Assembly: GCF_002871935.1 (NCBI RefSeq)
Contig: NZ_PNHQ01000002.1
Span: 1 to 64,000 of the forward strand
Length of the DNA stretch: 64,000 bases
Direction of reading: 5' to 3'
Origin: Aerococcus viridans
GTDB lineage: Bacteria > Bacillota > Bacilli > Lactobacillales > Aerococcaceae
Positions 1 through 64,000 of the stretch are shown here, one piece after another (the first letter of the stretch is position 1; every line of letters begins with the position of its first letter). Below the pieces are notes generated by a model. That model was not told where the DNA came from. It worked only from the letters and a program-made list of their open reading frames with translations, and made no database searches. A program made the translations under genes and the position numbers.

Positions 1-69
1 TATACAAAAAGGCCATGAAATCCTAAAATAAAGTAAATCACCACAATATACTTGAAAGAAGGAAAATTC

Positions 70-1395
70 ATGACCTATTCACCTATTATAAAACAACTTT
101 GCGGTATTAGCGATAAAGATATTACGATTAGTGAGTTACCTGATGAGGAAACTTTAGATAAATTAGATTACATTCCTATTATGGGGACCCTTACCTACAA
201 GCCTAAGGCTTGTGACATGTGTGGAGTTAAAAATGAATCTACTCAAGATATCATTAAATATGGTTTTAAAGAGACAGGTGTGCGGTTGCCTGATGGTCCT
301 GGAAAACCTATTAAGTTTACACTTAAAAAGCAACGATTTAAGTGTAAACACTGCCAAGCCACTTTCATTGCGCAATCATCAATCATTAAAAAATTCGATT
401 CTATTTCTATATTGTCGAAAAATAAAATAGCGGTGGAATTAACAGAGACGCAGTCAATGAAGCTGATTGGACAACGGTATCACGTCTCTTCAAATACTGT
501 ATCAAGAATCCTATTAAAAGCAGCTAGTGCATTAAATCCTAAAGGTAATTACCTACCTGAACATCTTTCCTTGGATGAATTTAAGTCTGTAGATGATGTA
601 GAAGGAGCGATGAGTGCTATCCTTGTAGACCCTCATAACAAACGTTTGCTTGACATTATAGAGGACCGAAAACAGCAGTCGTTAATTCGGTACTTCCACC
701 GTTATTCTAAAGAAGCTAGAGCTGCAGTAAAGACGATTTCAATGGACTTATATTCTCCATATATAGGCGTTGTGAAGGCTTGTTTTCCTAATGCAAAAAT
801 CGTTATTGATCGTTTTCATATCGTACAACTACTAAATAATACAATCAACTCAATGCGGATTGAAGTTATGAATGAAATCAAAAACAGTCGCCCTACAGAT
901 TATCGAAAATTGAAAAATCAATGGAAACTAATATTAAAAAATGCCGATCATCTCGATTTTTCAAACTATTATTATCATCGCCTATACCATGAAAAGACGA
1001 CTGAGCAACGTATGGTAGATTATTTATTAAGTCTTTCTCCGAAATTACAACAAGCTTATCAAGTGATGAATGACCTAAAATTTGCGATAGAAACTAGAGA
1101 CTACAGTTACTTATTAGCCACTTTACAAGATTTAAAGAAAGTCAGATTAAATAAAAAGGTAAGAAAAACGATTAATACAATGGAAAGATTCTTACCATAT
1201 GTCGAAAATGCTTTAATTTATCGTGTTTCTAACGGTCCTACCGAAGGTATGAATAACAAGATTAAGTTAATCAAACGTACTGGATATGGATACGCAAGCT
1301 TTAGAAACTTCAGAGCCAGAATTCTATTACAATTTAAACTAATCTTTAAACCATCTAATCCACTACCTGCGACTTTCCAACCAGTCGCAGCTTAA
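70..1395 (+). CDS. ISL3-family transposase
   Basis: A 441-residue DDE-type transposase that moves its insertion sequence by cut-and-paste. The N-terminal part has a zinc ribbon (CDMC near residue 50 and CKHC near 90), followed by a helix-turn-helix region. The DDE_Tnp_ISL3 core includes ISMDLYSPYIGVVKACFP, then VIDRFHIVQL, and near the C-terminus GPTEGMNNKIKLIKRTGYGY. I chose ATG at 70 because AAGAAGGA lies 6 to 7 bases upstream; an in-frame TTG at 52 lacks such a site. The frame is intact and full length for the family, so the element may still be active. Confidence 0.93.
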   Translation: MTYSPIIKQLCGISDKDITISELPDEETLDKLDYIPIMGTLTYKPKACDMCGVKNESTQDIIKYGFKETGVRLPDGPGKPIKFTLKKQRFKCKHCQATFIAQSSIIKKFDSISILSKNKIAVELTETQSMKLIGQRYHVSSNTVSRILLKAASALNPKGNYLPEHLSLDEFKSVDDVEGAMSAILVDPHNKRLLDIIEDRKQQSLIRYFHRYSKEARAAVKTISMDLYSPYIGVVKACFPNAKIVIDRFHIVQLLNNTINSMRIEVMNEIKNSRPTDYRKLKNQWKLILKNADHLDFSNYYYHRLYHEKTTEQRMVDYLLSLSPKLQQAYQVMNDLKFAIETRDYSYLLATLQDLKKVRLNKKVRKTINTMERFLPYVENALIYRVSNGPTEGMNNKIKLIKRTGYGYASFRNFRARILLQFKLIFKPSNPLPATFQPVAA

Positions 1396-1477
1396 ATATT
1401 AGACGATGACATTTATCAGCTTTTATTATTAATTATCCAACTCTTGATCCGACTTTCTCGCCTAAGGGCGAGAAAAA

Positions 1478-1510
1478 GGGCCATGCTTATCTTGTAAATA
1501 AACATGACCC
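1478..1510 (-). terminator. hairpin with T-tract inside the IS, facing polC transcription
   Basis: GGGCCATGCTTA pairs with TAAACATGACCC (10 of 12). On the minus strand it is followed by TTTTTCTC. A second hairpin next to it (1454-1475) has a perfect 9-bp stem, TTTCTCGCC with GGCGAGAAA. Together they could stop polC transcription entering the IS. Confidence 0.5.
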
Positions 1511-1618
1511 CTCCTTTATTAAAAACTTAATTAAAAAAATAACTGTGATTATTTATTTTTGGTCACCAACACTATTTGACACAGAACCCTTTTAAACAAG
1601 CTGTGCTGTTTTCTGCTA

Positions 1619-4600
1619 TTAAAAATCAAATAATGATAATTGATTTTGATCTGGCAAACCATCTAATACATGATTTTCTGTCATATATTCAATGATTGAT
1701 TTAGAAACTTTACCACGTGTTTGTAAATCCTCTTTTGATAAGAATGGTGATTCTTCTCGAGCTGCAACAATTGATTTAGCAACATTAATACCCAAACCAT
1801 CAATCGCTCTAAATGGTGCAATTAACGTATTGTCACCTTCAATAACAAATTCTGTAGCATGTGATTTATTCATGTCTACCATTTTTAATGTGAAACCACG
1901 TTCCCACATCTCATTAACAATTTCAAGTACTGTCAACAGTTGTTTCTCTTTTGTAGAAGCTTCTATGCCTTTAGCGTTAATTTCGTTAATTTTAGCTTTA
2001 GTTGACTCTTTTCCGTTTGCCATTGAGACAAGATCAAAGTCATTTGCACGTACAGATAAGTAGGCACAATAATACCAAATTGGATGTTTCACTTTAAACC
2101 AAGCTACCCGCATAGCATTTAAAACATAGGCTGCTGCATGGGCTTTCGGGAACATGTACTTAATTTTTTCACATGACTCCATATACCATTCTGGCACATC
2201 ATAGGCTCTCATAATGGCCTTATGTTCATCAGATAATCCCTTACCTTTACGTACTTTCTCCATAATTTGGAAAGCATCGGATTCAGGTAGACCACGATGG
2301 ATTAAATATACCATGATGTCATCACGACAACCGATTACTTCACTTAATGGTAGTCCTTTTTCTCGAACAAGTACTTCAGCATTTCCTAACCAAACATCAG
2401 TACCATGCGATAATCCGGAGATTTGCAGGAGTTCCGCGAAGGTTGATGGTTTTGTTGCTTCAAGCATTTGTCTGGTGAACCGTGTTCCAAATTCTGGAAT
2501 CCCTAAAGTACCGGTATTGGAATAAATTTGTTCTTTGGTAACACCCAAAACTTCTGTCCCATTGAACAATTCATAAACTTCCGGGTCATCGATCGGGATT
2601 TCTGTTGGATTAATACCAGATAAATCCTGTAACTTACGAATCATTGTCGGGTCATCGTGCCCCAAGATATCTAATTTCAAAACATTATCATGAATGGAAT
2701 GGAAATCAAAGTGCGTGGTTTTCCATTCAGAATCCACATCATCTGCTGGGAATTGAATGGGTGTAAAGTCATATACATCCATGTTTTCAGGGATAACAAT
2801 AATCCCTCCTGGATGCTGCCCAGTTGTTCGCTTCACACCAGTCGCACCTTTGGCTAGAAATTCTTTTTCAGTCTTACGTAAATTTAAATTTTTATCTTGA
2901 TCATACCCCAATACATAACCAAATGCTGTTTTATCTGCAACAGTACCTATAGTACCGGCACGGAAAACATGATCATCACCAAAGAGAACTTTAGTATAGG
3001 CATGAGCGCGCGCTTGATATTCCCCTGAGAAATTCAGATCGATATCGGGTACCTTATCCCCCTTAAAGCCTAAGAAGGTTTCAAATGGAATATCTTGCCC
3101 ATCTTTATCAAGGTTTGTGCCACATTTTGGACATGGTTTATCCGGTAAATCAAACCCTGAACCTACGGATCCATCCGTAAAGAAATGACTATAGTGGCAA
3201 TTTGGACAAACATAATGCGGTGCTAGAGGATTTACTTCAGTGATTCCTGACATCGTTGCAACAAAAGAAGAGCCAACTGATCCACGAGAACCTACGATAT
3301 AACCATCATCATTTGATTTTTTAACCAGTTTTTGTGATATCAAGTAAATTACTGAGAACCCATTAGAGATAATAGATTTTAGCTCTTTTTCTAGTCTGGC
3401 TTCAACAATTTCCGGAAGCTCCTTCCCATAAATTTCGTGCGCTCTTTCATAGGACATATCCGTTAGTTCTTGCTCTGCCCCTTCAATCGTCGGTGTATAA
3501 AGCTTATCTTTCAAAGGCTCAACAAATTCAATACTATCAGCGATAGCATTCGAATTCTCCACAACAATTTGATAGGCTGTTTCTTCACCTAAAAAAGCAA
3601 ATTCATTCAACATTTCTTCTGTTGAACGGAAATGTGCTTCTGGGAAATTTTTGGTTCGGTTAGATTTAATCGAATTAATTAAAATTTCTCGATATAGTTT
3701 GTCCTCTTCATTTAGGTAGTGAACATCTCCAGTAGCCACAACAGGTTTGTTGACGGATTCGCCAATCTCCAACATTTCCTTCATTATTTTTTCCAGTGTC
3801 TCTTCATCCTGAATTAATTCATCAAGGATTAATGGTTGATATACACCTTTAGGTTGTAGTTCAAGATAATCGTAGAAACCAGCTTTTTGTTCTGCTTCTA
3901 CCTTACCTTTTTGCATCAATGCTTCAAATACTTCACCGCCAGCACACGCAGAACCAACTAAGAGGTTTTCACGATGACTAGATAATAGCGATCTAGGAAT
4001 TCGTGGTACGCGGTAATAATAATCAATATTTGATGCCGACACTAATTTAAACAAATCCTTTAAACCAGCCTGGTTTTTAGCTAGCAAAATAGCATGAAAT
4101 GGCCGACTTTGCTTGTAGGCGTCTCCTTTGCCAACATCTTTATTCAATTCATCATGATAAAAAATTTTATGGTCAGCAGCTGCCTCTTTGATGAAGATCC
4201 ATGCTAATGCGCTGGTCGTTTCCGCATCATATACCGCACGGTGGTGTTGTTCCAGCGCAACATTATAGCGCTTAGCTAATGTATTTAATCGATGTGATTT
4301 CAAGTCAGGATGTAGAAAACGAGACAGCTCAAGTGTATCAATCACCGCATTGTGTGATTGATCGAAACCATGACGCTTATAGGCTGTATCGATAAATCCC
4401 ATATCAAAGCTGGCATTATGGGCTACAAAAATTGCGTCTCCAACCCAGTCTCTAAAATCAGTAATGACTTCTTTTTCTGACCGTGTATTAGCCAACATAG
4501 CATCAGTAATTCCAGTTAGATTAATAATGGTTGCAGATAGCGGACGTCCAGGGTTAATAAATTCTTCAAAAGTATCAATTACGTTGCCATTCTGCATTTT

Positions 4601-5938
4601 TACAGCAGCTAACTCAATAATATTATCATAGATTGCTGACAGTCCAGTAGTTTCCACGTCAAAAACCACATAAGTTGCTTCCTTTAATTCAATATGAGTT
4701 GGGTTGTAGGCAATAGGAACGCCGTCATCTACGATATTAGCTTCTACACCATAAATCATCTTCAATCCTGTTGATTTAGCTGCACCTGAAGCTTCTGGAT
4801 AAGCTTGGAGTGTTGCATGGTCAGTAACAGCAATTGCTGTATGGCCCCAATCTTTCGCTTGATTAGTAAGATCAGAAATGGAATTTGTCGCATCCAGCAT
4901 AGACATATTGGTGTGCACATGCAGTTCCACTCTTTTCTTTTCAGCATTGTCTTGTCGTTTTGCCTTACTAATTTCTTCTAAATCACGAACGTTTAAAACT
5001 AAATCACGAGCAAAACGATCATCCATTTGTAAGTCGCCACGTACTCGTAACCACATTCCTTTACGAATAGCATCAAAAACGGCAATATCTTCATCTGTTC
5101 TAGAAAACATTTGAATCAAAAAAGCGGAAGTATAATCTGAGATTTTCGCGTTTAAAATCCGACGACCTGTTTTTAATATCTTGACATCAACATCAAACAC
5201 AACCCCCTCCATTGATACAAAGCGCTGTTCTTCAACATAGGTGTTCATGGCTCTTAACTTATCATCAACTGGGATATGTTTACCTAATTGTATTTTTTCA
5301 ACCTTTATAGCTGGACCATTGTTGTCTGACCTAGCCATTTCCTTTTGTTTTTGAGCAGCTTTTCTAGCCATCTCTTGTTGTTGTTCGGCTAGCTCATTCG
5401 CTCGCTCTACAAATATATCTTGACGATCTTTGGCTGTTTCTTCATCTATAATGATCTCAAAAGGTACTTTTGGAAACCCAACCATTTGATAATTTTGCTT
5501 TATCACTTCTAAATAATTTTCTTGAATAATTTGCTTCAAAGGTTGATTATCAACACGGATATAGTAACGATTATTTTCAAATGAAGGTAATTGCCCTTGA
5601 AAAGTAGCCTTGGCAATGCCATTAGAAATACCTGATCGATTAACAATAATTGGCCAGTAATCCAGCACTTCTTTATTAGCTGGTTGACTTTGGTCAGTTA
5701 CCTCAATTGAAAAATCTACTGAACCAACGTGGTCAAATCCTTTTTTAAGGTATTCTTCAAAAGTTAAGAAAGTGGCGGCATCTAGTCGCGTTGGTAAACC
5801 TATTTTAAACTGCCATAATCGTGATTTTGTATGAACAATGACGTTCTCTAACCAACCATTTTGGATTGCAGTATTTTCTTCTGTCCAATTTATTTGGCCT
5901 AGTAGTGCTTGAAATAAGGCTTCTTTAGATTCTGACAT
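1619..5938 (-). CDS. polC: DNA polymerase III alpha subunit, PolC type
   Basis: Replicative DNA polymerase of low-GC Gram-positive bacteria, combining polymerase and proofreading exonuclease. Visible order: N-terminal domain with a charged linker rich in E, Q and K near residue 190; OB fold; PHP segment starting ELHVHTNMSMLDATN near 340; DEDDh exonuclease with VVFDVETTGL near 427; rest of PHP; the PolC zinc motif CPNCHYSHF and CPKCG; and the palm carboxylates in PDIDLNFSGEYQ. The length of 1439 residues matches Bacillus PolC. ATG at 5938 is preferred over an upstream GTG at 5944 because GGAAGGA lies at good distance. It follows rseP, with a hairpin between them. The IS begins about 30 bp past its stop. 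Confidence 0.98.
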   Translation of the reverse strand: MSESKEALFQALLGQINWTEENTAIQNGWLENVIVHTKSRLWQFKIGLPTRLDAATFLTFEEYLKKGFDHVGSVDFSIEVTDQSQPANKEVLDYWPIIVNRSGISNGIAKATFQGQLPSFENNRYYIRVDNQPLKQIIQENYLEVIKQNYQMVGFPKVPFEIIIDEETAKDRQDIFVERANELAEQQQEMARKAAQKQKEMARSDNNGPAIKVEKIQLGKHIPVDDKLRAMNTYVEEQRFVSMEGVVFDVDVKILKTGRRILNAKISDYTSAFLIQMFSRTDEDIAVFDAIRKGMWLRVRGDLQMDDRFARDLVLNVRDLEEISKAKRQDNAEKKRVELHVHTNMSMLDATNSISDLTNQAKDWGHTAIAVTDHATLQAYPEASGAAKSTGLKMIYGVEANIVDDGVPIAYNPTHIELKEATYVVFDVETTGLSAIYDNIIELAAVKMQNGNVIDTFEEFINPGRPLSATIINLTGITDAMLANTRSEKEVITDFRDWVGDAIFVAHNASFDMGFIDTAYKRHGFDQSHNAVIDTLELSRFLHPDLKSHRLNTLAKRYNVALEQHHRAVYDAETTSALAWIFIKEAAADHKIFYHDELNKDVGKGDAYKQSRPFHAILLAKNQAGLKDLFKLVSASNIDYYYRVPRIPRSLLSSHRENLLVGSACAGGEVFEALMQKGKVEAEQKAGFYDYLELQPKGVYQPLILDELIQDEETLEKIMKEMLEIGESVNKPVVATGDVHYLNEEDKLYREILINSIKSNRTKNFPEAHFRSTEEMLNEFAFLGEETAYQIVVENSNAIADSIEFVEPLKDKLYTPTIEGAEQELTDMSYERAHEIYGKELPEIVEARLEKELKSIISNGFSVIYLISQKLVKKSNDDGYIVGSRGSVGSSFVATMSGITEVNPLAPHYVCPNCHYSHFFTDGSVGSGFDLPDKPCPKCGTNLDKDGQDIPFETFLGFKGDKVPDIDLNFSGEYQARAHAYTKVLFGDDHVFRAGTIGTVADKTAFGYVLGYDQDKNLNLRKTEKEFLAKGATGVKRTTGQHPGGIIVIPENMDVYDFTPIQFPADDVDSEWKTTHFDFHSIHDNVLKLDILGHDDPTMIRKLQDLSGINPTEIPIDDPEVYELFNGTEVLGVTKEQIYSNTGTLGIPEFGTRFTRQMLEATKPSTFAELLQISGLSHGTDVWLGNAEVLVREKGLPLSEVIGCRDDIMVYLIHRGLPESDAFQIMEKVRKGKGLSDEHKAIMRAYDVPEWYMESCEKIKYMFPKAHAAAYVLNAMRVAWFKVKHPIWYYCAYLSVRANDFDLVSMANGKESTKAKINEINAKGIEASTKEKQLLTVLEIVNEMWERGFTLKMVDMNKSHATEFVIEGDNTLIAPFRAIDGLGINVAKSIVAAREESPFLSKEDLQTRGKVSKSIIEYMTENHVLDGLPDQNQLSLFDF

Positions 5939-5966
5939 ACACACATTTCCTTCCTATTTTAATAAC

Positions 5967-5990
5967 AAAAGGCCATCTCCGTGGCCTTTT
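5967..5990 (-). terminator. hairpin between rseP and polC
   Basis: AAAAGGCCA pairs with TGGCCTTTT around a 6-nt loop; the stem's own T run ends TTTTG on the minus strand. It lies about 29 bases before the polC start, so it may only partly separate rseP and polC. Confidence 0.55.
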
Positions 5991-6026
5991 GACGTACATT
6001 TTTAATTTAATTTTTAAATAGGACAT

Positions 6027-7292
6027 TTATCCAAACATCCGCATAATATCGTTCCAAGTAACGGCAATCATCAAGACAATAACCAGAACTGCCCCTACAA
6101 CATTAATGATACCTTCTGTCTTAGCTTGCAATGGCTTACCTCGAACTAACTCTATAAAGTTCAATACAATTTTACCACCATCTAAAGCAGGTACTGGCAA
6201 TAAATTCACGATTCCCAAATTAATACTTAAAGCAGCTAACCAGGAAATAATTCCTGCCAAACCAAAGGATACCACTTGTGAGGTTGTTTGATACATGTAT
6301 ACAGGTCCACCGAAATTATTAATATCAAAGCCAGTTTTAAACATGCCAGCAATGATAGAGAAAATACCGGTGATCATGGTCCAAGTGCTTGTGAATCCGT
6401 AGGTAATTTTAGCCATAAAAGAGGTATCTTGCACTCTTTGTGCCCCAATCATACCAACCGTTTCACCCGAAGTAACTTCTGTTACTTTTGGCGTTACGTC
6501 AATGTCCTGTTCTTGACCATCGCGGTTAATCGTAAAGGTTAAAGACTGATCTGGATTCGTTTGTACAATGGCTTGCATATCGTCAAATGTTTCAACGTCT
6601 TGTCCATCTATAGCAACTATTTGGTCTCCTTCTTCTAAACCAGCTACTTGTGCTGCTGAATCTGCTTGAATAACACCAAGTTCTGCAGTATTCGACCAAA
6701 CACCACCTTGCATAAAGGCTAAAATGATAAATGCTAAAATACCTAAGATAAAGTTATTCATTGGGCCAGCGAAATTGACAATTAATCTTTGCCAGATATT
6801 AGCTGATTGGAACTGACGTTCAATTGGCGCAACTTTAACTAATGTACCATCAGATTCAATAATATTGGCTGTTTTTGAGACTTGGTAGCGTACTTTATCT
6901 TCGCCACCATATGGAATCCCTTCTATAAACATATCTTTTTCGAGATCAGCTCCCCAAACTTCTAATGGTAAACCTGAAAAGTTTTGACTATCATTTTCCA
7001 AAGAGATAGTGTCTACAACGCCTTCTTCATTTTGTTCAACAACGACTTGCATCCCTTTTGTCAGGGTATCAGACATTTCTTCTAATCCAGCCATACGTAC
7101 ATAACCACCTATTGGTAGCATCCTCACAGTATATGTTGTTTCTTCAGCCTCAAAATGAAAAATTTTTGGCCCCATACCAATAGAAAATTCACGAACTAGA
7201 ATACCTGCTTTTTTTGCAAAATAATAATGACCAAATTCATGGACAATAACGATGACTGAGAAAATAAATATAAATGCAATAATAGTCGTCAT
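6027..7292 (-). CDS. rseP: site-2 intramembrane zinc metalloprotease RseP
   Basis: Membrane-embedded site-2 protease (RasP/RseP/Eep family) that cleaves transmembrane substrates such as anti-sigma factors, signal-peptide remnants and pheromone precursors. The zinc motif HEFGH is at residues 18-22 in the first membrane helix. A PDZ domain lies around residues 205-285, and the second active-site motif NLLPVPALDGGK is near 370. Length is 421 residues, usual for the family. AGGAG lies upstream of the ATG. It follows cdsA by 13 bases, the standard uppS-cdsA-rseP operon of envelope biogenesis genes. Confidence 0.96.
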   Translation of the reverse strand: MTTIIAFIFIFSVIVIVHEFGHYYFAKKAGILVREFSIGMGPKIFHFEAEETTYTVRMLPIGGYVRMAGLEEMSDTLTKGMQVVVEQNEEGVVDTISLENDSQNFSGLPLEVWGADLEKDMFIEGIPYGGEDKVRYQVSKTANIIESDGTLVKVAPIERQFQSANIWQRLIVNFAGPMNNFILGILAFIILAFMQGGVWSNTAELGVIQADSAAQVAGLEEGDQIVAIDGQDVETFDDMQAIVQTNPDQSLTFTINRDGQEQDIDVTPKVTEVTSGETVGMIGAQRVQDTSFMAKITYGFTSTWTMITGIFSIIAGMFKTGFDINNFGGPVYMYQTTSQVVSFGLAGIISWLAALSINLGIVNLLPVPALDGGKIVLNFIELVRGKPLQAKTEGIINVVGAVLVIVLMIAVTWNDIMRMFG

Positions 7293-7305
7293 AACGCGCT
7301 CCTAA

Positions 7306-8103
7306 CTATGATCCTAAAAATGGAATTAAAAAATAAAACATGGGTAAAACTAATAGTAAACTATCAAAACGGTCAAAGAAACCACCGTGACCTGGCATAA
7401 TATTACCAGAATCTTTAACTTGGTAGCTACGTTTTATGGAAGATTCTATCAAGTCACCTATTTGGCCTAAGAAGCCTAAAATTATAGCTAAAATGAAGTT
7501 ATCAATAATAGATAGGCCAAATATATTGTTAAAATACAACACAATACTTGAACAAGCAAATGCGCCTACAATACCACCTAAAGAACCCTCTATTGTTTTA
7601 TTTGGGGACACTTTTGGCGCTAATGGTGTCCGACCAATTTGTCTTCCTACCAAGTAAGCAAATGTATCATTACCCCAAATAATAATTAGGACATAAATCA
7701 CAGGCAACAATCCCATTAACCTCGTCTCAATTAATAAATGAAAACCACGCCCTACATATAGAGCTGCCAAACTGATAACCCCAACTTGCTCAAAATTAAT
7801 ATCTTCTGGCTTAAATACCATGACCATCAATAACATTGCAACTCCAGCAAAGTATAAGGTCATATAGTCAATATCCTGTGGTAGTAGCGCAAGATAATAG
7901 GAAGGTAATAACTGCAACATCATAGTGATTAAACCAATTACACCACGCCATGATGGAAATGGAATTTTTGCCATTTGTAAAATTTCATAATAAGCAACAG
8001 CAGCGATAAATGCTACCATCAGATCAAATGGACGCCCCCCTATCAGTAAAAGCGGGATAAAAATGGCAAGAGCAACAACAGCGCTGATAACTCTTTGTGT
8101 CAT
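7306..8103 (-). CDS. cdsA: phosphatidate cytidylyltransferase
   Basis: Makes CDP-diacylglycerol from phosphatidate and CTP, the branch point to phosphatidylglycerol and cardiolipin. A polytopic membrane protein of 265 residues. The C-terminal CdsA signature is complete: SPNKTIEGSLGG, GDLIESSIKR, then KDSGNIMPGHGGFFDRFDSL. It is preceded by uppS (14 bases apart) and followed by rseP. Start ATG has a GAAAGAGGGGG-type site upstream. Confidence 0.96.
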   Translation of the reverse strand: MTQRVISAVVALAIFIPLLLIGGRPFDLMVAFIAAVAYYEILQMAKIPFPSWRGVIGLITMMLQLLPSYYLALLPQDIDYMTLYFAGVAMLLMVMVFKPEDINFEQVGVISLAALYVGRGFHLLIETRLMGLLPVIYVLIIIWGNDTFAYLVGRQIGRTPLAPKVSPNKTIEGSLGGIVGAFACSSIVLYFNNIFGLSIIDNFILAIILGFLGQIGDLIESSIKRSYQVKDSGNIMPGHGGFFDRFDSLLLVLPMFYFLIPFLGS

Positions 8104-8117
8104 GAAACCCCCTCTTT

Positions 8118-8864
8118 CTATTTAGTATCTATCGCTCCGAATCGACGATTTCTTCGCTGAAATTCTCCAACACACTCTTGTAGCACTTTTTCGTCAAAAT
8201 CAGGCCATTTGGTTTCTGTAAACAACATTTCACTGTATGCGAGTTGCCACAATAAATAATTTGATAAACGCACTTCTCCACTTGATCGAATTAACAAATC
8301 TGGGTCTGCATATTCACCAAGTTGTGCGGTATATAATTCGTCTGATATCGTCTGTTCAGAAATGTCCTTTACCTTTAAATCACCTTTTGATACTTCTGTC
8401 GCAATTGCTTGAACTGCTTTAGTGATTTCATCACGGGAACCATAATTAAAAGCGATATTTAAAATCAAACCAGTATTATCTTTTGTTCGATCAATCGCAT
8501 TTTGTATATATTTTTTGGTATTTAAAGGCACTTTATCAAAGTTTCCACTCATTCGTACTTGTACATTATTTTCGATTAGATCAGGTAAGATTTCATCATT
8601 TAATACCTTAGGTAGGCCCATTAAATAATTTACTTCCGACAGTGGACGCTTCCAGTTTTCTGTTGAAAAGGCATAAGCGGTTAATACTTTTACGTCCATT
8701 TTATGTGTTGCTATTACCACTCTTTTGAGGGCCTTTAATCCTTCTAAATGTCCATCTGTTCGTTTTAATCCACGTTCCTGTGCCCATCTACCATTTCCAT
8801 CCATAATCACTGCAATATGATTGGGCACTGGTAAGTTTGGATTATAGTTTACATCTGTTAACAT
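8118..8864 (-). CDS. uppS: isoprenyl (undecaprenyl) diphosphate synthase
   Basis: cis-Prenyltransferase that makes undecaprenyl diphosphate, the lipid carrier for peptidoglycan and teichoic acids. Shows AVIMDGNGRWA with the catalytic Asp, FNYGSRDEI, and the C-terminal RSSGEVRLSNYLLWQLAYSE signature. The open frame extends 43 codons further upstream, but GGAGG stands 6 bases before ATG at 8864 and the family begins here, giving a 248-residue protein. The usual neighbour frr is separated from it by a strong terminator and a histidine kinase fragment on the other strand, so uppS probably starts a new transcript. Confidence 0.96.
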   Translation of the reverse strand: MLTDVNYNPNLPVPNHIAVIMDGNGRWAQERGLKRTDGHLEGLKALKRVVIATHKMDVKVLTAYAFSTENWKRPLSEVNYLMGLPKVLNDEILPDLIENNVQVRMSGNFDKVPLNTKKYIQNAIDRTKDNTGLILNIAFNYGSRDEITKAVQAIATEVSKGDLKVKDISEQTISDELYTAQLGEYADPDLLIRSSGEVRLSNYLLWQLAYSEMLFTETKWPDFDEKVLQECVGEFQRRNRRFGAIDTK

Positions 8865-8890
8865 ATTGAACCTCCATCTATTTCTAGACA

Positions 8891-8899
8891 ATTGTATCA
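8891..8899 (-). promoter_or_regulatory. extended -10 promoter for uppS-cdsA-rseP
   Basis: On the minus strand TGATACAAT is an extended -10 element ending about 27 bases before the uppS start. No good -35 hexamer is visible. The strong terminator upstream makes a local promoter necessary. Confidence 0.45.
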
Positions 8900-9029
8900 A
8901 AAATACAGAGAAAAACCTATACTTATCCTCTAGCTTAACGGTACTTTCTATGCATTTTAATACTTGGCATAAAATATGCAGACCCATTCTCATTATTCAC
9001 ATAAAAAACATTAGATCCACAATTTCTGT

Positions 9030-9288
9030 TAACTCATACACTAGTAAAAAGCATTGGCATATCCATGTGAAAAATACAGGGACTAATATTGACGATACCG
9101 ATAAAGAACGAATTTTCGAACATTTTTATCGTGCTTCAGTTTCAAGAGCAAGCGAAACATCTGGCTATGGCCTCGGTTTAGCCATAGCTAAACAAATCAT
9201 CGAAGATCACCAAGGTACGATTATAGTTGAAGATAACCATTCCAATGGAGTTAACTTTATTATCTGTCTAAGAAAAAATTATGATTAA
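9030..9288 (+). pseudogene. C-terminal remnant of a sensor histidine kinase
   Basis: The last 80 or so residues read as the end of a HATPase_c domain: IHVKNTGTNID, then ERIFEHFYRASVSR (the IFERFYR motif), then SGYGLGLAIAKQIIEDHQG (G boxes), ending with a normal stop. The HisKA domain, membrane segments and a clear N box are missing. The frame is open back to about 8866, but that part has no kinase likeness and overlaps the uppS upstream region. It has no visible start site. It is best read as a decayed gene inserted between frr and uppS; a functional stand-alone ATPase fragment is unlikely. Confidence 0.75.
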
Positions 9289-9328
9289 ACATAGCAGATA
9301 TTTACTCTACAATATTTAGACATAAGAA

Positions 9329-9366
9329 AAAACCAGTAAATCTATATTTTGAGATTTACTGGTTTT
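9329..9366. terminator. bidirectional terminator between frr and the kinase remnant
   Basis: AAAACCAGTAAATCT pairs perfectly with AGATTTACTGGTTTT (15 bp) around an 8-nt loop. T runs follow on both strands (TTTTTTCTT on minus, TTTTCCTT on plus). It ends the rpsB-tsf-pyrH-frr transcript 24 bases after frr. Confidence 0.9.
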
Positions 9367-9389
9367 CCTTATATTGATGAATAAACAAA

Positions 9390-9950
9390 TTAAACATTCA
9401 TGATTTCGTCTTCTTTATCAGAAGCAATCTTTTCAATATTTTTTATTGCAGCGTTTGTTAAATCTTGAATGTCACTTTCATATGAACGTACGTCATCTTC
9501 AGTAATTTCTTTCGCTTTTTCAGCCTTCTTTGTTTCATCAATCGCATCACGACGGATGTTACGAATAGCAATTTTAGCATCTTCTAAGTCTTTACCAACG
9601 ATCTTACTTAACTCTTTACGACGTTCTTGTGTTAACGCTGGAATAATCAAACGAATGACAGAACCATCATTTGTAGGCGGAATACCTAAATCTGATTGTT
9701 GTAACGCACGGTCGATATCATTTAAAGAGCTTTTATCGTATGGAGCAATTTGTAACATACGTGGTTCTGGAATAGTGATTGTCGCCAATTGACGTAAGTC
9801 AGTTGGTACACCGTAGTAATCAACCATAATACCATCTAATAAAGAAGCGTTCGCTACACCAGCACGGATACGTGATAATGTACGTGAAAAAGCTTCTTCC
9901 GATTTCACCATACGATTCTTAGTTTCTTTTAATAAATTATCAATAGCCAT
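9390..9950 (-). CDS. frr: ribosome recycling factor
   Basis: Splits post-termination ribosomes together with EF-G. The 186 residues match the family length. Typical features: the N-terminal helix with SRIRAGVANASLL, the DYYGVPTDLRQLATI segment, and the C-terminal helical half with VRSYESDIQDLTN. GGGAG lies upstream of the ATG. It is 13 bases after pyrH, the usual order, and is followed by a strong terminator. Confidence 0.97.
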   Translation of the reverse strand: MAIDNLLKETKNRMVKSEEAFSRTLSRIRAGVANASLLDGIMVDYYGVPTDLRQLATITIPEPRMLQIAPYDKSSLNDIDRALQQSDLGIPPTNDGSVIRLIIPALTQERRKELSKIVGKDLEDAKIAIRNIRRDAIDETKKAEKAKEITEDDVRSYESDIQDLTNAAIKNIEKIASDKEDEIMNV

Positions 9951-9963
9951 TGAAATAACTCCC

Positions 9964-10730
<767 letters not shown>

Positions 10731-10803
10731 AATTTTAAATTCCCTCTTCGTTACTTCTCTATTTTAAGCAAATTCAAAAAGTTTATATCGGGATTTTGTT
10801 AAA

Positions 10804-11682
10804 TTATTTACCCATTTGAGCAGCTACTTCGCTAGCAAAGTCATCTTGGCGTTTTTCGATACCTTCGCCGACTTCAAAGCGGAAGAAATCTTTAATTTCA
10901 GCATTGTTTTCTTTTGCTACTTCTGCAACAGTTTTGCTGTCATCTAATAAGTATTTTTGATCAACTAAGCAGATTTCTTGGAAGAATTTACGTAAACGAC
11001 CAGTAATCATTTTTTCAACGATTTCTTTTGGTTTACCTTCATTTAATGATTGTTCTGTAAGAACTGCTTTTTCATGTTCGTAAACATCAGCAGGTACAGA
11101 TTCTTCGTTTAAGAATTGAGGTTTCATACCACCGATGTGCATAGATACCATGCTAGCAAACTCAGGATTATTGCCATCAATTAATGTTAGAACAGAAATA
11201 CGTCCACCTTGGTGAGCGTATGTACCAAATTCTTGGTCATCTGTTTTTGTTAAAGTTTCAAAGCGACGTAATGAAATCTTTTCTCCGATTACAGCAGCTT
11301 TTTCTTTAATGTAAGTATCTAAATCTTTACCTTCAACAGTTACATCAGTTAAAGCAGCTTCTACGTTAGCAGGTTTTTGCTCTAAAATAGCGAATGCAAC
11401 AGTATCTAATAATTCAATAAATTGATCGTTACGTGCAACGAAGTCAGTTTCAGAGTTAACTTCTACAATTACAGCGTCATTTCCTTTAGCTACAGCTTTA
11501 GTTAAACCTTCAGCAGCAACACGGTCAGCTTTCTTAGCAGCTTTAGCGATACCTTTTTCACGTAGGAAGTCGATTGCTTTGTCCATATCTCCGTCAACTT
11601 CAACTAAGGCTTTCTTAGCATCCATCATACCTACACCAGTGCGGTCGCGTAATTCTTTAACTTGTTTTGCAGTAATTGCCAT
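10804..11682 (-). CDS. tsf: translation elongation factor Ts
   Basis: Guanine nucleotide exchange factor for EF-Tu. The UBA-like N-terminus carries LRDRTGVGMMDAKKAL, followed by the signature EVNSETDFVARND and the two core subdomains. 292 residues, normal length. AGGAGG lies upstream of the ATG. It follows rpsB with a 150-base gap holding a large hairpin. Confidence 0.98.
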   Translation of the reverse strand: MAITAKQVKELRDRTGVGMMDAKKALVEVDGDMDKAIDFLREKGIAKAAKKADRVAAEGLTKAVAKGNDAVIVEVNSETDFVARNDQFIELLDTVAFAILEQKPANVEAALTDVTVEGKDLDTYIKEKAAVIGEKISLRRFETLTKTDDQEFGTYAHQGGRISVLTLIDGNNPEFASMVSMHIGGMKPQFLNEESVPADVYEHEKAVLTEQSLNEGKPKEIVEKMITGRLRKFFQEICLVDQKYLLDDSKTVAEVAKENNAEIKDFFRFEVGEGIEKRQDDFASEVAAQMGK

Positions 11683-11722
11683 TTAAAATTTTCCTCCTAA
11701 TTGCATGCATTCTTTAAAAAAA

Positions 11723-11781
11723 GGCTATCTAAACTAAGAAGGAAAGCCGAATATAGCTTAGACAAACTTAATCAGATAGCC
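11723..11781 (-). terminator. terminator/attenuator between rpsB and tsf
   Basis: GGCTATCT pairs with AGATAGCC, with a nested CTAAG/CTTAG stem. On the minus strand it is followed by seven T. It probably reduces tsf relative to rpsB rather than fully stopping transcription. Confidence 0.7.
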
Positions 11782-11835
11782 ATCTACTGTTTATATTTTA
11801 CTACTAATTGAAGTATTCTTCAACTACAGCAAAGC

Positions 11836-12594
11836 TTACTCAGCAACCTCGTCTAAAACTTCGTCACCTTGGAAGTCTTCAACTGTTACTTCTTCTTCAG
11901 CTTCTTCTTGAGCACCTTGTTTAGCTTCAAGAACTGCTTCAGCCATTCCACTTGTGATTAACTTGATAGCGCGGATAGCGTCATCGTTTGAAGGGATTAC
12001 GTAATCTACTTCATCTGGATCACAGTTAGTATCAACCATAGCGATAACAGGGATATTTAATTTGTGTGCTTCTTGAATCGCAATTTTTTCTTTACGAGGG
12101 TCAACAACAAACATCACATCTGGAATACGTGGCATATCTTCGATACCGCCTAAGAATTTTTCTAGGCGTTCTTTTTCTTTCAATAAGCCAACAACTTCTT
12201 TTTTAGGAAGTACGTCAAAAGTACCGTCTACTTCCATTTCTTTAATATTTTTTAAGTGTTTAATACGTTTTTGGATTGTTTCCCAGTTAGTTAAAGTACC
12301 ACCTAACCAACGGTGATTCACGTAGTATTGACCTGCACGAGTTGCTTCATCAGCGATTGAATCTTGTGCTTGTTTTTTAGTCCCTACGAATAATGCAACA
12401 CCATCGTTACCAACTAAGTCACGCATAGCGTTGTAAGCTTGGTCTACTAACTTAACAGTTTTTTGTAAGTCAATAATATAAATACCATTACGTTCTGTAA
12501 AGATGTATTTATCCATTTTAGGGTTCCAACGACGTGTTTGATGTCCAAAGTGAACACCAGCTTCTAATAATTGTTTCATGCTAATTACTGGCAT
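11836..12594 (-). CDS. rpsB: 30S ribosomal protein S2
   Basis: Small-subunit ribosomal protein. Begins [20 protein letters not shown] as in other Firmicutes, then TRRWNPKM and WLGGTLTNW. The acidic C-terminal tail ([12 protein letters not shown]) is common in lactic acid bacteria. The open frame has an upstream TTG at 12609, but GGAGG is 7 bases from ATG at 12594, so 252 residues. It is first in rpsB-tsf-pyrH-frr and has its own strong promoter and a structured leader. Confidence 0.98.
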
Positions 12595-12711
12595 GTTATA
12601 TTCCTCCAATTTGGTTTTTATTTTTCCGCCCCTATTTCAAAGACTCGCCACTAGTTCAACTAGCACCCTGCGGTTCCATCCATAAGGTGTGAAATATGTG
12701 TCATTCGACAC
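12595..12711 (-). promoter_or_regulatory. rpsB 5' leader with hairpins
   Basis: The roughly 117-nt leader from the predicted start site to rpsB contains GTGTC-GAAT-GACAC and CTAGTTGAACTAG hairpins, and a CACTAG/GTGGCGAG segment between them. By analogy with other ribosomal protein operons this could be an S2 autoregulatory site; I cannot match it to a named motif. Confidence 0.45.
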
Positions 12712-12717
12712 TCGGAT

Positions 12718-12746
12718 ATATTACCATATACAACCACCTTTTGCAA
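12718..12746 (-). promoter_or_regulatory. rpsB promoter
   Basis: On the minus strand TTGCAA, a 17-base spacer, then TAATAT preceded by TGG, which is an extended -10. It is placed about 120 bases upstream of rpsB. Confidence 0.8.
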
Positions 12747-12791
12747 TCTTTTTTTGAAAAAGTAGAAACACGATATAGCTGATATGTTCAT

Positions 12792-15700
12792 TTACAAGGC
12801 CTGACTGACCCCAAGAATAAATTTTAAATCGTCCAAGCTTAAACTTTGGCTAGTTGCTTGGTCTCTCTCATCAAATAATTGCTCAAATAAGTATCGTTTT
12901 TCTTCTTGAAGTTCTGCAATCCGTTGTTCAATACTTCCTTCTGTAATGAAACGTACTACCTCAACATCTTTTTTCTGTCCAATCCGATGCGCTCTTCCGA
13001 TAGCTTGCTCTTCAACAGCTGGGTTCCACCATAAATCATATAAGAAGATAGTATCTGCACCCGTTAGGTTGATCCCTACCCCCCCAGCTCGTAATGAAAT
13101 TAAAAAGACTGATTTATCCCCAGTATTAAATTCTTCTACTTGCTCTTGACGGTCTTTTTTATTGGTTTGTCCTGTCATCATATAGTAATCAATACCCTCA
13201 TCAGCTAGATATTCAGACATCAAATCCAACATACTTGTAAATTGCGAGAACACAAGCACTTTGCGACCAGACTCAATCGCACGCTTCAACATAATTTTAA
13301 AGTACTCAAATTTGCCAGATAAACCAGTATAATCATTTTTCACTAAGCGTGGGTGACAGCAAATTTGTCGTAAGCGCGTAATACCTGCCAAAAGTTCCAT
13401 ATGCATTTGACCCGCATTTGATGAGTCATTGTTTAACTGATCTTGAATTTTCTTCAAGTAAGCCAAGTAAATATTTTTTTGCTCAGGTTCCAACATACTA
13501 TAGCGATCAGTAACAGTTTTTTGTGGTAGTTGAAGGGCCACATCATTTTTTGTACGGCGTAGAACAAATGGACTAGCAATTCGCCCAACTTCCACTACTG
13601 ATAATTTTTGGAAGTCATGTTTGTTAGGCAGTAATCCTGGAACAATAATTTGCATCAGTGCCCAAAATTCATTCAAGTTGTTTTCCATCGGTGTACCTGA
13701 CAAGCCAATTCGCATAGCTGCTACTTGTTTTTTTACTGACCGATAGAGAATTGTATTATCATTCTTTATCGCTTGCGCTTCATCTAACACTAGGATATCC
13801 AAGTTAATCTTTTGATAGGCTTCTTGGTCGTTTCGGTATGATTGGTAGGAAGTCAACCAAACATCAATTTTTTCATCTCGTCGAATTGCTTCTCGTTCTT
13901 CAATTGTGCCATCTACTACCGCTACTTTCAAACTAGGGGTGAATCGTTTAAACTCATGGGCCCAGTTATATAGTACTGATGCTGGTGCTAATACTAAAGA
14001 TTTCTCATGAGGATTGTTTTCAATATAATCTAGGATAAAGGAAATCGTTTGAACAGTTTTCCCAAGACCCATCTCATCTGCTAATAATCCACCTAATTGA
14101 TACTTAGCTAAACCTCTAAACCATTTTACGGATGTTTCTTGATAGTCAGATAAGGTAGCTTTCAAATTAGGTGATGGTGTATATGGTTTATCTTTAGCTC
14201 TGACGATATCATCGTAAAATTCTTCAAAAACCTCATTACCATCAACTAATGTTTGGAATCTCAACGTTTGAAAAATTGGTACTACATCACCATTTTGCCA
14301 GTCACTATTCGCTGCAGTAATTTGTTTAAGCATGCGTTTTTGCTCATCATCAATCGTGTTTTGAACATCAATTATGCGGCCATCACGTAAGCGAATGTAA
14401 GCTTCATTTTCCATAATTGCATTTAAAATTCGGTCTACTTCAACCGGCTCAACGTCGGATAGTACAAAATCAACTGACAGAAATCGACTACCATCACTTG
14501 GTGTCATCTTAACAGTGGCATTCACCTTATTATCATAAACATTGCGTAAAAACTTTCCATATTTAATGTCCCATTGACCAATAAACAAGTGGGCAAAGTT
14601 TTCAATGTTCATCATTATTTCAGTCAAGTTATCGAAACTTTGAACAAAAGCACCTTTTTCATCTACAAAACCTAAAGCTTTCAAGGTATTTTCAACAGTT
14701 ATTTCTCCAGAGAAGTCACGAATTAAAACCATATCCTCATCAGGTAAGACTTGATTCTCCGCATCATCAGATACCAGAAATTCACCATATTGATATTCAG
14801 GAGTGACATATAAATCGGTTCCTTCAACATCCAAAGTTACGTGAACTTGTAAATCCTCTTGGTACAAGTCAAAGTATTCTTCCAACTGATCAATTTCACT
14901 ATAGGCCATTAATGTACGACCAAATAAACTGATAAAGTATGTCATTTCTTCCGCAGACAAACTAATTTGATAGTCATTTTCAGCAAAGAAACTTTGTAAA
15001 AATCTTAAATCATCATAGAAGTTACTATCTTGCGTTGTTTCATAAAACGTTTCATCTTGAATTAATAAACCATATTGTGCTAACCAATTAACCGATTGAT
15101 CCCAGGTTAAATGGTATAAGTCATTATCCTTTTGCAGGCTAAATATCAAAGCTTTATCGTTAGAAAAAGTTGGTTTAATCGAGTTTCCATCCAATTTAAA
15201 ACGAATACTAATCCGGTTGTCAGCCTTATATAATGCTTTCAAACGATCTAACTCTTCGCTCATCAAATAAAAGCGTTGCGTATTCTTTTTATTTTCTGGC
15301 GTATTCATTACTAGCAATAACCACTTATTACGTAGATTATAAGCATTGGCTAATTCAACTAATAAGTCATAAGTTTCTTGCCCCAGAGTTGAAGGTGAAA
15401 GCCATATTTCCTCACGATCTCGATTCGGTAGAATATACAGCGTATTTTGAATAACAGCTTGGAAGAAATTATCCATATCTGTTACATAATACAGGTTATT
15501 CACGCCAACCCGGATACGTAAGTAGGCAATATCTTCGTAAGATATAATATAGGGCCTCACTTCATCAAATTGAACTTCTAAAGTAACCTTTACCCGACTA
15601 GACCGTGGTAACCGTTTCACGGGACTCGTCACTTGACGGTGACTTAAGTAGCCTTCAAGGACTTCATTCACTTGTAATTCCGCCTCGTCATCCACTTCCG

Positions 15701-15992
15701 GATAGCGTTTCAATTCCTCATTAAATTGGTGAACACGTGTCATACCCATCTCTCTTAAAAAAAGCTCTACAGCTACTGTATGTTCGCAGTAGCCTTTTTT
15801 TTGAAATACTTGACACTGACAAACATCCTCTTCTTTAGCAGTTCCATCTAAGATAACGGTATACGTATCATCATCAAGCACTTCTGCACGCCAAAGGGTA
15901 TTTTCAACATCTGGCACTACTTTCAGTACTCGGTTTTCCTTCACCAAAGCACGACCTTGCTCGATTAGCTTACTTGGAATACTCCACTTCAT
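12792..15992 (-). CDS. SNF2-family helicase with N-terminal SWIM zinc finger
   Basis: A Swi2/Snf2-type DNA translocase of 1066 residues. The N-terminal SWIM motif CQCQVFQKKGYCEHTVAVEL binds zinc. It is followed by a long SNF2-associated region, and from about residue 620 the two RecA lobes: LADEMGLGKTVQTI (Walker A), LVLDEAQAIKN, GLSGTPMENN, then GGVGINLTGADTIFLYDLWWN and IGRAHRIGQ. ATG at 15992 has GGGGTG upstream. An earlier in-frame ATG at 16031 falls at the predicted transcription start, so it is not the start. Cellular role in Firmicutes is not well defined; DNA repair or transcription recycling are possible. Confidence 0.9.
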   Translation of the reverse strand: MKWSIPSKLIEQGRALVKENRVLKVVPDVENTLWRAEVLDDDTYTVILDGTAKEEDVCQCQVFQKKGYCEHTVAVELFLREMGMTRVHQFNEELKRYPEVDDEAELQVNEVLEGYLSHRQVTSPVKRLPRSSRVKVTLEVQFDEVRPYIISYEDIAYLRIRVGVNNLYYVTDMDNFFQAVIQNTLYILPNRDREEIWLSPSTLGQETYDLLVELANAYNLRNKWLLLVMNTPENKKNTQRFYLMSEELDRLKALYKADNRISIRFKLDGNSIKPTFSNDKALIFSLQKDNDLYHLTWDQSVNWLAQYGLLIQDETFYETTQDSNFYDDLRFLQSFFAENDYQISLSAEEMTYFISLFGRTLMAYSEIDQLEEYFDLYQEDLQVHVTLDVEGTDLYVTPEYQYGEFLVSDDAENQVLPDEDMVLIRDFSGEITVENTLKALGFVDEKGAFVQSFDNLTEIMMNIENFAHLFIGQWDIKYGKFLRNVYDNKVNATVKMTPSDGSRFLSVDFVLSDVEPVEVDRILNAIMENEAYIRLRDGRIIDVQNTIDDEQKRMLKQITAANSDWQNGDVVPIFQTLRFQTLVDGNEVFEEFYDDIVRAKDKPYTPSPNLKATLSDYQETSVKWFRGLAKYQLGGLLADEMGLGKTVQTISFILDYIENNPHEKSLVLAPASVLYNWAHEFKRFTPSLKVAVVDGTIEEREAIRRDEKIDVWLTSYQSYRNDQEAYQKINLDILVLDEAQAIKNDNTILYRSVKKQVAAMRIGLSGTPMENNLNEFWALMQIIVPGLLPNKHDFQKLSVVEVGRIASPFVLRRTKNDVALQLPQKTVTDRYSMLEPEQKNIYLAYLKKIQDQLNNDSSNAGQMHMELLAGITRLRQICCHPRLVKNDYTGLSGKFEYFKIMLKRAIESGRKVLVFSQFTSMLDLMSEYLADEGIDYYMMTGQTNKKDRQEQVEEFNTGDKSVFLISLRAGGVGINLTGADTIFLYDLWWNPAVEEQAIGRAHRIGQKKDVEVVRFITEGSIEQRIAELQEEKRYLFEQLFDERDQATSQSLSLDDLKFILGVSQAL

Positions 15993-16037
15993 ATCATACA
16001 CCCCAAAATTCTGAATCTGTCGCTTATTCATTCATGT

Positions 16038-16046
16038 ATTATATCA
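16038..16046 (-). promoter_or_regulatory. extended -10 promoter for the SNF2 gene
   Basis: TGATATAAT on the minus strand, with predicted start near 16031, about 40 bases before the helicase start. The -35 region is weak. Confidence 0.55.
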
Positions 16047-16175
16047 AACTTCCTTAGAAATTCATATGTTTAGCCAGTGGCTTAGCTCCGCTAACTGAAA
16101 AAGGACAAAATTTTCTGACTAACATAAATTAAGTCAGAAAGTTATTGCTGTATTGCTCATAATGAATAATCAAAA

Positions 16176-16203
16176 AGAGACCTGCAAGGACTCACAGATC
16201 TCT
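16176..16203 (-). terminator. terminator after the AI-2E-like gene
   Basis: AGAGATCTG pairs with CAGGTCTCT on the minus strand and is followed by TTTTTG. It ends the long rluD...plsC transcript region. Confidence 0.75.
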
Positions 16204-16211
16204 TCAATAAA

Positions 16212-16703
16212 TTATTTTTCATCATAGATTTCAGCACGTTCAAGTGCCTTTACTTGAAAATATGCCGAAATAAAAGGTATCAGAATGCCCGCTACCATTA
16301 CACCAAATAAATTGAAGGCAATTGTACACATTAACGTGATCACTATCGGTAACCAAAACGGTAATTTTAAATCTTTACCAATTAAAAGTGGTTGTAATAC
16401 TTCAGTCAATAATTCAACACCTAAATATATAGCAAATAGCCACCATCCTACTTGCGTTTCCCCTTGTAGCCACTCAATCAGTATCCAAGGAATAAAGACC
16501 ACGCCAGCACCAATTACGGGTAATAAGGCTACCAAGCTGATACCAATGGCTATCAGCAAAGCCCATTGGATGTTTAATAACCAAAAACCTAGCCCATAAA
16601 TAACCACTGTTAAAAGTAACAACTTAGCTTCAGCACCTATATACAGCTTAATATTTTGAATCGTGTGCAAGAAAACTTGTTTCCAAAATGTAGCTTTTGT
16701 CAT
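16212..16703 (-). CDS. membrane protein resembling the C-terminal half of AI-2E/YtvI transporters
   Basis: 163 residues with four to five hydrophobic segments. The central part (ALLPVIGAGVVFIPWIL, later LQPLLIGKDLKLPFWLPIV and FGVMVAGILIPF) follows the pattern of the conserved end of AI-2E exporter family proteins, which are about twice as long. It is therefore either a short family member or a truncated one. ATG at 16703 has GAGAGG 7 bases upstream; the frame extends to 16757 without a better site. It lies right after plsC. Function unknown. Confidence 0.6.
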   Translation of the reverse strand: MTKATFWKQVFLHTIQNIKLYIGAEAKLLLLTVVIYGLGFWLLNIQWALLIAIGISLVALLPVIGAGVVFIPWILIEWLQGETQVGWWLFAIYLGVELLTEVLQPLLIGKDLKLPFWLPIVITLMCTIAFNLFGVMVAGILIPFISAYFQVKALERAEIYDEK

Positions 16704-16772
16704 CTTATCGACCTCTCTTACATAATCGCTTTTGCTATTGGTTGACAGGACACGCATTAAAAATGTGATAAA

Positions 16773-17447
16773 TTATTTTCCTGCTCTCTTAGCCTTCTTA
16801 GCATCACGTTTTGCTATAGCGCCTGCCAAATCATAATGGTAATTTGGATCTAAAATACGGTCATTTTCGATGAAAGCCTCTTTGATAGATTGGTTGATAG
16901 CCTTATTATCTTCTTCAGTTAACCGTTTAACATCAGGCAATTGAATAGGTTTGCCCACACGAACTTTCGCTCTATTAGCTTTTTTCCAAGAGAATAAATC
17001 ACGAATTTGAATAGGTCCTTGGTAATTGACTGGTAAGATTTCAGCCTTACCCATCTTAGCCATAGAAACCGCCCCATCTTTAATTTCATCCGTATAACGA
17101 GAACCAGTAGGAAATAGACCTACATACTTCTCGCCAGATTTAATCGTACGGACTGCTTCTTTTATTGAAGATGGACTAGGATTTTCACGATCAACCGGAA
17201 TAACATTGATTGTAGTAAAAAACCAAGTTAAAAATTTATTAGCTAGCAATTCTTTCTTTGCCATAAAGGCTACTTGTTTTGGTCGTAGAGCTAAAGCGAT
17301 GAAAATTGGATCAAGAATTGAACGATGTGGCCCAACCACTAAATAATTAGCTTTTGGATCGAATGCCTCATCCACATCAATTTGAGTTGGTCCATTGATT
17401 ATACCAATAAACCATCCTACCAAAGTTAATAAAATATTATAAATCAT
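16773..17447 (-). CDS. plsC: 1-acyl-sn-glycerol-3-phosphate acyltransferase
   Basis: PlsC-type acyltransferase that makes phosphatidic acid from lysophosphatidic acid at the membrane. Shows the catalytic HRSILD (HX4D) motif, the INVIPVDRE region and FPTGSR in place of the common FPEGTR, then LPVNYQGP. An N-terminal hydrophobic segment would anchor it. The start at 17447 has AAGGGG upstream and overlaps the end of the ABC gene by 11 bases; a start at 17462 is less likely. Confidence 0.88.
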   Translation of the reverse strand: MIYNILLTLVGWFIGIINGPTQIDVDEAFDPKANYLVVGPHRSILDPIFIALALRPKQVAFMAKKELLANKFLTWFFTTINVIPVDRENPSPSSIKEAVRTIKSGEKYVGLFPTGSRYTDEIKDGAVSMAKMGKAEILPVNYQGPIQIRDLFSWKKANRAKVRVGKPIQLPDVKRLTEEDNKAINQSIKEAFIENDRILDPNYHYDLAGAIAKRDAKKAKRAGK

Positions 17448-19248
17448 CAGTTTCCCCTTCACCTAAATCTTGATGTGCATCCGAATAGGTCTGCAACTGA
17501 TACATATTATAATATGTGCCACCTTGTCCAATCAAGTCGTCATGGTTACCATGTTCGATGATTTGACCATTTTTCAATACGATAATTTGATCTGCATATT
17601 TAATTGTCGATAAACGATGCGCAATAATAATAGTTGTTCGCCCTAATCGCATATTGGATAATCCAGACTGAATTTTCTGCTCTGTCTCAGTATCTATGTT
17701 AGCAGTTGCTTCGTCTAATACGAGGATTTTAGGTTCTCTTAATATTGATCTTGCAAAAGATAACAATTGTTTTTGTCCAGTAGAAAAAGCTGCACCGCCT
17801 TCGATTACTTTAGCGTGATAACCATCTTCTAAGGATTCAATAAAAGCATCTGCTTTCACAAATTGTGTTGCAGCCTTAACCATATCAATACTGTAATCTC
17901 CGTGTAGACGAATATTATCTGCAATATTTCCATAGAACATAAACGAATCTTGTAAAACTAACCCAATATCTTCTCTTAACTGCGTCACAGGAATATCTTT
18001 AATAGACTGTCCATCAATTAAAATTTCTCCCTGATTAAACTCATAGAATCTCATCAAAACATTAATAATGGATGATTTACCTGAACCCGTTTGACCAACA
18101 AAGGCTACTGTTTGTCCCGGTTGAATATCGATATTAATATCATGGAGCACTTGTTTCTTTCCATCATAAGAGAAAGACAACCCCTTTATTTGGATATGAC
18201 CATCCGTTACTTTACCGCTCGCATCCTTATTTGATACTGGTGCCATTTCCTGACTATTCAGTAAATCTAAAACCCGCGAACCAGATACCATCCCATCTTG
18301 GAAAATTGACAACGAATCCATCATTTGTCCCATCGGTTGGAAGAATGATTTAGCGTAAGATGTAAAAGCATAAACAACGCCTACGTTAATGGCCACACCT
18401 TGTAAATCTTGAAAACCAAAAATATACAAAACGAGTACCAAGGCGATTGCTTCAAGTAAGTTAATAGCCGGTTGTAATAATAAGGCGTTCATTTTAAACA
18501 TACCTACTCTAGCTCTTACATAAGTTTGGTTTACATCATCAAATTCTTGGATTAATCGATCTTGTTGACCATAATTTTGAATAATATTCATTCCAGAAAT
18601 AGATTCGCTTAATTTAGCATTCAAAGTAGATAAAGCAACTCGCATACGACCATAAACATAAGTAGATTGTCGCTGATAAATGTAAATTAAAACTAACATG
18701 ACAGGAACAAAGGCCATAAATACTAAGGCTAATCCTGCGTCTAAAGTAAACATGGCATAGGTAATAGCTACAATATTTAATAAACCATCAAAGAAAGATA
18801 AGAATACCTGCCAAAATTCTTTAATTGTTTCTGTATCATTCGTCACTCTAGAAACGACTGACCCATTGGGTATTTGGTCAAAATAGCGCATACCTAGATG
18901 AACAACTTTTTTATAAAGGGTATTACGCATATCAGCAACTGATTTTTCAGCTGTTAACTTAAAAGTGAAATCTCTAAAGTAATACACCGCCACCTTTAAT
19001 AAAGTTAACCCAAAATAAAATGCAGCTACCTGGATCGTCACTGGTAAAGTGGCTGAATTAGTTGCTAATACCTGGTCTAGGTATCGTTGAATCACGATGG
19101 GTAAATAAGCAGAAATTCCAGCTACGACAGCTGTTGCCACAAATGATAAAGTAAAAGGTAGCCAGTGTGGTTTTCCAAAGCCAACAATCCCTTTAAAAAT
19201 ACGGACCTGGTCAGCCAGTGAAAACTTTGTTTGATTAGTTTTCTCCAT
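17437..19248 (-). CDS. heterodimeric ABC exporter, subunit with canonical Walker B (LmrD/BmrD-like)
   Basis: Half-transporter of 603 residues: six-helix type 1 exporter membrane domain then ATPase. Walker A is GQTGSGKSS and Walker B ends LVLDEATANID with the catalytic Glu; the H-loop is intact in IIAHRLSTI. Its signature motif is FSTGQ instead of LSGGQ. The start at 19248 overlaps the upstream partner by 14 bases and uses AAGGTGG; the frame extends to 19326 without a site. It pairs with the next gene to make an exporter with one degenerate and one working ATP site, as in LmrCD, BmrCD and YheHI. Confidence 0.92.
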   Translation of the reverse strand: MEKTNQTKFSLADQVRIFKGIVGFGKPHWLPFTLSFVATAVVAGISAYLPIVIQRYLDQVLATNSATLPVTIQVAAFYFGLTLLKVAVYYFRDFTFKLTAEKSVADMRNTLYKKVVHLGMRYFDQIPNGSVVSRVTNDTETIKEFWQVFLSFFDGLLNIVAITYAMFTLDAGLALVFMAFVPVMLVLIYIYQRQSTYVYGRMRVALSTLNAKLSESISGMNIIQNYGQQDRLIQEFDDVNQTYVRARVGMFKMNALLLQPAINLLEAIALVLVLYIFGFQDLQGVAINVGVVYAFTSYAKSFFQPMGQMMDSLSIFQDGMVSGSRVLDLLNSQEMAPVSNKDASGKVTDGHIQIKGLSFSYDGKKQVLHDINIDIQPGQTVAFVGQTGSGKSSIINVLMRFYEFNQGEILIDGQSIKDIPVTQLREDIGLVLQDSFMFYGNIADNIRLHGDYSIDMVKAATQFVKADAFIESLEDGYHAKVIEGGAAFSTGQKQLLSFARSILREPKILVLDEATANIDTETEQKIQSGLSNMRLGRTTIIIAHRLSTIKYADQIIVLKNGQIIEHGNHDDLIGQGGTYYNMYQLQTYSDAHQDLGEGETDDL

Positions 19249-21022
19249 CAGTATCACCACCTTCAGTAATTTTTCTTTGTAATTGTTGTTGGTTATAAGT
19301 ATGTGCATACCAACCATCTTCAACAACTAACTCGTCATGTTTCCCACGTTCAATAATAGTACCTCTATCCATTACAATAATTTCTTCTGCATGCATGACC
19401 GATGACAATCTTTGCGCAGCAATTATCGTTGTTTTATTTGCTCGTTCTTTACGTAAATTGCTTAAAATATTTTCTTCAGTCTGTGCATCTACTGCTGATA
19501 GCGAGTCATCCATGATTAAATATTCAGGGTCAACAGCTAATGCTCGAGCAATTGCAATCCGTTGTTTTTGTCCCCCAGATAGCGATACACCACGTTCCCC
19601 AACTTCTGTTTGATAACCTTCAGGGAATTTCATGATATCTTCATGAATATCTGCCACTTTGGCATAATGAATTACCTCTTCTTCCGTCAGGCTAGGGTTT
19701 CCAAAACGAATATTTTCTAAAATCGTATTAGAAAATAAGAAATTCGTTTGTGGTACATAACCGAAAGCTGATGAAAGTGTGTTTAAACTAAAATCTTTAA
19801 TATCTTTTCCATCGAAAGTAATCTGACCATCATATTGATCATAATCACGCATTAACAATTTGAAAATCGTCGTTTTGCTTGAACCTGTTCGACCAACCAC
19901 TCCAAGTGTATTCCCTTCTTTCAAATGGAAAGTCGTATCTGATAATTTAATGCTACCATCATCGGGATAAGCGAATTCTTTAATATCAAAATGAATATCA
20001 CCTTTAATTGACGTAGTAATCGCTTGGTCTACCTCAGTAATTGCTGGTACTTCATCTAACAATTCAGATACCCGGTCCCATGATGCATTTCCTCGTTCAA
20101 GTGTATTTACTAGGTGTCCAACTGCTATTAATGGCCAAGCCATCATAGATAAATATGAGATATAGGCTATTAAGTCACCAACAGTAATCCGACCACTTTG
20201 GATGAAATAAGTTCCAAAAAATATCGTTAATACATACGTTAAACCAGTGATAATTTCAATTATTGGTGTATATGCCGCATCTGCTTGATAAACTTTTCGG
20301 TTCATTTCAACAACTTGTTCAGTCTTTTCAACAAAATCTTGGTAATAATCTTCTTCCTCACCAAATGTCTTGATTACCTTCATTCCAGACACATTTTCTT
20401 GCACTTCATCATTTAAACTTGAAAAAGCTTCTAATGATTTACGAAAACGTTGGTTGATAATGCGTCCTAACACCCGTGCTACCACTATTAAGATAGGAAA
20501 CGGCAAAATAGTGACTAAAGTTAACTGCCAATCAATTAAGACAAACATAGAGAACAATGTCACTACCGAAATAGAGATAGAGTCAGTTAAAGTTAGAATA
20601 CCGCCACCAGCAACAAAACGTAAGGCAGCCAAGTCATTTGTAGCATGTGCCATCAAGTCACCCGTACGATATTTATGGTAAAACGTAGCATCCATTTTTG
20701 TAAAATGACTAAACAAACGATTACGCATAATCGATTCTAATAAAGTCGAATTCCCAAAAATAATCGATCGCCAACTATAGCGAAGCACATACATAATAAT
20801 AGCCAATAATAATATTAAACCTATTTGAGTGATTAATAATTGCCCAGTTAAAGATCCTGCCGCCAATTGGTCAACCATATTCCCTACGATCTTAGGGGTC
20901 ATAGCTGATAGAATCGCACAGGTGACTAATGCCGCTATCCCAAAAGCATAGCTCTTCCACCGCAATTTAAAAAACCAACCCAATTTTTTAAAAATTGAAA
21001 ACATTTCTTCCCTCCTAAACAC
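19235..21022 (-). CDS. heterodimeric ABC exporter, subunit with degenerate catalytic site (LmrC/BmrC-like)
   Basis: Half-transporter of 595 residues with membrane domain and ATPase. The signature VSLSGGQKQRIAIARAL is canonical. Walker B is YLIMDDSLSAVD, with Asp in place of the catalytic Glu, and the H-loop His is replaced by Gln (IAAQRLSSV). Walker A is GRTGSSKTT. These changes define the subunit that contributes the non-hydrolysing site in heterodimeric multidrug exporters. It is the first gene of the pair. The substrate cannot be told from sequence; lipids, peptides and drugs are all known for the family. Confidence 0.92.
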   Translation of the reverse strand: MFRREEMFSIFKKLGWFFKLRWKSYAFGIAALVTCAILSAMTPKIVGNMVDQLAAGSLTGQLLITQIGLILLLAIIMYVLRYSWRSIIFGNSTLLESIMRNRLFSHFTKMDATFYHKYRTGDLMAHATNDLAALRFVAGGGILTLTDSISISVVTLFSMFVLIDWQLTLVTILPFPILIVVARVLGRIINQRFRKSLEAFSSLNDEVQENVSGMKVIKTFGEEEDYYQDFVEKTEQVVEMNRKVYQADAAYTPIIEIITGLTYVLTIFFGTYFIQSGRITVGDLIAYISYLSMMAWPLIAVGHLVNTLERGNASWDRVSELLDEVPAITEVDQAITTSIKGDIHFDIKEFAYPDDGSIKLSDTTFHLKEGNTLGVVGRTGSSKTTIFKLLMRDYDQYDGQITFDGKDIKDFSLNTLSSAFGYVPQTNFLFSNTILENIRFGNPSLTEEEVIHYAKVADIHEDIMKFPEGYQTEVGERGVSLSGGQKQRIAIARALAVDPEYLIMDDSLSAVDAQTEENILSNLRKERANKTTIIAAQRLSSVMHAEEIIVMDRGTIIERGKHDELVVEDGWYAHTYNQQQLQRKITEGGDTDGEN

Positions 21023-21102
21023 ATTCCTATTTATTATCTAACAAATCTTGACCAATTGCGAAAATTAACACTTGTCGGTAAAATAAAAATTTGGTTAGAC
21101 AA

Positions 21103-21146
21103 TGCAATAGCCTCCGCAAGCCAAATGAGCTGCGGAGGCTATTGCA
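21103..21146. repeat. 16-bp perfect inverted repeat between yneF and the ABC genes
   Basis: TGCAATAGCCTCCGCA is followed after a 12-nt loop by its exact complement. There is no clear T-tract on either strand, so it may be a processing or stability hairpin rather than a classical terminator of yneF. Confidence 0.75.
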
Positions 21147-21178
21147 GATATAAAGCGAATCTTGTTGCTTTAATCTAG

Positions 21179-21409
21179 TTATTTAGATTTTTTGTTTGAT
21201 TTTTTCATAGATTGTGTGATTTGACGCACACGTTTTTCTGATGGTTTTTGACCCATTGACATCATCATTGAACGAATCATATCGTCAGAAATCGGCGGAT
21301 TTTCTTCAAAATAGTTGACCATATATTTACGGGCAATAAAGAATCCCCCAACAGCGCCCAAAATCGCTGCAATAATTACGATTAAAATCCAAGCTCCTGT
21401 ACTTAGCAT
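21179..21409 (-). CDS. yneF: YneF family (UPF0154) small membrane protein
   Basis: 76 residues: one N-terminal membrane helix with a glycine-rich stretch ([15 protein letters not shown]), then the conserved [23 protein letters not shown] segment and a basic tail. This is the conserved UPF0154 layout of Firmicutes. Function is unknown. Confidence 0.9.
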
Positions 21410-21487
21410 AGTTTCTACACTCCTCTCATACGTTTACAAGATAAAATTTTACTAAAGTATTCACCCATTTGCAAAGCTTTTCATAAA

Positions 21488-22444
21488 TTAAACACCCTTA
21501 AATGTCAACTGATGCAATACAGCTTGAAAACTACTTGGTAGTTCGGCATCAAAAACCAGATGCTCACCAGTTACTGGATGGTCTAATTCTAAATGGTGTG
21601 CGTGTAATAATTGTCCATTTTCACTGAAAAATCGCTCTTTATATTGTCTTGCATATAAAGGATCATCAACTATTGGATGGTTGATAAAGTTAGCATGGAC
21701 TCTAATTTGATGTGTTCTTCCGGTTTCTAATTGGAAGTTCACTAGTGTATAACCCACGTAACGGTGTTTTACAGTAAAATGTGTAATCGCTTGGCGACCA
21801 GCTTCATTCGTTTCAAACTTTAATCGATCTTTTTCATGGCGACGAATCGGCGCATCAATCGTTCCACCAGCTTCAAAAATTTCTCCATATACTAATCCAG
21901 TATAAATACGAGTCATTTCGTGGTTCGCTACTTGCTCACTCAAACGTTCAAGTGCTAGTTGTGATTTAGCTACAACTAATAAACCCGTTGTATCCTTATC
22001 CAATCGGTGGACAATACCTGGCCTAAATGATTCACGCCCAATAGCTAGTTGGGAACCATTCTCTTGCACATGGTATAGTAGACCATTTACTAAGGTATTT
22101 GTTGGGTGGTTAACTGATGGATGCACGACGAGGTTAACAGGTTTATTTACCACTAAAATATCATCATCTTCATAAACGATATCTAAAATCATCGGCTCAG
22201 CGATTGGTTTAAACTCATCTGCTTCCACTGGCTCTGGCTTTTGTACGTTAACGATATCGCCAGTCATCAATGTTTGAGATGCCTTAGCGGTTTTATCATT
22301 CACCGTTACTAATTGCTCCTTAATCCATTTTTTGATGGTTGTACGACTCTCATCACTAAATTGATTAGTAACAAACTGATCTAATCGTAAGCCTGCCTCA
22401 CCCTCATATGTATAGCTATATACTGTGTTTTTTTCTTCTGTCAA
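21488..22444 (-). CDS. RluD-type 23S rRNA pseudouridine synthase
   Basis: 318 residues. An S4 RNA-binding domain at the N-terminus (residues about 17-85) is followed by the RluA-family catalytic domain with the active Asp in PGIVHRLDKDTTGLLV. It modifies uridines in large-subunit rRNA; Bacillus YlyB next to lspA is the counterpart. The start is TTG at 22444, 7 bases after AAGGAG; no ATG fits. The adjacent lspA-rluD order is conserved in Firmicutes. Confidence 0.92.
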   Translation of the reverse strand: MTEEKNTVYSYTYEGEAGLRLDQFVTNQFSDESRTTIKKWIKEQLVTVNDKTAKASQTLMTGDIVNVQKPEPVEADEFKPIAEPMILDIVYEDDDILVVNKPVNLVVHPSVNHPTNTLVNGLLYHVQENGSQLAIGRESFRPGIVHRLDKDTTGLLVVAKSQLALERLSEQVANHEMTRIYTGLVYGEIFEAGGTIDAPIRRHEKDRLKFETNEAGRQAITHFTVKHRYVGYTLVNFQLETGRTHQIRVHANFINHPIVDDPLYARQYKERFFSENGQLLHAHHLELDHPVTGEHLVFDAELPSSFQAVLHQLTFKGV

Positions 22445-22471
22445 AATACTGCTCCTTACTTGTTACTGGTT

Positions 22472-22930
22472 TTACTTTTCCAATTGATCTTCCGGTGTAA
22501 TCGCCATATATACAATCATTAAGATGACACCAATTGTTAAACAAACATCGGCGATATTAAAAATGGGAAAATCGATAAAGGACAATCTAAACATATCAAT
22601 TACATAGTTTAAATGAAGTCGATCAATAAAGTTACCTAACGCACCTGCAATCATAAAGGATAAACCTATTGATAATAAGCGAGAAACTTTACCTTCCTTG
22701 TGTAACATATAGATTAAAACTGCAACAACTGCTACCGTGATAATATAAAATAACCACATTTGCCCTGAAAAGATCCCCCAAGCTGCCCCATCATTTTGAA
22801 TGTAGAAAAAGGAGAGGATACCAGGAATAAAATCTTGACCCTCATTTACAGCAAAAGAAGTCACGGTCCAATACTTCACAATTTGGTCAATACCAACTAA
22901 AATGGCGATTAATAGATAATTCAGTAACAT
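22472..22930 (-). CDS. lspA: prolipoprotein signal peptidase (signal peptidase II)
   Basis: 152 residues, four membrane helices. Cleaves the signal peptide of lipid-modified prolipoproteins at the membrane. Motifs: FYIQNDGAAWGIF, ALGNFIDRL, and FNIADVCLTIG with the second catalytic Asp. AGGAGG lies just upstream of the ATG. Confidence 0.97.
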   Translation of the reverse strand: MLLNYLLIAILVGIDQIVKYWTVTSFAVNEGQDFIPGILSFFYIQNDGAAWGIFSGQMWLFYIITVAVVAVLIYMLHKEGKVSRLLSIGLSFMIAGALGNFIDRLHLNYVIDMFRLSFIDFPIFNIADVCLTIGVILMIVYMAITPEDQLEK

Positions 22931-22993
22931 ACATCCTCCTGAGGCCTTAGCCTGATATATTTTATTCTTTTATTTTACCTTTATTTATCATAA

Positions 22994-23653
22994 TTAATTA
23001 GCGGATAAAGCTTGGAGAATCCCATCTTTAGCTAACTGATCAGCTTCCTCATTGTATCGATTACCAGTATGGGCTTGTACCTTTACAAAACCGATAATTA
23101 AATCGTTAGCTTGTTCTTGCATGAACGCCTGATAAGCCTTAGTATTCTCATTTTTAGCTTGCCAAGATTTTAATGCCCATTCTGCAATTCCCATATAATC
23201 ATGATAAATGATGACGCTTTTAGCTCCTGCATTTCGGGCGATTTTTACAGCGTGCATAGCTGCTATAATTTCACCAGCAACATTGCGCATCTTGGCTAAG
23301 CCCTCAGTATTGCGGCCACCTTTATAAGTCTTCTTCGTATCCTGATATAAGACTACACCTCCATAGCCAAAATAACCAGATTTTTTATCGTATGAGCCAT
23401 CCACATAAACGATCATGGTATCGCCATCTTCCTGTTCGCTTTTACCATCTTTATTCAGCCACCGGACTTCTTCATCCTGCCAAGCCTTTGATACTGAAGT
23501 TGACCCACTTTTGATAAAAGCTTCCGCTTCTTCTAGGCTAGCGAACGACTTATATATTGCACCTGAAAAACCCTTAACTTGTTCTTGGCAATCCAGCCAA
23601 GATTTGTAGATACCTGGCTTTTTACCTTTTTTAACCGCATAAAATTTTGCCAT
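22994..23653 (-). CDS. rnhA: ribonuclease HI with N-terminal viroplasmin-like domain
   Basis: Degrades RNA in RNA-DNA hybrids. Residues 1-45 (KFYAVKKGKKPGIYKSW, FSGAIYKSFASLEEA) form a Caulimo_VI hybrid-binding domain. A linker follows, then the RNase H fold with all four acidic residues: VDGSYD, NVAGE, IYHDYMGI and EEADQLA. About 219 residues. MAKFYAVKKG is the usual start of the family, so I place the start at 23653; an upstream GTG at 23671 is also possible. Confidence 0.92.
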   Translation of the reverse strand: MAKFYAVKKGKKPGIYKSWLDCQEQVKGFSGAIYKSFASLEEAEAFIKSGSTSVSKAWQDEEVRWLNKDGKSEQEDGDTMIVYVDGSYDKKSGYFGYGGVVLYQDTKKTYKGGRNTEGLAKMRNVAGEIIAAMHAVKIARNAGAKSVIIYHDYMGIAEWALKSWQAKNENTKAYQAFMQEQANDLIIGFVKVQAHTGNRYNEEADQLAKDGILQALSAN

Positions 23654-23710
23654 CTTTTGTAGGCCACTCACTTTCTCTTACTTAATTGTTTTTTAAATTT
23701 TAGCATAAAA

Positions 23711-23734
23711 AAAGTGAGACCTAAGCCCCACTTT
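23711..23734 (-). terminator. terminator downstream of tRNA-Gly
   Basis: On the minus strand AAAGTGGGG pairs with the TCTCACTTT arm (two G-U pairs), followed by seven T. It separates tRNA-Gly from the rnhA transcript. Confidence 0.8.
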
Positions 23735-23775
23735 TTGTTCACCATCTTATCAACAGTGATAATGTTAAATTAATA

Positions 23776-23846
23776 AGCGGGTGACGAGAATCGAACTCGC
23801 GACGATAGCTTGGAAGGCTATGGTTTTACCACTAAACTACACCCGC
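23776..23846 (-). tRNA. tRNA-Gly (anticodon TCC)
   Basis: 71 nt. Acceptor GCGGGTG pairs with CACCCGC, discriminator T. D arm contains TTTAGTGGTAAAA; the anticodon loop CTTCCAA gives TCC, reading GGA; the T loop is TTCGATT. CCA is not encoded. Confidence 0.97.
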
Positions 23847-23868
23847 ATGCAAAACTAATACAAAAGAT

Positions 23869-23898
23869 ATTATAGCACCCTTTGTATTCATTTTGCAA
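23869..23898 (-). promoter_or_regulatory. tRNA-Gly promoter
   Basis: TTGCAA, an 18-base spacer and TATAAT on the minus strand, ending 23 bases before the tRNA. Confidence 0.75.
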
Positions 23899-23903
23899 GT
23901 CTT

Positions 23904-26900
23904 TTAGACAAAAAAAGTTTTTAAAGTGTCTAAAGATATGATCATTTTCTGAGTAACTGGTTTACCCCAAATTGTTTCAAGTGCTTGGGCATATAAATCC
24001 ATTTGGGCTTGATAGCGGTCAACTAAGGTCTTTTCTTGTTGGCTATCATTTAGATATGCAATACGATCCGTTTTAAAATCATAAAGATAAATTTCATCAG
24101 CTAATAGGATAAAACCATCAATCGTCCCATGAATAAGTAAATCATCAGATGTAGACATATCTGTAAAAATTTCAGATCCGGCCATCATTAATGAAAAAGT
24201 TTCCTCTCTATACAAATGGTCCGCATGCCTTAAGATCAATTGTCCCGTTGCTGTTTCAAAGAAAGCTATTAATTTATCCACTTGGATATGGTCCCAAAGT
24301 TGCTGACTCAAGATACCTGCATCACATAAAGTATTGAATAAACTTTTAAAGGTATCCGTATTTGGCAAATCATCTAAGGGTAATTTTTGCATGAGAAGAT
24401 GAGCTGCTGATCCTATCGCTGTTGGCGTAACTGGTTGATCTTTCACTAAGAATTTAGGTTGTTCATAATCATCTTCTGTATATCGAAAGGTTTTGGTTAA
24501 TTTGTTTCGATTATTTATTGACCACGGTTTTAATTCTTGTTCGCTTGGATCTTGTAGCATCCGTTTTAATTCTGATACAGATTGGAAGGATGTTGTCTGC
24601 GTAGCTGATTGATAAGCATAATCTAATTGACTTACTGGTAATTGAATCATTTGCTTATCTACTTGATCATTTTCAACTATTTTGTCATCAGCTAGAATAG
24701 CTGCCAAAATCTCATTATGATCAATTGGTGCAGTCTCATCAATTGCATTTATCCATTTATGACGGCCTAATAGTGCTTCTTCACCAGATACCACAGCAAT
24801 ACGGAAATTGGTGTTGGTATTGGTAAGGTAATCTGGAATGTGTACACTTTGATTTACTTGATCAAAATCGTGATGACGCATCAAAGCTGGTCCAATCCAA
24901 TCTAGTAGACTATTGGCTTTAATCCTTCCTGAAGGCGCTAATTGTTCATCTTTCATCAGTAACCCCTGCCATTTAGCAATCACTGCATCAAAATCATTCA
25001 CCATTCCGACTAAGACTAATTGTTGTTCTGCTCGGGTTAACGCAACATATAGTTTCCGCATTTCCTCAGCTAGCATATCTTTTTTCTCGAATCTTTTCGT
25101 CATCATCTCAAACATGTTTGGATAAGTGATATGACGAGAGCGGTCGGTTAATTTTACCCCCATACCAATTACATCATTGTAAATCACCGGGTTACGAAGG
25201 TCTTGCGTATTAAAGCGTTTGGAAACATTGTAAACATAGACTAAGGGGAATTCTAGCCCTTTAGAATGGTGAATCGTAAAAACTTTGACTGCAGATTGTG
25301 TATCATCTCCATGTTTAGGTGCTTGTAGGTCATTATCTTTTTCTTGAATCTTTTCAACAAAGCGGATAAATTGAAAAATCCCTTTAAAAGCAGATGCTTC
25401 GTAATCAGAAGCTAATTGATAAAAACCATGCAAGTTATTTTGTCGGACCTCCCCATTCGGCATACCAGCAACATAATCTAAAAATCCGGTATCCGTATAG
25501 ATTCGCCAAATCAAAGTTGCCAATGGTTTATCACGAGCAATATCTCGCCAATCTTGGTGCCATGCATTCAATTTATGTAGCTTTTCTGCTAATTGTGCAT
25601 CTTGTCCTTCATCCATTATCATATATGCCTTCATTGCATCATAGTATGTTGCCTTTTGATTAGCTATACGAATTTTGGCTAAATCTTGCTCATTTAAACC
25701 GATAATAGGAGACCGTAAAATGGCTGCCAGCGGAATATCTTGATAAGGGTTATCGATAAACTTCAACACATTCAACATAATACGTATTTCAGTACGCTGG
25801 AAATAATTAGCTGAGTCATCTAACATTAACGGAATTTTATATTGTGCAAATACATCCTCTAATTCTGAATGGTTCCGTCTAGTAGCCACTAGAATCACGA
25901 TATCATTAAATGTAATTGGCCGCTCAGCTTGTATTTTTTTATCGTAAATCATATGTTGATGATGGACTTTGTCTAAAATAGATTGTGCAATCAATTCTGC
26001 TTGCATTTTAGTCCCATTATTTATCCCTTCATCTAATAGATCATTTTCTAAATTACTAGCTTTTTCCTCCTCGTATAAAAGTATTTCAGTTTGCATCCGG
26101 TCAGTTTCTGGGTAATCTGTAAATCCAAGTTTAAGAGCCGCCTCTTCGTCATATGCAATTTGGCCAACTTGTGGATCCATTACTTGACGGAAAATAAAAT
26201 TCGTAAAATCTAGGACATCTGCTCTTGAACGGAAATTCTCTGCTAAGACAATACGCTTTCCGCCATTTCCATCCGCAAATTGATTATATTTATGAATAAA
26301 CAATCCTGGCTCAGCGAAGCGGAAGCGATAAATCGACTGCTTAACATCTCCTACCATGAACATATTAGGTTGATCAGGATTACCCGAAACAGCTTGTAAT
26401 ATTGCTTCTTGTAAGGCATTGACATCTTGGTACTCATCGATCATTACTTCTGTAAACTTATCTCGGTAATATGCTTTGGCTTCATTCATCACTTCTGGTT
26501 GATCAGTATCTATTTGGGATAATTCACCCACTTGCTTACTAAGAATTTGATAAGTAAAGAGTTCTATATCTGAAAAATCTAGAATTCGTTGGTCAAACTT
26601 ATGTGCCTGCATACGTTTAGTGAATTTTTTTTCTATATTAATAATTGCCTGCGCCAATCTTTTAGCATCTTGAATAAATTGTCCTTGATAATGTTCATCA
26701 AAGGTGAAATACGGCATAATATCTTTTTCAAAAACTGCTTTAATTGTCTTATCGTGTCGTTCTTTTAAGGTTGTTCTTAATTCGATTTGTGCATCGTTAC
26801 CTGCTTCAAAATCTTTTTTAGATTGCGATACTAATCTTGGAAATGGCATAGAAATAACTTGTTGGTAAGCCTCTTTATAGGATGACTTTATATTCGTTTT

Positions 26901-27737
26901 CAGTTGGTCTAAATAAGCTAATTTTTCTTTAACTGAACTCGCCATTTTTTCAAAGCCAATAGCTTCAGAAACAGGTAAATCTTCAATATAAAGACGGACC
27001 GTATTCTCCAAAGCTTCAATTTCTGCTAAGAGAGTTGGTACTACAAAGTCTTGATAGAAGCTAGTTTCACCGTAAGGGGTATCTGCATCTGGGTAGTTGG
27101 CAACCAGTCCGTCTAACCATCCATTTGGATCTGTATGTACTCTAGATTTATTGTATAAATCAAAGATTAATTGGTCCACCTTGTCATCCTTACGGTCACT
27201 AGCAAAGTGGTTAGCCATCAGTAAATAATCAGCATTTTCATTAGCCAATAAGTCTTCTTTTAAGGTTTCCCAGACATTTTCAAAATGCATCATATTTTCT
27301 GTTTCATCAGTCAACAGTCGATAAACTGGGTCTAAATCTATCAAGAAATAATACCGTTGGATGACCTGCTTACAAAAGGCATCAATTGTTGAAATGTTGG
27401 CTTGAGGTAATTTAGCGATTTGCTGTAAATAATGCTGGCGACTATCACTATCTGGTTCATCATTGATCATTTCTTGCAATGCAGATTCAAGACGCTCTTT
27501 CATTTCACTGGCAGCCTTTTCAGTAAATGTAACGACTAGTAACTCGTCTACACCATAACCCCGACGTACCTTTTGTAAGATACGTTGGACAAGGACACTC
27601 GTTTTACCAGAACCAGCAGAGGCTGAAACCAATAAATTATCTCCTTCTAAGTGAATAGCTGCCCACTGGTCTGCCGTATACCTGGCGTTAGCTTCCGTTT
27701 GTAGTGGAATAGTGGTTTGTTTTTCCTTATTTATCAT
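23904..27737 (-). CDS. addA: ATP-dependent helicase/nuclease subunit A (AddA/RexA)
   Basis: Helicase and nuclease subunit of the AddAB/RexAB complex that resects double-strand breaks at Chi. UvrD-like helicase motifs: SASAGSGKTSVLV (Walker A, near residue 35), VVTFTEKAA, DEYQDVN (Walker B) and VFTIHHSKGLEFP. The C-terminal RecB-type nuclease motif is YLYDFKTDRI. 1277 residues from ATG at 27737, which overlaps the end of addB by 11 bases and has GAGGAGG upstream. The frame extends 11 codons further without a site. Confidence 0.96.
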   Translation of the reverse strand: MINKEKQTTIPLQTEANARYTADQWAAIHLEGDNLLVSASAGSGKTSVLVQRILQKVRRGYGVDELLVVTFTEKAASEMKERLESALQEMINDEPDSDSRQHYLQQIAKLPQANISTIDAFCKQVIQRYYFLIDLDPVYRLLTDETENMMHFENVWETLKEDLLANENADYLLMANHFASDRKDDKVDQLIFDLYNKSRVHTDPNGWLDGLVANYPDADTPYGETSFYQDFVVPTLLAEIEALENTVRLYIEDLPVSEAIGFEKMASSVKEKLAYLDQLKTNIKSSYKEAYQQVISMPFPRLVSQSKKDFEAGNDAQIELRTTLKERHDKTIKAVFEKDIMPYFTFDEHYQGQFIQDAKRLAQAIINIEKKFTKRMQAHKFDQRILDFSDIELFTYQILSKQVGELSQIDTDQPEVMNEAKAYYRDKFTEVMIDEYQDVNALQEAILQAVSGNPDQPNMFMVGDVKQSIYRFRFAEPGLFIHKYNQFADGNGGKRIVLAENFRSRADVLDFTNFIFRQVMDPQVGQIAYDEEAALKLGFTDYPETDRMQTEILLYEEEKASNLENDLLDEGINNGTKMQAELIAQSILDKVHHQHMIYDKKIQAERPITFNDIVILVATRRNHSELEDVFAQYKIPLMLDDSANYFQRTEIRIMLNVLKFIDNPYQDIPLAAILRSPIIGLNEQDLAKIRIANQKATYYDAMKAYMIMDEGQDAQLAEKLHKLNAWHQDWRDIARDKPLATLIWRIYTDTGFLDYVAGMPNGEVRQNNLHGFYQLASDYEASAFKGIFQFIRFVEKIQEKDNDLQAPKHGDDTQSAVKVFTIHHSKGLEFPLVYVYNVSKRFNTQDLRNPVIYNDVIGMGVKLTDRSRHITYPNMFEMMTKRFEKKDMLAEEMRKLYVALTRAEQQLVLVGMVNDFDAVIAKWQGLLMKDEQLAPSGRIKANSLLDWIGPALMRHHDFDQVNQSVHIPDYLTNTNTNFRIAVVSGEEALLGRHKWINAIDETAPIDHNEILAAILADDKIVENDQVDKQMIQLPVSQLDYAYQSATQTTSFQSVSELKRMLQDPSEQELKPWSINNRNKLTKTFRYTEDDYEQPKFLVKDQPVTPTAIGSAAHLLMQKLPLDDLPNTDTFKSLFNTLCDAGILSQQLWDHIQVDKLIAFFETATGQLILRHADHLYREETFSLMMAGSEIFTDMSTSDDLLIHGTIDGFILLADEIYLYDFKTDRIAYLNDSQQEKTLVDRYQAQMDLYAQALETIWGKPVTQKMIISLDTLKTFFV

Positions 27738-30700
27738 CTTCGGTCTGGTCCTCCTCTTCTTCAATTTCATTATCTATTGATAACGCTTGGAAAAATGCAT
27801 CTGCAGTCATAGATAGATTTGGTCGGTATTTATTGGTATAGTCTGTAGCATCAAACATAGACACTGACCTGTAAGGTTCTGTCATTGATGGTATATAAGG
27901 ATCGTTTTCAAGTGGATTTAAAGCAATATGTCCAGATACAATTTGCTCAGCTGTAGACTTTATTTTTTCTTCTACAAAGGCTAACAATTGCTCTAATTCT
28001 TCTTGCGTTAATACCTTAGCATTTTTTTTGAAATCACCATCATTTTTTCTACTAATCGAATAAACAGACGACTGATCACCAGCAGCTAACCCTTCGTGAT
28101 GAATGTCTTCTAATAAGTCATAATCTAAGCGGATATAACCTGCCAATTTCAAATCAGCAAATATTTTATCGGCAATATTTTTGTCAGTCAAATCAGCTTG
28201 CTTTTCAATTTTCACTTGAGGTTGGAAGATTCTTTGATAAAAGGCTCCCAAAGGCTTTGCTGTTTGCCCTGACTGATTCAGTTGGTCTAAAGCGACTTTT
28301 AAATAAGTATAAAGTTGTAGTTGCGCCCCCACATAAATTTCATCAAATTTTACCTCATGCGCAGATGACTTGTAATCCACTACCTGAATAAAATGTTGAA
28401 GTTTGCCATTTTGTTCATGCGATACCGCATCGATTCGGTCAATTTTCCCTCGCAAGCGTACTTCTTGTCCATTCTTTAAGGTAAAGTGCGTAATGGTTTC
28501 CTCTGGTTCGTCATCTTTTTGGATATAGCCAAACCGTTGCTCTGTTTCCATTGTCGTCACGTTGACCGCTTGCCGCTGTCTAATAATATTCTCTACCAAT
28601 AACTGGATCGTTTCCTGCATTGATTTTTGTAAGTAACTATTACGGTTATTCACCTTAAATATCGTATATTCTGGGTACACATCCGGATCATTCAACTTAG
28701 CTGTTACTTCCCCTAAAATAGCTACAACTTCCTTTTCAGAAAGACTCGCCAAATCAAATTCGCGTTGACTGACTTCTTTGAAAAAATGGTCCAGCATTTC
28801 ATGGAAATAATTCCCTGTTTGCAGAGAATCTAGTTGAAAGCTAGGTCGTTCTTTTAATTTCAAACCATATTTTAAATAATAAGAAAATGGATCACGATTA
28901 TATAATTCAAGCTGTGACACAGAGACTGACAAAATATCACCGTATAGAGACTGAGACAATTCAGGTGTCAGTGGTAAAACAGTATTATGGTAAGTTAAAC
29001 TAGTTTGCAACCATTTAAAGAAGTCACTAGCACCAGCTTCAGTCATTACTTGCTTATAAACCGGTTGCCAAATCTGACGTAACTTCTGCTGTCCATGTGC
29101 ATCCTGTGCTATAGCTTTTAGTAAGTAACGTACCTGAGAATAGCTATTGCCGAGTTTCAGAATTGTAGCTTCTGAAGTATGGTCTGATGGTTGACGCAAG
29201 TATTTGATTGGTACATCAAAAGCTTGTGCGATACGCATAATCATAGGCGATAATCCTTCTGTATCAGCATCTCCATTATTCAATGGATAGGAGATATACA
29301 AATGGTCAGTAGCGGATAGAAGCGCTAAGTAGGCTTTATAAGCTTCATTATTATTCTTGCTATCAGCAGATTGCTTCAATGCCTGTAAATCGTCTAATTG
29401 CTTTACTACTAATTGTCTATCTTCATTCGTTAACAAAGACTTCTCTTCATAGACAACGGGTAAGGCGTACTTGGACATACCTAAAATAAAAGTGATTTTC
29501 TTAGCTTCTACCTGATTTTCATCAAAAGACCCAATAGTTACAGCATCCATTGTTGGTGGCACCATAGCATACCTAGCATTTTGAAAGGCTAGATCAAGAA
29601 TTTTGAAGAAATATTCAAGATCAAATAGCTCTGAACCAAATAGTTGAACATAGTCATCTAACATTTGAATGAAGGTTTGCCAAGCTTGCTCATGTTGCCT
29701 AGCTTCTTGTAATTGACCAGCCTCTAAATATTTATCTCGCCAATTCATTAGACTTTTTGGAATACCACTATTCACTAAAAAATGGTAAAAATAAGTGACT
29801 GCTTCTTCAGTTGTTTGTTCCTTTTTCCAATTGGCAAATAGCGGTGACAAGATACCAACAACAAAAGATTTAACTTGATTAGCAGTCTCTTCAATAGCAA
29901 TATCACGTTTTGTCCCAATTTTTTCACCATCTTCACCCACTAAAATATACGACCAAGTGCGATCTTTAGACCACCAGAATTGTCCTTCATAACCGTTTCG
30001 TAAAACAACATTTTCAGTTAAATCAACGGCGTCGCGAAATTGTATTTGTGCTTTTTGACTATCTGATAGGTCGTCAGTGAACATACTACCCATACTGAAA
30101 TCATCAATATTTACCAATTTTAGCGTATCCAAATCTATAGGGTTTAATAATTCACTACGAAGCAAATCAAACGTATCTTGATATCGCCAATTATGTTGAT
30201 AAACGCGGTATAAGCTCATCATAAATCGATAAAGCGGATGTAGTGCCATGTCTTCTTGAAAATTAGCAAAATATGGAATCTCATTGGCTTCAAGAGCTGC
30301 CTGTAAGGTATGTTGATAACCTGCTTCATCTCTAGTTAATATTTGAATATCCTTATAGCGATAACCTGCATCTGGATCAGCAATCAGTTGATAAATTTCA
30401 TTGGCAACCTGGTCAGCTTCCATATGAGTCGATGGCACTTCCCATATTTCCATTACCTGATTAACTGCATTTTTATCTTGGAATGATTGTGCCTTCTGAC
30501 CACTTTCAATACGATTATCCGTTCTGAAATAATGATCGAGTACTTTAAAGCCAGTTGCATAGCTTTTATTATTTTCAGCTAAAATCGGTTTTTGAAGCGG
30601 AATATGTCTGTTTCGCGCAAATTGTGTCAACTGATGATAGGTTTTTCCAGTAACAGTGAATAACTCATACCAGTCTGGCGTTTTAAAATCATAAGCTTTA

Positions 30701-31446
30701 TCTAGATTTAAAACGATCTGAACTTGAGGACAATTTTCTAAAAATGATACTATTGTCTCCAACTCTTGGGCATTAAAGTAGTCGAACCCGGTAATGATAA
30801 TCCTTGTTTTGGATAAATCTTGGTCTACAATAGCCTGTCTAAGTTGTACAAAAACGTTCTGTTCTGCCATTGTTAAACCAGCTAAGTACTTTTCATATTC
30901 TTGGTAAATAGCCGCTAACTCTTTCATCTTCTTAATTTGATTCTGGATAAGTGGCTGACTACTATCTTCATAACGTGACAAAGAATAGAAAAATACATCA
31001 CTTGTAACCTGTCCATTGATCAATTCTTTAAATAGGTCTGCTAGCGCTTCTACGAACCCAATCTGATTGTATTCACCACGATAAACTAGTAATTCTTCCT
31101 TCATATCAGCTAAGACACGACCTATCACCATAATATTACCAATATCTGAAATATCGCCAACTGCCTGACTATCTTGTTTTTGTAATAAATACCAAGCCAA
31201 TCGTTTAAATGACTGAACTTGAAGTCGCATCATCCCCGCATGCTCTTCATCATTCGTATACTCTGCATTCAGTTGAATAGCTTTCATTTGACGCAGCACA
31301 GACATTTCTAAATCAAATTTCATATTATCGTCTGTAATGATAAATACTTGGTTTTCAATATCTGCTCTTAAGTAATGATCTATATCTTGATAGAGGCTGG
31401 TTAAGTCATTTTGTGTAGGTGTTTTTAAAATAAACTGTAAATTCAT
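27727..31446 (-). CDS. rexB: ATP-dependent nuclease subunit B (RexB-type AddB)
   Basis: 1239-residue second subunit of the break-resection complex. The helicase fold is present, but the N-terminus reads FILKTPTQNDLTSLY where Bacillus AddB has a Walker A loop, so ATP binding is lost as in RexB proteins. The C-terminal nuclease has LRGKIDRIDAV and QVVDYKSS, so the nuclease core is kept. The cysteines that hold the AddB iron-sulfur cluster appear to be missing (for example EPYRSVSMFD near the end). GGAGG lies upstream of the ATG. Confidence 0.92.
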   Translation of the reverse strand: MNLQFILKTPTQNDLTSLYQDIDHYLRADIENQVFIITDDNMKFDLEMSVLRQMKAIQLNAEYTNDEEHAGMMRLQVQSFKRLAWYLLQKQDSQAVGDISDIGNIMVIGRVLADMKEELLVYRGEYNQIGFVEALADLFKELINGQVTSDVFFYSLSRYEDSSQPLIQNQIKKMKELAAIYQEYEKYLAGLTMAEQNVFVQLRQAIVDQDLSKTRIIITGFDYFNAQELETIVSFLENCPQVQIVLNLDKAYDFKTPDWYELFTVTGKTYHQLTQFARNRHIPLQKPILAENNKSYATGFKVLDHYFRTDNRIESGQKAQSFQDKNAVNQVMEIWEVPSTHMEADQVANEIYQLIADPDAGYRYKDIQILTRDEAGYQHTLQAALEANEIPYFANFQEDMALHPLYRFMMSLYRVYQHNWRYQDTFDLLRSELLNPIDLDTLKLVNIDDFSMGSMFTDDLSDSQKAQIQFRDAVDLTENVVLRNGYEGQFWWSKDRTWSYILVGEDGEKIGTKRDIAIEETANQVKSFVVGILSPLFANWKKEQTTEEAVTYFYHFLVNSGIPKSLMNWRDKYLEAGQLQEARQHEQAWQTFIQMLDDYVQLFGSELFDLEYFFKILDLAFQNARYAMVPPTMDAVTIGSFDENQVEAKKITFILGMSKYALPVVYEEKSLLTNEDRQLVVKQLDDLQALKQSADSKNNNEAYKAYLALLSATDHLYISYPLNNGDADTEGLSPMIMRIAQAFDVPIKYLRQPSDHTSEATILKLGNSYSQVRYLLKAIAQDAHGQQKLRQIWQPVYKQVMTEAGASDFFKWLQTSLTYHNTVLPLTPELSQSLYGDILSVSVSQLELYNRDPFSYYLKYGLKLKERPSFQLDSLQTGNYFHEMLDHFFKEVSQREFDLASLSEKEVVAILGEVTAKLNDPDVYPEYTIFKVNNRNSYLQKSMQETIQLLVENIIRQRQAVNVTTMETEQRFGYIQKDDEPEETITHFTLKNGQEVRLRGKIDRIDAVSHEQNGKLQHFIQVVDYKSSAHEVKFDEIYVGAQLQLYTYLKVALDQLNQSGQTAKPLGAFYQRIFQPQVKIEKQADLTDKNIADKIFADLKLAGYIRLDYDLLEDIHHEGLAAGDQSSVYSISRKNDGDFKKNAKVLTQEELEQLLAFVEEKIKSTAEQIVSGHIALNPLENDPYIPSMTEPYRSVSMFDATDYTNKYRPNLSMTADAFFQALSIDNEIEEEEDQTEDDK

Positions 31447-31499
31447 TTGAGCTCCTCCAGATTAAAGCAAATGTTTTTAATTGCTAAATATATAAAAGG

Positions 31500-31530
31500 A
31501 GAAGTTGACATCTTTAAAATGCCAACTTCT
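31500..31530 (-). terminator. hairpin between pepT and rexB
   Basis: AGAAGTTG.CAT pairs with ATG.CAACTTCT (one mismatch). On the minus strand CCTTTTATATATT follows, a weak T-tract. It probably ends the trmK-pepT transcript. Confidence 0.55.
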
Positions 31531-31576
31531 TTATTTACGGTAAATGATTTACCTTCATATATTTAAAACAGTATTC

Positions 31577-32833
31577 TTATAATCGATCATAGTCACCAGC
31601 ACCCTCAACAATCGCAAGTATCACTTCAGTTGCCTTAACCATGGTTTGTAGGCTCACATATTCAAAACGTCCGTGCATATTCTCACCACCGGCAAATAAG
31701 TTAGGGGTTGGTAATCCCATGTAAGTCAGTTTAGAACCGTCAGTACCGCCACGAACAGCGATGATATCTGGTTGGATATTGACAGCAGCAAAGGCATTTT
31801 CAGCAAGCGTGACCGGGCGCATATCTTTTTCAATAATTTCACCCATGTTGTAATATTGATCATTTAACGTAACTGTTGCAATTTTACGACCATAGAATTC
31901 GTTCAAATTATCAGCAGCAGCTTGAATTGCTGCTTTACGGTTTTCAAATTGTTGGCGGTCGTGGTCACGAATGATATAGGTTGATTTCGCTGCTTCTACA
32001 TTTCCATCCATACCCATCAAGTGGAAGAAACCTTCGCGTCCTTCTGTATTTTCAGGTCGCTCATTTTCTGGTAATTGATTATGAATATCTATCGCTACTT
32101 GCAAGGCATTAATCATTAAGTCTTTCGCTGAACCTGGATGAATATTTTTACCTGCTACTTCAATAACTGCAGATGCTGCATGGAAGGTTTCAAATTCTAA
32201 CTCTCCTAGTGGTCCGCCATCCATTGTATAAGCAAAATCAGCAGCGAAACCTTCTACATCAAAACGATCAGCCCCTACGCCAATTTCTTCGTCAGGACCA
32301 AAAGCAACTTTCACTTCACCATGTTTAATTTCAGGATGGTCAATTAAGTATTTACCAGCTGTGACAATTTCTGCGATTCCAGCTTTATCATCTGCTCCTA
32401 GTAATGTTGTCCCATCAGTAGTGATTAATGTTTGACCCACATATTTATTTAATGAATCAAACTCGTCAGGATCCAAGACATACCCTGAATCACCCAAAGG
32501 GATTACACTACCATCATAGTTTTCAATAATTTGTGGTTGAACATTTTCAGCGTTAAAATCTGCTGTATCTACATGAGCAAAAAAACCAATCGTTGGATAG
32601 TTTTTACTATCATCTGTTGCTGGAATTGTAGCAGTAACAAATGAGTCTTTTTTATTGTAAGAAACATCTGAAAATCCTAAAGTTGTTAGTTCTTCTACCA
32701 GTTTCTTAGCAAAAGCTACTTGGTTTGGTGAGGAAGGCACTTGGTCCGCATTCGCTTCGTTTGAACGTGTATTTTCTTTTGCATATGCTATAAAACGATT
32801 TAATAATTCTTGTTCTTTAATTTGGTAAGTCAT
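31577..32833 (-). CDS. pepT: peptidase T (tripeptidase)
   Basis: Zinc-dependent M20-family aminopeptidase that releases the N-terminal residue of tripeptides in the cytosol. 418 residues. Metal-binding motifs: [22 protein letters not shown], and [15 protein letters not shown] with the catalytic Glu pair. The dimerisation domain includes [12 protein letters not shown], and MHGRFEYV is at the C-terminus. AGGAGG lies upstream of the ATG. Confidence 0.97.
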
Positions 32834-32846
32834 TCAGTTTTTCCTC

Positions 32847-33662
32847 CTATATAAATGTAAATGGGTCGGTATTTAATTGGCTAGCTACAATTTCAACTTG
32901 CCAATGATTCATTTCATTCCATTCAGTAAATTTCTCTGTCATTTTTTCTTTGACAATTGATTCAAAATGGTGGCCAGGATCGATGACATTCAGCCCTGCA
33001 GCAATCATATCGTGTCCCGTATGATAATAAACATCTCCAGTAATAAAAGTATCTGCACCTTTAGCGAGTGCATCTTCAAAGTAAGAGCCTCCATCGCCGC
33101 CAAGGATTGCCACACGTTTAACGGGTCTATTGCCATCAGCAACAACCATTCGCAGTCCATTTACACCAGTTTTTTCTTTTACAAATTTGCCAAAATCTAC
33201 AAGTGACACAGGTTCAGCTAAGTCACCAATCCGTCCAATACCAATTGCTTGTCCTGTCGTTTCATCTTCAGTATGTGGTCGTAAAACTGTCGTATTTTCA
33301 ACCGCATATAAGTCAGACAACCAATCGTTCATACCATCTGGTGCAGCATCTAAATTCGTATGCGCTGCATAAACGCCTATACCTAACCGAATAATTTCGG
33401 CATACATTGCCTGCTGTGGATCATCTTCAGTCAATCGCTTCACAGGTTTAAAAATGGGTGGATGGTGTGCAAAAATAAAGTCTGCACCGATTGCTTTCGC
33501 TTCTTCAACCACTTCAGGACGAATATCTAAAGTGACCAAAATCTTATGGATATTTTGATCCAAACGACCAAAATGTAAGCCCGTTGGATCTCCTTCAACA
33601 GCATAATATTCCGGTGCGAATGTTTGGAATTGTTGGATAAAATCTTTAATTGTGAGTGACAA
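32847..33662 (-). CDS. NIF3-like dinuclear metal protein
   Basis: 271-residue member of the NIF3/YbgI/YqfO family, with metal ligands in FAHHPPIF near residue 65 and a conserved GDVYYHTGHD segment near the C-terminus. It lacks the roughly 100-residue PII-like insert of Bacillus YqfO. The start is TTG at 33662, 7 bases after AGGAGG. It follows trmK by 12 bases, a pairing conserved in Firmicutes. The biochemical role is uncertain; GTP cyclohydrolase-like annotation in databases is not supported by these residues alone. Confidence 0.9.
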   Translation of the reverse strand: MSLTIKDFIQQFQTFAPEYYAVEGDPTGLHFGRLDQNIHKILVTLDIRPEVVEEAKAIGADFIFAHHPPIFKPVKRLTEDDPQQAMYAEIIRLGIGVYAAHTNLDAAPDGMNDWLSDLYAVENTTVLRPHTEDETTGQAIGIGRIGDLAEPVSLVDFGKFVKEKTGVNGLRMVVADGNRPVKRVAILGGDGGSYFEDALAKGADTFITGDVYYHTGHDMIAAGLNVIDPGHHFESIVKEKMTEKFTEWNEMNHWQVEIVASQLNTDPFTFI

Positions 33663-33674
33663 ATTAATGCCTCC

Positions 33675-34379
33675 TTAAGCTAATTGTGCTTGTATTGCTG
33701 CCTTCAACTCTCGATAGCGGACGATTTTACTTTCATCCCGTTGTTTAGCTTGTTCCAGTTGACCTAGTACATACTCTGTTCTTTTTAATTCCAATTGCCA
33801 TTTATCTTGGAAAACGGTTGGATATTTCTCTTTATTGAATAAACCAAATAGCAAATCCGTTTGGGTTAGTTTTTGTTGAAGATTATCTCGATAATCTGCC
33901 ACAATGACCTCGTAAAATTTACCTTTTTCTGTGATCATCGCTTCGTCAACAATTTCATAATTGTGCTGGTTTAACCATTGACGGACTTTGTCTTCTGCGA
34001 CATTCGGTTGTAGAATCAACCGTGGTTTGCTAGCTAATTTACCATCAACTAAACCTTGGGCTAGGATATCAACGATTAAAGCACCCCCCATACCACAAAT
34101 GGTAATGGTATCGATTTGATCTTCAGGCAGAATGACAGCTAAGCCATCTCCAAGTCTAGCCTCAACTATATGTCCTAATTCTTGTCTGGCAATTTCTTGC
34201 TGGGCAGATTGAAACGGGCCTGCCACTACTTCACCAGCAATTGCTTTGGTAAGCTTATTTTGACTAGCCAAATTAGTTGGTAGATATGCATGGTCTGAGC
34301 CAATATCTGCCAACCGTGCGCCATCTTCTATAAAAGAAGCGACCGATGCTAATCTTTCTGATAAGTGATTTACGTTCAT
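33675..34379 (-). CDS. trmK: tRNA (adenine22-N1)-methyltransferase
   Basis: SAM-dependent methyltransferase for m1A22 of tRNA. 234 residues. Motif I is LADIGSDHAYLP near residue 24, followed by AGEVVAGPFQSA and the TITICGMGGALI catalytic region, then a C-terminal coiled-coil. Bacillus YqfN is the model. GGAGAAG lies upstream of the ATG. Confidence 0.94.
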   Translation of the reverse strand: MNVNHLSERLASVASFIEDGARLADIGSDHAYLPTNLASQNKLTKAIAGEVVAGPFQSAQQEIARQELGHIVEARLGDGLAVILPEDQIDTITICGMGGALIVDILAQGLVDGKLASKPRLILQPNVAEDKVRQWLNQHNYEIVDEAMITEKGKFYEVIVADYRDNLQQKLTQTDLLFGLFNKEKYPTVFQDKWQLELKRTEYVLGQLEQAKQRDESKIVRYRELKAAIQAQLA

Positions 34380-34535
34380 AATTTATCTTCTCCACTCAAT
34401 TTCAATACAGAATAATTATATCAAAGTTTCTTACTTTTTTTAGGAATTTACCTTCTAAAATGATAAGAGTTTATCCCTTTACAAATAAAAATATTAGGCA
34501 TAGAATATTTATGTTGAAAATACTTTATATATTTC

Positions 34536-34608
34536 GCCGAATTAGCTCAGTTGGTAGAGCATCTCATTCGTAATGAGGAGGTCACAAGTTCGATTCTTGC
34601 ATTCGGCA
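34536..34608 (+). tRNA. tRNA-Thr (anticodon CGT)
   Basis: 73 nt. Acceptor GCCGAAT pairs with ATTCGGC, discriminator A. The D arm has GCTCAGTTGGTAGAGC; the anticodon stem CTCAT/ATGAG encloses TTCGTAA; the T loop is TTCGATT. CCA is not encoded. Its 3' end points into the prophage, so it is the likely bacterial attachment site. Confidence 0.97.
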
Positions 34609-34706
34609 TAATAAGCGTTTCAAAGAGTGTAAAATAAAAATAGAAATGTTGATTTAATAACGTTTTTATAAAATTGTTTATCAAACAATATCATACTTTA
34701 TCAAAA

Positions 34707-34727
34707 TTTCGTGCCCTTTTCGTGACC
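34707..34727. repeat. direct repeats near the prophage end, candidate integrase arm sites
   Basis: TTTCGTGCCC at 34707-34716 and TTTCGTGACC at 34718-34727 match 9 of 10, with an 11-base period, about 100 bases from the tRNA-Thr 3' end. Phage integrases bind short direct repeats of this kind in attP arms. Between 34609 and 34782 I see no gene. Confidence 0.45.
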
Positions 34728-34782
34728 TCTGGAAGCATTTAGGAATCGAACCATGGTAAAATTTACATGTTAAAATAGGGTA

Positions 34783-34810
34783 GCTCACTAGTGTTATTAG
34801 TGGGCTTTTT
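34783..34810 (+). terminator. terminator on the plus strand at the prophage edge
   Basis: GCTCACTA pairs with TAGTGGGC (one G-U), followed by TTTTTG. It would stop transcription from tRNA-Thr into the prophage. Confidence 0.7.
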
Positions 34811-34833
34811 GCTACTTTTTAAAAAATAAGCAC

Positions 34834-34871
34834 AAAAAAAGCCCCTACCTCCGATTAAGGAAGTAAGAGCT
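34834..34871 (-). terminator. terminator of the abi gene
   Basis: On the minus strand AGCTCTTACTTCC pairs with GGAGGTAGGGGCT (13 bp with three G-U pairs), followed by seven T. It lies about 100 bases after the abi stop; the intervening sequence also has CCCCCACC/TGTTGGGAGG complementarity. Confidence 0.8.
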
Positions 34872-34972
34872 TTTAACGTGCTAAGTTGGGAACGAAGCAC
34901 ATAGATAACATAACTGATGTTGGGAGGTATTTCAAACCCCCACCAGTTAGGTTGAGGGGAAGGATAAATTTA

Positions 34973-35893
34973 TTATACTGTCTTTAAATAGAGCTCGCAT
35001 GATTCTCTATCCTTGAATCCAAATTGCTTAGACTTAAATTCATTTTGACAAAGAGATTTAATAGTTTTTTTAATTGAACTAAGCTTATAATTTGGATTTA
35101 TAATTTTCATGAATTCTATAACAATAGATACAGGTACAATAACTCTGTTGGTTATTTTACCATCGCTGAAATGAAATAGATACTCTTCTATTCTATCCAT
35201 TACCGGTGGCATGGTTTTTATTTTAAAATCAACAACAGAAGAATTGTGAGCACAAATATTTCTAACCAAATGAATGCATCTAATTTTGGCTAGGAAATCA
35301 TTAGGAGTCATACCATATTCATTTGCAAGCAACTTCAAATTTTTATTTGACATATATTTCAATAGATGGATTATCTCTCCTAAAGTTAATAAATTAACAG
35401 CTAGCCAAATTGGTGGAAATATATTTTCCTTCAATTTAATTTGTAACTCGCTCGAATTAGAATTTTTTACCTTTTTAAGTAGTTTGATTTTAAACGTACT
35501 CTCTTCCATAGCAAGTTCAAATCGCTTGAAATTCTCCCGATTACACCATGAAGGGAAGTCTAAATATCCATACGCTGAATAAGTATCTCTACCTAATATA
35601 TAAGCAATCTTAGTTTTAATAGATATTTCTATTTCTTCAATCGCATGTAAGAGATGCAAACGTAAATTTTTGTCTTGATAGAAGCGCTTTAATACTTCAT
35701 CAAAATAAATACCTTGATAATCAATTTCTAACTCACCATCTATTTTGGTTGTTTTGGCAAAAACTTGAGCAGTTTCTTTTAATTTATAGTAAGAAATACT
35801 TTCTAATTTTTTTGAATCTTTTTCAAAATTATTAGATTTCATCCCTCTAGATATAAATTTACTCATTTGTTCCTGATAATTCAAATGCTCCAT
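34973..35893 (-). CDS. Abi_2 (AbiD/AbiF-like) HEPN-domain abortive infection protein
   Basis: 306 residues of the Abi_2 family. The HEPN motif RNICAHN (R211 to H216, R-x4-H) is typical of RNA-cleaving toxins; a second R-x4-H (R78 to H83, within NLRLHLLHAIEEIE) lies in the other conserved block. Family members stop phage growth by killing or arresting infected cells. The gene sits after the lysis terminator at the prophage edge and has its own promoter, a structured RNA in its 5' region, and its own terminator. It is lower in GC than the phage late genes, as usual for cargo genes. GAGG is 6 bases before the ATG. Confidence 0.88.
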   Translation of the reverse strand: MEHLNYQEQMSKFISRGMKSNNFEKDSKKLESISYYKLKETAQVFAKTTKIDGELEIDYQGIYFDEVLKRFYQDKNLRLHLLHAIEEIEISIKTKIAYILGRDTYSAYGYLDFPSWCNRENFKRFELAMEESTFKIKLLKKVKNSNSSELQIKLKENIFPPIWLAVNLLTLGEIIHLLKYMSNKNLKLLANEYGMTPNDFLAKIRCIHLVRNICAHNSSVVDFKIKTMPPVMDRIEEYLFHFSDGKITNRVIVPVSIVIEFMKIINPNYKLSSIKKTIKSLCQNEFKSKQFGFKDRESCELYLKTV

Positions 35894-35910
35894 AAATTAC
35901 CTCACTATAC

Positions 35911-35970
35911 AAAAAATGTCTACCCCTCAGAACGTATCTGCGCTTTAGCGTGGGTAGACCTTGATCTATT
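35911..35970 (-). ncRNA. short structured RNA upstream of the abi gene
   Basis: Predicted transcript of about 60 nt from the promoter at 35977-36004. GTCTACCC pairs with GGGTAGAC (8 bp), enclosing two small hairpins: CGC-TAAA-GCG and CAGA-TACGT-TCTG. The closing stem is followed by ATTTTTTG, so the RNA should terminate before the abi start at 35893. The position and form fit the noncoding RNA described upstream of abiF genes; I cannot align it to the published motif here. It could also act as an attenuator for abi. Confidence 0.65.
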
Positions 35971-35976
35971 AACTAC

Positions 35977-36004
35977 ATTTTATCAATAAACTAAAATTTG
36001 TCAA
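35977..36004 (-). promoter_or_regulatory. strong promoter for the abi RNA and abi gene
   Basis: On the minus strand a consensus TTGACA, a 16-base spacer, and TAAAAT preceded by TGA (extended -10). The predicted start is near 35970. Confidence 0.8.
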
Positions 36005-36034
36005 TTAATATAAGGATATTTTTATAGAAACACC

Positions 36035-36069
36035 AAAAGGGTAGTAGACACTAAGTCCACTACCCTTTT
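36035..36069 (-). terminator. terminator of the phage late/lysis operon
   Basis: AAAAGGGTAGT.GAC pairs with GTC.ACTACCCTTTT (15 bp, one mismatch), and the stem ends in a T run on the minus strand. It lies 10 bases after the endolysin stop. Confidence 0.85.
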
Positions 36070-36079
36070 AAAAATGTAT

Positions 36080-36967
36080 CTATTTAATTGTTCCCCATAC
36101 CTTGCCGTATTTACCATTCTTATATTCACGAATTGGAATGAAACCTGACTTGCCATTGTTTCGTAAATATTCAAGCCATACATATCCATTTCCAATATGG
36201 ACGGTGTGATAAGTTAGGTTCTCTCCCTTGTAATAGCGTGCCACAATGTTAGCTTTCGTGGATGGTGCATCTCGCACGATGATAGTTTCATTTGGATAAA
36301 ATACGCCCTTTTCAGCGTATTTCTTAATGATGCCTGTATTTGTATTAGTTGATGATTTAGTCGCCGTTACGGTGGCTTTTCTGCCTTTATTTAAGGCATT
36401 AACCATCTCTTTTACAGTTTTACCTAAAGACATATAATATGCTACTTGGTTAATAAAGTATTGACGTACTGATGGATAGTTTCCACCGTGTGCTTTCATT
36501 GAGCGTTGTGGACATGATGTCCCAGTACGTGATACGTCATGGTGTAGTGCGATTGTATCTTTGCTAGGTTTTAAACCGTAGAAATGAAAATCTTCCGCTA
36601 CTTGCATAAATACCGCGCGCTCATTCGCAAGCCAATCTGCATTATTAGCACTCAATTGCTGACATACTTCATAATGAAGGAAATTCTTATTGTAATACGG
36701 GTTCGCCGCTGCATATCCACCGATTGTGGTGGTGGCTACTCGTACGATTGTATTTCTATCGATGTAATAATTAGCAAACCCCGACTCTGCTCTTGATGTT
36801 CCCGGCGTGCGTGCACTTCTTAACCAAGAAATATAATCAGTAGCCGACATACGTCCCGCATCATTATGGATAATCGCACCTTTTGGGTTTCCACCAGTCC
36901 ATAAGTCTGGGTATTGCTTAGCGGTGTACATATCAACATTACGTGTTGCTGGTAATTTTACACTCAT
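36080..36967 (-). CDS. phage endolysin, N-acetylmuramoyl-L-alanine amidase
   Basis: 295 residues. The N-terminal Amidase_2 domain has zinc ligands in AIIHNDAG near residue 34 and in ALHHDVSRTGTSCPQ near 140. A linker rich in T, S and K follows, then a C-terminal SH3b wall-binding domain starting near 215 (GVFYPNETIIVRDAPS). It cleaves the amide between MurNAc and L-Ala of peptidoglycan at the end of the lytic cycle. It overlaps the holin stop (TAATG) and has no signal peptide, so release depends on the holin. Confidence 0.93.
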   Translation of the reverse strand: MSVKLPATRNVDMYTAKQYPDLWTGGNPKGAIIHNDAGRMSATDYISWLRSARTPGTSRAESGFANYYIDRNTIVRVATTTIGGYAAANPYYNKNFLHYEVCQQLSANNADWLANERAVFMQVAEDFHFYGLKPSKDTIALHHDVSRTGTSCPQRSMKAHGGNYPSVRQYFINQVAYYMSLGKTVKEMVNALNKGRKATVTATKSSTNTNTGIIKKYAEKGVFYPNETIIVRDAPSTKANIVARYYKGENLTYHTVHIGNGYVWLEYLRNNGKSGFIPIREYKNGKYGKVWGTIK

Positions 36968-37173
36968 TATTTCTCCTCCTTATTAAATTCTCTATTAGAT
37001 ACGCCTGTAATCGTCCCTAAAAACGCTGTAAAGGCTGTTAAGATGGTCAGCGCTGTGTCTGTATTCTCCCATCCTAACGTCTGTCCTAACACGCCTAGAA
37101 ACACGCCTAGCGCTGGAAGAAATATCCACACGAGCCATTTCAGCGTGTCATAAGTTTTATTTTTCAATTTCAT
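36967..37173 (-). CDS. phage holin, r1t-like
   Basis: 68 residues. Begins MKLKNKTYDTLKWLVWIFLPALGV with two membrane segments (LVWIFLPALGVFLGVLG and ALTILTAFTAFLGTITGV) and a charged tail, the layout of r1t-type holins. It makes membrane pores that let the endolysin reach the wall. ATG at 37173 has AAGGAG 7 bases upstream; the frame extends to 37191. It overlaps the upstream gene and the endolysin start. Confidence 0.88.
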   Translation of the reverse strand: MKLKNKTYDTLKWLVWIFLPALGVFLGVLGQTLGWENTDTALTILTAFTAFLGTITGVSNREFNKEEK

Positions 37174-37516
37174 TCGATTGACTCCTTTCAATTAGTTTAT
37201 TCTTCAGATTTCCATTCTCAATTCTTAACTGACTGTTTTCTTCTCGCAACTCATCATTGATGCGCTCTAACTTGATGACCTCGTCTGCATGACGCTTTTT
37301 CATTTCGTGGATTTGTCGTCTTAGCTCCGACATATCAGATTGCATACTATCCATACGAGCTTTGTTATCCTCAAGCTGTCTCTTTGTCTCGTCGTACAGC
37401 TCTTTCCACGCGGTGCTAGCATACTGCTCTCGCTCGTTTTGACTTTTGTATTTAGTACCTAAATAAGTCAAGAAAGCTGGCACAATTGCGATTAAAAGTG
37501 GATTTAGATTATCCAT
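37157..37516 (-). CDS. phage protein with N-terminal membrane anchor and coiled coil
   Basis: 119 residues. A hydrophobic N-terminus (NPLLIAIVPAFLTYLGTKY) is followed by a long charged coiled coil (residues about 40-115). It lies between a membrane protein and the holin and overlaps both, so it belongs to the lysis cassette. A spanin-like, holin-modulating or superinfection-exclusion role is possible; none is shown. Start at ATG 37516; a GTG at 37528 is weaker. Confidence 0.75.
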   Translation of the reverse strand: MDNLNPLLIAIVPAFLTYLGTKYKSQNEREQYASTAWKELYDETKRQLEDNKARMDSMQSDMSELRRQIHEMKKRHADEVIKLERINDELREENSQLRIENGNLKNKLIERSQSNEIEK

Positions 37517-37892
37517 CTTTAAAATCACCTCTTAGCGAGATACCAAAGCTTAGTACTGCCACACTCATCGTTAGCACCCCCACCGTGTTAGGTGGGTCGG
37601 TCATTATGAAGCTAAAGCTAAAGAAAGCCCACATAAATGTGAAAACAGGCAGTGCTATCTGTTTGATTTTCTTTTGATTTAAAATTGTAGCAACGATATA
37701 AATTGCCCCTAAAACAACAAACGAAGCACCTATATATTTGTGGTCAAATAAATCTCGAATTCGTTGGTATATTCGATAATTTAGCAATATTTCAGGATTT
37801 AGAAATAATTGCCAACCATACACGATGGATGTCAAAGACAACAAATAAGAGTCGAAATAGTAGATGATATGCTCTTTAATCTTTCGCCACAT
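37509..37892 (-). CDS. phage membrane protein of unknown function
   Basis: 127 residues with three to four hydrophobic segments and a charged C-terminal tail. I do not recognise a family. GAGG and AGGAG sites precede the ATG. It is the first gene of the overlapping lysis cluster. Confidence 0.75.
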   Translation of the reverse strand: MWRKIKEHIIYYFDSYLLSLTSIVYGWQLFLNPEILLNYRIYQRIRDLFDHKYIGASFVVLGAIYIVATILNQKKIKQIALPVFTFMWAFFSFSFIMTDPPNTVGVLTMSVAVLSFGISLRGDFKDG

Positions 37893-37944
37893 ACCTCACG
37901 CTCCTTTCAAAATAAAAGGGCAGTCCTAAGACCACCCCAGTACG

Positions 37945-38217
37945 CTATTCTGCTGTTTCTTCTTTAACTTCTTTGGTTTCTGAATTTGTAACAAATACTT
38001 TGTAAGTCGCTTTTTGATTGCTGAATTTCCCTAGCATTTCTTGGACTTGTCGCATTTGTTCCGCTTGTTCTTTGGTGTCGTATTTAGTAGCTGAATTTGC
38101 GTCAGAGTACCAATACACTGACCCGTTGAAATCATTGAATTGTAAGACTTCTTCTACGCCTGACTCTGCTTCTTTCACCACGAAATATTTGATTGTAGTT
38201 GTTTCATATTTACTCAT
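37945..38217 (-). CDS. small phage protein, unknown
   Basis: 90 residues, hydrophilic, with an acidic and lysine-rich C-terminus. The middle (FNGSVYWYSDANSATKYDT) suggests a small beta-rich fold. Start ATG overlaps the preceding stop (TAATG) and has AAGGAG upstream. It sits between the tail fibre gene cluster and the lysis genes. Confidence 0.75.
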   Translation of the reverse strand: MSKYETTTIKYFVVKEAESGVEEVLQFNDFNGSVYWYSDANSATKYDTKEQAEQMRQVQEMLGKFSNQKATYKVFVTNSETKEVKEETAE

Positions 38218-38648
38218 TATTTAATCTCCTTTTCTGCTTCATAAGCATCCATTAAAGTGTCGTATAATTCTGCATCTTGACCTGACAATGGCACATCTAA
38301 ATTATCTAAAGCGTTAAACATAGCTTCGTATTTAGTTGAGTATTCTCCAAAGCTGATTTCTGCTTGCTCATTTTCAATTCCTTTGTATTTCGAGTTGTAC
38401 TCGTCGAAGTCTAAATCTTCATTAAATGTCAATTTCCCTTTGTCATCAGCAATCAAATCGCCGTTTTCATCAGTTTCGAAATACTCTTTTTGCAAGGCTT
38501 CTAAGTCCTCTAGAAATTCTTTGTTCTTTTCTTCTAGCCGTTTAAGAAATTTAGTGCGTCCACGACTAGCCTTACCAGTTAAAGCTAAGCTATTTAATAA
38601 GTTGTGGATTGGTGCCACATAAGTATTCTTAATCTTAATTGATTTCAT
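38217..38648 (-). CDS. phage DUF1617-like protein
   Basis: 143 residues, strongly acidic, largely helical. Begins MKSIKIKNTYVAPIHNLLNSLALTGKASRGRTKFLKRL, a start typical of DUF1617 proteins that follow the tail fibre gene in lactic acid bacterial phages. Function unknown. It starts 3 bases after the large tail gene, so the two are translationally coupled. Confidence 0.75.
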   Translation of the reverse strand: MKSIKIKNTYVAPIHNLLNSLALTGKASRGRTKFLKRLEEKNKEFLEDLEALQKEYFETDENGDLIADDKGKLTFNEDLDFDEYNSKYKGIENEQAEISFGEYSTKYEAMFNALDNLDVPLSGQDAELYDTLMDAYEAEKEIK

Positions 38649-38651
38649 TCG

Positions 38652-41600
38652 TCATGCTCCTTTTAATAACGCTAATTCATCTTGTAAACTCGCTATTTTT
38701 TGTTCTAATTTGGCTACTTTGTCGTCTACTTTAGTATTTAACTGCTGAATAGCCAACGTGTTATACATCGTTTGCTTACCAGCATCGATGCCATAGATAT
38801 CACTTTCACTGTCATACGTCATCAGTTCTGGTGTGTTTTGGGCAATTAGACCAATATCTACATACTCGCCATTTTTCCTCCAGTAATACTCAACTAATTT
38901 CCAACGTTCGATTGCTTCTAAAGCTTTGATAGCAGTCTGCTTGATATTGGTTTTCAATCGCTCATCAGAGTTGTAAGATAGCTTTCCTACCCTAGCAATA
39001 TCATTACCATTCATGTCGATACCAGTATATGCTCTAATCGTACCGTCTACTGCCAATTTAGTTGACCCAGCAATCGCTAAGTCATGTCGTAAACTTGCAT
39101 TGTAGTACATACTAGAGTTTTGCTGACCAAATATGTAACCACCATGTCGGAAATTTAAACGATAAGCATTTTCGATTGGACGAGAAAGCATATCCAAAGA
39201 AGTGTGTATAGATACTTTACCGCTATCTTGTGGAGAAATTGTCAAAGCGTCATTATATCCATTATCAATACTTGCTGATGATGATACGTACGCAAGTGAT
39301 AATACATGGTTGTAATTGACACCGATTCCGACAGTATGACGTTGACGGCCTCCCCACATAATATTTTCGTCACCATAATTACCGTTGGTGTAATCTCGAC
39401 TAGCTTTAAAGTAACCAATCGCACCAGCTTTATTACCTTGACCGTTAAACAAGTCCATACCTGTTGGTGTAAAGTAAGTACGTCGCCAGTCTCCTGTACC
39501 TGTCGTATACATCCCTGTGCCGTCAACTCTTACATGTTGCCCATTGGCTTCTTGCCAGTGTGTACGTATAAACTCACTGATATTACCAGTAAGTCGGTTA
39601 GTATCGATCGAGTTCGCCCGTATCCGTGAACCGTCTAGCGTACCAGTCGTGATATTGTCTGCGTTAACCTTAATAGCATTCACTTCTTTTGCCCAGAAGG
39701 CACCATCAACACTAGTTTGTCCAGATAAGGCTATTTTATTCCCTTGAATAACTACCCCTTGAGTGTTTATATTGATTTGGTTAGAGATGTCACCTTTTGA
39801 TACTTTTAAGTTAATATTATCTGATAATTGAGTAATCTTACTTGCACTAGTCTCGCCTACATTAATAATGTCGTACTCTGATAAGTACCATGTAAAGGCT
39901 GATGATGCACCAGTAACAGATAGATGGCCAAAAGTTGAAAATGTTCCGCTAGTACCAAATCTATAATAGTAAGCGTATGTTTCCCATTTACCAGTACCCT
40001 TGTTATCTGTTAGCCATCCAGATGACCAGCCATTACCTAAGCCATTTTGGTTGTATGCAAAGCTTCTGCCCGTTGGCAAGTAAGCTACAAATTTAATAAC
40101 CACCGTACCGTTAGCCCAACTTGTAGTTGATTTAGCTATACCCCCACGATTAGGTGCTGTTGCGCTAGAAGTACCATGATTTAGTCTAAGTCTCCATTTT
40201 CCGTAAGGTTGCCCTGACGTGGTTGGCGACTCTCTTAGCATTGTAATTGTGTCTGTTTTACCATTATCATAAATGCTAATACTATTATTGCCCTTATCAA
40301 AATATGGGTCGTCAGTCATACCCGTTCCACTTGCCATACCAGCAAGTAAGTTAGTCCGTTCAATAACTTCCGTCTGGAACATTTGACTCGTCTGCACCAT
40401 GCGACTGACATTTTCGCCAACTGCACTATCAGTCGTCCCTAACGTGCGATCGAATAAGTTCGCCCGATTAATCAATTTCTGGTAATCAGCTAAGTAGCTT
40501 GTTGGCGTTTCTTGGATTTTAGCAATCAAGGCTTCGTTTCCATCAGCAGTCTGTTTGACTTGATTGAGACTTGTTGTAGTTGCATACTTACTCAATTCTG
40601 ATTTATCTGCTTTATTAACTAGTGTGGATTGCACATTAGATATAATGGTCTTGTTACCATCAGCAGTGGATTTTACATCATTAATCCTTGTTGACAAGCT
40701 ACCTGTGTCGCTTTTAATAGCGGTTAAGGTCTCCTGTACCAGTTTATCTGTGGCTTCGTAATCACGCTTGAATAAGCTAAATTCCTTAGTACCTAGCATG
40801 TCCGAAATAGCTGGTTGCCAATCAATACCTACCGTTCCTTCTACTAATGTAGCCCAGTAGATTTCTCCGTTGGAACTGCTGGATGACGGATAATTATAAA
40901 GTGATACTCTATTCTCTGTCATATTATTAATCGTATATTGCGTTGCAGTAAAACTTATTTCCCACACTCTACGATTCTTCAGGGCGTTGTAGGTAGTATC
41001 TGTTCTAATAACATTAGCTGTACCATTTCCCATGAAATCGCCCATTCTCACAAGACCGTTAGGTGTATAGAGCATAAAGTGTTCACGGTTACTAAATCCA
41101 AATAATCTAAAAGTATATGTTTTACCTACTTCTAAAGGCTTAGTTAACCACCAAGTTGCTATACGATATTCTGTATTTACGATTGATGGGCTATCCTCAC
41201 TATTATGCCAGCTATCTTTCAATAAGTTTCTAGCGCTCGATAAGTCTTTAATACTGCCTTCAAGCGTCGTCACACTCTCTCTGACGCCCTTGATACCACT
41301 CTCATAGGTAGCTTGACTCACCTTACCGCCCAATAAACCATCCGTTTCAGTTTTAGTGTAAACACTCTTCAAACTTTCAGCGGTCTCTGTACGGATGTTT
41401 TGAGCAAGAGTAGTTAAGTCACCAGTTTTAGCATAGCTAGTCAATTCCTGACGCACTTTTCCAGCTTCTGATGTCGCTTGTGTACGTGCGTATGACTCTG
41501 TTGCTAAACCGTTTAAATCCGTTGATTTCGCATAACCAGTTAAGCTCTCTGTGATTTGAGTGGCTGTTTGTGTTTTCACGCTTTCGTTAAACTGATTTAA

Positions 41601-43976
41601 TGCAGTGCTTACGTCAGCACTCGTTACTTTCTGACTGATTTCGCCCTTTAAATCATCCACTGACTGCTCAACAGTTGACAGCTTACCACCCATTTGACTA
41701 GCTTTTTCAAAGGCGTTATTAGCTGTATTTCGCACTGTGGCTAAGTCACTTTCTACCCGTTTCTCCATGCTATCCACTGCATTAAGCATATTCGCTATCA
41801 CGGTAGATAATTTTCTAAAGGCTATTTGACTAAAATCAGCTATACTGCTTGCGATACGCACATAGCTTGCGTTTGATGGCATAATAAGTTCATTATCCGG
41901 TGTAGCAGTAAAGTATTTCAACCCTGTTCCGATGTCTGTCTTGATTTCTTTGCCATCGTAATAAGCTATCGCATTACGGTTAGCATCATAAAAGTAGACT
42001 TGATAAACGGCATACCCACCAATTAACTTATATCTTTCTCCACTATCTACTCGTATATAGTCGGTAGTTTTATAAGCATTATTAGACATTAACTTACCTT
42101 GAGCATTCAGCCAATAGCCATTATTTAAACTATTAAGACTAATAAGGTTTTCACCAAATTCTTGCATTGCTCTATCGACGTTTCTCAATGCGGATAAAGC
42201 ATTGTTATAGCCACTATTAATTAGCGTATATAAGTTATTTTGATTACTTAATTTAACCGTATCAGCGCCACCAGTAGCCGTAGAATAGCTTAGACGTACA
42301 AAACCATCAGCAGGGGCATTAAATGTGCCTGTGTTACCAAAATAAGCCGTACCGCTTGGTGTCAGTACAACTTTACTACCGTCATAATAACCGAGATTAT
42401 TTTTACCAGTATCGTAAAATGCTAACTTATAATAATGCGATACGGTTGATTCAAGAGATAATAAATCATCTTTATTAACAGGGATATAATCGGTAGTGTC
42501 ATATCCATTGTTAGCGACTAACTCACCATAGTTGGTTAGCCAAGTTTTATGATTCGTTACTGTTTGGTCTGTGACCAAGTCTTCCGCTAACTGACCATTT
42601 AGGCTAGCAATCATCTTCTGATGCTCACCTAATAAATTATCTGCAACACCTACTTTATCCAAAGCACTTTTGGCCTTAGTATCAGCTTCTGCGATTGAAA
42701 TAGTCATATCTTGCGTTTTCTTCTCAATTTCGGCGAATTGACGCTCAAATGCCGTTTTATCAAAACTAACTCGACGCCATTCAACGCCATTCCAGCCGTA
42801 AATTACAACATCCTCTCTACTAGTATCGTACCAGGTATCCCCAATATTTAATTTATACTCTTGAGGATTAGGCGCTTTACTGCTCCAATAGTTATTAGTT
42901 TTCCCATCTGCACTAACTCTTACCTCAGTTACCTCTCTACGAGTTTGAGCTATTTCATCTCTTAGTTCATTGATACTATTTTGGGTTTTAGCCTGCCCAC
43001 TGATTGCTTCGTGCACCATGCCAAGAGAGTTAGCTGTGATGTTATGGTCGATTAGTTCACCGCTAGTATCGTATTTACTGGTATAGCTAACAATTCGAAT
43101 TTTTCGTTTAAAACCTAAATCCTCATTAATCGCCATAATATAGTCGCCTTCTTGAGGCTGTTTGTATTCATATCCGGCTTTAGTGAGGTCAGCCATATCA
43201 AGTGCTACACTAATAGAGTAGCTACCTTCCACGTTATTCTCTAATCTTGCCTTTAAACTATTAGAATTTGTATAACGTTCATCAACTACAGGGTCAGCAT
43301 CTAATCTTCCGTAGATTTCGACTAAAGGGCTGAGGTATTCTACTTCAAGACGACCTTTAGAGTGGTCTTCTTTATCAAACCAAGCTCCAAAACCTTTTTG
43401 AGCAGTCACAAAATCTCCGATATTCTTTTCAATTGATAAATCATTTAGGTTAAAACCCTTACGAACCACTGTAGATAAGTCGTTTCCAACCCTATCTAAT
43501 ACACGAACCACACTGCCGTTGACACTGAATTCTACACCAGCAGAATTAATTACGTCATTAAATAAGGCCAATCGGCTTCTATATCCAAAACTTTGCTTCT
43601 CAAAAGCCCCAACCTTCGAATCTAGTCGATAGGAATAATCTGTCCCTTTGAAGATAAAATCAAGATAGGTTTGCATTGTGTGGCTACCATCACGCAATTG
43701 CTCATTTTTAGCGCTTTTTGAAAAATCATAGAAAAAGCTATGAACCGCGTCGAAATCAACCTGAATCACTTCACCTAAATCGACAGGCTTAGCGTATATG
43801 AAAGCATACGTTTCACCTTCAAAGCGTAATTTCCACCCACGATCAATCCCATGGATGACCTCTTCATTAGTGTAGATAGTTCCTGAGATAGACTTTTCGC
43901 CATTTACGCCGTGGGTCACACCAAATTCAGCTAAAGCCCCATGGCCTTTACCTTTTTCATCAATAATATATAGCAA
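38652..43976 (-). CDS. tail endopeptidase/receptor-binding protein with S74 intramolecular chaperone
   Basis: 1774 residues. The N-terminal 350 or so residues resemble the Prophage_tail/Tal family that forms the tail tip. Residues about 480-710 hold two similar modules, each with TTDYI, YYDG and a C-terminal YVR or FVR strand. A long helical region with many DATVNT-type heptads follows, then probable receptor-binding beta regions. The last 120 residues are a peptidase S74 chaperone (SDERLKTNIKQ, VDIGLIAQNTPELM, then a coiled coil), which trimerises the fibre and then cuts itself off. The start is TTG at 43976, 7 bases after GGAGG. Confidence 0.88.
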   Translation of the reverse strand: MLYIIDEKGKGHGALAEFGVTHGVNGEKSISGTIYTNEEVIHGIDRGWKLRFEGETYAFIYAKPVDLGEVIQVDFDAVHSFFYDFSKSAKNEQLRDGSHTMQTYLDFIFKGTDYSYRLDSKVGAFEKQSFGYRSRLALFNDVINSAGVEFSVNGSVVRVLDRVGNDLSTVVRKGFNLNDLSIEKNIGDFVTAQKGFGAWFDKEDHSKGRLEVEYLSPLVEIYGRLDADPVVDERYTNSNSLKARLENNVEGSYSISVALDMADLTKAGYEYKQPQEGDYIMAINEDLGFKRKIRIVSYTSKYDTSGELIDHNITANSLGMVHEAISGQAKTQNSINELRDEIAQTRREVTEVRVSADGKTNNYWSSKAPNPQEYKLNIGDTWYDTSREDVVIYGWNGVEWRRVSFDKTAFERQFAEIEKKTQDMTISIAEADTKAKSALDKVGVADNLLGEHQKMIASLNGQLAEDLVTDQTVTNHKTWLTNYGELVANNGYDTTDYIPVNKDDLLSLESTVSHYYKLAFYDTGKNNLGYYDGSKVVLTPSGTAYFGNTGTFNAPADGFVRLSYSTATGGADTVKLSNQNNLYTLINSGYNNALSALRNVDRAMQEFGENLISLNSLNNGYWLNAQGKLMSNNAYKTTDYIRVDSGERYKLIGGYAVYQVYFYDANRNAIAYYDGKEIKTDIGTGLKYFTATPDNELIMPSNASYVRIASSIADFSQIAFRKLSTVIANMLNAVDSMEKRVESDLATVRNTANNAFEKASQMGGKLSTVEQSVDDLKGEISQKVTSADVSTALNQFNESVKTQTATQITESLTGYAKSTDLNGLATESYARTQATSEAGKVRQELTSYAKTGDLTTLAQNIRTETAESLKSVYTKTETDGLLGGKVSQATYESGIKGVRESVTTLEGSIKDLSSARNLLKDSWHNSEDSPSIVNTEYRIATWWLTKPLEVGKTYTFRLFGFSNREHFMLYTPNGLVRMGDFMGNGTANVIRTDTTYNALKNRRVWEISFTATQYTINNMTENRVSLYNYPSSSSSNGEIYWATLVEGTVGIDWQPAISDMLGTKEFSLFKRDYEATDKLVQETLTAIKSDTGSLSTRINDVKSTADGNKTIISNVQSTLVNKADKSELSKYATTTSLNQVKQTADGNEALIAKIQETPTSYLADYQKLINRANLFDRTLGTTDSAVGENVSRMVQTSQMFQTEVIERTNLLAGMASGTGMTDDPYFDKGNNSISIYDNGKTDTITMLRESPTTSGQPYGKWRLRLNHGTSSATAPNRGGIAKSTTSWANGTVVIKFVAYLPTGRSFAYNQNGLGNGWSSGWLTDNKGTGKWETYAYYYRFGTSGTFSTFGHLSVTGASSAFTWYLSEYDIINVGETSASKITQLSDNINLKVSKGDISNQININTQGVVIQGNKIALSGQTSVDGAFWAKEVNAIKVNADNITTGTLDGSRIRANSIDTNRLTGNISEFIRTHWQEANGQHVRVDGTGMYTTGTGDWRRTYFTPTGMDLFNGQGNKAGAIGYFKASRDYTNGNYGDENIMWGGRQRHTVGIGVNYNHVLSLAYVSSSASIDNGYNDALTISPQDSGKVSIHTSLDMLSRPIENAYRLNFRHGGYIFGQQNSSMYYNASLRHDLAIAGSTKLAVDGTIRAYTGIDMNGNDIARVGKLSYNSDERLKTNIKQTAIKALEAIERWKLVEYYWRKNGEYVDIGLIAQNTPELMTYDSESDIYGIDAGKQTMYNTLAIQQLNTKVDDKVAKLEQKIASLQDELALLKGA

Positions 43977-43988
43977 TATTTCACCTCC

Positions 43989-44828
43989 CTATTTATAGAA
44001 TTCAATCAAGTCCACGACTTCAATCGTCCCTGTAAAATCAGTAGAGATAGGCACAGATTGATTAGATGAGGGCTTTAATTCAAAGTATTCATAATTCGTA
44101 TATTCGTTAACATTGGCAAAGTTCAACCAAGTTTCAACACCTCTCAACTGGAACACGTCTCCAGTTTTAATCTGAGTAAGACTTTTATGCTCAAATCGCT
44201 TATCGCCTACTTGTACATAAAAGTCACCTTTTTGAGCTTGTGTAGCGGTTAACTTTAAATACCATGGACTCTCAAGTTGTGAATTAGTCGCTGTACCTGC
44301 GTACGGTATAGCAGTAGTCACACGTACAGTTTTCGGAACAGTTTCGCCAAAAGGCATGCCAACCGTCTCGAAATCAATAGCGAAACCGTATAACAGTCCT
44401 GCGCCTGACTTACCCTTAAAGTTAAACTCTATATCTCCAGTGTTGATTACTCTATACCGGTAGCGTTCGGCTTCATGGTCTACTCTTGAGGTATCAATTT
44501 CTTCGTTTGATTGACCCGGCATCTCAAAATTATACAGGTCTGAAGTAGGAGACATCTTAGTGATGTAATACCCATTCTCGTCTACTATTTCAGCGTATAG
44601 TTCCTCTCGAATATCATTAAATCCTGTAACACCCATAGCGTAGAAAGTGCCTGTAATACTGATTTTCTTGGACACGAATCGGTGGCCGGATTTCACCCGA
44701 CCACTCCTATTTGTTATTTCCTGGTAATTGACTTGTAGACTCGGGGCGGATACGTCGAATGTACGAACAGCTAACCCCAAATCTGAAAGTCTGAAGCTTT
44801 TGTCTTTCTTAGTTAATAGCGCGTCCAC
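43989..44828 (-). CDS. distal tail protein (Dit, Sipho_tail)
   Basis: 279 residues of the Dit family, which joins the tail tube to the baseplate. Typical segments: VSAPSLQVNYQEITNRSG, ISITGTFYA, and the YRYRVINTG domain junction, followed by a galectin-like C-terminal domain. The start is GTG at 44828, 8 bases after GGAGG. It is between the tape measure and the tail endopeptidase gene, the conserved order. Confidence 0.9.
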   Translation of the reverse strand: MDALLTKKDKSFRLSDLGLAVRTFDVSAPSLQVNYQEITNRSGRVKSGHRFVSKKISITGTFYAMGVTGFNDIREELYAEIVDENGYYITKMSPTSDLYNFEMPGQSNEEIDTSRVDHEAERYRYRVINTGDIEFNFKGKSGAGLLYGFAIDFETVGMPFGETVPKTVRVTTAIPYAGTATNSQLESPWYLKLTATQAQKGDFYVQVGDKRFEHKSLTQIKTGDVFQLRGVETWLNFANVNEYTNYEYFELKPSSNQSVPISTDFTGTIEVVDLIEFYK

Positions 44829-44832
44829 TTAA

Positions 44833-47800
44833 TCAGCCTCCAAAATAATTTGCTTTATTTTCTTTTCGTCCTCTAATCTCGTCAACAGTCGTTTGAATTC
44901 TATCTCCGATAATCTCGTTATGCACATAAGTTTTATGCTTAGCTAACTCAACCTCGTCGATTCGTCGCTGGGCTTCATTGATGTCTGATGATAAGCCATT
45001 ATCAATGATCCGTCCGTTAGCTGTAATGGTGCTATCCATGTCAGCACTTTGGTTTGCAACTGCAGTAGCGTACTCTCGTTTAAACCCATTTATAAAGTCT
45101 AGATTAGGCGCTTGAGGAGTCATTGCTTCAGTCACTGAATCGGCGACTTGAGAGGCAGACTTGACTAGATAATTAATCATGTCTAGCATACCTACGCCAA
45201 GACCTTCAGATATGAATTCACCAATTTCCATCATCACACGAGAAGGAGAGTGGATTTTCATTGCCGACCGGATAGTTGCTGTCACTCTGTTTGCAATGCT
45301 TCTAGCGGCGGCTATTGCACTCCCTGCGCCACTCATGATACCTGACGTCAAACCGCTCATTGCAAAAATACCCGCGCCTGTCATTGGGCCACGCATGGCT
45401 CTAAAAGTGCTGACAATTCTATTAGCACCGCTTTGAGCTTGAGAAACTGCTTGGCTCATTCCGCTTCTAAAGGCAGATACCAGGCTACTCATACCGCTTC
45501 GAGTCGCTGAGACAGATTGTGAGATAGATTGTCGGATTGAATTTCTCACACGATTCATCGAGTTTTGAACTTGAGAATTAATCTGACTAAAGGCCGTTCT
45601 TGTCGAATTGCTGATATTGCTTAACCCGGATTTAAAGGTATTTTGAATAGCTGTCAATGCCGATTGGGCGTTTGACTTCATTTTGTTTAAATTGTTGGAT
45701 ACATCACTAGACATCTTATTGAAGTTGCTAGCAACATCCGAACCCATACCTTGAGTAGCACTATTCACACCGTTAGCCATGTTTGTGGCATTGGAGACTG
45801 TCTGACTAGACATATTAGCACTTTGGTTAGCTACTCCAGAGGCCATGGTGCTCGCATCAGCTACTGTTCCTAGTTGCATTTGACCTGACTGACTAGTCAC
45901 GCCACTAAGCATTGATTGCGCATTGCCTGTAACTCCGCTAGACATGCCACTCGTAGCAGTGATAGCGTTGTTCATCATGTTCTGCGCGTCAGCAGTTACG
46001 CTTGTATTCATCAAGCTCGAGTTAGTCTTAGCATTCGCTTGCATGGTTTGCATGTTCGCGTTAACGCCTGTAGCCATCGCCGAGGTATCTAACACAGCGT
46101 TAGATTGCATAGCGTTGATATCACTATTTACTCCAGTTGCCATTAAACTGGTCTGCGCAGTAGCATTCGCATTCATCGAGCTAAAATCTAAAGCTGATTG
46201 ATTAGCCATAGCGCTCGTATTCGTCTGCACAGTAGTCGCCATAGCGGCGGTGTCGGTACCTACTTGCACGCCTGCTTCCTTGGTTTTCCCTGTAACGGCA
46301 TCCCAAATACTAGTAAACGCGCCTTTAATGGCTTCTCCCACCCCAGAAATCAAGTCCGGAATGGCTTGCAAAATACCCATACCTAGCGATTTAATAATTT
46401 CCCATCCTGCTGATATGATAGATGGTATGTTTGTTAGAATGCCAATTGCAATTTGAGCAATAATTTGCAGTCCTGCGCCTAAAAGTTGAGGCAAGGCTTG
46501 AACCAACCCACTGAATAGTGCGCTAATTACCTGCATTCCTGATTGAATGATATTAGGTAACGCTTGCCCGATACCAGATATAAGCTGACCAACAATCTGA
46601 ACAGCCCCCTGAAGTATCAACGGAAGATTAGCCACTAAACCTTGAATTAAGGTTACAATTGCTTGCGCCCCGACTTGGATAAGTTGAGGCAGTAACTGCA
46701 TAGCACCTTGAACCAAGTTCATAATGATTTGAATACCAGATTGGATAATTGTTGGCAAGTTAGCGTTTAAGCTGTTCACGAAACTCATCAAAATCTGTTG
46801 CGCCGACGCAACAATTTGAGGGATATTTTGCAAAATTCCTTGCGTTAGCTGAACTAGGAATTGCATACCAGTGGCCAATAGCTGAGGCAGTGCGCTCGCA
46901 ATTGAGCTTACAAAGCTAGTCACGACTTGTAGAGCTGAGCTTATCAGCGAGGCACTGTTCTGCCCAATTCCTCTCACAAGGGAATTGATAATTGCTACTC
47001 CGCCTTGGATAATAGCCGGTAGATTAGCACTTATAGCTTGAGCCAATTGCGCTACTAGCTGAGTACCACTATTAATTAGTTGAGGTAACTGACTAACAAT
47101 ACCATTCACAAAATTAGTGATAACTTGTGGACCTTTTTCAGTTACTGTAGACAGCATTGCACTAATCTCATTACCAAAGGCGTTATTAACTATTCCTAGT
47201 CCAGCTACAACTAATCCTAAAATTGCTGCAGGCCCTAAAGCAGCTAGAGCAACACCAGCGAAACTTAGGACTGAACTCGTTAATGCTCCAAAGGCTTTCA
47301 CTCCAACCTGACCTAATGTAGCGGTTCCAGCACTAAAAGCAGTTATGGTACCTCCTAAATTCACAAAGGCCGGTGCTAGCGTCCCAACAAGTATCGAACC
47401 AATCCCCCCAATAGCCGTACCGACACTACCTAACAAACCGATTGCTGTAGGGATTAGCGGTAAAGCTAAAAGTTGGAAAATATTTACTTTTTCTAGACTT
47501 GCCAAACTCGACACTATGCCTGGCACAACGCTCTGAACTTCTCCACCAAACTGCTGAATAGCACCTTTGGCCATGTTAATCATTTCGGCCATTTTAGGTA
47601 GCCCGTTATCCGCCAAGGATTTGTCGATAGCATCCATAATTCCCTGGAGCTGAACAGTTACTGCATTCTTTAAGTTTTGGAACGAGGTTCGAATACCTTC
47701 TGTGGCGGTTTTCGCTTGTTCTGCAAAACCTTCTGTTCCTTCGTTCAGCTCTATTAATTTATCTTGGAATTGGTCAAACGTAATTTCCCCTGATTTTAGT

Positions 47801-49329
47801 GCTTCATAAAAGTCTGAAGTAGCACTGTTACCTGCAAAGCCAAAAGCTTCAGCAGTTTGCATAAGTGCTCCAGGCATAGTCTCTTGTAAGGTCCGCCAAG
47901 ACATCATATCTACCTTACCAGTAGAAAGCATCTGAATGTATTGATCTAAACCACGACTTGCATCAGCAGTGCTTGCGCCACTTGCCAGAAAAGCATTATT
48001 CAACGCAATAGCAGCATCAGTTGAGCCAGACAAATCACCCGTAACGCTTGTTAGACGTTGTACGTTCCCAGTGATATCGTCTAAAGTGGTGGGTAGACCA
48101 TCGATACCCTCTTTCAGCTTATCGGTAGCTGACTGAGCTTCTTCCGAGCTAAACCCCCACATTTTCATGATTTTCGGGAACTGGTTTAATGTATCAAATC
48201 GAGATATGGCGCTATCTAAAGACCCCGTAATGGCGCTAATCGCCTTTCCGGCTATATTAGCTAAGCTAAAGGCACTAGCTAATTGCATTACACTGGAGGT
48301 TAGTCCATTGGCGCCTTTAGAGCTTCTAGCGAAATGATTAGAAATGCTATTAAGCGTGCTTGTCGCTTTTTTAGCCATGATGTTTAGCCCGTTGGTAAAA
48401 GCGTTAGCCATCCTATTCGCTACATTCCCTGCCACCCTAACCAGAGGATTAAGGGCGTTCGCTACTCGATTCGCAGCGCTTAATGTGCCTCTTACGATGC
48501 TGTTTAAACCGCTTAAGAACCCATTAGAAAAGCTAGTCCCCAGTCGTGAACTGGTTACCGCCAAACTCGCAAAAGTATTAGAAATTATACTGCTAGAGTT
48601 TTTGGCAGAAAAAGCCATACGGCTGAACCCCATAGAAATACTTTGAAAGGCTCTTGCGAACGGTGCGCCCAGAGATGAATTTACTGCTGAGCCAATACTC
48701 TTTAAAGTTGAGGTTGTAGCGCTACCTAAGTCTTTTAGCGCTGAGCCAAAGCCTTTTGATAAGCTACTGCCTATTGTAGAAAATCTAGCTGATACACTAT
48801 TTAAGCTAGAAGCAACGCTTTGCCCAAAGCTCGTCACAGCATTAGACATAGACAACATCAAATTATTCCAACTGCTAGATGAACTCGTACCTAGCCTTGT
48901 GAAAATCCTACCGATTTTGTCTGTAACGTTTTGAACGTCCCCTCCAAATTTGCTAGCATACTTTGACATGTTTTGAAACATCGTGCTTAGAGAGTGTGCA
49001 GCAGTAGTTGAAGCATGCTTTATGGGAACAGAAATTGAATCAGGTATTTTCTTAGCAATACCCGACGTCATACGCTGTATTTGACCCATCGCAATCTTCA
49101 ATCCGCCCGAAAAGCCTTGGCCAATCTTTGAACCTAAGCTAGATGAGCTTGAAGCTAGCGAATTGAATAACGACATTAGTTCTTGGACCATTTGCGAACC
49201 GCTTTTGCTCGCCGTGTTTTTCGCTACATCAAAAGCTTTTTGAGTTGAATTCACCACTGTAGCCATAGCCTTCTCGTATCCACCTAAATCCGCTCCTATA
49301 AGCGCTTGTATTGAGCCATCAAATGCCAT
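44833..49329 (-). CDS. tail tape measure protein
   Basis: 1498 residues. This protein sets tail length and helps inject DNA. Residues about 1-330 are alanine/serine-rich helix, then a TP901-type tape measure domain (FPKIMKMWGFSSEEAQ to TFDQFQDKLIELNEG). A hydrophobic segment near 620-720 is followed by about ten repeats of the kind LPQLIQSGIQIIMNLVQGI (46320-47110). A run of 11-residue repeats with MATGVN, MANGVN and SSGVTGNAQSM comes next (45700-46230). AGGAGG precedes the ATG. Plus-strand open frames across it are shadows. Confidence 0.95.
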   Translation of the reverse strand: MAFDGSIQALIGADLGGYEKAMATVVNSTQKAFDVAKNTASKSGSQMVQELMSLFNSLASSSSSLGSKIGQGFSGGLKIAMGQIQRMTSGIAKKIPDSISVPIKHASTTAAHSLSTMFQNMSKYASKFGGDVQNVTDKIGRIFTRLGTSSSSSWNNLMLSMSNAVTSFGQSVASSLNSVSARFSTIGSSLSKGFGSALKDLGSATTSTLKSIGSAVNSSLGAPFARAFQSISMGFSRMAFSAKNSSSIISNTFASLAVTSSRLGTSFSNGFLSGLNSIVRGTLSAANRVANALNPLVRVAGNVANRMANAFTNGLNIMAKKATSTLNSISNHFARSSKGANGLTSSVMQLASAFSLANIAGKAISAITGSLDSAISRFDTLNQFPKIMKMWGFSSEEAQSATDKLKEGIDGLPTTLDDITGNVQRLTSVTGDLSGSTDAAIALNNAFLASGASTADASRGLDQYIQMLSTGKVDMMSWRTLQETMPGALMQTAEAFGFAGNSATSDFYEALKSGEITFDQFQDKLIELNEGTEGFAEQAKTATEGIRTSFQNLKNAVTVQLQGIMDAIDKSLADNGLPKMAEMINMAKGAIQQFGGEVQSVVPGIVSSLASLEKVNIFQLLALPLIPTAIGLLGSVGTAIGGIGSILVGTLAPAFVNLGGTITAFSAGTATLGQVGVKAFGALTSSVLSFAGVALAALGPAAILGLVVAGLGIVNNAFGNEISAMLSTVTEKGPQVITNFVNGIVSQLPQLINSGTQLVAQLAQAISANLPAIIQGGVAIINSLVRGIGQNSASLISSALQVVTSFVSSIASALPQLLATGMQFLVQLTQGILQNIPQIVASAQQILMSFVNSLNANLPTIIQSGIQIIMNLVQGAMQLLPQLIQVGAQAIVTLIQGLVANLPLILQGAVQIVGQLISGIGQALPNIIQSGMQVISALFSGLVQALPQLLGAGLQIIAQIAIGILTNIPSIISAGWEIIKSLGMGILQAIPDLISGVGEAIKGAFTSIWDAVTGKTKEAGVQVGTDTAAMATTVQTNTSAMANQSALDFSSMNANATAQTSLMATGVNSDINAMQSNAVLDTSAMATGVNANMQTMQANAKTNSSLMNTSVTADAQNMMNNAITATSGMSSGVTGNAQSMLSGVTSQSGQMQLGTVADASTMASGVANQSANMSSQTVSNATNMANGVNSATQGMGSDVASNFNKMSSDVSNNLNKMKSNAQSALTAIQNTFKSGLSNISNSTRTAFSQINSQVQNSMNRVRNSIRQSISQSVSATRSGMSSLVSAFRSGMSQAVSQAQSGANRIVSTFRAMRGPMTGAGIFAMSGLTSGIMSGAGSAIAAARSIANRVTATIRSAMKIHSPSRVMMEIGEFISEGLGVGMLDMINYLVKSASQVADSVTEAMTPQAPNLDFINGFKREYATAVANQSADMDSTITANGRIIDNGLSSDINEAQRRIDEVELAKHKTYVHNEIIGDRIQTTVDEIRGRKENKANYFGG

Positions 49330-49344
49330 ATACCGTCCTCCTTT

Positions 49345-49632
49345 CTAATCTTTATTAAAGATATTATTTGCTTTCTGAATTAAGTCACCAAACCCTGTGC
49401 TAGGCTTGTTTTCTTTTCTGTTTCGAACGAAAGCGACCTCGATAGATCTTTCAACCTTACGTCGATTGAAAAGGTCAGTCGCTTTAAGTTTTTTCTTGTT
49501 CATCGCTGTACGGACGTTTAAAGCTAGTACAGCCAAGCGCTCCTGTTCATCGGCATTCTTGTACGCTAGACCTTTTTGAACAGCCTCAAGCTCATATCTT
49601 GTGTAGCTCATAATCTGGTCTATATCTGTCAA
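49345..49632 (-). CDS. tail assembly chaperone extension (gpT-like), expected by frameshift
   Basis: The frame is in the -1 register relative to the preceding gene. It stays open upstream through and beyond the stop of that gene, reading TNERRLEIITASAKVGLTD just before the listed TTG. No ribosome binding site precedes TTG at 49632. Phages of this type make the long tail chaperone by a -1 ribosomal frameshift, so this frame is most likely translated as the C-terminal part of a fusion. Candidate slip sites are CGA-AAA at 49728-49733 and AAA before the stop at 49656. Confidence 0.65.
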   Translation of the reverse strand: MTDIDQIMSYTRYELEAVQKGLAYKNADEQERLAVLALNVRTAMNKKKLKATDLFNRRKVERSIEVAFVRNRKENKPSTGFGDLIQKANNIFNKD

Positions 49633-49655
49633 GCCGACTTTGGCGCTAGCAGTGA

Positions 49656-50111
49656 TTATTTCAAGGCGTCTTTCATTCGTGAAACCAACCGCTGTACTGC
49701 TACCACTTGAAGTTTTGAATTCTCGTCTTTTCGAGCTTTCAGCATTTCTGTGCTCTGCTCCATATTTTCGATATATTTCAAAATCTTCGTCTTGAAAAAA
49801 CCGCTCTCGACCATCTCACTTTTTAGGTCTTCAAAAATCTGAAGATATGTCTCTTCTTCATTCTCTGGGTCTACCTTAGCCTCAATAGCTTTGATAGCGT
49901 CATCTTCTGTAGCAGTTTTATCCGCCAATTGAATTAAATCGGTTAAAGCTGTATCGTCGCAATCTAGTACTTTTAAAAAGAATGCCCCAACCCCATCGGA
50001 ACCTCGTTCGCCAGTTTCTTTGTCTTTAGTGCCTAATCGCTTGTTCATTTTGAACATCAGAGCGTAGTTAAATTTAATATCTACCGGTTTGTTTTTAATT
50101 AAAAATTCCAT
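49656..50111 (-). CDS. tail assembly chaperone (gpG-like)
   Basis: 151 residues, beginning MEFLIKNKPVDIKFNYALM and mostly helical and acidic, as in phage tail assembly chaperones of Gram-positive siphophages. It lies between the major tail protein and the tape measure, which is the diagnostic position. It would bind the tape measure during tail assembly. AGGAGG is upstream of the ATG. See the extension frame at 49345-49632. Confidence 0.85.
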   Translation of the reverse strand: MEFLIKNKPVDIKFNYALMFKMNKRLGTKDKETGERGSDGVGAFFLKVLDCDDTALTDLIQLADKTATEDDAIKAIEAKVDPENEEETYLQIFEDLKSEMVESGFFKTKILKYIENMEQSTEMLKARKDENSKLQVVAVQRLVSRMKDALK

Positions 50112-50138
50112 TTAAAATTATTCCTCCTAACAAAATTA

Positions 50139-50155
50139 GGGCGGAAAAACCGCCC
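50139..50155 (-). terminator. GC-rich hairpin after the major tail gene
   Basis: GGGCGG pairs with CCGCCC around five bases, with TAATTTTG after it on the minus strand. The weak T-tract suggests partial termination or 3' end stabilisation, keeping major tail mRNA high relative to the genes after it. Confidence 0.6.
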
Positions 50156-50166
50156 CACCTAATCAA

Positions 50167-50760
50167 CTATTCAGCCGTTTCATTCTCACGAGCAGTTTCA
50201 CCCTCACGAGTAATTGCATCATAGTCTCCAGTAGTCTCACCAGGGTTTTGGTAAGCATACACTTCATTTAAGATGCTCACTTCGTCATCAGTTAGAGGGA
50301 ATCGACCATCTTGTAAAGCACCTACCACAGATAGTTCATAGGAAAGCTCTACTAAGTCTTCAACTCCTGAAGCTTTCTCGATTTCAGATACTTTTGCATA
50401 TCCGAATTTAGTTGGATAATATTTTTTTGAACCTTCACCCTTAGCTACCGATTCGTCAACGACTACTTCCCACACTTTTACAGATTTACCTGTCTTTTGA
50501 GCCTCTTCTATCACTTCTACGGACTCGTCTGCAGGCGCGAAGTATTGAGTGACTTCAATAGTATGCTCATCTGTTGACTTCTCTAAAATTCGACCTTGTT
50601 GCGTTTGCTCATCCGTGAATTCTCCGCCCAAAGTGGTAGACCCGTCTGTTCGATACGCGGGTAAAATCGCTGCACTGCCTAATGGCGCGTCAACTGATTG
50701 AATGAAATAGAAAATTTTCTTACCGGTAATTGGTTTACCAGTCGTCATTGTAATTGCCAT
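50167..50760 (-). CDS. major tail protein
   Basis: 197 residues. Tail tube subunit of the TP901-1 type: MAITMTTGKPITGKKIFYFIQ at the start, then alternating beta segments (RILEKSTDEHTIEVTQYF, SVKVWEVVVDE, ELSYELSVVGALQDG). It ends in a flexible acidic tail. AAGGAG precedes the ATG. Its position between the tail terminator and tail chaperone genes supports the call. Confidence 0.88.
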   Translation of the reverse strand: MAITMTTGKPITGKKIFYFIQSVDAPLGSAAILPAYRTDGSTTLGGEFTDEQTQQGRILEKSTDEHTIEVTQYFAPADESVEVIEEAQKTGKSVKVWEVVVDESVAKGEGSKKYYPTKFGYAKVSEIEKASGVEDLVELSYELSVVGALQDGRFPLTDDEVSILNEVYAYQNPGETTGDYDAITREGETARENETAE

Positions 50761-50776
50761 ACTTTTATCTCTCCTT

Positions 50777-51160
50777 TTAAATTAAAGTTTTAGAAACACG
50801 CATAAAAATACGGTAGATTTCTCTACCTAAAGAGTCGTCTACCGTAATTTCCGCGTTATTAGTTACTTGTCTACCTAAGAGCTTTCTAGCTTTGAATTTG
50901 ACTTCTTCGGCGTGCGCTCGGTCCCCAATGGGCAGATAAATATCCACCATTTGAGAGATATCCTCCATCAAATGACCAGATTGAGCGTTTCGTTCAACGC
51001 TAGTATAAGTGCCTATCACGATTACTTCGTCTAACTGCTCGCCTAAATCACGTTCATAGTTCTCTAGCTCCTTAGTACTAAAAAAGACTGGTATCCCAAG
51101 CGGAGCCAGTCTTTGTTTTATCTCTGCTAAAAATAGCGTTGTGGGTGAGTATTCTTCCAT
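50777..51160 (-). CDS. tail terminator/minor tail component
   Basis: 127 residues. The C-terminal pattern RKLLGRQVTNNAEITVDDSLGREIYRIFMRVSK fits a family found between HK97-gp10-like genes and major tail genes in lactic phages, where tail terminator proteins are encoded. ATG at 51160 is 7 bases after AAGGAGG; the frame is open to 51178. The exact structural role is inferred from position. Confidence 0.7.
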   Translation of the reverse strand: MEEYSPTTLFLAEIKQRLAPLGIPVFFSTKELENYERDLGEQLDEVIVIGTYTSVERNAQSGHLMEDISQMVDIYLPIGDRAHAEEVKFKARKLLGRQVTNNAEITVDDSLGREIYRIFMRVSKTLI

Positions 51161-51174
51161 ATCCACCCTCCTTA

Positions 51175-51516
51175 TCAATTAAACATTCTCTTGAGTTTAT
51201 TCATCAGGACAGGAAATTCTTCTTCAACAGCCGGGTATAGAAAGGGTTGTGGGCTTTGTCGTCTTGTTCCTAACTCAACATAAATTGAGTATTCAGCCGG
51301 ACTAGAGACTTCCCACTGTAGCTTTCCCACTTTATGACTAAATATCGACATTGACATAAAACCTGTGTCCCATGGCGAGTAATACTTCGCTTTACGCTCT
51401 ATTCTTAGCGCTGACCGGTTAAGTTCCCTATCAACCATCACTTCAGCATTTTTGGTTTTCTGGTTGACGGATCTAATAAACTTCTCCAATCCTTTAACCT
51501 TGTAAGTAATACTCAT
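51175..51516 (-). CDS. HK97 gp10-like head-tail joining protein
   Basis: 113 residues, with ALRIERKAKYYSPWDTGFMSMSI and the AEYSIYVELGTRRQSPQPFLYPAV motif of HK97-gp10/DUF64 family neck or tail completion proteins. Its ATG overlaps the preceding stop (ATGA). Confidence 0.88.
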   Translation of the reverse strand: MSITYKVKGLEKFIRSVNQKTKNAEVMVDRELNRSALRIERKAKYYSPWDTGFMSMSIFSHKVGKLQWEVSSPAEYSIYVELGTRRQSPQPFLYPAVEEEFPVLMNKLKRMFN

Positions 51517-51800
51517 ACATACACCACCGTCGAATTCCTGTGGAATCGTAGTCCTTTGACTTGCCTTGTCTTTCCTTGGTACTTCACTTCATCAAAGCCC
51601 TCATAGTGACCTTGTAGATGCAATTTAAAACTAGCTAAATTGTACGAGCCGAAAAGACCCATTTGCTCATTATGCGTTAAACTTCCACGTTGGCAAGGGA
51701 CTACTAGGTCTTTGACGATTGACTTATATTCTCCAAGAGGGCCGTCGCTTTTAATTGTTTGAGTTATCTTAATGGTGACCCTATCATTATATATCATCAC
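51513..51800 (-). CDS. head closure/minor head-tail connector protein
   Basis: 95 residues, beta-rich small protein beginning MIYNDRVTIKITQTI, with a PCQRGSLTHNEQMGLFG segment. Similar proteins stand between head completion and gp10-like genes and act as head-tail stoppers. Function is inferred mainly from position. It overlaps the next gene by 4 bases. Confidence 0.72.
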   Translation of the reverse strand: MMIYNDRVTIKITQTIKSDGPLGEYKSIVKDLVVPCQRGSLTHNEQMGLFGSYNLASFKLHLQGHYEGFDEVKYQGKTRQVKGLRFHRNSTVVYV

Positions 51801-51808
51801 ACCACCGC

Positions 51809-52159
51809 CTAAAATATAACCCTGAGGTAGCCAGGCTTACTTAGGTCTTCAACAGGGTCAAAGTAGCCGGCTAGTATATCCTCATACTCAGATAGATATC
51901 CTGATTTCCACTTAAACGCCCGGCCTTCTTCAGAATCTTCGTTCGCCCCTTCAGAGTTAAGCCTGTTAAAGCGCACGACTGCTACGTCGCGTAGAATATA
52001 TTCGATATCAGGCGGAATATCTACAAGGGGCTCCGCTTTATGCGCATTGATGTACCCAAGAATCCGAGACTCAGAATCCGCTATGATTAGCTTGATTAGG
52101 TCATCTTGAGCTCTATCGGTAATACCTTTTAATAGCTTGACTTGTTCCAGCATCTCCAC
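51809..52159 (-). CDS. head-tail connector (gp15/gp6-like head completion protein)
   Basis: 116 residues, helical, with LLKGITDRAQDDLIKLIIADSE and IPPDIEYILRDVAVVRFNRLNSEG, the pattern of Phage_connect_1 proteins that sit under the portal. It directly follows the capsid gene. The start could be GTG at 52159 or ATG at 52153; GGAG is upstream of both. Confidence 0.85.
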   Translation of the reverse strand: MEMLEQVKLLKGITDRAQDDLIKLIIADSESRILGYINAHKAEPLVDIPPDIEYILRDVAVVRFNRLNSEGANEDSEEGRAFKWKSGYLSEYEDILAGYFDPVEDLSKPGYLRVIF

Positions 52160-52182
52160 TAATCATCAGCTCCTTTCTAAGC

Positions 52183-53268
52183 TTAGGCGCTTGCTCCTGC
52201 TTCCGAGCCTTCATCGATTGGTTCGTCTGCCTCGGCTTCAGTAGTCATTAAGTACACTAAGTTCGCACCCTCGAATGATGGTAGTGTAACCATTTCTGCA
52301 CGAGTCTGTTTATTAACTGGGTCAGTCGTCATTGTCGTAACAACAGCTACCCCTGTATTGACTACTGATACATCAACATCTTGACGAGAAGTTAAGTCCA
52401 TCTCTGCTGGAGAAGTACCATACACTGTACGTCCTAGTGTTTGATTAGGAATTAAAGTAACGTGCCCATCTGGAAAAATCTTATGAGCTTGTCCATCGTC
52501 ACCGACATTTGTTGCTTTCACGATTTCAAGTGTCACACCGTATTCGTTTGATAAGAATTCAGTCAATTCTCGGTTAGTCACATCCGGCGTTGCGTTTTGC
52601 ACGTTTCCTTTGATTTGGCGCTTAGTTGACTTAGCGTCACGTAGATACCCGAAAGTGCGGTTATTCATCACAGCGCCTTCAATCGCTACACCGTTATCCG
52701 CCATCTTATCAACTGCTTCTGCGATATCTTTTAGCGGTGTTGCGTTATCAGCGTCAGACCAGTTATTCGCTACTGTTCCTTTATTCTCTTCTGGTACAGA
52801 GTAATCGTATTCTTGTTTAACACCGTTTGAGTCGATTGCTAGTTTACCTGTTGCTAAGACTTGCATACGCATAGCTTGCACACGAGCTTGTGCTGCTAGA
52901 ATTAAGTTAGCTGAATCACTGAAGATTTTTGTTAACACAGTATCAATTAAGGCTTGGTTACCTGTCATCTCTAAGATTGCTAACTGTTGACGGTCAGACT
53001 CTTTAACTAAGTAACCTTCTTTGAAGAATGGCATACGTTCGCTATTCAACTCGATTGGCATACGGTCACGAAAAGTGGTACGTGTGTCAAACGCTGAAGC
53101 ACGTAATTGAACTGCTTTGTTACCTGAACCTTTAATATATTCTAATGTTAGACCCAATTGCTTTTCAGCGGGGAAAAGGCGTGCACCTAGAGAATCATCT
53201 TGGGTTGTAGTTGCCTCAAAGTACCCTACAACATTTTGAGCTGTTACTGCTGTTTCTAATAATGGCAT
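52183..53268 (-). CDS. major capsid protein (gpE family)
   Basis: 361 residues with the Phage_cap_E pattern: LGLTLEYIKGSGNKAVQLRASAFDT, RDRMPIELNSERMPFFKEGYLVKE, ANNWSDADNATPLKDI, and IFPDGHVTLIPNQTLGRTVYGTS. It forms the icosahedral shell. GGAGG precedes the ATG. It follows scaffold and decoration-like genes. Confidence 0.93.
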   Translation of the reverse strand: MPLLETAVTAQNVVGYFEATTTQDDSLGARLFPAEKQLGLTLEYIKGSGNKAVQLRASAFDTRTTFRDRMPIELNSERMPFFKEGYLVKESDRQQLAILEMTGNQALIDTVLTKIFSDSANLILAAQARVQAMRMQVLATGKLAIDSNGVKQEYDYSVPEENKGTVANNWSDADNATPLKDIAEAVDKMADNGVAIEGAVMNNRTFGYLRDAKSTKRQIKGNVQNATPDVTNRELTEFLSNEYGVTLEIVKATNVGDDGQAHKIFPDGHVTLIPNQTLGRTVYGTSPAEMDLTSRQDVDVSVVNTGVAVVTTMTTDPVNKQTRAEMVTLPSFEGANLVYLMTTEAEADEPIDEGSEAGASA

Positions 53269-53286
53269 ATTTTATATTCCTCCTTC

Positions 53287-53658
53287 TTAAATCCCATTGA
53301 CAAATTGAATATGCTTCAATTTTGTTTGTACGTTTGCTGGTGCATTCCCAGCAGGTAATCGGTCAGCTCGCACAGTACCTCGATATACTAATGCTGCTGT
53401 CGCATTTCCATCTGTTAAGTCAATATCTGAAAGTAAAATACCGTCTACATCTCCTGAAGCGCCAGTTGTTTGAGTGGCTAACTGGTCTCGGTCATTAAAG
53501 ATTGAACCGTCCACGCCTTTCAAGATTGTACCGGCTTTTAAAATTTTACGACCATTTTCAGTTACTGTTCCTGCTGTTGAAGCATCTACTGTGATTGAGA
53601 TCGCATCGTAGTCTAAGTTATGTAAGACCTCTAAGCCTGTTCCAAATACATTTGCCAT
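53287..53658 (-). CDS. head decoration-like protein
   Basis: 123 residues, rich in beta and small residues (TVTENGRKILKAGTILKGVDGS, DGILLSDIDLTDGNATAALVYRG). Such proteins between the scaffold and gpE-type capsid genes resemble lambda gpD-like capsid stabilisers. AAGGAGG is upstream of the ATG. The role is inferred from position and fold-like pattern. Confidence 0.75.
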   Translation of the reverse strand: MANVFGTGLEVLHNLDYDAISITVDASTAGTVTENGRKILKAGTILKGVDGSIFNDRDQLATQTTGASGDVDGILLSDIDLTDGNATAALVYRGTVRADRLPAGNAPANVQTKLKHIQFVNGI

Positions 53659-53674
53659 GTTTTAATTTCCTCCT

Positions 53675-54295
53675 TTAAAAAATTGTTCCATTTCGCTTAC
53701 CATGCTGTTTACCTAAGTCTGCACCAATATTTGAAGCTGTTTCAGCTTTAGTAGCTCCAAAGCCCGGTGTAGATTGTGCTAATTGGACTTTCACCTCATT
53801 GGCTACCGCCTCATTAAAGCGGTCTTGCAATTTATTTGCACGCTCGACTGCTTTTTCAACACTTCCTTCACCAGCTAACAGCTCTGCAAAGTCAGTCGGT
53901 AGGCCCTTATCTGCTAAATCTGCTTTAATCTCGGACACTAACTTTTCGCGTTTAAATTCTGCGCGTTCTTTCTCAAAATCAGCACGTTCATCATCTAGCT
54001 CTCGCTGACGTCGTTCTTCTTCAGAGAGTTGAGCATAATCCTTTTCTTTCTCGATTGCATTTTTAGCAATTTCCTCTTTTTGAGCCTCGAAATCAGCTTG
54101 CTGTTTAGCCAAAGCCTTTTGCACAGCTCTGTTTACTTCCGAATCCAATTGAGATTGTGTGAAGGTAGCCGGCGTCTCTGTTTTAGTTTCAGTGGCATCC
54201 GATGCTTCATTGCCAGTATCATTTTCAGTCGTAGCATCATTTTCGGCAAAAAACTGTAAATTAAACGGTACTAATGGTTGCTTTTCAATATTCAT
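53675..54295 (-). CDS. phage scaffold protein (DUF4355)
   Basis: 206 residues. A short PLVPFNLQFFAE N-terminal motif common to DUF4355 proteins is followed by an acidic stretch, then a long highly charged coiled coil (residues about 50-180), and a basic C-terminus typical of scaffolds that bind the capsid protein. It directly precedes the head genes. AAGGAG is upstream of the ATG. Confidence 0.88.
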   Translation of the reverse strand: MNIEKQPLVPFNLQFFAENDATTENDTGNEASDATETKTETPATFTQSQLDSEVNRAVQKALAKQQADFEAQKEEIAKNAIEKEKDYAQLSEEERRQRELDDERADFEKERAEFKREKLVSEIKADLADKGLPTDFAELLAGEGSVEKAVERANKLQDRFNEAVANEVKVQLAQSTPGFGATKAETASNIGADLGKQHGKRNGTIF

Positions 54296-54312
54296 CTTAA
54301 AATTCTCCTTCG

Positions 54313-54433
54313 CCCACGCTAGTGATTAGTCGAAATAAAGTTCTTAGGTTCTCAGACTGCCACACTTGCCTCGTCAGGCTCGCTAGTCAGCTTTGAATCT
54401 AATCCCCTACAACGCTCTAAACCCACGCTAGTG
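54313..54433. repeat. direct repeats in the gap upstream of scaffold
   Basis: CCCACGCTAGTG occurs at 54313-54324 and at 54422-54433, with a shorter CGCTAGT at 54381, and an inverted CACTAGCG in the adjacent terminator at 54482. The 194-base gap 54296-54493 has no protein with a convincing start; a 28-codon frame from 54437 on the minus strand lacks a good ribosome binding site. Confidence 0.6.
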
Positions 54434-54479
54434 CTCATATTTACCCAGTTTATTGACTTATGGCAGGTCAAAACAAAAA

Positions 54480-54500
54480 CCACTAGCGATTACCTAGTGG
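54480..54500 (-). terminator. terminator before the scaffold gene
   Basis: CCACTAG pairs with CTAGTGG; TTTTTGTTTT follows on the minus strand. The stem overlaps the last codons of the gene at 54494-54901. Head genes downstream then depend on readthrough or antitermination. Confidence 0.7.
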
Positions 54501-54901
54501 TCTACGTCGTATTCATAATTGCTTTTTTCTTTTATAGCTTTAAACAGCTCTACATCTAAATAGTCAATAGTAATAGTCAATCTGTTATTAGGGTAATCAA
54601 GGCGTTTGTCGCACGCTTCAAACTCTTCGTCAATTCTCACGTCTGTAATATATTCAAGCTCACGAATTCGTTTTAAAGCTCGTTGCACTGGTTCAGGCTG
54701 CTCTTTATTGTTTTTACTTTTATAAGCTAGGTCACCGTATGAGCCAAGCACTGTATAATCACTGTGAACAATAAGCTCATCATCGAAATTAAAAGGAATA
54801 CTAGCTATTAGTTCATAGGTGTCTTTTTTAACTACATCGATAAAAGTAATTCCTTTCTTATCTGCACCCACTGTAGTCTTAATATATTTATCCGAAATCA
54901 C
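54494..54901 (-). CDS. phage protein, unknown
   Basis: 135 residues, acidic, mixed alpha/beta; no family recognised. It contains one clear helix-rich segment (EPVQRALKRIRELEYITDVRIDEEFE). It is one of four small genes inserted between the minor head protein and scaffold, followed by its own terminator, which marks the block as cargo (moron-like). AAGGGG lies upstream of the ATG. Confidence 0.7.
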   Translation of the reverse strand: MISDKYIKTTVGADKKGITFIDVVKKDTYELIASIPFNFDDELIVHSDYTVLGSYGDLAYKSKNNKEQPEPVQRALKRIRELEYITDVRIDEEFEACDKRLDYPNNRLTITIDYLDVELFKAIKEKSNYEYDVDH

Positions 54902-54917
54902 ATTCTCTACCCCTTCC

Positions 54918-55100
54918 TTAAGCTAAATACTCGATATCATATCCCGCTATATTCATCAGACTAAATACCGCCGTGCGCGCATTTTCGCTGTCTCTATCGA
55001 TATTGGAGAACTTAAATATCTCATCTGTTTCCTGTATAACCTCAAGGGCAATATCAAATTCAAGTACTCCGCCGTCAAATAGATATACGCTAACTCTCAT
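54918..55100 (-). CDS. small phage protein, unknown
   Basis: 60 residues, beginning MRVSVYLFDGGVLEFDIALEVIQ; no family recognised. ATG at 55100 is about 7 bases after GAGGAG and overlaps the preceding gene; an in-frame ATG at 55115 lies within that site. Confidence 0.65.
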   Translation of the reverse strand: MRVSVYLFDGGVLEFDIALEVIQETDEIFKFSNIDRDSENARTAVFSLMNIAGYDIEYLA

Positions 55101-55290
55101 TGGCATACTCCTCATAAATTAAGCCATGAGAATACTCGCCATCTTTAAACACCAGGTAGCCACCATTGAGTAAATGCGAAATATCATTAGCAGTTAAATA
55201 AACGTTATGTCTACCCCAGTATTTATCATGCTCTTTTTCTAACTCTTGCTTAGTTGCAACATGTTTTATTTCCCCAACTTTGTCTCGCAT
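55090..55290 (-). CDS. small phage protein, unknown
   Basis: 66 residues, charged, no membrane segment; no family recognised. AGGAG is upstream of the ATG. A possible 11-codon mini-frame ends just before it and overlaps its ribosome binding site, which could couple translation. Confidence 0.65.
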   Translation of the reverse strand: MRDKVGEIKHVATKQELEKEHDKYWGRHNVYLTANDISHLLNGGYLVFKDGEYSHGLIYEEYANES

Positions 55291-55343
55291 TGTATTACAC
55301 TCCTAAAGCTCTTTGCTGGTCAAGATACATTTAGATCACGCTC

Positions 55344-55484
55344 CTAGTGTTTATCGTCCCTCTCATTACCTAGGCCGAATATAATTAGTAGTACTATCCA
55401 AAACCAATCGAGATGAATATAGCCTAGATATCTTGCGATTAGCACTAGTATTGAGATAATTTGAAAATACGTTAACTTTCCCAT
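55344..55484 (-). CDS. 46-residue single-span membrane protein
   Basis: Reads MGKLTYFQIISILVLIARYL then GYIHLDWFWIVLLIIFGLG and a short charged tail NERDDKH: two hydrophobic stretches. GGAGG is 4 bases before the ATG, and the start overlaps the end of the minor head gene. Function unknown; small membrane proteins in such phage cargo blocks sometimes affect superinfection. Confidence 0.6.
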   Translation of the reverse strand: MGKLTYFQIISILVLIARYLGYIHLDWFWIVLLIIFGLGNERDDKH

Positions 55485-56398
55485 GAGTCCTCCATCAACT
55501 CTTCTTCATCCGGTACATAAGTAGAACGGCAACTATAGTGAGCTGGTAGAATCGGATTTTTAATAACGTCTTCAATACTGTATAGTTTGTCCTCTTTATG
55601 GATTTCCTTACAGATATCAGAAGTACGTTCATCCATGTGTACATGTATTCTGACACCTTTTAATCCTGCATCATTGTATCTTTTTAAAGTTGCATTGTTG
55701 ATAACCATAGAGCCATCTGTTCGTACCAGTGTTTCAGCTCTATGCTGGGCGACTGTGAACCTATCTCGTAACTCTCTAGCTACTACTCTTGGGTTTTCGC
55801 CTCTTACTAACATCTTCGACAAAGCTTTACGTAGCGACTTTGCTAGATTATCAGTATTCCCCCATAACTGTTCTGAATAGTTATAACCTTGAAAGGGTGT
55901 TCTGATAAGTTGCTGTAGCGCCGGCTCATTTAAAGTACCCGCTGACCGTCCACCTAGAATCTTTCTGTATGAGTGTCCTGCAAGCTTTTTGAGATATCGC
56001 TCAAATTCATTATTAACTGCTAGAGCTAGTAGCGCTGCATTATAAGTAAGTTGTAAATTTAAAGCGTCCAATCTAGTAGCTTTACTTGATACATACTGTT
56101 CATTCAACCTATCTAGTAACTCAGGGTCTTTTTCAGCACTTACTCGGTATAATTCTGCATTTCTCCTATAGTCTGATAAATCCGTGCCTCTTAAACGCTC
56201 TTTAGCCTGTTGAAGTGTAAGCCCATTTTCATCTGCATATTTGCCGTAAAAAGTGAATATCTCTTTCTGCAGTTCGACCGCATACTCACCATATAAATCG
56301 GCTAATAGCTTGAAAAAATCGATATCCTTGCGGTCTGCATAAGCCATGAGCTCAGATGTACGTCTTTGCCAGTATTCCCTATGCTTCTTGTTCGTCAT
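55472..56398 (-). CDS. minor head protein, SPP1 gp7/Mu F family
   Basis: 308 residues. The C-terminal domain has the family pattern: RFTVAQHRAETLVRTDGS, HVHMDERTSDICKEIH, ILPAHYSCRSTYVP. It binds inside the head near the portal and takes part in DNA entry. ATG at 56398 follows AGGTGAAG and overlaps the portal gene; a GTG at 56407 is possible. Confidence 0.9.
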   Translation of the reverse strand: MTNKKHREYWQRRTSELMAYADRKDIDFFKLLADLYGEYAVELQKEIFTFYGKYADENGLTLQQAKERLRGTDLSDYRRNAELYRVSAEKDPELLDRLNEQYVSSKATRLDALNLQLTYNAALLALAVNNEFERYLKKLAGHSYRKILGGRSAGTLNEPALQQLIRTPFQGYNYSEQLWGNTDNLAKSLRKALSKMLVRGENPRVVARELRDRFTVAQHRAETLVRTDGSMVINNATLKRYNDAGLKGVRIHVHMDERTSDICKEIHKEDKLYSIEDVIKNPILPAHYSCRSTYVPDEEELMEDSWES

Positions 56399-57899
56399 CT
56401 TCTTCACCTACAATTTCGATTGGGCGCCTTAAAGGAGGCTCAGAGTCACTATCAGGGTCTTCACGAGCGACACGTTCTATCTCATCGCCAGCTTTAACCC
56501 CAGTAACCTGCTCAAGCATATCAAATACGGTTTCATCAGATACACGACCAAATAGCATATTTGCATTTTGGATTGTTTCAGTTACTGATTTAGGAATATT
56601 TGGTGTGAACTTGAATTTTAGCTTATCTAAATCAAAATCCTTAAAGGTCTTATTTTTCAAGAATTTCTCCATGGTAACTAATAAGCTATATCGCTGTTTT
56701 AATGATTCTTCAAATAGCGCTTGTGTTTCACTCATCTCTTGGTCAAGTGAAGACATCTTATATTTCATTGCCTCACCTGAAGTCGTACCACTAAAGTGCT
56801 CATCAGTAGAATTTGGTGTTGACGTGAACTTATGGATATCGTCTCCAATGCGAGTCTTATACGCTTCAGTACCTGATACGTCATACTGCTTGTACTTGTA
56901 ATCGGCACTGACTGAAGCCTCATCACCCTGCTGGTTCAATGCTCCTGCAAGATTCATCATTCGTGCTCGTTTCATTTCCCGCATATAAGCTATCTGCTTT
57001 TCAGCGGTATCACAGTCAGACGGAAACTCAACTCGCCCAAAAATAAACAGGATAGCATCTGATAAGTCCTGCATGTAATTCGCTGTATCAGACTGAGCGC
57101 TATCATATAAATCAATTAAAGCTAAGACTAACTCATAGTCGCCTAGGCCATCCAAATTGTTCCGATGTTCAATAATCGGCACTTGGCCAAATCTGTGTTT
57201 TTCAGGACTACCTTTTAACTCAACTAGCTTGCCTTCTGTGTAGCTATATCGATGTACCTCTGAAGCGGTATGCACTTCTACATATTCTTTATCAGCTTCA
57301 AAGATTGAGGCTTTATAGTATCGAATAGCCATTAGTGGCTTTTCTTCGATAGTTGTATCATAGATAACAAAAGTCTCTAGTGGGTCTAATCGCTTAACAT
57401 GGGTAGCCTCTTTGCTACGCCATACTACCTCAAAGGCCCTACCTGTCTTAGACATATCATTCCATAAAGTTTTATCCAGTGTTCTAAAACTATTCTGTTT
57501 TGCCATATCTTCTAAGGCTTCATCAGTATCACTATGCGTATTGTTATCTGCATATCTAGTCTGTATTGGAATACCGACTGCATACGAGCTTCTAAATACT
57601 GTGATTAACTTAGCAAAAGGGTGAGGCGCTCGATTATCTGTCATATCCTCATCATTTCGGCGTCGTGGTCCCGTTAAAACGTTGTGGTTATTTCCTTCGT
57701 AATAGTCAATCAACTCTTGCATCCGTGGTACTTGATGACGTTTATGGTGCTCAATAAACTTCTTTAGCATCTCAAAATCTTTTGCAATAATCGCTTCAGC
57801 TGATTCAGCTCGATAACGTATTCTCGATTCTCGGCTAAACCGTAATTTTAAGGTCTTTACTTGCCCGCTTGAGTCTCTAAAACTGTCATAAATTGGCAT
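56379..57899 (-). CDS. portal protein, SPP1 gp6-like
   Basis: 506 residues. Portal forms the dodecameric channel for DNA packaging. Typical parts: QELIDYYEGNNHNVL, the PFAKLITVFRSSYAVGIPI stem region, NLDGLGDYELVLALIDLYDSAQSDTANYMQDL, and a long helical C-terminal region. AGGAGG precedes the ATG. It directly follows the C-terminal part of terL. Confidence 0.94.
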   Translation of the reverse strand: MPIYDSFRDSSGQVKTLKLRFSRESRIRYRAESAEAIIAKDFEMLKKFIEHHKRHQVPRMQELIDYYEGNNHNVLTGPRRRNDEDMTDNRAPHPFAKLITVFRSSYAVGIPIQTRYADNNTHSDTDEALEDMAKQNSFRTLDKTLWNDMSKTGRAFEVVWRSKEATHVKRLDPLETFVIYDTTIEEKPLMAIRYYKASIFEADKEYVEVHTASEVHRYSYTEGKLVELKGSPEKHRFGQVPIIEHRNNLDGLGDYELVLALIDLYDSAQSDTANYMQDLSDAILFIFGRVEFPSDCDTAEKQIAYMREMKRARMMNLAGALNQQGDEASVSADYKYKQYDVSGTEAYKTRIGDDIHKFTSTPNSTDEHFSGTTSGEAMKYKMSSLDQEMSETQALFEESLKQRYSLLVTMEKFLKNKTFKDFDLDKLKFKFTPNIPKSVTETIQNANMLFGRVSDETVFDMLEQVTGVKAGDEIERVAREDPDSDSEPPLRRPIEIVGEEDDEQEA

Positions 57900-57913
57900 C
57901 TAAAGCCTCCTTT

Positions 57914-58231
57914 CTACATAATTCCTCGTGCTAACGTTGCATAACTTGCTGACTGCTTAACTGGCCTCATATCATCAGCGAATGCATATCTAGTAGCGTC
58001 AATACAATTATGAATAATAAAACCACCAGCAACTGAATAGTTGTGGTGGTTAGGTACTTCCATATTGTAAACGTCTTGTTTTCCTTTATATTTAATCGAC
58101 TTCACTTTTACGCTTTTTATGTCGGAGTTTTGCAGAGCAAGATTTTGAACAAGTTTTTGATTTTGAATATTTATTGATTCTAAATTCTTTTCCGCAATAT
58201 TCACATATTCTTGTTTCGTCATCGATTCCAC
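57914..58231 (-). CDS. terL: split intein C-half fused to the terminase large subunit C-terminus
   Basis: 105 residues. About 75 residues of intein C-half end in YNMEVPNHHNYSVAGGFIIHN, matching blocks F and G with penultimate His and terminal Asn. The C-extein follows: 30 residues beginning CIDATRYAFADDMR, the last part of TerL with the third catalytic Asp. The intein core (IKSVKVKSIKYKGKQDVYN) aligns with DnaE-type C-inteins. The start is GTG at 58231, 7 bases after GGAGG inside the HNH gene, out of frame with it. Residues 1-36 are extra and overlap the HNH coding sequence. The protein makes sense only if it trans-splices with the product of 58746-60242. Confidence 0.92.
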   Translation of the reverse strand: MESMTKQEYVNIAEKNLESINIQNQKLVQNLALQNSDIKSVKVKSIKYKGKQDVYNMEVPNHHNYSVAGGFIIHNCIDATRYAFADDMRPVKQSASYATLARGIM

Positions 58232-58700
58232 TATCTCGCCTCCATTTACTCTTGCATTTGTTAGAGCAGAACCTATTTGTTCCTGTTACTTCAGATATAT
58301 ATGTTTTTCCACATTGTTCACAAATAAATTCTTTTTCTTCATGCAATTTATCTTTAGTTTTTTCATAATGCTTTCTGTGCCATTCGCGTCCGTCTTCGCT
58401 AGAATGCCACTCTTTAGTCATTGGTCTTATTCTATCTAACAATCCATTCTCAACGTTTCTTTTGCCTGCTATTGAAGCATGGTATTTTAAATGTTCTTTT
58501 CTAGGGAGTAATTTCAGATTTTCGATATCATTATTAGATTTGTCATGGTCTACATGATGCACTTCATATCCACTTGGTATTTTGCCATTATAGAATTCCC
58601 ATACATATCTATGTAATCTTGTTCTAATTGTAGAATTTAAATAGTAACCTGTATTTTCATCTAGTGTAAATTTGATGCCGTCAAAATATTGGTATTTCAT
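58092..58700 (-). CDS. free-standing HNH homing endonuclease within the split terL
   Basis: 202 residues. An N-terminal DNA-binding-like segment (YYLNSTIRTRLHRYVWEFYNG) is followed by the HNH nuclease EVHHVDHDKSNNDIENL and KEHLKYH, then two treble-clef zinc fingers (CEQCGKTY...CSNKC and CEYCGKEF...CSKSC). It has its own TTGATA/TATAAT promoter and AAGGAAGTGA site. It presumably cuts intein-free terL genes and so spreads the split intein. Its last 47 codons overlap the start of the intein C-half gene in another frame. Confidence 0.92.
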   Translation of the reverse strand: MKYQYFDGIKFTLDENTGYYLNSTIRTRLHRYVWEFYNGKIPSGYEVHHVDHDKSNNDIENLKLLPRKEHLKYHASIAGKRNVENGLLDRIRPMTKEWHSSEDGREWHRKHYEKTKDKLHEEKEFICEQCGKTYISEVTGTNRFCSNKCKSKWRRDSGIDDETRICEYCGKEFRINKYSKSKTCSKSCSAKLRHKKRKSEVD

Positions 58701-58720
58701 ACAATCACTTCCTTTACTAC

Positions 58721-58749
58721 ATTATACAATGAATATCTTGTAGTATCAA
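58721..58749 (-). promoter_or_regulatory. promoter of the HNH endonuclease
   Basis: On the minus strand TTGATA (overlapping the TGA stop of the terL N-part), a 17-base spacer and TATAAT. The predicted start is near 58714, just before the HNH ribosome binding site. Confidence 0.7.
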
Positions 58750-60242
58750 TAAGAAACATTGATTATACGGTCATTTTCAGTTATTTCTTTTAGCTTTTTC
58801 CAACCATTTTCAGTTAAGAATAAATGTTCATCTGTCGATTGTATAGTCGTTCCGTCTTCTAATTCCAATTCATAAACATCTGCATTAGGTCTTGTCATTC
58901 TGACATCTTCAAATGCTGACAATTCTTTATTACCTGTATCAAAATTATAAGTATGTACATTTCCTTTTTTACCAACTAATTCAGATATTGGTATTTGCCC
59001 TTTATCTGTATCAACTAATGTATTCCCAACGATGCAGTGGTTATCCTTGTCTTCTAGCCGTGCTCTAGGATTACCGTCACGGTCAACCTGATAGTCTATA
59101 TTTTCAAATTCCCAAGCAATGTTCGGCGTGCGGTTAGGGTCGATGCAAATAAAATCTAAGTCATCTAACCACTGCTCACCAAACTCAACTGAGTCAGGAC
59201 CTTTCTTAACCCCAAATAGCTTCTTAAAGCCGTACTCATCTCTCATCTCAGCGTTTGACTTTGGCTCTGCGCTATCTGCATAGATATAGTCGCTCTGATA
59301 TCCTCGCTCTTTTAGAATCTTAGCAGTCTGTCTGTTACTCATTTTTTGCCCATACAGTTCATCAACCGCATAAATACCGTTCTTTTTCTTGTCATAATGC
59401 CACCGCACAAAAGCGAGTGGGTCGGTCGCATACCCATAGTCAAGACCGTTTCTAAAATTATCAAAAGTTGCTAATTGCTCATCAGTGATAGTCTCGAAAC
59501 GTAAATTATCGAACGGTACAACACCAGACCCAATCGCTTCACCTAAATACTCCCAACGATATCGGCGTTCTGAACGCTCTTTAGTGGCTTCTGCTTCTTC
59601 TATAAAGGCTTTGGCTATGAATGGGTTATCAAGGTAGGTTGAAGCGTGTACGAATGTGTTATTAGGTTGAAATTGTGTTTCATACTTCTTGTTCACCCAC
59701 GATTGTTTCCGCTTTGGTGGGTTATATGTATAAAAGAATTTATAAAAAAGACCATCAGCTAATTCACCACGTAAAAGTGAGTTAGTAATGGTCTTTACTT
59801 CATCTTCAGTTTTAAATTCTGCCAACTCTTCTATCCAACCGATTGCAAAAGGGAATTGACTATCTTTTAATGACTTGATTCGCTCTGGGTTTTGAGCTCC
59901 ACGAAACACAATGTAATTACCTCTAGGTTTATAAGTGATGCGCAATGGCGATTTATTAAACTTAAACAGATGCGTTACTTGCTGCTCTGCAATCGCCCAC
60001 TTTATTTGTTCGTATACAGACTGTTCTAGCGTGTTGTCTGTCTTACGTATAGCCACTCCATTTACGGCGTACCGCATAAGCATTTGCACGATGATATGTG
60101 CCACGTTTGATGACTTACCTGAACCACGTCCACCTTTACAAGCAATGTGTAATTTATTAGGATCTAATGACGCTCGCCACGCGCTATGAAAATTTGTTGG
60201 TATTAAACTGGATATTTTAATCTGTTTCGATGTCGTCAACAA
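58746..60242 (-). CDS. terL: terminase large subunit N-part fused to split intein N-half
   Basis: About 498 residues. The packaging ATPase has Walker A CKGGRGSGKSSNVA near residue 40 and Walker B FAIGWIEELAEF. The nuclease begins with the NGLDYGYATDPLAF motif and reaches ARLEDKDNH. Then the intein begins at Cys (codon 59034-59036): CIVGNTLVDTDKG (block A) and STDEHLFLTENG (block B, TxxH), ending after 96 intein residues at a normal stop. Splicing to the 57914-58231 product would join DNH to CIDATRYAF and give a TerL of about 432 residues. The start is likely TTG at 60242, 8 bases after GGAGG; the frame continues to GTG 60251. Confidence 0.93.
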   Translation of the reverse strand: MLTTSKQIKISSLIPTNFHSAWRASLDPNKLHIACKGGRGSGKSSNVAHIIVQMLMRYAVNGVAIRKTDNTLEQSVYEQIKWAIAEQQVTHLFKFNKSPLRITYKPRGNYIVFRGAQNPERIKSLKDSQFPFAIGWIEELAEFKTEDEVKTITNSLLRGELADGLFYKFFYTYNPPKRKQSWVNKKYETQFQPNNTFVHASTYLDNPFIAKAFIEEAEATKERSERRYRWEYLGEAIGSGVVPFDNLRFETITDEQLATFDNFRNGLDYGYATDPLAFVRWHYDKKKNGIYAVDELYGQKMSNRQTAKILKERGYQSDYIYADSAEPKSNAEMRDEYGFKKLFGVKKGPDSVEFGEQWLDDLDFICIDPNRTPNIAWEFENIDYQVDRDGNPRARLEDKDNHCIVGNTLVDTDKGQIPISELVGKKGNVHTYNFDTGNKELSAFEDVRMTRPNADVYELELEDGTTIQSTDEHLFLTENGWKKLKEITENDRIINVSY

Positions 60243-60639
60243 ACTGCACACCTCCAGATAATTCGATTTCTTGTTTTTCAGAAGGATACAACCCTTCTAA
60301 TTTGTTTAACTCTTGAATAGTATTCACGAAAGCAGTTGATGTTCCTTGACGAACGTACCCTTCATCATCTTGTTCAATAGACATTTTCGACTGTTCTTTA
60401 AGCCAAATAAGGTCGTTTATAGCCTGTTCTCTTGTCCAAAGTGCTTTTGCTTTATGTTCACTCATCAACTCGTTGTACCTTACCAAAACCTTATCTTTTT
60501 TTAGTAATGCACTAGCTTTTACATCAACTGTCGAATCCTTCCACTTAGTAGAATTTGGGTAGGCTTCACGATACGATTTTCTTTGTGATAGCCCAGCTAC
60601 CAACCCTTGTACATATTTTTCTTCTCTTGTAGTCAGCAC
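60217..60639 (-). CDS. terS: terminase small subunit
   Basis: 140 residues with the Terminase_2 N-terminal helix-turn-helix (REEKYVQGLVAGLSQRKSYREAYPNS) and a helical oligomerisation region, ending LSGGVQFVDDIETD. It recognises phage DNA for packaging. The start is GTG at 60639 after AAGGTGG; the frame extends 12 codons further without a site. It overlaps the terL start. Confidence 0.9.
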   Translation of the reverse strand: MLTTREEKYVQGLVAGLSQRKSYREAYPNSTKWKDSTVDVKASALLKKDKVLVRYNELMSEHKAKALWTREQAINDLIWLKEQSKMSIEQDDEGYVRQGTSTAFVNTIQELNKLEGLYPSEKQEIELSGGVQFVDDIETD

Positions 60640-60669
60640 TAGACCACCACCTTTCTTTACAAAATAAAA

Positions 60670-60715
60670 AGCCACCCGCCACTAGTAAGTGTGCCTATTA
60701 AAAGACTGGGTAGCT
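60670..60715 (-). terminator. intrinsic terminator at the end of the leader RNA
   Basis: On the minus strand AGCTACCC pairs with GGGTGGCT (one G-U), with an inner GGC/GCC hairpin, followed by TTTTTATTTTG. It lies about 20 bases before the terS ribosome binding site, so late gene expression must read through it. Confidence 0.75.
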
Positions 60716-60839
60716 ATTGATGTTATTTATATTATTTGAACCATTAACCAACTACTATTAAGAAAAGCTGGCTACCTTACTAGATTACTCTAACAGGGTA
60801 TTCCATTTATATAGTGCTTCTATACTTAATGGCTTTAAA

Positions 60840-60935
60840 CACACACATAGGATTCGAACCTAGGTCACACCAGTGCGTGAGAGGAATTGAACCCCCAACC
60901 ACTAAACCATCTCTAGTTGTGTGCGCATGCACTGT
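60840..60935 (-). other. tRNA-like element with two T-arm-like hairpins
   Basis: Two T-arm sequences, GGGGGTTCAATTCCTCT and TAGGTTCGAATCCTA, each continue into a 3' acceptor-like strand (CACGCAC and GTGTGTG). The matching 5' strands GTGCATG and CACACA lie next to each other upstream. Neither unit has a normal D arm plus anticodon arm, so this is not a standard tRNA; it may be a decayed tandem or part of the leader RNA fold. Confidence 0.5.
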
Positions 60936-61174
60936 ACACATGCATTTTATTTTTGATAAGCAAGGTTAGTCAGTGATGATTAAATGTACAATGTATTTGA
61001 GCTGACTGTGCCTTGCTAATGATACTAGATAGCCTTGCAACTATCATGGTGGCTCATCCACTTAGTACCTGTTATATATCCACAGGAGGAACCTGCGTTG
61101 CTTTAAACATATTTCCGTATGCTAAAGACTTTCGGAGGCTATGTGATATCCCATCGCTTAAATATCACAATATC

Positions 61175-61183
61175 AATATAGCA
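61175..61183 (-). promoter_or_regulatory. late promoter (extended -10)
   Basis: TGCTATATT on the minus strand; predicted start near 61168. The -35 position (TAGAAT) is poor, which fits an activator-dependent promoter with the phased repeats at 61194-61229 just upstream. Confidence 0.55.
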
Positions 61184-61193
61184 TGTATCTTAA

Positions 61194-61229
61194 TGACATT
61201 CTATGACATCAACTGACATCAACTGACAT
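61194..61229. promoter_or_regulatory. four phased TGACAT repeats, candidate late activator operator
   Basis: TGACAT occurs at 61194, 61204, 61214 and 61224, exactly 10 bases apart, so all face the same side of the helix. The array spans the -30 to -60 region of the late promoter and overlaps the last codons of the DUF1492-like regulator. Confidence 0.7.
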
Positions 61230-61644
61230 CTTTTAAAACTTCTTGAAATGCCAGTAATGCTTCGCCATGCAATCTGTGTAAATGACGTTCTGAATATCGG
61301 ATAACGTCTGAAACGTCTGGCAATTCAGAAAAAGGTACGCCATTAATATAGTGTTCTCTTAATATTATTCTATATTTTATATCTTCAATCCGATTGATAT
61401 AATCGCCCATCATTATTTTAAAGTCCACCAGTTCATCAATCTTTAGATCAATGTCACTAGACTTATCAGCCAACTTAACTAACTTATCTTCGCTCGTATT
61501 CCGCTTAGTAGTCGCCACAGGTTCATTGGAATAGTCTGTCGCTTTCAGTAGTGTTGACTTCACACTCTCATGTTCCCGTATCAGTGAATTGATTTCAGCA
61601 TCTAAGAACGCAATTTTCTGTAATAAGTATTTAGCTTCACTCAT
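61219..61644 (-). CDS. phage late transcription regulator, DUF1492/ArpU-like
   Basis: 141 residues. An N-terminal coiled coil (KYLLQKIAFLDAEINSL) is followed by a C-terminal sigma-70 region 4-like helix-turn-helix (RIILREHYINGVPFSELPD, YSERHLHRLHGEALLAF). This family lies immediately before the terminase genes in phages of Lactobacillales and activates late genes. GGAGGG is upstream of the ATG. Its stop region contains the candidate operator. Confidence 0.85.
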   Translation of the reverse strand: MSEAKYLLQKIAFLDAEINSLIREHESVKSTLLKATDYSNEPVATTKRNTSEDKLVKLADKSSDIDLKIDELVDFKIMMGDYINRIEDIKYRIILREHYINGVPFSELPDVSDVIRYSERHLHRLHGEALLAFQEVLKDVS

Positions 61645-61794
61645 CTATTCCCTCCGCTTATCCCGTTCTCTCGCTTGCTGTTGCTCTTCAATTACATCGA
61701 ATAACGTGTTCAGCATTATGAATATGAATGAGCCTAACACCACTAATAATGCGAACGTACCAATGCTCAATAACAATTGTGTTAATAGGTCCAT
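61645..61794 (-). CDS. 49-residue membrane protein
   Basis: MDLLTQLLLSIGTFALLVVL with one long hydrophobic helix, then VIEEQQQARERDKRRE as a charged tail. GGTGG precedes the ATG, which follows the redoxin stop by 0 bases (TAGATG). Function unknown. Confidence 0.65.
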   Translation of the reverse strand: MDLLTQLLLSIGTFALLVVLGSFIFIMLNTLFDVIEEQQQARERDKRRE

Positions 61795-62037
61795 CTATTC
61801 CACCAACTTTGCCAGTTCTTCCACCTTGTCTGGTCGGTTATCTCCCCACGCAAACTCTCCATCAACAAACACCAATGGCATTGTGCGGTTACCTGTCGCC
61901 TGCGCCCATTCTAAAATGTTCACATTTTCTTCGTCAAAGATATTCTTCGTTTCAAATTGAATACCTCGTGCTTTTAATTGCATTTCAGTGTGTTTACATT
62001 TTGGGCAATTGTCTTTGTTGTATACGATAATTTTCAT
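61795..62037 (-). CDS. NrdH-like glutaredoxin
   Basis: 80 residues with the CPKC redox site (NKDNCPKCKHTEMQL) and the C-terminal TMPLVFVDGEFAWGDNRPDKV of NrdH redoxins. NrdH gives electrons to class Ib ribonucleotide reductase, so the phage may support dNTP synthesis. No reductase genes are in the window. Confidence 0.9.
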   Translation of the reverse strand: MKIIVYNKDNCPKCKHTEMQLKARGIQFETKNIFDEENVNILEWAQATGNRTMPLVFVDGEFAWGDNRPDKVEELAKLVE

Positions 62038-62053
62038 AATTTTCTAAAATCTC

Positions 62054-62269
62054 CTATTCTTTAAATGGCGCACAATCTAACAAGTAGTATTCTCCTACTT
62101 CATCATCTTCGTACAGCTCATCAATCATTTCTTGCGTAAATCCGTATTCTTCTTTTAACTGCTTGTTTATGTAGTCAATTGCCTTCTTCTCGCTATCGGT
62201 GATTAACTCCGTTTCTTGAGAGTCTGCATTGCTTACGATGTATAAGTCTTGTCCGTTTTTAATCTTCAT
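62054..62269 (-). CDS. small phage protein, unknown
   Basis: 71 residues, very acidic, beginning MKIKNGQDLYIVSNADSQETEL; no family recognised. ATG at 62269 overlaps the preceding gene (ATGA). The frame extends to a TTG at 62278. Confidence 0.65.
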   Translation of the reverse strand: MKIKNGQDLYIVSNADSQETELITDSEKKAIDYINKQLKEEYGFTQEMIDELYEDDEVGEYYLLDCAPFKE

Positions 62270-62433
62270 TCGCTCCAAACCCCTTCTTCAAATACTTTCT
62301 TAATCTCAATCTCAACAATTTCAGTCTTTAAATCTTTGTGTATCTTATCCGTTAAATACTGCTCGTTCTTAACTTCTATGTTCTGGTATGTATGTTTACC
62401 TTCAGTCGTGATTACAACCGCGTCATACATCAT
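62266..62433 (-). CDS. 55-residue phage protein, unknown
   Basis: Reads MMYDAVVITTEGKHTYQNIE, then a charged helical part ending EEGVWSE. Its ATG overlaps the preceding stop (TAATG) and its stop overlaps the next ATG (ATGA), a tightly coupled arrangement that supports real translation. GGAG is 8 bases upstream. Confidence 0.65.
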   Translation of the reverse strand: MMYDAVVITTEGKHTYQNIEVKNEQYLTDKIHKDLKTEIVEIEIKKVFEEGVWSE

Positions 62434-62666
62434 TATTTTGGCTCCTTAATCACACTAGGATATACTTTCACACCGTCAACTTCTGCTTCATAGATAATCA
62501 GTATATCTGGCTCGGTTTCATCACCAATTTGTTGCTGGTGGATTGGTTTTGCGGTGGAAAATTCAGGCTTAGGTTTATCAAATAATGTTATCCCTACCAT
62601 CACAAGTAGTATAACTATCGCTAATGCTACTAAGTTTAGTAAAAACTCTTGAAAACTATAATTCAT
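62433..62666 (-). CDS. small membrane-anchored phage protein
   Basis: 77 residues: an N-terminal membrane helix (LLNLVALAIVILLVMVGITLF) and a soluble tail with IIYEAEVDGVKVYPSVIKEPK. No family recognised. ATG at 62666 follows GGTGGAG; a GTG at 62672 is possible. Confidence 0.65.
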   Translation of the reverse strand: MNYSFQEFLLNLVALAIVILLVMVGITLFDKPKPEFSTAKPIHQQQIGDETEPDILIIYEAEVDGVKVYPSVIKEPK

Positions 62667-62677
62667 ACTCACTCCAC

Positions 62678-63127
62678 CTACTCAAAGTCAGCATTGGTGT
62701 CATTGATACCTAGTTCGTTCCATTCATATTTGGTTAGTTTGGTTTTAAAAATGCCTACTTGAGATTTACCTTGTATGAACAATGACTTCTCTCGAACATT
62801 TGCATTCCAATAAATATTCCCTTTTGATAATTCCCACCCTTTAATTTTAGCGTAGTAAAGTGGCTCTTTTTCTACTTCGTAACCAAATAAGATAGCATGG
62901 AAAAGCTTTGTTTTATTATCAAGAACATAACCAACTCTTTCTTCGTCATGCTCACGTTCAAAATTAGACATTGATTTATACAATCCATTTCCCCAACCAA
63001 CTTGCGATACTAATTGGATTGCGTGTTCTTCTTTTGTAGCTCCATAACCATCTTGTTCCGTTGGTACATCTTTATACCAATCATCAAACCATTTCGGCAC
63101 AACTGGTTTATCAATTTCAATTTTCAT
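62678..63127 (-). CDS. phage DUF1642-like protein
   Basis: 149 residues. The pattern KPVVPKWFDDWYKDV at the start and YYAKIKGWELSKGNIYWNANV in the second half is typical of DUF1642 proteins in the early-to-late junction of lactic phages. Function unknown. ATG at 63127 is 7 bases after GGAGG. Confidence 0.8.
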   Translation of the reverse strand: MKIEIDKPVVPKWFDDWYKDVPTEQDGYGATKEEHAIQLVSQVGWGNGLYKSMSNFEREHDEERVGYVLDNKTKLFHAILFGYEVEKEPLYYAKIKGWELSKGNIYWNANVREKSLFIQGKSQVGIFKTKLTKYEWNELGINDTNADFE

Positions 63128-63195
63128 GCTTATTCCTCCCACTTTCCCTTTTCCCCACCATTTTCGTAAGTTTCCAGTAAATCGGAAATTTTAAC

Positions 63196-63714
63196 CTAAA
63201 CTTTTACTTCCTTCACTCGCTTAACCATTTCCCAGCGCCCACCAACGTTTCTAAACGTGATAAATTCTTTCTTAATAAATCTTTTCTTCTTGACTGCACC
63301 TTCTTTTAACAGGTCATTCTTAAAATACTGCTTAAATTTCAAGTATTCTTGCCAGCTTGAAAGTGTAGCTTTTCCTTTCTCAATAGACCGCATTCGTTCA
63401 CGCCCGACGCCCAATTCTTTGCCTAAATCGGTAACAGATAGCCCCTTATCACGTCTTAACTTTCGTATCTTCTCACCATCAACGTTCATGACGATGTTCT
63501 TTTGCTGTTGATATTTCCGTATAGCCCCGACGCTATTCCAATCTTCGCCAAAATAATTAGCAAACATTTGTTCCGTTTTCTTTGTTAAAAAATTTTCACG
63601 TTTTGCGATTTGTATATTCGTGTATTTAATACCCGTCTTTTTGCAAAGATATGTGCCATGCAAGCCATAGCTAAATTGCAACAAATCGATGATTTCTGCC
63701 ACACTATATCCCAT
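63196..63714 (-). CDS. phage regulator with XRE helix-turn-helix
   Basis: 172 residues. The N-terminal half (SVAEIIDLLQFSYGLHGTYLCKKTG) looks like a weak second helix-turn-helix. Residues about 78-120 are an XRE-type domain (KIRKLRRDKGLSVTDLGKELGVGRERMRSIEKG). The C-terminus is strongly basic. Not in the usual repressor position; it may act on middle or late genes. Confidence 0.75.
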   Translation of the reverse strand: MGYSVAEIIDLLQFSYGLHGTYLCKKTGIKYTNIQIAKRENFLTKKTEQMFANYFGEDWNSVGAIRKYQQQKNIVMNVDGEKIRKLRRDKGLSVTDLGKELGVGRERMRSIEKGKATLSSWQEYLKFKQYFKNDLLKEGAVKKKRFIKKEFITFRNVGGRWEMVKRVKEVKV

Positions 63715-63725
63715 AGTTTACCCTC

Positions 63726-64000
63726 CTATTCCGACCAATTTAGATATCCACTAACCGCCACAATTGCATACGCTGCGAATGAAGCCACTAATATCCAGTT
63801 ACCTACTGATGCCCACACGATGATGTTGATGATGTTAGATAGCACCCATAATAGCCACCCATCAGCATTACCATTCATTTGACGTAACTGTGCGCCAATT
63901 GCAATACCATTTTGTACGCTATCTAGCACTACCATATTGCCGTCAAAGAACTTACTTACTAACCCCATCACCAAGGTGCCAAATGCGATGTAAGTGATGA
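63726..64000 (-). CDS. pnuC: nicotinamide mononucleotide/riboside transporter PnuC, C-terminal part
   Basis: The C-terminal 91 residues visible, open to the window edge, so the gene is partial. Shows IAIGAQLRQMNGNADGWLLW, WASVGNWILVASFAAYAIVAVSGYLNW, matching the last membrane helices of PnuC. It imports NAD precursors; phage copies are known. The TTG-GTG-ATG codons near 63970 are internal, since the frame continues upstream. Confidence 0.85.
   Translation of the reverse strand, partial: ITYIAFGTLVMGLVSKFFDGNMVVLDSVQNGIAIGAQLRQMNGNADGWLLWVLSNIINIIVWASVGNWILVASFAAYAIVAVSGYLNWSE

Follow-up and report, generated by a model that had tools for sequence, protein, structure and literature searches.

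A phage terminase gene divided by a split intein in Aerococcus viridans, with its C-terminal half starting inside an HNH endonuclease gene

RESULTS

Organization of the broken terL locus

We analysed a 64,000-nucleotide stretch of Aerococcus viridans DNA (assembly GCF_002871935.1, contig NZ_PNHQ01000002.1, positions 1 to 64,000; hereafter the window), where the gene of the terminase large subunit (terL) of a prophage lies on the minus strand in two frames around an endonuclease gene. The features, from 5' to 3' on that strand, are the following.

60217–60675 (−): terminase small subunit, upstream neighbour (phrog_1595, E 1.4e-36)
58746–60251 (−): frame of the TerL N-part plus Int-N, 501 aa from the GTG at 60251
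59037–60251 (−): TerL N-extein, 405 aa, ending in DKDNH; ATPase and most of the nuclease (Terminase_3, Terminase_3C)
58746–59036 (−): Int-N, 96 aa plus stop TGA (58746–58748); Cys1 at 59034–59036, block B TDEH (intein_Nterm, Intein_splicing)
58721–58749 (−): candidate promoter-like element TTGATA-17-TATAAT over the Int-N stop, 5' of the HNH gene, 11/12 consensus
58092–58700 (−): free-standing HNH_3 endonuclease gene, 202 aa, with Cys-rich C-terminal segments (HNH_3, E 1.1e-18)
58239–58243 (−): GGAGG within the HNH gene, 7 nt 5' of the C-half GTG, read from the sequence (−9.7 kcal/mol)
57914–58231 (−): C-half frame, Int-C plus the last 30 TerL residues, 105 aa
58007–58231 (−): C-half leader plus Int-C, 75 aa, ending in HN (intein_Cterm); 58092–58231 overlaps the HNH gene in another frame
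57914–58006 (−): C-extein, with Cys+1 (codon 58004–58006), the last 30 TerL residues (CIDATRYAF...) and the stop; seam match to Javan199 TerL and 2wbn
56379–57899 (−): SPP1-type portal protein, downstream neighbour (SPP1_portal, E 3.2e-101)

These data confirm the earlier observation that a split intein, accompanied by an HNH gene, divides terL here. The initial annotation had given the N-terminal half as 58746–60242; its stop and content stand, while the start moves to the GTG at 60251, 60242 being a later start. The C-terminal half lies where it had been placed, at 57914–58231, and consists of Int-C ending in HN followed by the Cys and 30 TerL residues. The genes also occur in a second record, IMGVR 2811995194 (identity 100% for the N-half, 100% for HNH and 99% for the C-half), which may be one and the same genome as the window. 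Near the lysis end of the prophage, a gene at 34973–35893 (−) matches an abortive infection resistance protein (phrog_2158, E 1.1e-55), and a tRNA-Thr gene (34536–34608) lies close to it.

Intein halves and splice residues

The N-half matched Terminase_3 (E 1.5e-46), Terminase_3C (E 1.7e-16) and Intein_splicing (39 bits, cut-off 35.8) in Pfam, and the C-half reached 29.4 bits with Intein_splicing, below the same cut-off. With the NCBIfam profiles, both halves passed: intein_Nterm gave 34.6 bits on the N-half (cut-off 24.5) and intein_Cterm 23.1 bits on the C-half (cut-off 15.6). The Hint-type profile check proposed earlier is therefore positive on both sides with NCBIfam and on the N-half alone with Pfam. 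Int-N also matched the solved inteins NrdJ-1, DnaB and DnaE, and a profile of the C-half family matched DnaE-type inteins and one DnaX intein.

The splice residues that had been listed from the sequence (Cys1, TxxH of block B, the block F His, the penultimate His, the terminal Asn and Cys+1) were all found, as Cys1, TDEH, HHNY, GGFIIHN and Cys+1. Cys1 and the T and H of block B are invariant in 19/19 N-parts, and H74 and N75 (window numbering) in all 18 C-halves aligned. Blocks A and B lie on one polypeptide and F and G on the other, each with its catalytic residues, as in a natural split intein; profiles and coordinates agree with the earlier placement of the break, and of the HNH gene, between blocks B and F. 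Two features count against the main reading: the window C-half stays under the Pfam cut-off, and its leader of ∼34 residues is long for a natural Int-C.

The seam falls in a conserved motif of the TerL nuclease

The TerL of Streptococcus phage Javan199, which is free of inteins, is 83% identical to the window N-extein over 397 residues and continues without a break through the seam, where it reads DKDNH-T-IDATRYAFADDMR. The window C-half reads CIDATRYAFADDMR at this point, identical to Javan199 TerL at 13/16 positions. The terminase nuclease structure 2wbn, which we take to be SPP1 G2P, also has DKDNHTIDATRYAF at the seam motif. The seam is thus the conserved motif DKDNH^(T/C)IDATRYAF of the TerL nuclease, and the acid of IDATRY is presumably the third metal-binding residue of that nuclease. 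The alignment with an intein-free terL that had been suggested bears out the claim that joining the halves restores the third nuclease motif, Javan199 TerL and 2wbn both running through it. At the DNA level, intein-free terL genes stopped matching at the N-extein end (59037) in 14 of the 20 phage matches listed (of 100), at query position 1638 or 1639, which is the splice point.

The C-half starts inside the HNH gene

The HNH gene begins 45 nt beyond the Int-N stop in the window. Its own ATG has a predicted ribosome-site energy of −9.3 kcal/mol (locus L001 is the same sequence). Int-C starts within the 3' end of this gene, in another frame and 7 nt past the GGAGG, and the two genes overlap by 140 nt. 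The endonuclease had been described as a separate gene: it is an HNH_3 gene with its own start, but it is not disjoint from the C-half. This overlap and the wider family described below are additions to the initial annotation.

The same layout was observed elsewhere. Among the fractured loci, 17 have an HNH start, and in each of these the strongest ribosome site for Int-C places its start 20–140 nt inside the HNH gene. For 18 loci, BL3 included, the median energy of the Int-C ribosome sites was −7.6 kcal/mol, compared to −3.1 kcal/mol for 502 control stretches from the same genes (P 2e-10, with loci treated as unrelated); 12/18 loci had sites of −7 kcal/mol or stronger, compared to 2.6% of the controls. 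A programmed frameshift joining the halves was also considered and ruled out: the Int-C frame holds 11 stops across the window HNH gene, and therefore no single frameshift joins the halves.

As for transcription, promoter-like sites in the window region showed no excess (10 found, 9.3 expected). The candidate 5' of the HNH gene has a matched-background P of 0.06 in the window. A suitable gap is present in 10 of 18 loci, for which the combined P is 0.007; three near-copies among them speak against a promoter. A promoter of its own for the HNH gene is suggestive only.

Fractured relatives and a census of the family

The C-half matched 15 database proteins and the Int-N region 13, the window's own included in each case; one match, P0024, is a contiguous mini-intein flanked by TerL. 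We scanned virus contigs with the C-half, the C-half alignment and the HNH protein (in the HNH scan, the best 80 of 81 loci), and genome contigs with the C-half alignment, which gave one locus. The three forward frames of loci L001–L115 and of the window were then searched with Int-N, Int-C and HNH profiles. After removal of loci with identical HNH stretches, 86 loci with an HNH match remained (again with the best 80 of 81 from the HNH scan). Among these, 29 were nested (Int-N and Int-C in one open frame and HNH in another), 18 fractured or split, 3 had the HNH in frame, 28 had no intein seen and 8 were partial. TerL-like flanks were present in one of the three in-frame loci, L009. Four further loci had an intein without an HNH match, split in L022 and contiguous in L020, L013 and L034.

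Terminase_3 was found in 18 of the 19 first parts submitted to Pfam, namely 17 of the 18 unique fractured or split loci (L058 standing for L057), L022, and L003 (the window's copy, standing for L001). For 32 nested frames (28 of the 29 nested loci, without L087, and four from phage records), Pfam gave Intein_splicing in 32/32, Terminase_3 in 19 and Terminase_6N in 18. HNH genes of the window's family also stand beside terL genes without an intein profile match, in 10 well-covered loci.

Named phages are part of this family. Lactobacillus phage CL2 has the same arrangement as the window, CL2_2 being TerL with Int-N and CL2_3 the HNH protein; between its annotated HNH and portal genes lies an unannotated frame of Int-C and the TerL C-terminus (L012:2487–2771). 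In the accessible part of a review, CL2, which we equate with the CL2 record by name and host, is counted with titres among the phages infective for L. casei/paracasei (PMC6563197).

In Brochothrix phage BL3, Int-N ends gp2 and Int-C lies in gp3, 9 nt apart. The other frame there retains the Cys-rich C-terminal part of the HNH protein (window HNH residues 132–193) and no nuclease core. To judge from the frames, the tail of the BL3 Int-N product and the leader of the Int-C product both come from the HNH 3' end, read out of frame. A search for literature on phage BL3 found no paper.

In Exiguobacterium phage vB_EauM-23 (L121:1059–3240), terL ends in NNHSMAA at the same motif, and next to it comes an HNH gene belonging to this family; 5' of the portal gene the DATRY end of TerL recurs, with no intein profile match. 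This terL possibly carries an intron, and Rfam found none there.

Nested relatives with the HNH gene out of frame across an open intein

Searching phage records with the HNH protein, we obtained 20 matches and examined 12 of them. Seven of the other eight are copies of examined ones or of CL2 or BL3, and PhiSTP1 was left out. Four of the 12 were nested: Acinetobacter phage vB_AbaM_Highwayman, Tetrasphaera phage TJE1, Rhodobacteraceae phage LS06-2018-MD07 and an unverified faecal clone. The region is annotated as a single terminase gene in the first three. Profile searches found no Int-N/Int-C pair around an HNH gene in the remaining 8 of the 12. With the 29 unique loci, these records (L117:888–3170, L119:993–3179, L120:1119–3167, L128:1044–3275) have an out-of-frame HNH gene across an open intein, mostly in terL. 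The window itself is not wholly nested, given its 11 stops and an overlap confined to the 3' 140 nt.

We shuffled synonymous codons of the HNH stretch in 47 unique loci with all three parts. Open intein frames were expected in 1.7 loci and observed in 29, a number reached in 0/20000 simulations (loci treated as unrelated). Per locus, the fraction open by chance was up to 0.21 in the nested loci of this set; among the phage records it was 0.48 for TJE1, 0.31 for L120 and 0.0006 for Highwayman. For single loci the test is weak, particularly in GC-rich cases, and it draws its strength from the total and from Highwayman. The HNH match of L087 is weak (E 6e-6), and in L062 (2365–3015) a stop breaks the HNH frame while the intein frame is open; without these two, 27 of 45 loci are nested.

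A control of stop density used genes covering at least 120 profile positions, with 4 nested, 2 fractured and 18 intein-free loci too short or low-scoring. In the +1 frame, 24 of 25 nested genes had no stops, the exception being L082. The density was 3.0–9.9 per 100 codons in 16 fractured genes (upstream of Int-C) and 2.1–5.9 in 10 genes without an intein. L082 (1918–2424) is the sole well-covered nested locus with the other relative HNH frame, having no stops in +2 and 8.1 per 100 codons in +1, and is perhaps of separate origin.

In Acinetobacter phage vB_AbaM_BP10 (L118:2387–3028), an HNH gene of this family lies directly 5' of terS in a stretch with no intein profile match; the same HNH family is thus found upstream of terS in BP10 and across the terL intein in Highwayman.

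Mobility and origin of the split

For 35 of the 47 loci, Int-N distances correlated with HNH distances at r 0.60; the correlations of Int-N and of HNH with the TerL part were lower, at 0.41 and 0.45, respectively. The loci L008 and L040 are 67% identical in Int-N and 71% in HNH, and 29% in the TerL part. These values suit lateral movement of the Int-N/HNH/Int-C block, and homing itself may have driven it. Cutting of the element-free allele by the HNH enzyme is putative, the indirect indication being that intein and HNH are common to dissimilar TerLs.

Nested HNH genes, fractured genes and splits without HNH read as neighbouring states of one family. Split inteins may have been born by frame overlap: a nested HNH gene would be followed by stops in the intein frame, an Int-C restart within HNH and the locking of its 3' end under an essential start. 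In this scheme, to which we give an even chance, Highwayman and TJE1 would represent the nested stage, the window the fractured stage, and BL3 the stage with the nuclease lost and the gene permanently split.

The frame of Int-C relative to HNH is the same in 17/18 fractured or split loci (the exception being L021) and in 27/29 nested ones (exceptions L082 and L087). We do not rely on this preference to prove that fractured loci descend from nested ones, because the third frame is dense in stops anyway. On an HNH tree (55 rows, midpoint root; L019 coded as fractured, and L046 and L090 as nested though partial), nested loci are spread over several parts, the nested state requiring 7 changes and the fractured state 5; 24 of the 52 inner branches are open and the bootstrap is unsettled.

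DISCUSSION

Our main reading, with a probability of about 0.88, is that the halves of a split intein flank the HNH gene and that the two TerL products are predicted to be trans-spliced into one packaging motor. Int-N and Int-C would associate, Cys1 and Cys+1 would perform splicing of the ordinary type (class 1), and ligation would add the last 30 TerL residues together with the third metal-binding acid; DNA cutting during packaging would hence depend on splicing. Without the IDATRY strand, TerL should have no active nuclease, and trans-splicing would be the simplest means of survival for such a phage. The case for packaging by trans-splicing is strengthened because CL2, a phage described as infective, shares the arrangement. 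The HNH enzyme, in turn, would cut intein-free terL at the DKDNH^xIDATRY motif, and the entire Int-N/HNH/Int-C block would be copied into the cut gene. Because the Int-C start sits inside the HNH gene, the HNH 3' end could probably not be lost without loss of TerL, and this lock would tie a selfish gene to an essential one. BL3, which has no nuclease core and has kept the HNH 3' end, fits such a lock-in.

No activity is known for the prophage in the window, and its terL might be dead, a decayed prophage gene with an intein interrupted by an endonuclease gene. Against this, the frames are open, the splice residues are conserved and the ribosome site is well placed; moreover, there are 18 unique fractured or split loci, and CL2, described as infective, is arranged alike. 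We consider decay improbable. The same small probability goes to the view that Int-N and Int-C merely hold the TerL parts together without splicing. Split intein halves do bind tightly, but binding alone would not need Cys1, the block B T and H, or the terminal His-Asn, all kept across the aligned family.

Marginally less probable again is an intron carrying the HNH gene, with the TerL parts joined at the RNA level. Such a reading would accommodate the loci where an HNH gene of this family neighbours a terL lacking an intein match (the 10 well-covered loci and EauM-23), but intein profiles pass on either side of the break, and RNA splicing would leave intein residues in TerL or have to match the intein borders exactly. 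Rfam searches found no group I or II intron in 57500–60700 (E 10), none in 17 loci at the gathering score and none in 8 loci at E 0.5. A divergent intron may escape Rfam, because EauM-23, broken at the same motif without an intein match, also gave none, and a very divergent intron beyond its detection in the window terL keeps a slight probability. The least credible view, that a sequencing or assembly error split a contiguous intein of the kind present in L020, L013 and P0024, is countered by the 11 stops across HNH, by a start and ribosome site for each frame and by recurrence of the arrangement in unrelated contigs.

In a fractured gene, a split intein divides a phage gene in two, and a free-standing gene for a homing endonuclease separates the parts. 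The window terL has this form: a conserved gene lies in two frames via a split intein, and a free-standing endonuclease gene stands between. Dassa et al. (2009) reportedly listed enzymes of DNA synthesis and repair among such genes; unlike these, the window gene serves packaging, its endonuclease is HNH_3 and not Vsr-like, and the Int-C start lies within the endonuclease gene, out of frame with it.

Like AceL-TerL and GOS-TerL, which the available text describes as atypically split with Int-N pieces of 25 and 37 residues (PMC11766414), the window intein is naturally split and lies in the terminase large subunit. Unlike them, it has an Int-N of 96 residues and is split between blocks B and F, and so is not of the short-Int-N type seen in that text. 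For Pseudomonas phage MIJ3, a PolB split intein is described whose halves flank an HNH gene (PMC6892783), the same plan in a different host gene; the accessible part of that paper describes no overlap. A literature search for out-of-frame endonucleases in inteins gave one paper to the point, on the ShiLan domain, an HNH concealed out of frame within a phage methylase; according to the accessible text, there is no intein or intron there (PMC11855218). In both ShiLan, so described, and our nested relatives, the HNH is out of frame over an insertion open in the host frame. Unlike ShiLan, the nested relatives are inteins (Intein_splicing in all 32), and the window is fractured rather than nested.

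The finding places a packaging motor gene among fractured genes, likewise in the named phages CL2 and BL3 (the latter without an intact HNH). Since named phages share the split, it becomes possible to test whether virion formation depends on trans-splicing. The nested relatives suggest a concrete path by which an ordinary intein could become a split one, and a reason why the endonuclease gene would be hard to purge. The canonically split TerL inteins of many phages may also provide new tools for trans-splicing.
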